A stretch of DNA of 37,358 bases from NCBI GenBank assembly GCA_003130875.1, contig QEXY01000158.1:1-37358 (forward strand). The letters run 5' to 3'. This document shows positions 1 through 37,358 of this stretch, in pieces. A model generated the notes under the pieces. It worked only from the letters and a program-made list of their open reading frames with translations. It did no database searches and had not been told where the DNA came from. The stretch comes from Ardenticatenia bacterium. GTDB taxonomy: Bacteria; Chloroflexota; Anaerolineae; 4572-78; NAK82. A program made the translations under genes and the position numbers. The stretch's first letter is position 1, and each line of letters begins with the position of its first letter.

Positions 1-12
1 GCGCTTCGTACC

Positions 13-49
13 CATTGCACTGCCTCACTTAGATTTTGCCCTTATTCTA
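13..49 (-). promoter_or_regulatory. Possible start region of a leftward gene leaving the window
   Basis: On the minus strand there is a -10-like TAGAAT (49-44), a GTGAGG ribosome-site-like stretch (28-23) and, 7 nt later, an ATG at 15-13 opening Met-Gly-Thr-Lys-Arg before the window ends. The spacing suits a real start, but no convincing -35 is visible and five codons cannot identify a gene. The rest of 1-321 shows only a short hairpin (GTGCGC/GCGCAC at 184-199) and no convincing rightward promoter. Confidence 0.25.
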
Positions 50-321
50 CCACACACGTTCAGTCCGTCCGAATTTCCACCGACTTTTTCAACACTCTCT
101 CTTTTCCCAATTTTGCGTGTCGGAAGTGATAGGAGTAAAATCCGCGCGCCGTGGCAACAGCGCGGTCGGGGCCATTTTTCCTTGTGCGCTGTGGCGCACG
201 CGGGCGATGTTTGATAATAACAAGTCATGATGATTCTGGGCGATAAACCTGATGGTGGATCCAAAGGGTGGTTCCGAAATCCGCGGAGCTTGCCAGCCAG
301 ACGAGGGAAGACGGGCGAAAA

Positions 322-1035
322 ATGAGTAGCAAAGGGAGCTCCCCCTATCAGACGCGACGCCGACCAGTCGCACGGAAGCGGGGTATCACTACAACCCAGA
401 TTACCCTTGTGATAGGCGCGGTGGTGGTGGCCGTTGCGTTGCTGATTGTCCTGAATAGTACGCGACTGCGCCGCGCCACTGAGGTCGCATTCGCTTATCC
501 GACGGGCATGACCCAGACGGGCAACCCCTACAAGGGTTCACCCGATGCCCCCCTTAAGATGGAACTATACTCCGATTTCCTGTGTGGACATTGTGCTGAT
601 TTCGCAAATGTCCTCGAAGCAATCAGCGCGGACTATATCGAGACAGGCAAGCTCCAGGTCGTATTTCGCAATTTTGCTTTTCTAACGCCGGAGTCGGTGC
701 AGGCGGCACAGGCATCGCTGTGCGCCCTCGATCAGAGTCCGGTGAGCTTTTGGCGATATCATGACATTCTCTACGCGAGCCGTGGGGGCGGTATGGCTGC
801 CTACAGTACAGTTCGATTGAAAGGATATGCTCAGGAGTTGGGACTTGACATGGAGGCTTTCAGCCGCTGCCTCGATTCACGCGCCAAAGCCGCCCAGGTG
901 CAGGCGGATCTCGACGCCGGCCGGCAGGCCGGTGTGGATGGCACACCCACATGGTTTCTGAACGGACAAAAACATGTGGGCGCTATGTCCGAGAGTGATC
1001 TGCGCAGCTTGCTCGATAGTCTGTTGCCGAAATAA
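322..1035 (+). CDS. Membrane-anchored DsbA-like thiol-disulfide oxidoreductase
   Basis: A 237-residue thioredoxin-fold protein of the DsbA/DsbG (COG1651) family, expected to oxidise or shuffle disulfides in exported proteins outside the membrane. Residues 1-20 are basic, about 25-46 form one hydrophobic anchor, and the rest is the DsbA-like domain. The redox site is C88-G-H-C91 in FLCGHC, and the cis-proline loop is GTPTWFLNG (P209). An in-frame GTG at 268 would add 18 residues. I prefer the ATG at 322, which puts the basic stretch directly before the anchor, although the purine-rich stretch upstream (303-309) is rather distant. The next gene, a VKOR-type membrane enzyme, is the usual re-oxidising partner, so the two probably form one disulfide-forming system. 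Extra cysteines C134 and C183 lie outside the active site. Confidence 0.88.
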   Translation: MSSKGSSPYQTRRRPVARKRGITTTQITLVIGAVVVAVALLIVLNSTRLRRATEVAFAYPTGMTQTGNPYKGSPDAPLKMELYSDFLCGHCADFANVLEAISADYIETGKLQVVFRNFAFLTPESVQAAQASLCALDQSPVSFWRYHDILYASRGGGMAAYSTVRLKGYAQELGLDMEAFSRCLDSRAKAAQVQADLDAGRQAGVDGTPTWFLNGQKHVGAMSESDLRSLLDSLLPK

Positions 1036-1053
1036 AAGGCATATAGGGTGCAT

Positions 1054-1527
1054 ATGGAGGGTTCTGCCAATCTGAAGACTGTTCCACCTGCTTCGCCGGT
1101 CGTTGCTTGGCGCTGGTGGCTGATGGTGTTGTTGACCTGTGCCGGTATCGGTGTAGCGGGCTACTTAAGCTATACGCATCTGTTCGAACTACCAGTGATC
1201 TGTGGGGAGTCACAAGGGTGCGATCTGGTTGCCCAGAGTGTCTATGCCGACATGTTTGGCATCCCAGTCGCTGTTTTCGGCCTGCTAGCCTACATCGCTC
1301 TGCTGGTATTGTTGATCGCGCGTCGTCGCATAGGCGAGAATCTGGAAGCGTATGTCACTCTCGCGATGTTTGGCATCTCGCTCTTGGGAGTGTTGTTCTC
1401 CGCCTATTTGACCTATCTGGAACTGTTTGTCATCCTGGCTGTATGCATCTGGTGTGTCGCTTCAGCGCTGATCATGGCCGCTTTATTCGTCTTGAGCATC
1501 TGGGAAGTTAAATCGGTCAACCCATGA
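1054..1527 (+). CDS. VKOR-family membrane disulfide oxidoreductase
   Basis: A bacterial vitamin K epoxide reductase homologue of 157 residues. Such enzymes re-oxidise a DsbA partner and pass the electrons to quinone. About four hydrophobic segments are visible. The paired loop cysteines C50 and C56 lie in CGESQGCD, and the quinone-side pair C131/C134 forms CIWC in the last membrane segment. The segment after the loop (SVYADMFGIPVAVFGLLAY) is typical of the family. It starts 18 bases after the DsbA-like gene. A GTG at 1048 is an alternative start two codons earlier; ATG 1054 has better spacing from AGGG at 1045-1048. Some relatives carry a fused thioredoxin domain, whereas here the partner is a separate protein. 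Confidence 0.9.
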   Translation: MEGSANLKTVPPASPVVAWRWWLMVLLTCAGIGVAGYLSYTHLFELPVICGESQGCDLVAQSVYADMFGIPVAVFGLLAYIALLVLLIARRRIGENLEAYVTLAMFGISLLGVLFSAYLTYLELFVILAVCIWCVASALIMAALFVLSIWEVKSVNP

Positions 1528-1592
1528 GAAAGGATCCCGCCGGTCGGCCTTGAATGCCGCCGGATTGTCACTTTCAGTTCGGAGGAAAGAAA

Positions 1593-1844
1593 ATGACCAA
1601 AATTATCTGCCGTGCAAGCGATTGTATCCACTGGGACGATGGTATTTGCTCTTCTGAGCAGATCACCTATGACCCTGAAGGCGGTTGCCTCACCTACGAA
1701 GGCATCGAAGATGCGATGTTGGAAGATGATGAAGAATGGGAGGAGGAAGAAGAAATTCTCGACGAGGAGCCGCTGGAGTGGGAAGACGAGGAAGAGGAAG
1801 ACCTGTTCGATGAGGATGAAGAAGATGAAGATGACTGGCGCTGA
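1593..1844 (+). CDS. Small Cys-rich protein with a very acidic tail
   Basis: An 83-residue protein starting 13 bases after a strong ribosome site (GGAGG in GGAGGAAAGAAA, from 1581). An earlier in-frame start at 1554 lacks this signal. The first 40 residues carry four cysteines, in the order C-x4-C-x7-C-x12-C, with conserved-looking CIHWDDGIC; this recalls short DUF1540-type cysteine modules that may bind metal. From about residue 41 the chain is nearly all Asp and Glu with a few Trp and Leu. Such a tail is probably disordered and could bind cations or basic partners. It ends the transcription unit after the DsbA/VKOR pair and just before an intrinsic terminator. The function is unknown. The acidic codons produce a serine-rich shadow reading frame on the other strand. 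Confidence 0.72.
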   Translation: MTKIICRASDCIHWDDGICSSEQITYDPEGGCLTYEGIEDAMLEDDEEWEEEEEILDEEPLEWEDEEEEDLFDEDEEDEDDWR

Positions 1845-1890
1845 TGGTTGATGGCCAGTCCCAGGTGAATCACAGAGCACTTTTTGAGCA

Positions 1891-1925
1891 CAAGCCAGCG
1901 GTTTCCATCTTGCTGGCTTGTTTTG
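1891..1925 (+). terminator. Intrinsic terminator closing the dsbA-vkor unit
   Basis: CAAGCCAGC (1891-1899) pairs perfectly with GCTGGCTTG (1912-1920) around a 12-nt loop and is followed by TTTTGT. It lies 46 bases after the stop of the acidic protein and separates this unit from the amidohydrolase gene. Confidence 0.85.
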
Positions 1926-1945
1926 TACCCGAGGCGTGGCATAAT
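1918..1945 (+). promoter_or_regulatory. Likely promoter of the amidohydrolase-recO-glyQS unit; leaderless
   Basis: TTGTTT (1918-1923), a 16-base spacer and CATAAT (1940-1945). The -35 element overlaps the T-tract of the preceding terminator. Transcription would begin at about 1951-1952, on the ATG itself, so the message would be essentially leaderless. No ribosome-binding site precedes that ATG, which agrees. Confidence 0.55.
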
Positions 1946-1950
1946 CCCCA

Positions 1951-3969
1951 ATGGAGCATATAAGTGTGCGCACAGCCGATTGGTTATTAACCCATGGCAT
2001 TGTCGTCACGATGGATGCCGCACGCCGCACGATCCCGGATGGGGCAGTGGCCGTGCGCGGCAATGGCATTGTGGCAGTTGGCCCGACAGCGGAGCTGGAA
2101 CAGCACATCCAAGCAGCTCAGACAGTAGATTGTACCCATTGTGCCATCATCCCTGGGCTAATTAATGCGCATACCCACGCGCCGATGACGTTGCTGCGTG
2201 GACTGGCCGACGACTTGCGGCTGGATGTGTGGCTGTATGGCTATATGATGCCTGTGGAACGTGAGTTTGTGGGGGCGGATTTCTGCCGGGTGGGTACCTT
2301 GCTGGCATGCGCGGAGATGATCCGTTCCGGCGTCAGTACATTTTGCGATATGTACTACTATGAAGAAGAGGTCGCCTATGCGGCTGCGGAAGCTGGCATG
2401 CGCGCACTATGTGCTGAGACCCTCCTCAAGTTCCCCTCGCCAGATGCCACCAGCTATGAGGAAAGCCTGGAATATGCGCGCACCTTTATCGAGCGATGGC
2501 GTGGACACCCGCTGATTGTACCCGGCGTGGCGCCGCATGCTGCATACACCGTCACCCCGGAATTGCTGCATGCTGCCGTCCGTCTGGCGGTTCAATACGA
2601 CGTGCCTTTGCAAATCCACATCGCCGAAACGCGCCAGGAGGTGGAGGATTGGCAGGCTCGTTACGGCGAACCCATCATCCCCTGGCTGGAACGTCATGGG
2701 GTGTTAGACGCCCGGCTGATCGCCATTCATTGTGTCCATTTGGATGAACGGGAGATGCATATTTTGCAAGCTCACAATGCGGGCCTGGTGCATTGTCCCA
2801 GCAGCAACCTGAAGCTGGCAAGCGGCGTTGCGGATGTGCCCAAGATGATCCACCTGGGATTGCATGTGGGGATCGGCACTGACGGACCTGCTTCGAACAA
2901 CGACCTCGATATGTTCGAAGAAACCCGCCTGGCGGCTCTGCTAGCGAAGGGGTGTTCCGGTGACCCGGTTGCCGTGCCAGCCCCGGTTGCCTTTGCGATG
3001 GCAACAATTGAAGGCGCAAAGGCATTACACTTGGCGCATGCGATCGGCTCGCTGGAAGAGGGGAAGTGTGCGGATATTGCGGTCGTAACCCTGAATCAAA
3101 CCCATCAACTGCCCGCGTTCCGCCGCGATCCAGACGCCGTTTACTCGCAATTGGTCTACGCCACGAAGAGCAGCGACGTGCGCGACCTGATGGTCAACGG
3201 AAGATGGCTCATGCGAGAACGTCGCCTTCTGACTCTGGACGAGGAGGTCCTGCGTGATCAAGCGCAGCAATTTGCGCGGCGCATCGATTCCTTCCTCATG
3301 GCACGTGAGGGAAATTTGCTCTCCAAGCTGTTGGCCGTCGGTGGGGGGATTGTGCCGCAGGAGACATATGAAGTACAAGTCAAAGTGCGCCTCAGCGACG
3401 TGCGTCTGATGCAAGAGCGCATAGAGCGGATGAATCTGGGCATCAATCGCCCATCACGGCGCAACCAGTATGACACTTATATGTTGTTCCAGGAAGGTGA
3501 ACAGGGTCGTCTGCGTTATCGTGAAGATGAGGTTTTGGGCGCGGAAGGCAAGATACAAAGCGTTGAATACACCCTCACGCTGGTGCTCCCTATGTACGAG
3601 AAGGAATACGATCATTCGGTGGTGCTGACGCGCTCGCGGTACACTGCGCCTGCGAACCGTAGCTTGCGTTTCTACCGGGAATTTTTCAAACCGAATGAGG
3701 AGCGGCAGGTGGTGAAGCATCGTTACCGCTTCCACATCATGTATCGGGATACCGATTTCGCTGTCAACTTGGACGAACTCGTGACCCCAGCAGGCAATGC
3801 GCACTTCCTGGAGATCAAGAGTCGCACATGGTCGGCGCGCGATGCCGAACACAAAGCGCGATTGATCGGAGAGTTGCTCGAATTGATGGAAGTCGAGGCG
3901 AAGAATCTGGTCAAGGTCGAGTATGTCGATCTGGTGAGCGAGAGGTCGCAAGAGCGAGCGGACGGATGA
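1951..3969 (+). CDS. Amidohydrolase (MTA/SAH deaminase-like) fused to a CYTH domain
   Basis: A 672-residue two-domain protein. Residues 1 to about 440 are a metal-dependent amidohydrolase of the 5'-methylthioadenosine/S-adenosylhomocysteine deaminase type: Zn ligands H74 and H76 (AHTH), H223 (QIHIAE) and D311 (GTDGPASNN), with H260 in AIHCVHLDE. Residues about 470-662 match the CYTH (triphosphate tunnel) fold: an opening strand E474-V-Q-V-K478, then GRLRYRED (519-526), EYTLTLVLP and the closing FLEIKSR (619-625) plus a helix. Two acidic positions of canonical CYTH enzymes are altered (the second E of ExExK is Q476; the last E of ExE is K623), so metal-triphosphate chemistry may be changed or lost. 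The stop overlaps recO by ATGA. The deaminase substrate is inferred from the family only. I do not know this fusion as a described architecture. Confidence 0.88.
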   Translation: MEHISVRTADWLLTHGIVVTMDAARRTIPDGAVAVRGNGIVAVGPTAELEQHIQAAQTVDCTHCAIIPGLINAHTHAPMTLLRGLADDLRLDVWLYGYMMPVEREFVGADFCRVGTLLACAEMIRSGVSTFCDMYYYEEEVAYAAAEAGMRALCAETLLKFPSPDATSYEESLEYARTFIERWRGHPLIVPGVAPHAAYTVTPELLHAAVRLAVQYDVPLQIHIAETRQEVEDWQARYGEPIIPWLERHGVLDARLIAIHCVHLDEREMHILQAHNAGLVHCPSSNLKLASGVADVPKMIHLGLHVGIGTDGPASNNDLDMFEETRLAALLAKGCSGDPVAVPAPVAFAMATIEGAKALHLAHAIGSLEEGKCADIAVVTLNQTHQLPAFRRDPDAVYSQLVYATKSSDVRDLMVNGRWLMRERRLLTLDEEVLRDQAQQFARRIDSFLMAREGNLLSKLLAVGGGIVPQETYEVQVKVRLSDVRLMQERIERMNLGINRPSRRNQYDTYMLFQEGEQGRLRYREDEVLGAEGKIQSVEYTLTLVLPMYEKEYDHSVVLTRSRYTAPANRSLRFYREFFKPNEERQVVKHRYRFHIMYRDTDFAVNLDELVTPAGNAHFLEIKSRTWSARDAEHKARLIGELLELMEVEAKNLVKVEYVDLVSERSQERADG

Positions 3970-4757
3970 TGGAACGCGAACGTCTGTACCGTACTGAGGC
4001 TCTCATCCTCCATCGCACCGAATTCGGCGAGGCGGACCGTCTCCTCCATGTATTCACCCCGCACCTGGGCCGTCTGCGTTTATTGGCCAAGGGGGTGCGC
4101 AAGGTAAGCAGTCGCAAGGCTGGCCATGTGGAGTTGTTTACCCACGTCAACCTGTTAGTGGCACGTGGTTCGACGTTGGATATCGTGTCTCAGGCAGAGG
4201 TTCTGGAACCGTTCCGACAATTGCACGAGGATCTCGAACGAGCCAGCATGGCCTATTACGTCGGGGAGCTGGTCATACGTTTCACTGAGGAACAAGATGC
4301 GAATGCCCCTTTATTCTATCTGACCCGAAGCACATTCGAGCGACTGTGCACTGCACGCGACCCCCTCCTGGCGTTGCGCTTTTTTGAACTGCACGCCCTG
4401 GGGCTGACGGGTTATCGTCCCCAGCTGTACTTCTGTGTTGCCTGTCAGAAGCGTCTTGAGCTTGTGCCCAGCTACTTCAGCCCCTCGATGGGAGGGGTGC
4501 TTTGTCCACGTCACAAAGGACAAGTCGAGTCTATGGCGCCGTTGACATTGCCCGCGTTTAAAGTGTTGCGGTATATGCAGACAGAACCATGGGAGCAGGT
4601 TGCTACCTTGCGGTTAAGCGCCCAGATTCATCTGGAGCTGGAATCGCACCTGCGTGATTTCATCGTCCACGTGTTGGAACGCCAGCTCAAGTCGGTGGAA
4701 TTCATCCGCCGCTTGCGCCGCGAACAGTGGGTCAATGCGTTCGAGCATCGCTCCTGA
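3966..4757 (+). CDS. recO: DNA repair protein RecO
   Basis: RecO, 263 residues, a normal family length; it loads RecA onto SSB-coated single strands with RecR and anneals complementary strands. The N-terminal OB-fold shows the expected start (RTEALILHRTEFGEADRLL) and the conserved GRLRLLAKGVRK stretch. The helical C-terminal half has a zinc site formed by CVAC and, about 20 residues on, CPRH, where the last ligand is His instead of the more common Cys. The ATG at 3966 overlaps the upstream stop (ATGA), implying translational coupling; a second ATG follows directly at 3969. Longer in-frame starts lie inside the upstream gene and add no conserved sequence. Confidence 0.93.
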   Translation: MMERERLYRTEALILHRTEFGEADRLLHVFTPHLGRLRLLAKGVRKVSSRKAGHVELFTHVNLLVARGSTLDIVSQAEVLEPFRQLHEDLERASMAYYVGELVIRFTEEQDANAPLFYLTRSTFERLCTARDPLLALRFFELHALGLTGYRPQLYFCVACQKRLELVPSYFSPSMGGVLCPRHKGQVESMAPLTLPAFKVLRYMQTEPWEQVATLRLSAQIHLELESHLRDFIVHVLERQLKSVEFIRRLRREQWVNAFEHRS

Positions 4758-4857
4758 ACTAAAGGTCTATACTATGGGGATGAAGCGCCCCAGATGACCC
4801 GATGAGTGAGATCGATCAGACGCGCAACAAAATCCTCACAATGAGGGATGGATTGCC

Positions 4858-7800
4858 ATGACCAAACCGCTCAGCTTTCAGCAGATTATTATGAAACTGC
4901 AACAGTATTGGGCCGATTATGGCTGCCTTATATGGTTCCCCTACAGCGAAAAGGTGGGCGCCGGCACGGCGAACACGGCGACCACGCTGCGCGCGCTCGG
5001 ACCGGAGCCGTGGAATGTGGCGTATGTCGAACCATCTTTCCGTCCCGACGATGGGCGCTATGCGGAGAACCCGAACCGGATGCAGATGCATACCCAATTT
5101 CAGGTCATCCTCAAGCCAGATCCCGGCAATCCTCAGGAGCTGTATCTGGAAAGCTTATATGCATTGGGCATCAAGCCCGAGGAGCACGACATCCGTTTTG
5201 TGGAGGACAATTGGGAAAGTCCCGCCCTGGGCGCTTGGGGGTTGGGCTGGGAGGTCTGGCTGGATGGTCTGGAGATCACCCAATACACTTACTTCCAACA
5301 GTTCGGTGGGTTCGACACCGACCCAGTCGCCGTGGAACTGACATACGGCTTGGAACGCATTGCGCTTTATTTGCAGGGAGTGAGCTCGGTCTGGGAGATC
5401 GACTGGGATGGTGAACACACCTACGGCGACATTTTGCGCCGTCAAGAGGTCGAGTATTGCACCTACAACTTTGAAGTGGCCGATGTCACGCGTATGGTGC
5501 AAAGTTACAATATGTTCGAGCAGGAGGCCAAGGAGTGTCTGGCGCGTGGATTGGTTGTCCCGGCGCATGACTATGTGTTGCGTTGCTCGCACACGTTTAA
5601 CATCCTAGATGCCCGTGGCGCCATCGGGGTGACCGAGCGTGCTCGCTATTTTGCCCGAATGCGGGAGCTGTCGCGACAAGTCGCCGCAGCTTTCATCCAG
5701 CAGCGCGAACAGGCAGGCTATCCTTTCCTGAAACCGTCTGTGCGCCCTGCTCCTGCTGCGAGCGCGCCTCCGATCCCGCAACCCACTCAGCCGCTTCCCT
5801 TCTTGCTTGAGATCGGCACCGAGGAGCTGCCTCCCCAAGATTTGAGCGCGGCGCTTGCCCAGCTGCGTGAAGGAGTACCTGCGCTTCTGGAACGGCTGCG
5901 GCTGAAACACGGAATCGTGCGCGTGATGGGCACACCCCGCCGATTGGTGGTGTTGATCGATGACCTTGCGGAGCGCCAGCAGGATGAGGAACAGCTGGTC
6001 AAAGGTCCACCTGCGCATGCGGCCTACGATGCAGAAGGCAGACCTACACGCGCGGCCGAGGGATTTGCCCGCAACCAGCAGCTCTCGGTCGCCGATTTGC
6101 AGGTGCGCGAAGCAGAAGGGGGGCGTTATGTCTTCGCCGTACGGCGCGTTCCAGGCCGTCCGGTGGGTGAAGTGCTCAGCACAGCGTTGCCCGAGCTCAT
6201 CGCCGGCCTTAAGTTTGAGAAGAGCATGCGCTGGTTGCCTTCGCCACGCGCCGGTGGTGAAAGCCCTAGCGTCAGCTTCAGCCGGCCTATCCGCTGGTTG
6301 GTGTGCTTGCTGGGAGAGGACGTGATACCATTCCGCTATGCCGGTGTGGAGAGTGGACGCGTCAGTCGCGGGCCACGACCTGCAAACAGCCCTCCCATCG
6401 AAATTCCAAGTGCAAACGCCTATCTCGCAACGATGGCGACACACAGTATCCAGGTAGACGAAACAGAGCGGCGTGTGTCCATTCGCGACCAGGCAGCCCG
6501 GCTGGCAGCCGAGGTGGATGGTTATGTGCCGGATGATCCTGCTCTGCTCGAGGAGGTGGCCAACCTGGTGGAACAACCTACTGCGCTGCGTGGCACATTC
6601 GACACGCGTTATCTGGCACTGCCCGAGCCGGTATTGATCACTGTGATGAAGAAACATCAGCGCTACTTCCCCGTGATGAATCGAGCAGGGCAGCTGATGC
6701 CGTACTTTATCGCAGTGCGCAATGGGGACACCCGAAACCTGGACACCGTGCGCCGGGGTTACGAGAACGTTCTGCGTGCGCGCTATGATGATGCCGAGTT
6801 CTTCTTCAAGGCGGACAGTGCCCAACCGCTGGAGAGCTTCTTGCCACGCCTGGACACTTTGTTGTTCCAGGAGCAATTGGGCTCCATATTGGACAAGACC
6901 AAGCGCATCGAGCAGCTGGCACCCATCATCGGCGAGCAGCTAGGTTTATCTCCCGAGGAAATGGAGACCTTGCGCCGAGCAGCCCATCTCTGCAAGGCGG
7001 ATTTGGCCACCCAGATGGTGGTCGAGCTCACCAGCTTGCAAGGGGTGATGGGGCGTGAGTATGCGCTTCGTTCTGGCGAGAGCGAAGCGGTCGCCACTGC
7101 GATCTTCGAGCATTACTTGCCACGCTTCGCTGGTGACATTCTGCCACAGACACGGCCTGGCCTGGTGTTGGGAATCGCCAATCGCCTGGACAGCTTGGCC
7201 GGCCTGTTCATGGTGGGTCTGGCGCCCAGCGGCTCTGCCGACCCTTACGGCCTGCGGCGTGACGCGCTGGGATTGGTGAGCGTGTTGCTGGAACGCGGCA
7301 TTGACTTCTCGGTGGTGCAGGGGCTACAAACCGCTGCTCAATTCCTCCCGGACATTTCCGGAGTGGCAACCGCTGGAGACCGGCAAGCGGCTCTGGCTGC
7401 CTGCGCAGAGTTCGTCCGCCGTCGTCTGGAAACGGTTTTACGCGAAAGAGGGTTGCGTTACGATATCGTGCAGGCTGCACTGGCCGAGCAGGGAGACAAT
7501 CCGGTGCGCTGCCTGGCCGCTGCGCAGGCGCTACAGCGCTGGGTGGAGCGTCCGGACTGGGAACGCATCTTGGTAGCCTATGCCCGTTGTAAGCGCATTG
7601 TACGCCCCCTCTGGGAGGAAGTGCGCACTTATCATCTCGATCCCTCAGCGCTCGATCCGGATAGTCTGGCGCTCTGGCAGAAGGTTCGCGAGGTGACTGC
7701 GCCACTTGCTGCCGGTCAGCGGGATGTGGATAGCGTGCTGGGTGCACTTGCCCAGCTGACCGATGCCATCAACCTTTTCTTCGAAAAGGTGCTGGTGATG

Positions 7801-7902
7801 GCCGAGGATGAAGCGACACGCCGCAACCGCCTGGCGCTGGTCTATACTATCGCGGCGTTGCCTGATGGGTTGGTGGATCTCAGTCAGCTGATGGGGTTCT
7901 GA
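4858..7902 (+). CDS. glyQS: Glycyl-tRNA synthetase, alpha and beta subunits in one chain
   Basis: A 1014-residue single polypeptide carrying both halves of the bacterial alpha2-beta2 glycyl-tRNA synthetase, which charges tRNA-Gly. Residues 1 to about 290 are the catalytic alpha part ([19 protein letters not shown], then [18 protein letters not shown] and [17 protein letters not shown]). A short Pro/Ala-rich linker (about 296-310) leads into the beta part, which begins [11 protein letters not shown] and contains [12 protein letters not shown] and [10 protein letters not shown]; an anticodon-binding helical domain ends the chain. Such fusions are known from scattered lineages, so it is not an assembly artefact, and the frame is intact. 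GAGGGA at 4843-4848 is a well-placed ribosome site. The 100-base gap before it shows no T-box motif. Confidence 0.95.
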
Positions 7903-7939
7903 GCGGCCGTCAATTTATCGGCGCATCAGAGCGCAACCC

Positions 7940-8263
7940 TCACTCCTTGCTGACCCTGATGATGGCGTCCTTGGGCAACGCCAACCCAGCAGCCACCTCC
8001 ACCGCTTTGAGAATGCCCGCCGGCACCGGACAGGCGGAGTGGGTCAGGTATTTGGCCGCCAGCTGATGGGTCAAAGGACCTTCACCGCGGAAGGTGAATT
8101 CACGCAGCGCATCCACCTCAGTCAATTCCTGAGCGAGCCGCTGACACGCTTTGCAATCGCTGGTGATTTTGAGATGGACGCGGTGATGGTCTCCTTCATC
8201 TGCTGTCGCCTCGACGACGGTCACAAACCCGCATACACCCGAATGGATCTCTGCACGTGCCAT
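7940..8263 (-). CDS. Small conserved cysteine protein, DUF6951-like
   Basis: A 107-residue protein without a known function. The opening MARAEIHSGVCGF, the central SDCKACQRLAQELTEVD and the closing SACPVPAGILKAVEVAAGL match what I recall as the DUF6951 family, found in anaerobes and archaea; that name is from memory. The four cysteines (one in GVCGF, two in CKAC, one in ACPVP) suggest metal or cluster binding, or a redox role, but no catalytic motif is visible. I chose the ATG at 8263, preceded by AGAGAGG; a TTG at 8284 would add seven residues. The gene converges on glyQS with a 37-base gap in which I see no strong terminator. The 150 bases beyond its 5' end hold no clear promoter. Confidence 0.8.
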   Translation of the reverse strand: MARAEIHSGVCGFVTVVEATADEGDHHRVHLKITSDCKACQRLAQELTEVDALREFTFRGEGPLTHQLAAKYLTHSACPVPAGILKAVEVAAGLALPKDAIIRVSKE

Positions 8264-8414
8264 ACTAGACAACCTCTCTCGCAAAACGAATAGACACTAG
8301 GTTTATCCCACACAATGTCACCCACCACTATGAACAAAAAAGCACCGCAGCCGGGTTATAACGCAATTTCAGAGGCCGTGGCGCTTCGGGTAACTCCTCG
8401 ACCGGTGAAGTTCT

Positions 8415-8864
8415 CTATGCTGCCTTGCGCCTGATGCGCACGATGGGAGACCGCACCGGACGGATGCCGTAGTAGATCTCGTGCCCTGCCAGAGTGCGCA
8501 AGATGGTCGATGCCGGGCGATAACGCAGCTCTTCGTGGAGCTCCGCAGGTGTGAGAGGCTTATTGTCATGGGCCACGAAGGTCAGAAACACAGCATAAGT
8601 CAACGGCGTCTCGGGCGTAATGTAGTCCGGGTGCTGACTACAACAGCTGCGAATCGTCTCCCACAAGGCGGGCAAACGCCTCACCTCTCCGCTGTGGGGA
8701 TCCACCCAGTCGATGATCTCCGGTTCGCTTTCATGGTACTTCTGCTTACACTCCGGACACAAACGCGAGACCAGATAGGTATCCAGACTTCTACCTTGTT
8801 CCTGCCACCAGTCGAAGTCGATATGGAATTTGGTATCAATAGTTGGTTTGATATATTCACCCAT
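8415..8864 (-). CDS. Uncharacterised protein with CPEC motif and winged-helix-like tail
   Basis: A 149-residue protein that I do not recognise. It contains a CPEC pair near residue 36 and a CC pair near residue 74, possibly a metal site. The C-terminal part (AVFLTFVAHDNKPLTPAELHEEL and on) reads like a winged helix, with a helix-turn-helix rhythm. The start at 8864 (MGEYIKPTIDTKFHIDF) has AAGG ten bases upstream. It follows the 527-residue gene by 44 bases on the same strand and is probably co-transcribed with it. That partner also ends in a winged-helix-like domain, so the pair may act together in DNA binding or transcription; this is inference from predicted fold rhythm and adjacency only. 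Confidence 0.7.
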   Translation of the reverse strand: MGEYIKPTIDTKFHIDFDWWQEQGRSLDTYLVSRLCPECKQKYHESEPEIIDWVDPHSGEVRRLPALWETIRSCCSQHPDYITPETPLTYAVFLTFVAHDNKPLTPAELHEELRYRPASTILRTLAGHEIYYGIRPVRSPIVRIRRKAA

Positions 8865-8908
8865 CCTGGTTACCTTGGCAGACAAAGTCTATCTCATATG
8901 CGGGCTTA

Positions 8909-10492
8909 TCACGCCTTGCTGGCGTCGTATGTCCAGTAGCCGTGTCCCATTGGGACGAAGCACGCATGACGCATGAGCTCCTGGAAAATCGGTCCGGGCG
9001 GGCAACGTCGCACCACGTTCACGGCGCTGTAAAGCGTCTTGGCATGCACCGTGCCCTGAGGATTGATTTTGATCAGTTCTAATGCTATTTGCCGCAGCAA
9101 TGGCAACAGAGGTTTGTTGCTCCGCGCATCCTCCCACAATGCGTCGACAGCAGCTGGATTATCCTCGCCCACAATCATCAACTCGTCATACTGACATGTG
9201 ATCAGCAGGCGCATGTTCTGGAAGGTCAACCGTCCTCCCTGCACCACCACGCTGCGCACCCATTCGCGTTTGGGGCGCACCGGGCGGTAGCTGATCTCAA
9301 GAGTGAGAGGAGAATCGGTGCGGTGTAAGGTGACATAAGCGCCGGTCACCAGCTGATGGCGTGCATACCAATCCGCCAGACCCCATACATAGTTGTGTTT
9401 GCCGACCACCCAACCGGAAATCCGTTCGCCGCTCTGTCTGTCCACAAAGGTGATGCGCACATATTCAGCATCCGGCTGGGGGAAGAAGGGCGCCGTTCGC
9501 GCCGTGATCGGCAGCGTGCCAGCTCGACGATGTGGCCAGCTGAGCACCAAGGTGACCTCATCACTTGTGATAGGAGGTACAGACAACACACGGTAATCGG
9601 TCGCTTCGTCATCGATCTCGACCAGCAGACGGCGCAGGTCATCGTCCAGTTGGTCAAGCTCGAACGATAGATCGGGTAACTCGAGGTGACGTGGCACCAG
9701 CTCGAGAGCCTGGGGCATCATCCGGCGCAGATACCACAGGACCTGCCCACGCGGGCCGACATTGATGAAACGCTCGTCCGCTGCCAGCGCACAGTTCAAT
9801 GAAAACTCTTGTAAAGCAGGAGAGGTGGTCGATGGCAGATCCAAATCTTTCAACAGCGCAGATGCGGGCAGCGGCCGGCCATTATAATCGATCGCGGCTT
9901 CCGCGATGTTCAAATGCCCCTCAGTGATGGGCACCAGCAAGCCTTTCAGCAGCCACATATCCTGGAAGTGCGCGAAATCAGGATGGGCTTGCAGCGTCTC
10001 GAGCAGCTTGGGCACGATCCAGCTGTGGTGATGTGCGTACAGCTCCGCTGCCGAGATTTTTTCTTCCACATCCATTACACCACGACCATCACCGATGTTC
10101 AATGGATGGGTGTGAGAGAAATCGGCTGCAAACTCACGCACCCCATACGGTGACCCAAAGTCCACCTGGATCACTGAGAAGTTGCCGTGCCGGGGATGGT
10201 ATCCGACGCGCTGCCCGACCACCGTGCCACTGGCGTATTGGTAGCGCGGGAACACCAATCGATCGCCGATCTCATAGTGACCTCGCGGCTGATATACTGC
10301 GCCCCCTTCCAGCTCCATTTGCATCGCCAATTCCTCTTGTTCGAGGCGATGCTGGATCAGGGCGAGCGCCAGCTGCTCGGTAGTATGGGGTTGCACACTG
10401 TCCAACAACACTTTGAAGAGGTATTCGACGTCGTCAGGTTGGATAGTCAGCTCTTGCCAGTATTTTGCTGTTTGCGTTTTGTGCTGTACCAA
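8909..10492 (-). CDS. Uncharacterised 527-residue protein with helix-turn-helix-like ends
   Basis: Not recognised. Three parts can be seen: an N-terminal helical stretch (about 15-60, PDDVEYLFKVLLDSV then TTEQLALALIQHRLEQ); a beta-rich SH3-like segment (about 70-125, YEIGDRLVFPRYQYASGTVVG) that could bind nucleic acid or protein; and a long middle part rich in acidic and aromatic residues. The last 65 residues resemble a winged helix ending GHGYWTYD, as HARE-HTH-type domains do. There is no enzyme motif, signal peptide or membrane segment. The start is the rare TTG at 10492, supported by GGGAG nine bases upstream and by an in-frame TAG just before; no ATG or GTG is available in between. It heads a two-gene unit with its own promoter and palindromes. 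Confidence 0.75.
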   Translation of the reverse strand: MVQHKTQTAKYWQELTIQPDDVEYLFKVLLDSVQPHTTEQLALALIQHRLEQEELAMQMELEGGAVYQPRGHYEIGDRLVFPRYQYASGTVVGQRVGYHPRHGNFSVIQVDFGSPYGVREFAADFSHTHPLNIGDGRGVMDVEEKISAAELYAHHHSWIVPKLLETLQAHPDFAHFQDMWLLKGLLVPITEGHLNIAEAAIDYNGRPLPASALLKDLDLPSTTSPALQEFSLNCALAADERFINVGPRGQVLWYLRRMMPQALELVPRHLELPDLSFELDQLDDDLRRLLVEIDDEATDYRVLSVPPITSDEVTLVLSWPHRRAGTLPITARTAPFFPQPDAEYVRITFVDRQSGERISGWVVGKHNYVWGLADWYARHQLVTGAYVTLHRTDSPLTLEISYRPVRPKREWVRSVVVQGGRLTFQNMRLLITCQYDELMIVGEDNPAAVDALWEDARSNKPLLPLLRQIALELIKINPQGTVHAKTLYSAVNVVRRCPPGPIFQELMRHACFVPMGHGYWTYDASKA

Positions 10493-10556
10493 CGAAAACC
10501 GCTCCCGATTGACCAGATTGCCGCACTATCGCGTTCTTATCAAAGCCAAGTTACAT

Positions 10557-10585
10557 ATTTTAAGACAACAGAGTGATTCGGGCAA
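10557..10585 (-). promoter_or_regulatory. Promoter of the 527-residue gene unit
   Basis: Reading leftward: TTGCCC (10585-10580), a 17-base spacer and TAAAAT (10562-10557). Transcription should begin near 10550, giving a leader of about 58 nt before the TTG start at 10492. Confidence 0.65.
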
Positions 10586-10607
10586 ATTTGCCGCACATTA
10601 TAATGTG
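10581..10607. promoter_or_regulatory. Two adjacent perfect palindromes, likely operators
   Basis: GGCAAATTTGCC (10581-10592) is a perfect 12-bp palindrome covering most of the -35 element. CACATTATAATGTG (10594-10607) is a perfect 14-bp palindrome one base further upstream, and its centre reads TATAAT, so it could also hide a second -10 box. Two perfect dyads side by side at a promoter suggest binding sites for one or two dimeric regulators; the regulator is unknown. Confidence 0.6.
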
Positions 10608-10730
10608 GAATACAACCCAGTGACGTGATCTTCTCGTCGCACAAGCACTCAGCCCTCTTCCCACGTCAATGGTGTATGCTCTCATCCTCACATTGTTGGG
10701 ACTCCCAGCACTGTGCATCCCCCGACTTGC

Positions 10731-11780
10731 TCACAGCTTGCGCGACAACCATGCCAGTGCACTCAGCACGCCTGCGCTCAACACGCCGAGTGCTATCAGT
10801 TTGAAGCGCGGTGATGGACCGACCAGTGCCATGGCACCGAAAGCTGTGCATAACACATAATAGAGCACCACAATCTGACGCTGGCTCAGCCCCAGTTCAA
10901 GCAGGCGGTGATGGAGATGATCACGCCCTGATTGCGTCGCCGAAACGCCGCGCCGCCAACGCTGCACGATGATCCACGCGACATCCACAATCGGCACACC
11001 CAGCACCAACAGTGCCGTGGCGATGCGTGCCGGTGCCAATATGGAAAGGGTGGCTAATGCATAGCCCAACAGCATAGCTCCCGAAGTACCCATAAAGACG
11101 CGCGCCGGATGGAAGTTGAAAGGGAGGAATCCCAGGCAGGCACCCGCCAGCGCGGTGGGGAACAGGGCGATCTCTGCCTGGCCCAGATGAAAGGAATGGA
11201 TGGCAAACAGCACGGCCGCGATGCATCCGACGCCAGCCGCCAGCCCGTCCAGGCCGTCCAGCCAATTTACCGTGTTGATCATCCCCATCACCCAGAAGAG
11301 CGTGATCGCCACTACAAAGCCCCAGCCAACATAGGGCACCAGGTCGGGTATGATCACCAGCTGGCCAGTCAGCGGGTTGGTGAAACGCTCGATAAACACC
11401 GTGCCTGCCGTCGCCACCAGTGCCACCGCTGCCTGGGCGAGAAATTGAGGCCAGGCTGGCAGCTCGCGCCGGTCATCCCACAGGCCAAAGAGGAATGCAA
11501 TACCGCTGCCTGCCAGCACCGCGGACAAGCGGCGCATATCCTCTGGATTTGCCGGCGGCCAGAAGGTCAGGGCTACCCCTGTCCCGCAGAAAAAGGCTAT
11601 CAACAAAGCAATACCACCGCTGCGGGGTACCATCTTTTGGTGGATATGGCGGCCGCCGGGGCGGTCCACCAGCATCCACTGTCTCCCCACCCATATGCTT
11701 AACGGCACAGTCGCCAGCGCGACGAGTAAACTGACCCAGAAGACCACCAGAGGAGGCAACCAGGCGAAGTGAGCAAGCAT
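10731..11780 (-). CDS. WecA/TagO-like polyprenyl-phosphate sugar-1-phosphate transferase
   Basis: A 349-residue polytopic membrane protein (about 10-11 hydrophobic segments) of the MraY/WecA/TagO family. These enzymes move a sugar-1-phosphate from a UDP-sugar to undecaprenyl phosphate to start envelope polysaccharide synthesis. Visible motifs: D102-D103 in WDDRRELPAW, INTVNWLDGLDGLAAGV (169-184) and the late DHLHHRLLELG loop, which favours WecA/TagO over MraY. Unusually, the FMGDxGS loop reads FMGTSGA, with Thr232 where the family normally has its catalytic Asp; the other acidic motifs are intact. It is the last gene of the seven-gene leftward run, starting 11 bases after mutS2. The donor sugar cannot be read from sequence. 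Confidence 0.85.
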   Translation of the reverse strand: MLAHFAWLPPLVVFWVSLLVALATVPLSIWVGRQWMLVDRPGGRHIHQKMVPRSGGIALLIAFFCGTGVALTFWPPANPEDMRRLSAVLAGSGIAFLFGLWDDRRELPAWPQFLAQAAVALVATAGTVFIERFTNPLTGQLVIIPDLVPYVGWGFVVAITLFWVMGMINTVNWLDGLDGLAAGVGCIAAVLFAIHSFHLGQAEIALFPTALAGACLGFLPFNFHPARVFMGTSGAMLLGYALATLSILAPARIATALLVLGVPIVDVAWIIVQRWRRGVSATQSGRDHLHHRLLELGLSQRQIVVLYYVLCTAFGAMALVGPSPRFKLIALGVLSAGVLSALAWLSRKL

Positions 11781-11791
11781 CGTTCGCTGAC

Positions 11792-14200
11792 CTATTCCAC
11801 CGCCAGATAGACCACCGTGACCCCGTCGCCCCCCTCGCTCTCATCACCCGAGCGGAAGGAAGCGACCAGCGGATGTGCCTGCAGCGCTTCCCGCACGGCC
11901 CGACGCAGCACCCCGGTTCCCTTGCCGTGAATGATGCGCACCCATGGCACATTGGCGCGATAGCTCTCATCCAAATACCGTTCCAGTCGCGACAAGGCTT
12001 CCTCGCTGGTGCATCCGCGCAGATCCAACTCAATGGGCGACACGGTAGCCAGCTCGCTTAAGGGGCGTGGGGATGTGCTAGGCGATAGTACATTGGGTAT
12101 CTCGGCAACCGCTGTCTGCTTGTCCGCGGCACGCGTGCGCAACTCCACCTGATTGCGGCGCACTGTAGTGCGGAACCGACCGACCTGCACCTCCACGCGT
12201 CCTCGATGACTTTCAATCACTTCGCCCAGCGCCTGTAGTGGCTGCACCCAGACGATGTCACCCGGGTGTAATGGGCCACGGTATGACGCCGATGGAGGTG
12301 GTGATGCTGGCACTTCGGTTAGACGTGCTTCGAGGGCGTCCAGTACCTCAGCCGCATGGTGGAGTGCTTGTTCTTCCTCACTCACCTTGGTTTCCAACTG
12401 CCAGGGGGGAGGTTTGGGCAGTTGGGCACGCAGCGTTTGCAGCTCCTGACGCACTGCGGCAAGCTCCCGGCGTGCCTCGGCGCGTGCGGTGTTCAAGATG
12501 TCCCGCCGCTCAGCCTCGATGCGTGCCAGCCGCTGGCGCAATTCTTCGGACTGGGCTTCCAGGCGGAGGCGCAACGCCTCGGCTGCGGCACGTTCGCGCC
12601 GCGCTGCCTCTAAGGTGGCCTGAATGTCGTGCAACATAGTCTCCACCTGGCGCACATCTGGTGCGATCATCGCTTGCGCCGCCTCTACGATGCGCGCATC
12701 TAACCCGAGACGCCGCGCAATCGCAAATGCATTCGAGCGCCCTGGCAGGCCGATGCTGAGACGATAAGTGGGTGCCAGAGTTTCCGAGTCGAACTCGACG
12801 CTCGCGTTGGTCACCCCCGGTGTCTGATGGGCATACCATTTCAGCTCGGGATAATGGGTGGCCACAAACGTGGTGACGCCACGCTCGCGTAGATGTTCCA
12901 AGATGGCACGTGCCAGGGCAGAGCCCTCTAAAGGGTCGGTGCCGGCGCCCAGTTCATCCAGAATCACCAACGAGCGTCGGGTGCAATGCTCCAAGATGTG
13001 CACAATGTTGGTAAGATGTCCTGAAAAGGTGGAGAGCGATTGCTCAATCGACTGCTCATCACCGATGTCGGCATAGACGGCATCATAAAAGGGCAACTGC
13101 GAGCTTTCCGATGCCGGGATATGGAGGCCCGCTTGGGCCATACACACCAACAGGCCGATGGTTTTCAGCGTCACAGTCTTGCCACCGGTGTTAGGACCGG
13201 TGATCACCAGGATGAAAGTCTGAGGCTCCAAAGCGATATCGATGGGCACCACAGTGCGGGGATCGAGTAAGGGATGTCGGGCGCTTAGCAAGCGGAATGG
13301 AGGACGTGGATCTCCGTCCGCCCATTGTGCTGGCATCGCGTTCAGCTCTTCGGCATAGTGCGCTTTGGCTAATGCCAAGTCCAGCTCAGCCAATGCCTGC
13401 AGGGTTTCCTGAAGGGGTTCTGCCGCAGCCGCGACACGCTGGCTGAGACGCGCGAGAATGTGTTGTACTTCTTTTTCCTCTTCTATTTCCAATTGGCGCA
13501 GCTGATTGTTGAGCTCCACCGTTGCCATCGGCTCGATGAACAGGGTGGCGCCACTGGCGCTCTGGTCGTGGATGATGCCACGGATGCGGCCTTTAAACTC
13601 GGCGCGCAATGGGATGACATAGCGCCCTTGACGCTGGGTGATGAGAGGTTCCTGCAGATAAGCACTGTTCTCCGGGGCGTGCAGAATCTGTTCTAGGCGC
13701 GCGATCAGGCGCTGGCGCACCAGCTCCAGCTCGCGACGGATGTGTAACAGGGTAGGGCTGGCTTCATCCAGCACGCTCCCATTGGGGTGAATGCAACGCC
13801 CGATCTCCTGCACCAATTCGGGACATTCATGCAGGTGGGTTGCCAATTCAGCCAGCAAAGGGATGCGCTCAGCATAGGGGAGAATGCTGCGCTTCAATGT
13901 ATAGGCACTCAGCAGTGTTTGGCGCACATCCAGCAGCTCGACAGGCAGCAGAATGGCAGATAGAAGTGCCTGTTGGATGATGGGACGGATGTCGCGCGCA
14001 CCACCGACACTTAATGTGGGGCGCATACTGAGCAGCCATCGCGCTTCGCTTGTTTCCTGCTGCCGCCGACGTGCCTCAATCAGATTGTCAGAGGGTGTCA
14101 GCTCCAGGGCACGCTCACGCCCAGGCGCAAAACGGGTGTGACGTGCCAGACGCTCGAGCACCTTGGGAAACTCAAGGGTGGCGAGATGTTTGGGATCCAC
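11792..14200 (-). CDS. mutS2: MutS2 family ATPase/endonuclease with Smr domain
   Basis: An 802-residue MutS2, a normal length. MutS2 proteins bind branched DNA or collided ribosomes and act in recombination control or ribosome rescue; they do not take part in mismatch repair. The core has Walker A GPNTGGKT at 335-342, followed by the STFSGHL switch and the Walker B segment LVILDELGAGTDP. A long Arg/Glu/Ala-rich coiled coil (about 520-610) leads to a KOW-like beta segment (HPGDIVWVQPL) and the C-terminal Smr nuclease domain with ELDLRG and HGKGTGVLRRAV. The start codon is a GTG (GTG-GAT-CCC) 14 bases after the CvpA-like gene, which places it inside the operon. Confidence 0.95.
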   Translation of the reverse strand: MDPKHLATLEFPKVLERLARHTRFAPGRERALELTPSDNLIEARRRQQETSEARWLLSMRPTLSVGGARDIRPIIQQALLSAILLPVELLDVRQTLLSAYTLKRSILPYAERIPLLAELATHLHECPELVQEIGRCIHPNGSVLDEASPTLLHIRRELELVRQRLIARLEQILHAPENSAYLQEPLITQRQGRYVIPLRAEFKGRIRGIIHDQSASGATLFIEPMATVELNNQLRQLEIEEEKEVQHILARLSQRVAAAAEPLQETLQALAELDLALAKAHYAEELNAMPAQWADGDPRPPFRLLSARHPLLDPRTVVPIDIALEPQTFILVITGPNTGGKTVTLKTIGLLVCMAQAGLHIPASESSQLPFYDAVYADIGDEQSIEQSLSTFSGHLTNIVHILEHCTRRSLVILDELGAGTDPLEGSALARAILEHLRERGVTTFVATHYPELKWYAHQTPGVTNASVEFDSETLAPTYRLSIGLPGRSNAFAIARRLGLDARIVEAAQAMIAPDVRQVETMLHDIQATLEAARRERAAAEALRLRLEAQSEELRQRLARIEAERRDILNTARAEARRELAAVRQELQTLRAQLPKPPPWQLETKVSEEEQALHHAAEVLDALEARLTEVPASPPPSASYRGPLHPGDIVWVQPLQALGEVIESHRGRVEVQVGRFRTTVRRNQVELRTRAADKQTAVAEIPNVLSPSTSPRPLSELATVSPIELDLRGCTSEEALSRLERYLDESYRANVPWVRIIHGKGTGVLRRAVREALQAHPLVASFRSGDESEGGDGVTVVYLAVE

Positions 14201-14214
14201 CGCTCAGGGCACGC

Positions 14215-14844
14215 TCACGGCATCAAAATCTGAGAGAAGATGCTAGGAACCTCACCACCTGGCAGCCAGATGCGCACCGCCCGGTACAACAGGTGCAGCA
14301 CGATGTTGAACATGGGGAGGAGGGAAGAGGTGTGCAGCTGATCGCGCAAATTGGTGCTCAGCGCTCCCGTGGCGACCCCGGCACGTGTCAGAAATTGCAA
14401 CACGCCCAGAACCAAACTGAGCGCTGCCGCGGTGACCATCAAACCCACGACAAAGCCAACCAACGTGGTGAGCGGCCCAACCACTAAGCGTTGCACCCAG
14501 GTCTGCCAGCCTGCGTGCTTCAACTCGGCAAAAGAAACGTTCCCACGCCGACGACGCTCCTCTGGGGGAATATTCGCCACATGAACAAACAGGTTGGTAC
14601 CTCCGAAGACAATGAACAAGACGATGGTAAAGGCTAGAGCCTGGCTGCCGATTAGGGAGAACGCCGGCACCAAATCGAGGAAGAAATACCCCAGTGGCTG
14701 GTACGTCACGAGCGCGATGATAAGAGCAATGTATAAGCTGAAAATCCATATCAGCAGTCGCCCCATTCCTTGCAAGGCACCCCAAACAGCACCCAGTAGC
14801 AGGATCAGGATCAACAAGTAGTCGAAGGTGTTCAAAACGATCAT
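14215..14844 (-). CDS. CvpA-family membrane protein
   Basis: A 209-residue membrane protein with four main hydrophobic segments, at roughly 8-25, 30-50, 65-88 and 125-150. The opening NTFDYLLILILLLGAVWGALQGM and the GMGRLLIWIFSLY that follows match the CvpA (colicin V production) family, whose molecular role is still unclear. Between segments three and four lies a charged loop (IPPEERRRRG). The ATG at 14844 has GGAGG seven bases upstream; a GTG at 14850, overlapping the hutH stop, is less likely. CvpA-like genes often neighbour mutS2, as here, where mutS2 follows 14 bases after the stop. Confidence 0.82.
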   Translation of the reverse strand: MIVLNTFDYLLILILLLGAVWGALQGMGRLLIWIFSLYIALIIALVTYQPLGYFFLDLVPAFSLIGSQALAFTIVLFIVFGGTNLFVHVANIPPEERRRRGNVSFAELKHAGWQTWVQRLVVGPLTTLVGFVVGLMVTAAALSLVLGVLQFLTRAGVATGALSTNLRDQLHTSSLLPMFNIVLHLLYRAVRIWLPGGEVPSIFSQILMP

Positions 14845-14846
14845 CT

Positions 14847-16409
14847 TCACTCCTCCGCTACAGCCGCGGAGACGGCACGCACCAGCGTCCTCTCCGCGAT
14901 CAGGCGCCGCACGGCTTCAATATAGGGATACATCACGGCGTCGTGTTCCAAAAAAGGCACCTCCCGGCGCACCAGCTCATAAGCCGCGCGGGTGCCGCGC
15001 CCCAGGCGCGCTGCAGCACCCAGCTGGGCACGACGAAAGTCGATCCCCTGCGCGGCGGCGAAGAGCTCCAATGCCAAAATACGCTCCAGATTGTCGAGCA
15101 CCTGCCACACCTTGCGCGCAGCGGTACACCCCATACTGACGTGATCCTCGACATTGGCTGAAGTGGGGATAGTATCCACACTGGCAGGGTGGGCCAACAC
15201 TTTGTTCTCCGAGGCGAGTGCCGCTGCCGTGTACTGCACCAACATAAAGCCGGAATTGAGCCCTCCGTGCTTGACCAAGAAGGCGGGCAATACATGAGCG
15301 TTGCTCGCCTCGTCGGTCAGGCGGGCGATACGCCGTTCGGAGATGTTGCCCAGCTCGGTGAGTGCCATCGCTAGGTAATCCATAGCGATGGCGACGATCT
15401 CGCCGTGGAAATTACCGCCCGAGATGATGTCCACCGCTCCGTGCTCGTCGAAGAAAATGAGCGGGTTATCAGTGGCGGAATTGAGCTCGATATCCACCAC
15501 CCAGCGGGCGTAGGCAATGGCGTCGCGTGCGGCACCATGTACCTGCGGAATGCAACGCAGGGTGTAGGCATCCTGGACGTGCTGAGGATCATGATGGTGC
15601 ACAAAGTCACTGTCGGCGAGCAGACGCCGCAGATAGCATGCGCACTCCACCTGGCGGGGATGGGGACGTACCGCCTGGATGCGTTCATCAAAAGCACGCA
15701 GGGTGCCATCCAGCGCTTCTAGGCTGAGACAGCCGGCCACATCCGCGACTGCACTCAACATCTCGGCACGTTCCACTGCCAACGTGCCCAATGCACACAT
15801 CACCGCCGTGCCATTGGTGAGTGCCAGACCTTCTTTAGCAGCGAGCGTCGTTGGAGCCAGGCCAGCGCGTCTTAGCGCCTCATCGCCTGGGAGAACTTGC
15901 CCCTGGTATTCCGCCTCGCCATCGCCCAGCAGCACCAGCGCCATATGCGCCAGAGGAGCCAGGTCACCGCTGGCACCCAGCGATCCCTGACTGGGCACCA
16001 CTGGGTGCACACCCGCGTTGAGCATCGCCAACAGCAGCTGAAGCGTCTCCAGACGAATCCCGGAATACCCTTTCGCCAAGGTGTTGGCACGCACTAACAT
16101 CATCGCGCGCACCACCGCACGACTGAAGGGTTCGCCCACGCCCACGGCGTGGCTCATGAGAATATTGCGCTGCAGCTGCTCCACGTGTTCCGGCGGGATA
16201 ATGCGATCCTTAAAGGCACCAAAGCCGGTGGTGATGCCATAGGCAATCTCGCCCTGTTGCACCAATGCCGCGACCGCTTGCTCCGCACGTTGCACCCGTG
16301 CGATGGCGGCCGGGGCAAGGGCCACCTCGGGAGACCCCGGTGCCCCATATGCTACTGCCACTACCTGCTCAATGCTCAGCTCGTCCCCGTTGAGGAAAAT
16401 CGTCTCCAT
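14847..16409 (-). CDS. hutH: Histidine ammonia-lyase (aromatic amino acid lyase)
   Basis: A 520-residue lyase that removes ammonia from L-histidine to give urocanate. The electrophilic MIO group would form from A146-S147-G148 in GSLGASGDLAPLAH. The catalytic tyrosine is Y57 in YGITTGFGAF, and SGGNFHGEIVAIAMD is the expected active-site stretch. HAL, rather than phenylalanine or tyrosine lyase, is suggested by overall similarity; substrate specificity is inferred. No hutU, hutI or hutG lies in the window, so the gene stands alone, in the middle of a cell-envelope and DNA-maintenance run. It starts 6 bases after degV and its stop is 2 bases from the cvpA-like ATG, so co-transcription is nearly certain. 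Confidence 0.93.
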   Translation of the reverse strand: METIFLNGDELSIEQVVAVAYGAPGSPEVALAPAAIARVQRAEQAVAALVQQGEIAYGITTGFGAFKDRIIPPEHVEQLQRNILMSHAVGVGEPFSRAVVRAMMLVRANTLAKGYSGIRLETLQLLLAMLNAGVHPVVPSQGSLGASGDLAPLAHMALVLLGDGEAEYQGQVLPGDEALRRAGLAPTTLAAKEGLALTNGTAVMCALGTLAVERAEMLSAVADVAGCLSLEALDGTLRAFDERIQAVRPHPRQVECACYLRRLLADSDFVHHHDPQHVQDAYTLRCIPQVHGAARDAIAYARWVVDIELNSATDNPLIFFDEHGAVDIISGGNFHGEIVAIAMDYLAMALTELGNISERRIARLTDEASNAHVLPAFLVKHGGLNSGFMLVQYTAAALASENKVLAHPASVDTIPTSANVEDHVSMGCTAARKVWQVLDNLERILALELFAAAQGIDFRRAQLGAAARLGRGTRAAYELVRREVPFLEHDAVMYPYIEAVRRLIAERTLVRAVSAAVAEE

Positions 16410-16415
16410 ACCCTG

Positions 16416-17255
16416 CTACGCTTCTTCATACACCACCACCCCGGTGGCAGCTGGTCCGAGATGGCTTGCCAGGACCGGGTCGTACTGGATGATAGGAAAA
16501 GAGACAGAGGAGAAGGTGGCCTCGAGGCGTGCCAGGAGCATTTTGGTCTCCTGGTTCGGTGTGAGATGCCGTTGTAGGATGGCTGCCTGTTTCACATCGG
16601 AGAACTCGGCGACAAACTCGTAAAGCTTTTCCACCGCCTTTTCGTGTGTACGCACTTTTTCGAGCGCCATCAGGCGTCCGTCTTCGAGGAAGAGGATCGG
16701 TTTGATATTTAACAAAGAGCCCAGCAGAGCCTGGGACGCAGTCAAATATCGATTGCGCTGCAAGCTCTCCAGATCAGCGGTGTAGAAGACCATATAGAGG
16801 TGCGCGATGATCTTGCGCATCGCGCGCACAATTTCATCAAGACGGGCACCCTGGGCAGCCATACGCGCTGCATGCGTCGCCAGGATGCCTAACCCCAGCG
16901 AGCTGCTCAGCGAGTCGAGCACCACAATCTCGGCACGTCCCAGCACATTGCGGCTGGCGCGCTGCGCGTTTGCCAGCGCATGGCTCAGCTTGCCCGACAC
17001 GTGAATGGAAAGGATCTGATCCGTGCGGGCGCTCAATTGGGTGTATACGCGTTGGAATTGTTCCACCTCGGGCGGTAAGACGGATACCGAGGCATAGTCG
17101 CGTTCCAAGGCTTGAAAGAACTCCTCGCGCGTGATGTCTATCCCGTCGCGGTAACGCTTTTCTCCAATTTGAATAGTGAACGGCAGCACTGTGATGCCTG
17201 TTTTATTCCCCTCTATGTATGCCATGCTATCGGTGACAACAGCGACTCGCCCCAT
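16416..17255 (-). CDS. DegV family fatty-acid-binding protein (FakB-like)
   Basis: A 279-residue DegV-fold protein. In fatty acid kinase systems such proteins hold a fatty acid while FakA phosphorylates its carboxyl group. It opens with the family signature VAVVTDSMAY, continues with the ITVLPFTIQIGEKRYRDGIDI strand region, and carries SIHVSGKLSHALANAQ, which matches the acyl-binding SxxLSGT-type loop, here with Lys in place of the usual Thr. ILNIKPIL-type sequence appears as LLNIKPILFLEDG. It lies 9 bases downstream of the FakA homologue, the natural partner. Which fatty acid it binds cannot be told. It is complete and of normal length. Confidence 0.92.
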   Translation of the reverse strand: MGRVAVVTDSMAYIEGNKTGITVLPFTIQIGEKRYRDGIDITREEFFQALERDYASVSVLPPEVEQFQRVYTQLSARTDQILSIHVSGKLSHALANAQRASRNVLGRAEIVVLDSLSSSLGLGILATHAARMAAQGARLDEIVRAMRKIIAHLYMVFYTADLESLQRNRYLTASQALLGSLLNIKPILFLEDGRLMALEKVRTHEKAVEKLYEFVAEFSDVKQAAILQRHLTPNQETKMLLARLEATFSSVSFPIIQYDPVLASHLGPAATGVVVYEEA

Positions 17256-17264
17256 AGTATTTTG

Positions 17265-18959
17265 TCACTCCAAGGAAATAATATAGTGGTAGTGCGGCTG
17301 ACCTCCCTCGTGTACTTCGAGCGAGAGATGTGGATGGCGCGCTTGGATTGTTTCAGCCAATTGGGTCGCCGTCGCAGGATCGACGTCTCGTCCGAAGTAA
17401 ACGGTCACGATGCTGTGTTCTGCCGTCAGGGCATATTCCAGGGTCTGGAGAGTCACCGTTGTTGTATCGGTTCCACTGGCGACCAGAGTCTCATCCAGCA
17501 GGCCGATGATATCCCCGCGCGCGACTCTCATCCCATTCGCCTGGCTCGTGCGCACCGCACGGGTGATCTCAATGGTGCGCACCTTGGTAGCGCTGTGCGT
17601 CATGCGCTCTCGATTAGTCTCAAGATCTGCCTGGTAGTTGAAATCCAACAGCGCTGCAATACCCTGTGGGATGCTGCGCGTCGGCACCACCAGGGCTTGC
17701 TTGGAGGAAAGCTGGCACGCCTGTTCCGCTGCCGCGATCACATTGCTATTATTCGGCAATACCAACACCTTGTCGGCGCGCGTCGCCTCAATGGCAGAGA
17801 GAATCTCCTGAATGCTAGGATTCATCGTCTGACCGCCCGGAATGACCTGACTCACCCCCAAACTTTCCATAATGCGCGTAAGACCCTCACCGGAGGCGAC
17901 GGACACGATCGCGATCTCGGTGGCATCTTCACTGGTGGTCCTTTGTTGCTGCACAAAATGTTGATATTGTGCCTGCATATTTTCGACCACTACATCGGAC
18001 AAGGTGCCCTGACTGGCACCATAGCTGAGCGGGCGGCCGGGGTCATGCGTATGGATATGCACTTTGACCAGTTGCGCGTCGCCCACCACCAGCAGACTGT
18101 CACCCATAGCCTCAAGATCGTGCCGCAATCGCTCCACGTCCAGCTGGTCCCCGTGGATGAGGAACTGAACGTCATAACCATAGGCAGACTCTGGTTCACG
18201 GAGGTGAAGCTGCGCCTGTGCAACGCTTTCCTCGGGAAGCCTCGTATCGACCTCAACGGGTTCACCACGCAGAAAGCGCACCATCCCCTCCAAGAGATAT
18301 ACCAATCCCTGCCCGCCGGCGTCCACCACGCCTGCTTCCTTTAGCACCGGCAACATTTCAGGCGTGCGCTGATTGGTCTCACGCGCGTCCTCAACCGCCT
18401 TGCTCAGAACGGCCAGGATGTCATCGGTATGGGTGCTGCTCGCTCGAATCGATTCCGCTATGGCGCGCATCACGGTGAGAATCGTGCCTTCCACCGGTCG
18501 GATGATGCCGCGCAGCGCGGTCTCATACGCTTCTTGCACCGCCACGGCTAGGTCGCGGACCGAGAAGTCCTTCTTGTCGGCCAGACCATAGGCCAGGCCG
18601 CGCAGAATCTGGGAGAGGATCACCCCCGAGTTTCCCCGTGCGCCCATCAGGCCGCCGCGCGCCAGGGCCTGGGCCACGCCGGCCGCAGAACCGTCCGCAC
18701 TGGTTTCTACTTCTGCCAGTGCCGCTGCCATCGTGAGTGCCATATTGGTGCCAGTGTCACCATCGGGCACAGGAAAGACGTTCAGCGCGTTGACTTCCGC
18801 CACGTGACGGCGTAGCCACTCGCCTGCCGCTTTCATAGCCTGACGCAGGCCATGGCCGTCACACATGCGAACCTGCCCGTTCCCTCCTGACACCTTGGCG
18901 CGTGCCGATGAACGTATGGCTTTTGTTCTGCGTCTTTCCATCTCCGCCAGCCCTGTCAT
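17265..18959 (-). CDS. fakA: Fatty acid kinase catalytic subunit FakA (DAK2/DhaL domain)
   Basis: A 564-residue homologue of FakA/YloV. The N-terminal DhaL kinase domain (about 35-235) has the metal-binding NVFPVPDGDTGTNM (60-73) and GGLMGARGNSGVILSQ, and the linker and C-terminal part include KVLVLPNNSNV. FakA phosphorylates FakB-bound fatty acids, letting the cell use exogenous or recycled acyl chains. The first 30 residues, rich in Arg, Lys and Ser, are an extra N-terminal stretch; an internal ATG (18941) is possible, but the ATG at 18959 overlaps the asp23 stop (ATGA), which argues for coupling. The degV gene follows 9 bases on, giving a complete FakAB pair. Confidence 0.94.
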   Translation of the reverse strand: MTGLAEMERRRTKAIRSSARAKVSGGNGQVRMCDGHGLRQAMKAAGEWLRRHVAEVNALNVFPVPDGDTGTNMALTMAAALAEVETSADGSAAGVAQALARGGLMGARGNSGVILSQILRGLAYGLADKKDFSVRDLAVAVQEAYETALRGIIRPVEGTILTVMRAIAESIRASSTHTDDILAVLSKAVEDARETNQRTPEMLPVLKEAGVVDAGGQGLVYLLEGMVRFLRGEPVEVDTRLPEESVAQAQLHLREPESAYGYDVQFLIHGDQLDVERLRHDLEAMGDSLLVVGDAQLVKVHIHTHDPGRPLSYGASQGTLSDVVVENMQAQYQHFVQQQRTTSEDATEIAIVSVASGEGLTRIMESLGVSQVIPGGQTMNPSIQEILSAIEATRADKVLVLPNNSNVIAAAEQACQLSSKQALVVPTRSIPQGIAALLDFNYQADLETNRERMTHSATKVRTIEITRAVRTSQANGMRVARGDIIGLLDETLVASGTDTTTVTLQTLEYALTAEHSIVTVYFGRDVDPATATQLAETIQARHPHLSLEVHEGGQPHYHYIISLE

Positions 18960-19348
18960 CGTCGTTCGTCCTGCGGACTCACATGTAATCCTTGCACGTG
19001 GACGTTAACGTATGCCACCGGCATACTAAGCGCTTTTTCTAGCCGGAAACGCACTAAGGACATCACGTTACGAGCCACTTCCGATATCCGCACTCCGTAT
19101 TCGATGATAATGTACAAGTCCACGCCAATTGCTCCATCCCGGAGTTGGACTTCCACGCCGCGATGGCTGGCATCGCGTGCCAATAATTCACCTAAACCGT
19201 CACGCAAGGAACGGGAGGCCATCCCCACGACACCATAACACTCCAGCGCTGCCCCGCTGGCGATAGCGGCGATTGCCACGGGTGACACCTCGATCCAGCC
19301 CCAATCGGTTTCATACCGGATGACCCCGCTGCGTTCTGCGCGTGTCAC
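18956..19348 (-). CDS. Asp23/Gls24 family envelope stress protein
   Basis: A 130-residue Asp23/YloU-type protein. The core reads WIEVSPVAIAAIASGAALECYGVVGM and then VRISEVARNVMSLVRFRLEKALSMPVAYVNVHVQGL, the typical two halves of the family. Proteins of this kind sit near the membrane and are linked to envelope homeostasis. As in Bacillus (yloU-yloV) it precedes the fakA homologue, overlapping it by four bases. It heads the seven-gene leftward run. The start is a GTG at 19348 with AAGGA about nine bases upstream; no in-frame ATG is available. Confidence 0.9.
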   Translation of the reverse strand: MTRAERSGVIRYETDWGWIEVSPVAIAAIASGAALECYGVVGMASRSLRDGLGELLARDASHRGVEVQLRDGAIGVDLYIIIEYGVRISEVARNVMSLVRFRLEKALSMPVAYVNVHVQGLHVSPQDERR

Positions 19349-19377
19349 TTGCCTATCCTTTCAAAACATGCTAGACT
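19349..19377 (+). promoter_or_regulatory. Possible rpmB promoter
   Basis: TTGCCT (19349-19354), 17 bases, TAGACT (19372-19377); four of six bases match consensus in each box. Transcription would begin near 19384, about 55 nt before rpmB. The 90-base divergent gap must also hold the asp23 promoter, which I could not locate. Confidence 0.4.
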
Positions 19378-19438
19378 AACTTGCTTGTTGCGATTGTTGA
19401 CATGGAATAGTCGTTGGATTCCAGGAGGCAGTTTCCTT

Positions 19439-19618
19439 ATGGCACAGTGTGAAATGTGTGGCAAGACCGCCCAGTTCGGCTTCCACGTCAGCCACTCGAT
19501 GCGGCATGTCAAGCGCCAGTTCAAAGTGAACATCCAGCGGGCGACAATCATTCAAAACGGCAGGCGTCGCAAGGTCAAGATTTGCACCCGCTGCCTGCGC
19601 ACGCTGAGCAAGGCATAA
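19439..19618 (+). CDS. rpmB: 50S ribosomal protein L28 (zinc-binding form)
   Basis: A 59-residue L28 of the large ribosomal subunit. It begins MAQCEMCGKTAQFGFHVSHS and ends with the CTRCLRTLSKA stretch. The CxxC pairs at both ends form the zinc ribbon of the C+ paralogue, so this ribosome uses the zinc version. The many Lys and Arg between the pairs (HVKRQFKVNIQRATI, GRRRKVKIC) contact rRNA. The ATG at 19439 follows AGGAGG (19423-19428) by 10 bases; longer in-frame starts lack support. It is transcribed away from the asp23 run. Confidence 0.95.
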   Translation: MAQCEMCGKTAQFGFHVSHSMRHVKRQFKVNIQRATIIQNGRRRKVKICTRCLRTLSKA

Positions 19619-19637
19619 ACCCCCGTCGATGCCGTTT

Positions 19638-19666
19638 CTGACTTTAAAATACTCGCCGATTATATA
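19638..19666 (+). promoter_or_regulatory. Promoter upstream of gatB
   Basis: CTGACT (19638-19643), 17 bases, TATATA (19661-19666). The start near 19673 would leave a leader of about 180 nt before gatB, long for this window. Confidence 0.5.
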
Positions 19667-19810
19667 TCGATTCACGGGGCGTAACAAGTTCAGTGGGTTG
19701 TGAACGCTGCGGAGACACCTGATCCCAAGCCATATCTTGACCCGCTCTCTGCCCAATGGGAGGGTCGGTGAAGATTCGCCCAACGTCCTCTTCAACAGCA
19801 TCCCAAAAGG

Positions 19811-19835
19811 GCCTGGCCGAGTCTCCTGGCCAGGC
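19811..19835 (+). promoter_or_regulatory. Hairpin just before the gatB start
   Basis: GCCTGGCC (19811-19818) pairs perfectly with GGCCAGGC (19828-19835) across a 9-nt loop. It ends 5 bases before a GTG and 20 before the ATG of gatB and has no T-tract, so it is not a terminator; it could limit ribosome access or be a remnant of leader structure. A second, weaker stem (GACCC/GGGTC) lies upstream around 19738-19770. Confidence 0.4.
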
Positions 19836-19855
19836 GCGCTGTGAGCAATTGTTGG

Positions 19856-21298
19856 ATGCCCTACGAGCCGGTCATCGGTCTGGAAGTACACATTGAGCTC
19901 AAGACGGCCAGCAAGATGTTTTGTGCGTGCCGGGCTGATGTGTTCGGCGCACCGCCCAACACCTATGTCTGTCCGGTATGCTTGGGCATGCCCGGCACCT
20001 TGCCGGTCATCAACGCACAGGCAGTGCGTTTCACTGTGATGACCGGCCTGGCGTTACATTGCCAGATTCAGACGCACAGCGTTTTCGCGCGCAAGAACTA
20101 CTTTTACCCCGACTTGCCCAAGGGGTATCAGATTTCCCAGTACGAGCTACCCCTGTGCACTGATGGCTGGTTGGAGGTGGAGACATCTGCCGGGACACGC
20201 CGAGTTGGGATTGTGCGTGTGCACCTGGAGGAAGATACTGGCAAGCTCATTCACGCAGGCGCCCACAGCCTGGTGGATTTGAACCGCGCCGGTGTGCCGC
20301 TGATGGAAATCGTCACACGCCCCGACATGCGCTCCGCCGAGGAGGCGTATGCCTTGGTCACCCAGCTGCGCCAGATCGTGCGCTACTTGGGGGTGAGCAG
20401 CGGCGATATGGAAAAAGGGGCGATGCGCTGCGAAGTCAATCTTTCGCTGCGCCCTCAAGGCAGCGAAGAACTGGGCACCAAGGTGGAAATCAAGAATTTG
20501 AATTCCTTTCGCAGCGTGCGCAATGCCATTGCCTACGAAATCGAACGCCAGACCCGTTTGCTGGAGGATGATGGCCAGGTCACCCAGGTGACCATGGGCT
20601 GGGATGAGGCTGCTGGGGTCACCCGCCCACAACGCAGCAAAGAGGAAGCACACGACTATCGTTATTTCCCCGAGCCCGACCTGCCGCCGCTGGTGTTGGA
20701 TACAGGGTGGATCGAGCGCATACGCCAGGAGCTGCCCGAGCTGCCGGATATCAAACGCGCTCGCTTCACTGCCGACTACGCGCTCAGTCCATATGACGCT
20801 GCTGTCCTGACCGAGGACCGTGCCGTGGCAGATTACTTCGAAGAGGTGGTGCGCAGTGCCCGCCCGCCGGTCACGGCCAAGATGATCGCTAATTGGGTCA
20901 CTGGCGAGCTCTTCCGCATGATGCGCGAAGCAGAAACGCCCATCCAAGAGGTGCGAATTCGCCCTGCTGATCTGGCACGCCTGATCGCCTTGGTGGCGGA
21001 CCATACCCTGAACCAGACCGCGGCGAAGCAGGTCCTCGGTGTGATGTGGCAGACAGGCCACGCCCCCGATGCAATTGTGCAAGAGCTCGACCTGGGCCAG
21101 ATTTCCGATCGTGAACAGCTGACCACGCTGGTAGCGCGTGTGCTTGCCGAGAATGCCGACGCAGTTGCCTCATTTCGCGCCGGCAAGGAGACGGCGTTGC
21201 GCTTCTTGATCGGCCAGGTGATGCGCGCCAGCCGTGGCAAGGCAAATCCTCAACTGGTCGAGCAGCTGCTGCGTGCGCAATTGAGCGGGGAGCAATAG
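19856..21298 (+). CDS. gatB: Asp-tRNA(Asn)/Glu-tRNA(Gln) amidotransferase subunit B
   Basis: A 480-residue GatB, which phosphorylates the mischarged Glu or Asp on tRNA and passes it to GatA-derived ammonia to make Gln-tRNA or Asn-tRNA. The opening [21 protein letters not shown] and the zinc cysteines (CxC, then CPVC) are typical, as are [12 protein letters not shown] and [14 protein letters not shown]; the C-terminal YqeY-like domain ends [20 protein letters not shown] 19856 gives the usual family N-terminus; a GTG at 19841 would add five residues. Neither has a clear ribosome site, and a hairpin lies just upstream. gatC and gatA are 2.7 kb away on the opposite strand, so the three subunits come from two transcripts. 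Confidence 0.95.
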
Positions 21299-21607
21299 GG
21301 TGTGTTTCAAATCCGTGGGCGAGAGGGCTGGCGACGGAAGCTGCACCTGATGAGTGGACCTCTGGATGTCTTTCTGCTGGGATGGGTTCCATCTGAGTCG
21401 TGGCTACATATCTGAGCCGCGACCATCAGGGAGCGGTAACCGTCATTGCTGCCTGCTGACGCGCGCAGCTCGGCTTGAACCCACCTCTTTTCAGAACGGA
21501 AGGCCCCTGGAGGCAATAGCTCCTCTCGCAGGTGCTCTGCGATTTGAATTCACAAAGTGTGAGATATCGCGTAGGGTTAGCGCAGATCTACGCCCTCCAA
21601 GTGCAGG
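21299..21607. repeat. Gap between gatB and galU with a decayed REP-like element (copy A)
   Basis: No gene is visible. From 21414 to about 21490 lies a palindrome-like element: GAGCCGCGACCATCAGGG (21414-21431) is roughly mirrored by CTGACGCGCGCAGCTC (from about 21456), followed by TTGAACCCACCTCTTTT. A related stretch occurs at 24366-24438 with the same order of blocks. I recall similar GCCGCGAC...CAGGGAGCGGT palindromes repeated in other bacterial genomes, which I cannot confirm here. No clear terminator is seen for either converging gene. Confidence 0.5.
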
Positions 21608-22495
21608 CTACACTCCATAGCGCGATAAATCGAGCGAACGCAAATAAGCAGCGAACTCGGGTCCGATGTCAGGGCGGTCGAGGGCGAACTCCACTGTGGT
21701 TTTGAGGAAGCGTAGCGGGTCACCCGTCGTGAACCACTTGCCCTCAATGGGATGTACAATCACCGATGCGGTGGCAGCCAGTTCGTCGATGGCGTCAGCC
21801 AGCCATAGCTCACCCTCTTTGCCCACCCGTAGGCGCTCCAGAATGGGGATCACCTCATAGGAAAGGACAAAGCGCCCCAGCTGGGCCAGGTTGGAAGGGG
21901 CCTCAGCCGGATCAGGCTTCTCCACCATGCGCTCCAGTTCATTGCGGTCGGTACCGGGTTTCAACTTGGCCACCCCATAGCGGCTGATCTCTTCAGGTGG
22001 CACTTCCTGCACTGCCACCACGGCTGCCGGCCGATAGCGTTCATACACTTCGATAAGCTGACGGACACAGGGCACCTCCGATTTGACGATGTCATCGCCA
22101 AACATGTACACGACCGCTTCATCACGATGGATGACCGGGCGGGCACACAGCAAAGGAGTGCCGTTGCCGTATGGCAGGTCTTTCCCTTGACGGATGAAGA
22201 TGAAGTTGGCCATGTTGGCAATGCGGCGCACTTCTTCCAGCTCACGCCACTTCTTCTGTGCCTCCAGATGTAGCTCCAGTTCGCGCGCGCTGTCAAAGTG
22301 ATCCTCCACCGCCTGGTTGCCCGAGCGCGTCACCAGCACAATGTCAGTAATACCTGAGGCAACCGCTTCCTCCACCAGGTACTGCACGACCGGCTTGTCC
22401 ACGATGGGCAACATCTCTTTAGGTTGCACTTTGGTCGCCGGAATGAAACGGGTGCCGTAGCCAGCCACAGCGATGATTGCCTTGGTGATTGCCAT
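21608..22495 (-). CDS. galU: UTP-glucose-1-phosphate uridylyltransferase
   Basis: A 295-residue GalU, which makes UDP-glucose from UTP and glucose-1-phosphate for envelope sugars and glycolipids. The nucleotide-binding start AIIAVAGYGTRFIPATKVQP is followed by KEMLPIVDKPVVQYLVEEA; YMFGDDIV is the metal-binding segment, and EKPDPAEAPSNLAQLGRFVL matches the family's substrate loop. The usual PVAGxGTRFLP reads AVAGYGTRFIP, a conservative change. Its ribosome site is GGAGGGTG. It starts 6 bases after the gatA stop, so it is the third gene of the gatC-gatA-galU unit, an uncommon partner for an amidotransferase and perhaps simply a shared promoter. Confidence 0.93.
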   Translation of the reverse strand: MAITKAIIAVAGYGTRFIPATKVQPKEMLPIVDKPVVQYLVEEAVASGITDIVLVTRSGNQAVEDHFDSARELELHLEAQKKWRELEEVRRIANMANFIFIRQGKDLPYGNGTPLLCARPVIHRDEAVVYMFGDDIVKSEVPCVRQLIEVYERYRPAAVVAVQEVPPEEISRYGVAKLKPGTDRNELERMVEKPDPAEAPSNLAQLGRFVLSYEVIPILERLRVGKEGELWLADAIDELAATASVIVHPIEGKWFTTGDPLRFLKTTVEFALDRPDIGPEFAAYLRSLDLSRYGV

Positions 22496-22501
22496 AGAAT
22501 G

Positions 22502-23994
<1,493 letters not shown>

Positions 23995-23995
<1 letters not shown>

Positions 23996-24285
23996 CACTC
24001 CAGGATGGCCTGCACGCAGAAGTGACCGTCCTGAACAGCAGGGGCATTGCGTAACGCTTCATCTGGGGTCAACCCAGGCGCCGTAGAATCAGCGCGCATC
24101 ACATTGCGCAGTGGCAGAGCACTGGTCATCGGCTCGACGTCGTCTGTATTCAGCTGATTGATGGTCGCAGCATACTCAAGGATGGCCGACAGCTGCTCCC
24201 GCAGCAGCTCTTTCTCTTCATCGCTCAGGCCGAGACGAGCCAGCTGGGCGATATACTCCACTTCTTGCAAACTTAACCTGGGCAT
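23995..24285 (-). CDS. gatC: Asp-tRNA(Asn)/Glu-tRNA(Gln) amidotransferase subunit C
   Basis: A 96-residue GatC, the small subunit that wraps around and stabilises GatA. It shows the standard layout: [22 protein letters not shown], a helical middle ([19 protein letters not shown]), the TDDVEPM turn with [11 protein letters not shown], and a C-terminal segment [14 protein letters not shown]. The ATG at 24285 is preceded by GGAGGGAGCG. It is the first gene of the leftward gatC-gatA-galU unit, with a promoter about 30 bases upstream. Confidence 0.94.
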
Positions 24286-24320
24286 CGCTCCCTCCAGGAG
24301 ACAGGGCGTCCTGGAGAGGG

Positions 24321-24350
24321 ATTATAGCATCACACTGAAGGGAGGGGCAA
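24321..24350 (-). promoter_or_regulatory. Promoter of gatC-gatA-galU
   Basis: Leftward TTGCCC (24350-24345), an 18-base spacer and a perfect TATAAT (24326-24321). Transcription near 24314 gives a short leader of about 28 nt carrying the strong gatC ribosome site. Confidence 0.75.
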
Positions 24351-24365
24351 AGACACCCCATAGTC

Positions 24366-24438
24366 GGGCCGTAACTGTCAGGAAGCGGTCCACATCGCAA
24401 TTTGCTCATGCGCGCGCCTCGGCATGAACCCCACCTCT
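24366..24438. repeat. Decayed REP-like element (copy B) between gatC and thiF
   Basis: GGCCGTAACTGTCAGGAAGC (24367-24386), then TTGCTCATGCGCGCGC and CTCGGCATGAACCCCACCTCT, parallel the blocks of copy A at 21414-21490 in the same order and orientation, with several mismatches and a short gap. A third, partial match to the first block is at 29614-29634. The remainder of the 337-base gap between gatC and thiF holds the two divergent promoters and no gene. Confidence 0.45.
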
Positions 24439-24507
24439 ACCAAAAAAGAAATGTACCCCCAATCTTGCGAAAACAGGAGCTGGTTGGGCGACCTGGATAT
24501 CCTTGAA

Positions 24508-24557
24508 AGCCTCTCTTATCGTGTCGAGTTGACGAGAGGCTCAATTTCTCGTACAAT
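24508..24557 (+). promoter_or_regulatory. thiF-lysC promoter with an 8-bp inverted repeat around the -35
   Basis: The promoter is TTGACG (24529-24534), 17 bases, TACAAT (24552-24557). AGCCTCTC (24508-24515) and its exact complement GAGAGGCT (24534-24541) flank the -35 box, 18 bases apart. Lying upstream of the transcription start, the dyad must act as DNA, most simply as an operator. The leader would be about 58 nt, ending in AGGAGGG before thiF. Confidence 0.65.
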
Positions 24558-24622
24558 CGCGCGCCAACTGTATGTAATAAATAGATACTGCGGTCTGGCA
24601 GACACCCCTCCAGGAGGGGCTG

Positions 24623-25645
24623 ATGACATACGACTCAGAACGCTATGCGCGTCAAATCCTCTTTGCGGGCATCGGACAGGCAGGACAGGAAAAGTTGGCT
24701 CGTGCCCATGTGCTCTTAGTGGGCTGCGGCGCCGATGGCAGTGTCATTGCGGACCGGCTGGTGCGTGCCGGCGTGGGGCGATTGACCATCATCGACCGTG
24801 ACTTTGTCGAGCTGAACAATTTACAACGTCAAGCGCTCTTTGACGAGGCGGATGCCGCGGCGCGTCTGCCCAAAGCGGTGGCGGCGGAACGCAAACTCGC
24901 TTGCATTAATTCCACCGTGACAGTGCGCGGCGTGGTCACTGACCTCAATCCCGAAAATGCCGAGGAATTGCTCGGAGATGCCGATCTGGTGATGGATGGC
25001 ACCGACAATTTCGCGACGCGCTATCTGATCAACGATGTGTGCATCAAGCATCGCATCCCGTGGATTTATTGCGGTGTGGTGGCCAGCTACGGGATGACGA
25101 TGACCATCCTGCCCCACCAGACGCCGTGTTTGCGTTGTGTCTTCCCTGAAGCACCTATGCCGGGCAGCACGCCCACTTGCGATACAGTGGGCATCGTCAA
25201 TCCAATCGTATCCGTCGTAGCGGGGATCGCGGCAGCAGAGGGCATCAAGTATCTGGTCGGCACCGGTGCCATCAACCGCGGCATCATCTACGTGGACGTG
25301 TGGCATAACACCTACGACATGCTTGAGAGCGGTGACCCGTGTCCCGATTGTCCGGCGTGTGGACAGGGACGTTTCGAGTATTTGGAAGCGTCTCCCATCC
25401 AAGCGAGCAGCTTATGCGGTCGCGACGCGGTGCAGGTGCGGTTATCGCAACCACGGTTAGATTTGACATCGCTGGCCGAGCGTCTGCGCGCGTCGGGGCT
25501 GCCGGTGACTGAGAACGCGTATCTGATTCACTTTCAGGCCGAGGGATGTGAAATCACTCTGTTCCACGACGGGCGGGCGATTATCAAAGGCACCGACGAC
25601 CCAGCTACAGCGCGCTCGCTGTGTTCGCGCTATATTGGCGTATGA
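24623..25645 (+). CDS. ThiF/MoeB-type adenylyltransferase (E1-like)
   Basis: A 340-residue enzyme that adenylates the C-terminal glycine of a ubiquitin-like sulfur carrier such as ThiS or MoaD. The nucleotide loop is G34-C-G-A-D-G39, the Arg-finger segment is NNLQRQ, and MDGTDNFATRYLIND is the Mg-binding stretch. Zinc cysteines are C169/C172 (CLRC) and C243/C246 (CPDCPAC); the candidate catalytic cysteine is C186 in PTCDTVGIVNP. The C-terminal part (LCGRDAVQVRL, then FHDGRAIIKGTDD and ARSLCSRYIG) is like that of Bacillus ThiF. No thiS, thiG or moa gene is nearby, so thiamine versus molybdopterin use is open. lysC follows 32 bases on. Confidence 0.88.
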   Translation: MTYDSERYARQILFAGIGQAGQEKLARAHVLLVGCGADGSVIADRLVRAGVGRLTIIDRDFVELNNLQRQALFDEADAAARLPKAVAAERKLACINSTVTVRGVVTDLNPENAEELLGDADLVMDGTDNFATRYLINDVCIKHRIPWIYCGVVASYGMTMTILPHQTPCLRCVFPEAPMPGSTPTCDTVGIVNPIVSVVAGIAAAEGIKYLVGTGAINRGIIYVDVWHNTYDMLESGDPCPDCPACGQGRFEYLEASPIQASSLCGRDAVQVRLSQPRLDLTSLAERLRASGLPVTENAYLIHFQAEGCEITLFHDGRAIIKGTDDPATARSLCSRYIGV

Positions 25646-25677
25646 CATCTAGGCGTAAAGAAAGGGGAGCTGATCAT

Positions 25678-27135
25678 ATGCTGGTTGTTATGAAATTCGG
25701 GGGCACTTCGGTGGGCAGTGTGGCCGCTTTGGAGAAAGTGGTTGACATTGTGACACGCAGCCTTCGGCGTGGCGACCAGGTGGCAGTGGTCGTATCGGCG
25801 ATGAGCGGAGTAACAGACATGTTGCTTAAAGGGGCTCGCCAATCTGTGCAGGGTGACACCGAGACGGCACACCAGCTCCATCAAGAGATGCTGCGACGCC
25901 ACCGGGAGGTCCTCGACGTCTTTCTGAGCGACCCCGATGTGCATGACGGAGTATTGAAGGCCATCCAGTCGCTCCTCGACGAGTTTGACTCCTTGTGCCA
26001 CAGCATCAAGGTGCTGGGTGAGTTGACCCCACGCGCCTTGGATGTCATTGCCGGAATGGGTGAACGGATGAGCGTGCGACAGGTGGCGGCTATTCTGGAG
26101 AGCCGGGGTATCGCGGCACGCGCGATGGAGGCCACGCAGCTCATCGTCACCGACAACAACTTCGGAGCGGCCAGTCCTCTGATGCCCCAGACGACACGTC
26201 GTTGTCAGGAGGTTCTGGTCCCCTTGCTCGATGCTGGGATCGTGCCGGTGATCACAGGGTTCATCGGCGCTACGGAGGAGGGCATTGTCACCACATTGGG
26301 GCGCGGAGGAAGCGATTACTCGGCTACCATCCTGGGTTGTGCTATCGCCGCGGACGAGGTGTGGATCTGGACCGATGTGAACGGAGTGATGACCGCCGAC
26401 CCCCGCATCGTGCCCGATGCACGGACCATCCCCTATCTCTCCTACATAGAGGTGGGTGAGATGGCCTATTTCGGAGCCAAAGTATTGCACCCCCAAGCTA
26501 TCCGTCCTGCCAAGCGCGCCGGCATACCAGTGCGCATCCTCAATACATTTGAACCGGAGCACCCCGGCACCCTCATTACACGTGAATCGAACGGAGGTGA
26601 CAAGCGAGTGAAAGCGGTAACAGCCATCAGGGGATTGAGCTTGATCGTGATCGAAGGCTCCGGCATGCTCGGTGTGCCCGGCGTCGCGGCGCGCGCATTC
26701 GGGGCAGTGGCCAAGACAGGCACGAATGTGCTGATGATCAGTCAGTCCTCATCCGAACAAAGCATCTGCTTTGTAGTGCCCACCCACGATGCCCCACGTG
26801 TCCTGGCTGCTCTGCGTGAAGAGATGGAACGCGAGTTGGAGCGCCAGGATATTGAGAATATCACAGCACAAGACAATATCGTCATCCTGACAGTGGTGGG
26901 TGCTGGGATGCGAGGTACGCCCGGTATCGCCTCCAAGGTGTTTGGCGCTTTAGGACGAGAGAAGATCAACGTGATTGCCATTGCTCAAGGGTCGAGCGAG
27001 TATAATATCTCCATAGTTGTAGATCAACGCGATGCCGATAACGCCGTGCGCGCGCTGCATGCGGAGTTCGGTTTGGGTACAAACACGGTTGGCGCAGCGA
27101 CAGCGGCTTCTTCTTCCGCGATGCAAAACATTTGA
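25678..27135 (+). CDS. lysC: Aspartate kinase
   Basis: A 485-residue aspartokinase that phosphorylates L-aspartate at the start of the Lys, Thr and Met pathways. The kinase domain begins VMKFGGTSVGSVAALEKV and contains TTLGRGGSDYSATILG and the WTDVNGVMTADPRIV loop. Two ACT domains follow (about residues 330-480: GLSLIVIEGSGMLGVPGVAA and VVGAGMRGTPGIASKVFGAL), so feedback inhibition by an end-product amino acid is expected. Spacing and sequence of the ACT region resemble the ThrA/AK-III side of the family; there is no homoserine dehydrogenase domain. The ATG at 25678 has GGGGAG nine bases upstream; an earlier in-frame start inside thiF lacks support. Confidence 0.94.
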   Translation: MLVVMKFGGTSVGSVAALEKVVDIVTRSLRRGDQVAVVVSAMSGVTDMLLKGARQSVQGDTETAHQLHQEMLRRHREVLDVFLSDPDVHDGVLKAIQSLLDEFDSLCHSIKVLGELTPRALDVIAGMGERMSVRQVAAILESRGIAARAMEATQLIVTDNNFGAASPLMPQTTRRCQEVLVPLLDAGIVPVITGFIGATEEGIVTTLGRGGSDYSATILGCAIAADEVWIWTDVNGVMTADPRIVPDARTIPYLSYIEVGEMAYFGAKVLHPQAIRPAKRAGIPVRILNTFEPEHPGTLITRESNGGDKRVKAVTAIRGLSLIVIEGSGMLGVPGVAARAFGAVAKTGTNVLMISQSSSEQSICFVVPTHDAPRVLAALREEMERELERQDIENITAQDNIVILTVVGAGMRGTPGIASKVFGALGREKINVIAIAQGSSEYNISIVVDQRDADNAVRALHAEFGLGTNTVGAATAASSSAMQNI

Positions 27136-27185
27136 AAGAGTTGCTCTCCGGACGAGCGTTCTGGTACTCTGATGCTCATGCCGCG

Positions 27186-27250
27186 AAGACAGTCTTGGAA
27201 CAAAATATAACAAAATCTGTCTTGAAGCGGACTGTCACTTGTGGTATAAT
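27186..27250 (+). promoter_or_regulatory. Strong promoter with AT-rich upstream tract and dyads, after lysC
   Basis: TTGAAG (27222-27227), 17 bases, perfect TATAAT (27245-27250), start near 27257. Just upstream lies an A/T tract (AAAATATAACAAAAT, 27202-27216), like the UP elements of stable-RNA promoters. AAGACAGTCTT (27186-27196) is an odd-centred palindrome, and its left part AAGACAG also pairs with CTGTCTT (27217-27223), which touches the -35 box. No open reading frame with a ribosome site follows. Confidence 0.7.
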
Positions 27251-27256
27251 GAAGTC

Positions 27257-27462
27257 AATCAGCAGGATACCGCTCAGAAAAGGGGAGATACTCAATCACA
27301 GCACGAGGAAAGTGCACGAGAGGTCTGGGCTAAAGAAGGCCGGCAGTGAACACCCCTATCGGTGAACGATAGTTTGATCTGAGCGGTCCATTCTGATTAC
27401 CTTAAGTAATTGAATAGCTCTAAAGAAGCGAGCCACGGCCGCGGACGCCGTGGCTCGGCCTT
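27257..27462 (+). ncRNA. Putative structured RNA of unknown class
   Basis: No convincing coding frame is present. The transcript predicted from the promoter at 27222-27250 can fold as follows. An outer stem pairs AATCAG (27257-27262) with CTGATT (27393-27398). The main closing stem pairs ACCGCTCAGA (27269-27278) with TCTGAGCGGT (27378-27387), ten perfect pairs. Inside it AGGGG (27281-27285) pairs with CCCCT (27353-27357), a hairpin GCAC/GTGC lies at 27301-27315, and a 3'-side hairpin CTATCG/CGATAG at 27356-27372 partly competes with the AGGGG stem. A GC-rich hairpin at 27430-27456 would end it, for about 200 nt. The rod-like layout and size are compatible with a 6S-like RNA, but I recognise no family signature (not SRP, tmRNA, RNase P or a known riboswitch). 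Confidence 0.6.
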
Positions 27463-27463
27463 T
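27430..27463 (+). terminator. Hairpin terminator of the structured RNA
   Basis: GAGCCACGGC (27430-27439) pairs perfectly over ten bases with GCCGTGGCTC (27447-27456), followed by GGCCTTTCG. The T-tract is short, so termination may be incomplete. An A-rich stretch (TAAAGAAGC) precedes it. I see nothing in 27464-27610 apart from this. Confidence 0.6.
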
Positions 27464-27610
27464 CGCATGTGGTGCGGCAGGATCTGTGCTCAGCCGCCTG
27501 CGCGGACAGGGATAGCATCTTTCCCACAGGTGACATATCGGCGACATGCCGTCATAAGCGATCAGTCACCAGCCCTCCTCAAGCCCACCTGATGCAAGTG
27601 TTCCCGTCTT

Positions 27611-27649
27611 TTGACAGACGTCGCCTTATATCGTATAATTGCGATATAA
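27611..27649 (+). promoter_or_regulatory. arsR promoter with palindromic operator over the -10
   Basis: A perfect consensus promoter: TTGACA (27611-27616), 17 bases, TATAAT (27634-27639). TTATATCG (27626-27633) and CGATATAA (27642-27649) form a perfect 8-bp dyad whose 8-base centre contains the -10 box, the layout expected for an ArsR/SmtB operator. Transcription would begin near 27646, only about 10 nt before the arsR ATG, so the message is almost leaderless. Confidence 0.85.
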
Positions 27650-27655
27650 AGCCTT

Positions 27656-28018
27656 ATGACCACCGCAAGTGCTCTACCCAGCTTGGGCCCTGAAGCGACG
27701 CGCCTGGCTAAGATGTTCAAAGCCTTGGGCAACCCGGTGCGTTTCCGTATTATGTGCCTGCTCGCTGAGCGACAGGGATGCATCACGAACACTATAGTCG
27801 AGAACATCGGCCTGGCACAGTCCACCGTCAGTCAGCACCTCAAAGTGTTACGTGAAGCTGGCCTGATTCAGGGCGAGATCGAGGGCCCCGCAACCTGCTA
27901 TTGCCTGGACGAAGCTGGCATACGCTGGTTGAAGGAACAGGTCGCCGCTTGGCTGGCAGAATGGGAGCGGGAACGGTTGGCAGAGATCGAGCCTGCGAAG
28001 CGCGCTCCGTGCTGCTAG
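27656..28018 (+). CDS. arsR: ArsR-family metalloregulatory repressor
   Basis: A 120-residue winged-helix repressor that should leave its operator when it binds arsenite or a related metal(loid). The HTH runs through TIVENIGLAQSTVSQHLKVLREAGLIQGEIEG. Cysteines that could sense metal are C34 and C42 (MCLLAERQGC), C81 and C83 (TCYCLD) and C119-C120 at the very end (APCC). The classic ELCVCDL box is absent, so this belongs to a different ArsR sensor subtype. No ribosome site precedes the ATG, in line with the near-leaderless start; M20 (27713) is an internal alternative. arsM follows 71 bases on, so the regulator probably controls arsenic methylation as well as itself. Confidence 0.9.
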   Translation: MTTASALPSLGPEATRLAKMFKALGNPVRFRIMCLLAERQGCITNTIVENIGLAQSTVSQHLKVLREAGLIQGEIEGPATCYCLDEAGIRWLKEQVAAWLAEWERERLAEIEPAKRAPCC

Positions 28019-28089
28019 ACACTTTTTCTTTTTCATCAAAGTGCTTCTCAGTTCAGAAATAAACGGACAGGATGCAAGGAGATGTTCGG

Positions 28090-29511
28090 ATGCCGGATTC
28101 TGTGGTGACAGGGTCTTTCGTCCGTGGCGTCACGGCGTGGAGTAACCCGTATGCCGGTTACCTCAGCGAGGCCATGCGCGAGGCCGCGATCACGCGAGCC
28201 TACTTGCGCCCGGAGATGGTCATCGCCGACATAGGATGTGAAGGTGGATCGATGGCGGCCAGACTGGCATCGTCAATGACGTGGGTGCACGTGATCGAGA
28301 GGGTATCGGCGATGCTGGCAGCAACTCGCTGCAATTTAGCCCGATTCGCCAATGTGTCCTTCCACTGTGCGGACGGGGAGCGGTTGCCACTGGCGGACTG
28401 CTCGATGGATGCGGTCTTCGCCACCATGTATTTGCATCATTGTCGCGATCCGCAGAGGGCCATCTATGAGATGGTGCGCGTCCTCCGGCCGGGTGGTCGC
28501 CTGATGATCATCGAACTGGGCACACGTTCTCACGCGGGGTTACAGCGTAAGGCGGTTGACGAAGTGATGGGCTTTGCAAGGGAGCAGATGCGAATGTGGC
28601 TGCGCGCAGCGGATCTGGTCAATATTCTGGTGCGCTCAATTGATGGCGTGGACACAAGGGAATGTTCCGCACCTGTCGATGTCATCTTGGCGACGGGCAG
28701 CAAACGCATCACCATGCACCAGACTGTGCGGAAACACTATACCACCGCAGTGCTGGACAATTGCGGTTGTGCCGAGGAGACGCCATCTTCATCCAGCTGT
28801 TGCGGTCAAGTATCATCGGATTGTGGATGCTGCGGTGCCAACATCGGAACGCCCGTTGAGGGCAGTGTGCAGTTCATAGTGGACTACAGCCCCGACGAGC
28901 TGGCCGCGTTGCCATCCGATGTAAGGACGGTCGCGTTCGGGTGTGGCAATCCGGTGGCGCTGGCCAACCTGCGCCCTGGTGAGATCGTGCTGGACATCGG
29001 CAGCGGGAGTGGCCTCGATGCACTCTTGGCAGCGCGTCAGGTTGGCCCATCCGGGAAGGTGATCGGCGTGGACATGACACCTGCCATGACCGAACGTGCC
29101 ACTCGCGCGGCTGCTCAGGCAGGTTTTGACAACGTCGAGTTTCGCCACGGCCAGGCGGAGGCCCTGCCGGTGGCCAATGCGTCAGTGGATGTCGTCCTCT
29201 CCAACTGTGTGATCAACCTGTGTGAAGACAAGGGCGCGGTGTTTGCCGAGGCGTTTCGCGTGCTGAAGCCGGGAGGACGCCTGGAGATCAGTGATATGGT
29301 GACAGCCGGTCCGTTACCGCTCGCTTTGCGCTATGATGAGTCCGGATGGTCGAGTTGCATATCAGGAGCACTGCCCGAACAGGAATATCTGGACCTGGTG
29401 GCTGAAGCGGGTTTTGAGGAGATTACATCGCACCGCAGCACCAGTGCGGGTGTTATCGGCGATGTGCCTGTTTACAGCGTCACCATTTCAGCGCGCAAAC
29501 CGGCAAGTTAG
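28090..29511 (+). CDS. arsM: Arsenite methyltransferase with an extra N-terminal methyltransferase domain
   Basis: A 473-residue fusion. Residues about 215-470 are ArsM, which methylates As(III) with S-adenosylmethionine: SAM loop VLDIGSGSGLDALLAA, and the As-binding cysteines C285 (GCGNP), C373 (SNCVINL) and C423 (SSCISGAL). Residues 1-205 are a second class I methyltransferase (motif I IADIGCEGGSMAARLA, then LPLADCSMDAVFATMYLHHC and VLRPGGRLMIIELG). Its end (VMGFAREQMRMWLRAADL) resembles the UbiE-like domain found fused to some ArsR proteins. Between them is a Cys-rich hinge (CGC, CC, CGCC at 225-248) that could bind extra arsenite or metal. Start: ATG 28090 has AAGGAG eight bases upstream; ATG 28072 is less well placed. 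It follows arsR on the same strand. Confidence 0.9.
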   Translation: MPDSVVTGSFVRGVTAWSNPYAGYLSEAMREAAITRAYLRPEMVIADIGCEGGSMAARLASSMTWVHVIERVSAMLAATRCNLARFANVSFHCADGERLPLADCSMDAVFATMYLHHCRDPQRAIYEMVRVLRPGGRLMIIELGTRSHAGLQRKAVDEVMGFAREQMRMWLRAADLVNILVRSIDGVDTRECSAPVDVILATGSKRITMHQTVRKHYTTAVLDNCGCAEETPSSSSCCGQVSSDCGCCGANIGTPVEGSVQFIVDYSPDELAALPSDVRTVAFGCGNPVALANLRPGEIVLDIGSGSGLDALLAARQVGPSGKVIGVDMTPAMTERATRAAAQAGFDNVEFRHGQAEALPVANASVDVVLSNCVINLCEDKGAVFAEAFRVLKPGGRLEISDMVTAGPLPLALRYDESGWSSCISGALPEQEYLDLVAEAGFEEITSHRSTSAGVIGDVPVYSVTISARKPAS

Positions 29512-29745
29512 CAACGCCCGAAATTGCGCATTTCGAGTTGCGCATTGTGCATCCGCGTTGTAATCTTCCACCGAGGTGGGAATTTGCGGGTGGTTGCTTG
29601 TCCCCTCTTTCCAAGCCGCGACTGTCACGAAACGATGCAAAACTTTTCACCTCCGCGATAGTGGAGAATGCAAAGGTTTCCCCACAGATCTCTCCACGTG
29701 CTCTGCAGTGGAGCATTTGCTTCCGCTGCCGAGCGCCGTGCACGA
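29512..29745. other. Gap after arsM with small repeats, no gene
   Basis: CGAAAT/ATTTCG (29519-29535) forms a small hairpin just after the arsM stop, without a T-tract. TTGCGCATT is directly repeated at 29524-29532 and 29538-29546. AGCCGCGACTGTCACGAAACG (29614-29634, one residue abbreviated in spirit of the first REP block) resembles the opening of copies A and B. CTCCAC/GTGGAG (29692-29713) is a further short dyad. No coding frame is supported. Confidence 0.4.
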
Positions 29746-29778
29746 TTGACATTTTGTGCAAGGTTCACTATAGTGTAC
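29746..29778 (+). promoter_or_regulatory. Promoter of the 413-residue gene with a palindrome on the -10
   Basis: TTGACA (29746-29751), 17 bases, TATAGT (29769-29774), start near 29781. GTTCACTATAGTGTAC (29763-29778) is a 16-bp palindrome with one mismatch, centred on the -10, and GTGTACATACAC directly overlaps its right edge as a second, imperfect dyad. This is a typical place for a repressor to act. Confidence 0.75.
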
Positions 29779-29824
29779 ATACACCGACTTGACATATTCA
29801 GAGAGTGCCGAGAGGAGGCAGACC

Positions 29825-31066
29825 ATGGCGCTCGAATATCCGGATATCATCTGCGAGTATATCGAGGCAGCCCAACGCTACGAAAGCGATGGTGTCCAAA
29901 TCGTGCCCTCGCTGGAACCGGCGGAGATCCCTATAGACGGTTACGCGATGTTAATCCTTCTGCTGCAGAGTGCCATCGATGTGCCGACCGAGGTGGTCGT
30001 ACGGCCGGAGCCCCCAGTAGCCGGGCGCCTGCGCGGGACACCACTTCTTGAGATCGGCGACGCGGAGCTGCGCGTTCGTCTGGAATCGGCCCAGGTAGGG
30101 GCGCTCTATGTGCCGGTCAAGGTGGCCACGGGCGCTCGCGAGGGCCAATATGAGCTCCAGCTCCATGTGACAGTCAAGGCGGAAAGAGCTGCCCGACGGA
30201 TACGGCCACCCCAGAAGCCCGACGGATTTCGAGATGAGCTGCTGGATGACCTGGTTGGGCTTGACCTCGGCCGGGTGCTGGGGGTGCGTTACACTACCAC
30301 GCCTACCCGCAAGATTGCTCTGCCCTTTGCCATCGCGCGTCGCGCCGAACCTCCCCAACCTCCTCCTACCAGTGCTTCCAAGTTTGAAACACTATGGCGC
30401 GTCGAAGACATGGATTGGCAGATCAAAGCGCAACGCGAGGTGACTGAGAGGCGCACGTACATTGCGGATGCCATGGCGACGGAGCCCTTATATGCCGGAC
30501 TCCTCATCGAAGGTCATGAACGCTGCGCCCGTGCTGGCATTCAGCTGAGAATCGGCGAGGCGATCGCGCTGAGCAAAGTCCTGACCTTCGCGGCGCGCCA
30601 CTTTGTGGACAACGATGCGATCGCGGACGGACTGTTAGTGCCCATTTGGGAGATTGCCTTGCGCTTAGGCGTGTCCACTGATGATCCTCGATGGGTGGTG
30701 CGCAAGATAGGCTTTGGCCATTTGACGCGTTTGGCAGTGGCCTTGTCATTCGGGTTGATTGCCAAAGCGATCAACGCTCAGCCTTGGGGATTGGAAGAAC
30801 GCCGTGGGCTGATCCAGGAAATCTCCAGTCGGCTGGATGGAGGTGATTCGCTACCGGTTGAGCTGCTGTACATCCCATTGCTGGCTGCTTCGAGCATCAT
30901 CGCTCAGCAGGTCAGCATCCCGGGTGAAAATCTGCGCCAGAGTTTAGAGCTCCTCAAGGCAGCCAAGCAGGCACGTGCCGAGGTCTTTGCCGATCCAGAG
31001 TTGGCCCAGTCGAGTGCTCTGATCGATCGCTTGCTGGAAACTGCGCTGGCTCATAGTGCTGCCTAG
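29825..31066 (+). CDS. Uncharacterised 413-residue protein
   Basis: Not recognised. The first 130 residues look like beta-strands (SLEPAEIPIDGYAMLILLLQ, then GALYVPVKVATGAREGQYELQLHVTV), possibly a beta-sandwich. A Pro-rich linker (EPPQPPPTSASK, about 190-201) follows, and the rest is predominantly helical with an Ala/Leu-rich end. There are no catalytic motifs, signal peptide or clear membrane spans; cysteines are almost absent (two). The ATG at 29825 has GAGGAGG upstream, better than the earlier in-frame start at 29789. It stands alone between arsM and the convergent rpe, with a strong, operator-like promoter, so it is probably regulated on its own. A structural or scaffold role is as likely as any enzyme. 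Confidence 0.72.
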   Translation: MALEYPDIICEYIEAAQRYESDGVQIVPSLEPAEIPIDGYAMLILLLQSAIDVPTEVVVRPEPPVAGRLRGTPLLEIGDAELRVRLESAQVGALYVPVKVATGAREGQYELQLHVTVKAERAARRIRPPQKPDGFRDELLDDLVGLDLGRVLGVRYTTTPTRKIALPFAIARRAEPPQPPPTSASKFETLWRVEDMDWQIKAQREVTERRTYIADAMATEPLYAGLLIEGHERCARAGIQLRIGEAIALSKVLTFAARHFVDNDAIADGLLVPIWEIALRLGVSTDDPRWVVRKIGFGHLTRLAVALSFGLIAKAINAQPWGLEERRGLIQEISSRLDGGDSLPVELLYIPLLAASSIIAQQVSIPGENLRQSLELLKAAKQARAEVFADPELAQSSALIDRLLETALAHSAA

Positions 31067-31104
31067 CGGAGGCCCGCTGTGGGGCAACGCAGTGCATGAT
31101 ATGC

Positions 31105-31824
31105 TCAGCGTCTGTCAGATTTTACACTCTCGCCTGAGAGGAACTCGGCCGGCAGGCGTTCTGCCAGACCAGCGCGGATGCGGGCGATGTTCTGGGCCAC
31201 CGTCGCTTCTTGATTGAAAATCGCCGAGCCGAGCACCAACACGTTGGCGCCGGCGGCCACGATTTCCGCCGCATTGTGCGCTTTCACCCCGCCGTCCACC
31301 TCGATGTCCACGTCCTCCAAACCGCGCTCGTCGAGCATACGCCGCAGCCGCGTGATCTTGGCGCTGCTGCCGGGGATGTACGACTGCCCCCCATAACCGG
31401 GATTCACCGACATCACCAGCACCATATCCACGTCGGGCAAAATTTCTTCCAGGCTGACGAGCGGAGTAGCCGGGTTGAGCGTCACACCGGCTCGGATGCC
31501 CAGCTCTTTAATCTGATGGATCGTGCGGTGCAGGTGAACACACGCTTCTACGTGCACCGTCAGAATGTCAGCCCCTGCGCGGACGAAGTCGGGAATGTAC
31601 CGTTCCGGCTGGGTGATCATCAGGTGAACGTCCAACGGCAACGTGGTGACCGGGCGCAGCGATTCCACCACCAGGGGACCCACCGTGATGTTGGGGACGA
31701 AGTGACCGTCCATTACATCGACGTGGATATAGTCGGCACCGGCGGCTTCGGCGTCACGCACCTGTTCACCGAGCCGAGCAAAATCCGCCGACAAGATGGA
31801 CGGCGCGATCTTCACTCGTCTCAT
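31105..31824 (-). CDS. rpe: Ribulose-phosphate 3-epimerase
   Basis: A 239-residue TIM-barrel enzyme that interconverts ribulose-5-phosphate and xylulose-5-phosphate in the pentose phosphate pathway. The metal- and substrate-binding stretches are all present: [64 protein letters not shown], and the closing [21 protein letters not shown] with LVLGSAIF. Catalytic Asp residues sit in DVMDGHF and EVDGGV. The ATG at 31824 gives the usual family start and lies one base after the stop of the zinc-ribbon gene; an earlier in-frame start at 31872 would overlap that gene. It ends 38 bases from the convergent 413-residue gene. Confidence 0.95.
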
Positions 31825-31825
31825 C

Positions 31826-32437
31826 TCAGTCTTCCACCCCTTTAGAACTAGGGTCAGCATCGTTCGCTTCAACGGGTGGATCCACTACGGCAGCGGCGGG
31901 AAGGTCGAGCTCAGGATTCTTGGGGCGTTCGATCGCCGGGAAGGGCTCGGAGTAGGGGGGAAGCGCTACAGCAGCCTGATCACTGACCGCCTCCTCCATC
32001 ACCGCGGTCACACAGTAGGGGCAGATATCCCAGCGCAGATGCAACAGTCTGCCACAGTTGACGCACTTTTTCTTGAGGATGGCGTGGCAATCAGGGCAGA
32101 CTAGCCAATCGGGCTCTACCTTGCGCCGACAACCAGGACACACGATCCGCTCTTCCAGGTCCTGCAACAGCGCTTCTTCTTCCAGAGAACGCTCATAGAG
32201 CTCAGCCAGGGTGGTCTGCGGACGCAAAAGAAAGTAAATCACCAATCCCAACGGCCCGAAGATGGCCACCATCAACGTGGCCAGGAGGATAGCGAATATA
32301 TCCCGCGAGCGGGAACGGATATCTCGGAAGGTCCACACGATCAGGCTGATCCATATCGCCAGGAGGAAAGCACCGCCAAAGGCCAACAGGACCTGCAGCA
32401 CGACGATCACAATATTCGGAATCTGGATAGTGGGCAT
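31826..32437 (-). CDS. Membrane protein with double zinc ribbon
   Basis: A 203-residue protein with two N-terminal hydrophobic segments (about 8-35 and 46-70), then a cytoplasmic part with zinc-ribbon cysteines: CPGC and CPDC form one ribbon, CVNC and CPYC the second (about 98-140), the layout of DZANK-type domains. The last 60 residues are Pro/Ala/Glu-rich and probably disordered. Such proteins are common and poorly characterised; a role as a membrane adaptor is plausible but unproven. The N-terminus resembles the phospholipase D-nuclease-type short transmembrane module seen in many Chloroflexota and Actinobacteria. It is the first gene of a two-gene unit with rpe. Confidence 0.85.
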
Positions 32438-32478
32438 TTGTCTTTTTTACCTCATGACACAAGGCGCTAGTCGACGAG

Positions 32479-32507
32479 ATTATACCACTGAGCTGAGAAC
32501 GTGGGAA
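32479..32507 (-). promoter_or_regulatory. Promoter of the zinc-ribbon protein and rpe
   Basis: Leftward TTCCCA (32507-32502), 17 bases, perfect TATAAT (32484-32479). Transcription near 32472 gives a leader of about 35 nt. Confidence 0.65.
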
Positions 32508-32611
32508 AAACGCAAGCGCCTACGCGTGTATTGCAATTTAGAGGCAAATTGGAACAGTGGTTCGCAGAAAGTTTCTTTTCCATGGGCGATTCACCTTGGT
32601 GCGCTAGGGGC

Positions 32612-32661
32612 TTATCCACAGAAACGGCGGGTTATCCACAGCTCGACGCAACTTATCCACA
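32612..32661 (+). other. Three tandem DnaA boxes
   Basis: TTATCCACA, an exact match to the DnaA-box consensus, occurs at 32612-32620, 32632-32640 and 32653-32661, all in the same orientation, at 20- and 21-base periods (about two helical turns). A weaker variant, TTGTACACG, is at 32671-32679. The 90 bases to the left (32518-32580) are richer in A and T. The cluster sits in a 400-base gap between metG and the zinc-ribbon gene. It could be part of a replication origin or a DnaA-controlled region; dnaA, dnaN, gyrB and rpmH are not in the window. The rest of the gap, 32680-32836, has only a short dyad (GAGGTG/CACCTC, 32746-32765). Confidence 0.8.
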
Positions 32662-32836
32662 GATGAACATTTGTACACGGGCGGTCTCCCCTTTCAGGAG
32701 GAAGCTGAGCGGTTCACTTGCGCTTGCCGACACGCGTCGCTCAGGGAGGTGAAGAGATCCACCTCTGGAAAGGAGGAGCCGCTGCCTTTGGGACTCCGGG
32801 GATTAGCGGTTGTACCGCGCCGCTTGCGCCGGCACA

Positions 32837-34609
32837 CTAGCCACCCAGCAGGCGCGCTAGCTCTTTCTCAGCTGTGTCGTCGTCCAGCTTCTTGAAGAGA
32901 GGCGCCGGCTCGCGCAGAGCCTGCCCCGGCGACAGCTGCGAGGGTTGCCACTTTCCCATTGCCTGAGTGTTATCGTAACACAGAGCTATGTGGGCGCGGG
33001 TAGTTTCCTCAAAGATTTGGGTGTATTGGCGGCCGAAGAGCTGCCCCTCGTAGCCCAACATCTCATGCAGGCGCTGGCTGGTGAAGGGCAGTACCGGCGC
33101 CAGCAAGATTTTCAGGTTGTCGATCACACGCAGCATCACATAGACCGTCGTGGCCGCTGCCTGGAGATTGCTCTTGATCTGGAACCAGGGCGCCTTCTGG
33201 TCGAGATAGACGTTCGCCGCGCGTGCGATGGTCATTGCCTCCTCCAGGGCCGCTTTGAGCTTCACCGCGGCGTATAGATCGCCGACAGTTTGGAACCCTG
33301 CCTCGCTGCGTGCCAGCATCTCGCAATCGACGCCGTCCATCGTGGCGGGCAATGGCACGCGTCCGTCGAAGTTACGATAGGCAAAACTCAACACGCGGTT
33401 GGCTAGGTTGCCCCATGTGGCGACCAGCTCGTCATTGTTACGGCGCACAAAGTCGGCCCAAGTGAAATCGGTGTCACGCGTCTCCGGGGCAATGGCCGTC
33501 AGATAGTAGCGCACCGGGTCGGGATCGTAGCGCGACAGGAGATCCGGCGCCCAAATGGCCCAGTTGCGACTTTTGGAAAGCTTTTGGCTTTCCATATTGA
33601 GATATTCATTTGCCGGCACATCGTGGGGCAAATTGAGCCTGTGATTGGGGTTGTCATCGTAGAGCCGCTCGGTGGCCATCAGCTCCGCCGGCCAGATGAT
33701 GGTGTGGAAGGGGATGTTATCCTTGCCCATGAAGTAGTACGTCTTGGCTGCGGGGTCATACCACCATTCTTTCCACTTCTCCGGCTGGCCAATGTTGTGC
33801 GCCCACTCGATGCTGGCGCTCAGATAGCCGATGACCGCCTCAAACCAGACGTAGATGCGCTTGTGCTCATACCCCGGCACCGGCACCGGAATGCCCCATT
33901 CGATGTCGCGCGTGATGGGGCGCCCACGCAAGCCTTCCTTCAGATAGCTGCGCGAAAAGTTGATCACATTGGGACGCCAGTGCTCTTTACCCTCGTTAAG
34001 GTACGCCCACAGGCGATCCTTCAGCTTGGGCAGGTCGAAGAAGAAGTGCTCGGTCTGACGCACCACCGGTGTGGAGCCGTCAATGCGGCTGCGCGGATTG
34101 ATCAGCTCGGTGGCATCGAGCAGCTTGCCGCAATTGTCGCATTGGTCGCCGCGGGCACCGCTGTAGCCACAATGTGGACATGTGCCTTCGACATAACGGT
34201 CGGGCAGGAAACGCCCCTCGCTTTCGGAGTAGAGCTGGTTCTGCACTTCCTTGTACAGGTAACCGTTGCGCAGGCATGCCAGGAAGATGTCCTGCGAGAC
34301 ACGATGGTGGTTCTCGGTGTCGGTGTGGGTGAAAAGGTCATAACTGATGCCAATCTTCTGCCAGGTCTCCAGGAAGCGCAAATGGAAGCGCTCGAAAACC
34401 TCGCGTGGGGAGACTCCCTCGGCATCGGCGCGCACAGTGATGGGCGTGCCGTGGGTATCCGAGCCGGAGACCATCAACACCTGGTTGCCCACCAGCCGAT
34501 GGTAGCGCGCGAAGATGTCCGGCGGGATATAGGAGCCGGCCAGGTGGCCGATGTGCGGGTCGCCGTTGGCATAGGGCCAGGCGGTGCAGACCAGGATTTT
34601 CTCGCTCAT
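32837..34609 (-). CDS. metG: Methionyl-tRNA synthetase
   Basis: A 590-residue class I synthetase that charges tRNA-Met. The HIGH motif lies in ANGDPHIGHLAGSYIPPDIF, and the KMSKS motif appears as SQKLSKSRN. The connective insert carries a four-cysteine zinc knot, CPHCGYSGARGDQCDNCG. The anticodon domain includes VVATWGNLANRVLSF-type sequence (LVATWGNLANRVLSFAYRN). The C-terminal dimerisation/EMAP domain of longer enzymes is absent. The start at 34609 has GGAGGA eleven bases upstream. It is transcribed alone, behind a promoter and an intrinsic terminator in its leader. Confidence 0.95.
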   Translation of the reverse strand: MSEKILVCTAWPYANGDPHIGHLAGSYIPPDIFARYHRLVGNQVLMVSGSDTHGTPITVRADAEGVSPREVFERFHLRFLETWQKIGISYDLFTHTDTENHHRVSQDIFLACLRNGYLYKEVQNQLYSESEGRFLPDRYVEGTCPHCGYSGARGDQCDNCGKLLDATELINPRSRIDGSTPVVRQTEHFFFDLPKLKDRLWAYLNEGKEHWRPNVINFSRSYLKEGLRGRPITRDIEWGIPVPVPGYEHKRIYVWFEAVIGYLSASIEWAHNIGQPEKWKEWWYDPAAKTYYFMGKDNIPFHTIIWPAELMATERLYDDNPNHRLNLPHDVPANEYLNMESQKLSKSRNWAIWAPDLLSRYDPDPVRYYLTAIAPETRDTDFTWADFVRRNNDELVATWGNLANRVLSFAYRNFDGRVPLPATMDGVDCEMLARSEAGFQTVGDLYAAVKLKAALEEAMTIARAANVYLDQKAPWFQIKSNLQAAATTVYVMLRVIDNLKILLAPVLPFTSQRLHEMLGYEGQLFGRQYTQIFEETTRAHIALCYDNTQAMGKWQPSQLSPGQALREPAPLFKKLDDDTAEKELARLLGG

Positions 34610-34651
34610 AGGTGCTCAGTTCCTCCAGACGTGACAGGCGAAGACCAAGAT

Positions 34652-34686
34652 AAAAACGTGCGGCATGCTGCGCCGGCCATGCCGCA
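34652..34686 (-). terminator. Intrinsic terminator in front of metG
   Basis: On the minus strand TGCGGCATG (34686-34678) pairs over nine perfect bases with CATGCCGCA (34667-34659) around a 10-nt loop, then CG and TTTTT (34656-34652). It can end the upstream EcfAT message. However, the best metG promoter lies upstream of it, so it would be transcribed as the first hairpin of the metG leader. Confidence 0.8.
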
Positions 34687-34696
34687 ACTATATGAA

Positions 34697-34725
34697 ATCG
34701 TATCATGGGGTGGTAGTGCTGTCAA
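34697..34725 (-). promoter_or_regulatory. Promoter upstream of metG
   Basis: Leftward TTGACA (34725-34720), 17 bases, TACGAT (34702-34697). Transcription near 34690 begins about 4 nt before the terminator hairpin and 80 nt before the metG start. No other good promoter lies between the hairpin and metG. Confidence 0.7.
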
Positions 34726-34815
34726 GTGTTGGAGAAAAACTATTCCTGGATGCGCAAGGGCGTCCAAGAGGTTTTCTCTGTGAACTCTGCATTCTCCATG
34801 GTGAAAAGAGCAGAG

Positions 34816-36447
34816 CTATGGCTGGGTTGCCACCCTCAGGCCGCGCAAGCTATCCTCCACGGTCAGCCAGCCGCGGCCTGGGAAGAGACGGGCTATCTGC
34901 GGGGCGAACAACGGCGACGCACTCAGCACCTCGGCGGGCACGCCCTCGGCAATCAGCTCACCCTGGCTGAGCAGCGCCACCCGATCTGCCGTGCGCGCAG
35001 CAAATTCGACATCGTGCGTCACCACCAGGATGGCCATGCCGGCATCGCGCCAACCGCGCAGCAAAGCGCTCAGCGCCTCCTTGGCGGCATAATCCAGCCC
35101 GCGCGTCGGCTCATCGAGCAACAAGGCGACCGGCCGCGTCACTGTAATAGCGCCCAGTGCTACCCGCTGACGCTCGCCCACGCTCAGGTCACGCGGATAA
35201 CGTCCGGCGTGCGCACTCAACCCCAGCTGGGCAAGCAGGGGGTCGATCACCTCGTCCTGCTCCGGCAAACCGTGATTGCGCAGCGTGACCGCCAACTCTT
35301 GGCGCACCGTATCGGCGAACAGCAGCGCGTCCGCCTCTTGGGGCAGATAACCCACCCGCTGGCAGATGGCGGTGACGTCCTCGCCGGTCACCTCGCGCCC
35401 GTCCACCCATATCCGTCCGGATTCGGGGCGCACCAGGCCTACCAGTGTCTTGAGCAGGGTGGTCTTGCCCGACCCGTTGCGCCCCATCAGCACCAGGATC
35501 TCGCCGCGTCGCACCTCCAGGCTGACATCGCGCAGTATCGGCTGTTGCTCATAGCGCACCCCAACGCGCTGCAATGCCAGTCCAACGCGGTTATGGCGTG
35601 GCAATGCGATAGCCGGTGGCACAGGCGGAAGACGTTCCGCCAACGGGCGGCTGAAGTGCAACCCTTCCTTTATCGTCAAGGGTAGCGGTTGCCAGTCCAG
35701 CTGTTTCGCCAGGGCGACCAGGGGCGGGAGCAATCCCAGCTGAGGCAGCACCTCCCGCGTCGCGCCGCATAACACACCCTCTGCCCCGTCGGATGCGTCG
35801 GGCAGCGCGATCACGCGATCGGCATATTGCAACACACGCTCGAGCCGGTGTTCCGCTAGAAGCACCGTCAGCCCCAGGTCGTGGTTGAGGCGCACCAGCG
35901 CATTGAGTACGTCCTCAGCCGATTGGGGGTCGAGCTGCGAGGTCGGCTCGTCGAGCACCAGCACGCGCGGTCGAAATGCCAGCGCCGCGGCGATGGCCAC
36001 GCGTTGTCGCTCACCGCCCGAGAGCGTCTCCAGCTTGCGCTCGCGCAGCGCCGCCAGGTCGAGCAAGTCCAGCACCTCCTCGACGCGCACGCGCATCTCC
36101 TGGCGCGGCATGGCGGCATTTTCCAGTGCAAAGGCGATCTCATCCTCCACCCGGTCCAGCACAAACTGCGCCTCTGGGTTCTGAAAGACAAAGCCGACCC
36201 AACGGCTCATCACGCGCGGCGTGGCGTACAATGGATCGAGGCCGGCAACGGCCAGGCGGCCGGCGAACGTGCCGCCGCTGAAATGGGGCACCAATCCGTT
36301 GACGCAGCGCAACAGGGTGGACTTGCCGGCGCCGGAGCGCCCCACCACCAGGGCGAAAGTCGCTTCCGGCAGGTGGAAGTTCACATGGCGCAAGACGGGT
36401 CGCGTCGCGCCGGGGTAGGTGTAGCTGACATCGCGGAAGATGATCAT
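34816..36447 (-). CDS. ECF transporter ATPase with two fused ATP-binding domains (EcfA1-EcfA2)
   Basis: A 543-residue ATPase with two ABC domains in one chain, as in YkoD-type proteins, powering uptake of a vitamin or metal with the EcfT permease. The first domain has Walker [10 protein letters not shown] (36-44), signature [10 protein letters not shown] and Walker [14 protein letters not shown]; the second has [21 protein letters not shown] and [12 protein letters not shown]. The second signature is LSVGE rather than LSGGE. A Pro-rich linker of about 60 residues separates them. The ATG overlaps the ecfT stop by four bases (ATGA). The substrate depends on the S component, which is not in the window. 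Confidence 0.92.
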
Positions 36448-37358
36448 CGCGGTTCTCCTGTGGGGACAGGTGGGCGCGTTGCATCTGCGCAGGACATGAC
36501 TGTGGGCGCGACATCAGACGGGGCACTCGCCACCATCCACTTTTCCGGCATGGGTGCATCTCGTTTGAGCATGTCGGGGCTGACGCGCGCACGATGGAAG
36601 AGAGAGGTATGCCGCGCGGATGGGATGAGCAGAACCGGCGCCAGCAGCCCACCCAGTGCCAGCGCGATCCATCCGCTGAGCCCTGGCGCAGTCAGCGTGG
36701 GGTAGGGATAGAAGAAGATCGAGCTACGATCCCAGCCGGGCCACGCCACCAGGAAGGCGGCTGCTGCGATGCCGCTCGCCACGACGAGGGCGGTGTCGCG
36801 GAGCTGCCAGCGCAACGGACGATAGGTGGTGCGCGGCACCTGTCGCCCCAGCCACCACAGGCTTGCCACCACCATACTGCCTCCCAGCGCCATCAATGGG
36901 ATGCCGACCGTGCGCTGCTGCCACACCAGCCAGAGCAGCCATCCGGCAAGCAGGGTGGGCAACCCGGCCGCAATCACCATGCGGGCACGCCGTGTGCCGA
37001 CTGTTTCCGGTGCACTGGCGAATCCGCGCGCCGTCATCGCCTCGGCCAGTTGGAAGGCATGCTCCAAACCACCGATCAGCAGCGGCAGGAAGAGCGGCAG
37101 CCAATCGCGCAGGCCACGGATGCGATGCCCCCGGATCGCCTGCGCGTCGCGAATCTGCTGCCAATGGCGCAGCGTGACTGGCACAAAGGTCAGTGCGATC
37201 GAGGTCACCACGGCCACCGGGAAGAAGGCGCGCGGGATCAATCCCACCAGCGCCCGCACCGCCACCGCATAATTGAGCACGACAAAGGCGGCGTAGATGC
37301 CAGTCAGTGCCAGGCCATTGAGCGCGCCGAACGTGAGCGCCTCGAGCGTGATCGGCCC
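36444..37358 (-). CDS. EcfT-type transmembrane permease, 5' end beyond the window
   Basis: The frame runs open to the right edge ([14 protein letters not shown] then [17 protein letters not shown]), so the visible 304 residues are the C-terminal part of the protein. The conserved EcfT coupling motifs are [13 protein letters not shown] and, about 40 residues on, AEAMTARGF, matching the two Ala-Arg-Gly helices that dock the ATPases. At least five more hydrophobic segments follow, then a polar tail of about 50 residues with PVPTGEPR at the end. EcfT couples ATP hydrolysis to the substrate-binding S protein. It is translationally coupled to the fused ATPase gene. The extra C-terminal membrane segments beyond a minimal EcfT are a little unusual. 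Confidence 0.85.

Follow-up and report, generated by a model that had tools for sequence, protein, structure and literature searches.

The intergenic region between lysC and arsR

The window, i.e. the whole stretch of 37,358 nucleotides that was analysed, holds between lysC and a gene for an arsR-family regulator a gap in which an AT-rich tract, a promoter, a sequence enclosed by a closing stem and containing three internal hairpins, and a GC-rich hairpin follow each other in this order. The following features were found:

25621-27135: lysC (encoding aspartokinase), the 5' border of the gap
27200-27221, plus strand: AT-rich upstream tract, a possible UP element (sequence; alignment with G002 and G001)
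27222-27250, plus strand: sigma-70-type promoter TTGAAG-N17-TATAAT with TGn before the -10 box (promoter scan, alignment)
27257-27462, plus strand: presumed RNA of about 206 nt, the conserved unit, with its start placed from the -10 box and its end from the terminator-like hairpin
27257-27262 with 27393-27398, plus strand: outer stem AATCAG / CTGATT
27269-27278 with 27378-27387, plus strand: closing stem P1, present in the minimum free energy (MFE) fold of all three species
Arm P2, variable in length, short in G000 and G002
27301-27315, plus strand: hairpin P3, GCAC-GAGGAAA-GUGC, stem invariant in the three species
27322-27341, plus strand: hairpin P4, GGUCU...AGGCC, with U-G in two species and U-A in the third
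27346-27373, plus strand: invariant run of 28 nt, identical in all three species and holding P5
27356-27361 with 27367-27372, plus strand: hairpin P5, within the invariant run
27396-27410, plus strand: small 3' hairpin ATTAC-CUUAA-GUAAU (alignment, RNAalifold)
27429-27457, plus strand: terminator-like hairpin, GC-rich, 11 bp perfect, 7-nt loop
27656-28018: gene for an arsR-family regulator (Pfam assignment), the 3' border of the gap

Here G000 is the genome of the window, and G001 and G002 are the other two sequenced genomes of the genus, each a separate species (labelled in GenBank, in the order as listed, as the metagenome-assembled genomes of an uncultured Ardenticatenia bacterium (L027) and of Anaerolineae bacterium SKYB15 (L042)).

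A preliminary description of the gap, made from the one sequence, had proposed a near-consensus promoter behind an AT-rich tract, and the promoter scan indeed recovered TTGAAG (27222-27227) and TATAAT (27245-27250) with a 17-nt spacer and the TGn extension, preceded by the tract AACAAAATATAACAAAATC (27200-27218). The perfect GC-rich hairpin at the 3' side was likewise found, although it measures 11 bp and not the 10 bp claimed. The T run that follows it is short (GGCCTTTCGC) and provides a tail of UUU only, i.e. a weak U tract.

The arsR gene is preceded by a promoter of its own (TTGACA-17-TATAAT, 27611-27639) that matches the sigma-70 consensus perfectly. The region 27611-27652 also carries an overlapping 11-nt inverted repeat (GCCTTATATCG / CGATATAAAGC), and a similar repeat precedes arsR in G002 and G001; it is likely to be the ArsR operator. 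In the gene after arsR (28072-29511) two stretches match methyltransferase domains, and its product may be a tandem protein resembling arsenite methyltransferase that ArsR controls.

Conservation and genomic context in the genus

A whole-genome search showed that G001 and G002 carry the unit too, with one copy per genome. The homologue in G002 occupies the same lysC-arsR site (E 5.8e-65), and that in G001 lies at another site (E 1.5e-33), where the whole unit, from promoter to terminator, is convergent with a small 2[4Fe-4S] ferredoxin gene that is followed by rnhB (both genes named from their translated sequence). The arsR homologue of G001 is found elsewhere, beside an ndk-like gene, and has no such RNA upstream. 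In all three species the alignment shows TTGAAR, the 17-nt spacer and TATAAT to be kept.

The conserved cassette stands out in the global alignment of the window with G002. Identity is 37% from the lysC stop codon to the cassette and climbs to 74% at around position 27200; within the cassette it amounts to 74% for the promoter, 77% for the RNA and 82% for the terminator, and then falls to 28% on the 3' side of the terminator. Locally the RNA is 82% identical, more than lysC (62%) and arsR (69%) at their third codon positions, which indicates that the unit is under purifying selection.

The only reading frame common to the window and G001 (...GLKKAxSEHPYR*) has in the window an ATG start that overlaps the -10 box, and in G002 the frame is broken by one-base indels. 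There is thus no plausible reading frame and the unit is non-coding, in agreement with what had been read from the single sequence.

The position between lysC and arsR in two of the three species would fit a cis-acting element, either a trailer of lysC or a leader or riboswitch of arsR. Nevertheless, promoter and terminator belong to the unit itself, the perfect-consensus promoter described above serves arsR, and no riboswitch family of Rfam, the lysine riboswitch included, matched. In G001 the neighbours are different genes, the next of which converges with the unit, and this gene order refutes a cis role directly. The occurrence in another neighbourhood shows that the unit is a gene in its own right rather than a leader or trailer, and we consider a cis-acting element highly improbable.

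Another observation concerned the terminator hairpin. The exact pattern GAGCCACGGC...GCCGTGGCTC occurs at only two sites in the window genome: one belongs to the RNA gene, the other marks the 3' end of the ferredoxin gene. Over 45 bases the second of these copies matches the 3' end of the RNA with 93% identity, in reverse direction. In G001 a single hairpin is common to the RNA gene and the ferredoxin gene, which both converge on it, and G000 and G002 possess a second copy of it at the ferredoxin locus. Besides 27429-27457, copies of the hairpin lie at L002 1501-1544, L006 1501-1534 and L004 1633-1659; the loop is inverted between the ferredoxin copies of G000 and G002. The simplest reading is that the RNA gene once lay opposite the ferredoxin gene with a common terminator, and that it was transferred as a whole into the gap between lysC and arsR in the common ancestor of G000 and G002; a reverse move, from the lysC-arsR gap to the ferredoxin site, is an alternative history.

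The different genomic sites in different species, together with the duplicated hairpin at the ferredoxin locus of G000 and G002, might also be expected if the unit were selectively neutral and a mobile element had left it behind or carried it along. This seems quite improbable to us: there is one copy per genome, flanking direct repeats are absent, no transposase was noticed nearby (on inspection that was not systematic), and the identity of the RNA is above that of the third codon positions.

The unit appears to be restricted to this one genus of the Chloroflexota, within the databases searched. A covariance model (R1) was built from the three copies and gave 184 and 171 bits in the two relatives, scores that are circular. 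Among 396 genomes of the class it detected no member beyond the three congeners. With laxer filters on 25 genomes of the order again only the congeners were found, next to two weak matches (E 0.9 and 6), the first of which was inspected and contained none of the conserved motifs. A motif pattern search of the GTDB species genomes returned 33 contigs, of which only those of two congeners fit the model, and a search of IMG/VR returned four matches, none of which did. A looser motif gave in 150 genomes of the class scattered matches, nearly all with two mismatches and not clearly above chance. Nothing was found by BLASTN against phage and plasmid records, nor by an unfiltered model search of some ferredoxin and arsR loci in other genera of the family.

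Predicted fold of the RNA

The consensus fold consists of a closing stem around several hairpins (P3, P4 and P5) that meet in a multi-branched junction. RNAalifold assigned it -41.6 kcal/mol, versus -23.2 +/- 3.7 kcal/mol for column-shuffled alignments in which the column conservation pattern was preserved (none of 500 as low; z about -5). For single sequences the effect was modest in the window, with a folding z of -1.6 for the core without terminator (-2.3 and -3.9 in the relatives); with the terminator included the z values were -2.9, -3.7 and -5.0.

The closing stem P1 (ACCGCTCAGA / TCTGAGCGGT) had been noted before as a 10-bp stem and is perfect over this length. When the mononucleotides of the transcript minus its terminator were shuffled 2000 times, a perfect inverted repeat as long as P1 arose in only 8 cases. 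All nine scored pairs of P1 hold in each of the three species; three of these pairs show one-sided exchanges. The outer 6-bp stem and the internal hairpins (at 27301-27315, 27322-27341 and 27356-27372) were also present as described. Loss of the stems in relatives, which the preliminary description had named as evidence that would count against it, was not observed: P1, P3, P4 and P5 pair in all three species.

As drawn, 98.8% of the 84 structure cells pair, against 29-39% when the structure is slid along the alignment, a comparison that is biased toward the fold because the structure came from the same three sequences. The one cell that does not pair lies in the outer stem. Across the three sequences no pair was changed on both sides, and five exchanges were one-sided and preserved pairing (of the types U-G/U-A, C-G/U-G, A-U/G-U and G-C/G-U). 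Such exchanges, weak evidence when taken alone, are consistent with the fold but do not constitute covariation.

Some elements vary between the species. Arm P2 has about 36 extra bases in G001 (L004 1445-1497), which form a long hairpin, as a peripheral arm would. The small 3' hairpin has UUGC/GCAA in G001 and is imperfect in G002, and in the window it is mutually exclusive with the outer stem. Within the invariant run a possible H-type pseudoknot would pair CACC (27351-27354) with GGUG (27361-27364), of which the first G competes with the sixth pair of P5.

Relation to known RNA families and RNA-binding regulators

In line with the preliminary description, in which no family motif was recognised, a search of Rfam 15 gave no relevant family for the RNA, neither at the gathering cut-off nor at E up to 5. 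Two weak matches to eukaryotic families overlapped the terminator and were at chance level. Neither ARAGORN nor Rfam detected a tRNA or tmRNA in the window.

It had been suggested that the RNA might be of the 6S type, which binds RNA polymerase. Like 6S RNA (RF00013) it is about 200 nt long, has its own promoter and has a long stem that joins both ends. An ordinary 6S RNA is encoded on another contig of the window genome (G000:C87:36629-36810, 62.1 bits versus a cut-off of 46.4 bits) and also occurs in G001 and in most of the genomes of the order that were tested. In the region itself there was neither a sequence nor a covariance match to RF00013 at E up to 5, and instead of the rod with a single large central bubble that is typical of 6S RNA, the consensus fold shows a multi-branched junction. 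The two RNAs differ in constraint as well: the 6S RNA is 97% identical between G000 and G001, versus 81.5% for the conserved 119 nt of the orphan RNA (about 81-82% identity among congeners), so that the latter is the less constrained. SRP RNA (RF00169) gave no match in the region either and is found elsewhere in all three genomes. Since true 6S and SRP RNAs reside elsewhere, the orphan RNA is neither of them; for a 6S-type role there is hardly any room left, and of the original suggestion the standalone structured RNA stands (it has its own promoter and terminator, is a conserved unit and belongs to no Rfam family), whereas the 6S assignment does not.

Hfq (PF17209) and CsrA (PF02599) were not detected in the three genomes, while control genomes were positive; two of the drafts are 95-96% complete and G002 82%, which leaves small room for misses. 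This argues against an Hfq-dependent antisense RNA, for which also the tail of UUU only is unfavourable, and against a CsrA sponge, for which several GGA loops would be expected and only one AGGA loop (P3) is present. Typical Hfq-dependent small RNAs have a core that is less heavily structured than that of the orphan RNA.

The unit resembles bacterial intergenic small RNA genes in that it combines a promoter, a structured transcript in the range of 100-250 nt and a GC-rich terminator hairpin and stands alone, and differs from them in general by the lack of a detected Hfq in the genomes and by the weak U tract. It also resembles other lineage-restricted candidates in its confinement to a narrow group of Chloroflexota, for instance the Chloroflexi-1 RNA (RF01698), a candidate structured RNA of such a group with unknown function (PMC2864571). 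Unlike that RNA, it has no match in Rfam and occurs in genomes of the Ardenticatenia/Anaerolineae type and not in Chloroflexus.

Possible function of the RNA

The promoter and terminator are kept together as a unit, independent of the neighbouring genes, as in a standalone RNA gene. We are highly confident that the locus contains a real and independent structured RNA gene. It is also probable, with somewhat more reserve, that the gene is autonomous, is restricted to the genus and encodes a structured non-coding RNA of about 200 nt which acts in trans; its transcription, termination and mode of action we infer from the conserved elements. The RNA would be transcribed from the conserved promoter and end at the GC-rich hairpin. 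The closing stem would present a rigid multi-branch core, and a partner, most likely a protein, would bind there to the surface formed by the invariant 28-nt segment and the conserved loops.

Such a protein-binding surface is the mechanism to which we give a weak and tentative preference. The main alternative is a small RNA of the antisense type that works without an Hfq-type chaperone and pairs with target mRNAs through the conserved unpaired linker GUGAACACC and the GAGGAAA and UAAAGAAG loops. A standalone unit with promoter and terminator and an invariant, partly unpaired segment (27346-27373) are what such an RNA might show, but the RNA is strongly folded, has no long conserved unpaired 5' seed and ends in a weak U tract in genomes with no detected Hfq. 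We regard base pairing as possible but rather doubtful, and favour protein binding because most of the conserved bases belong to the compact folded core and Hfq was not detected. A bolder proposal goes beyond this: a new structural family, characterised by a multi-branch core, an invariant segment with a pseudoknot and a dedicated protein partner, would have this RNA as its first member, and the RNA would have taken on a global regulatory role in a lineage without detected Hfq or CsrA; this appears unlikely. As a family the RNA is new (uncatalogued in Rfam 15); as a kind it is ordinary.

The RNA was picked by eye from one sequence and has survived comparison with its relatives. With it, a phylum in which small RNAs are poorly catalogued, and for which a brief search of the literature yielded no more than an older survey, gains a well-delimited orphan RNA family. 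If expressed, the RNA would offer a defined target of 200 nt for studying RNA regulation in bacteria in which Hfq and CsrA are undetected.
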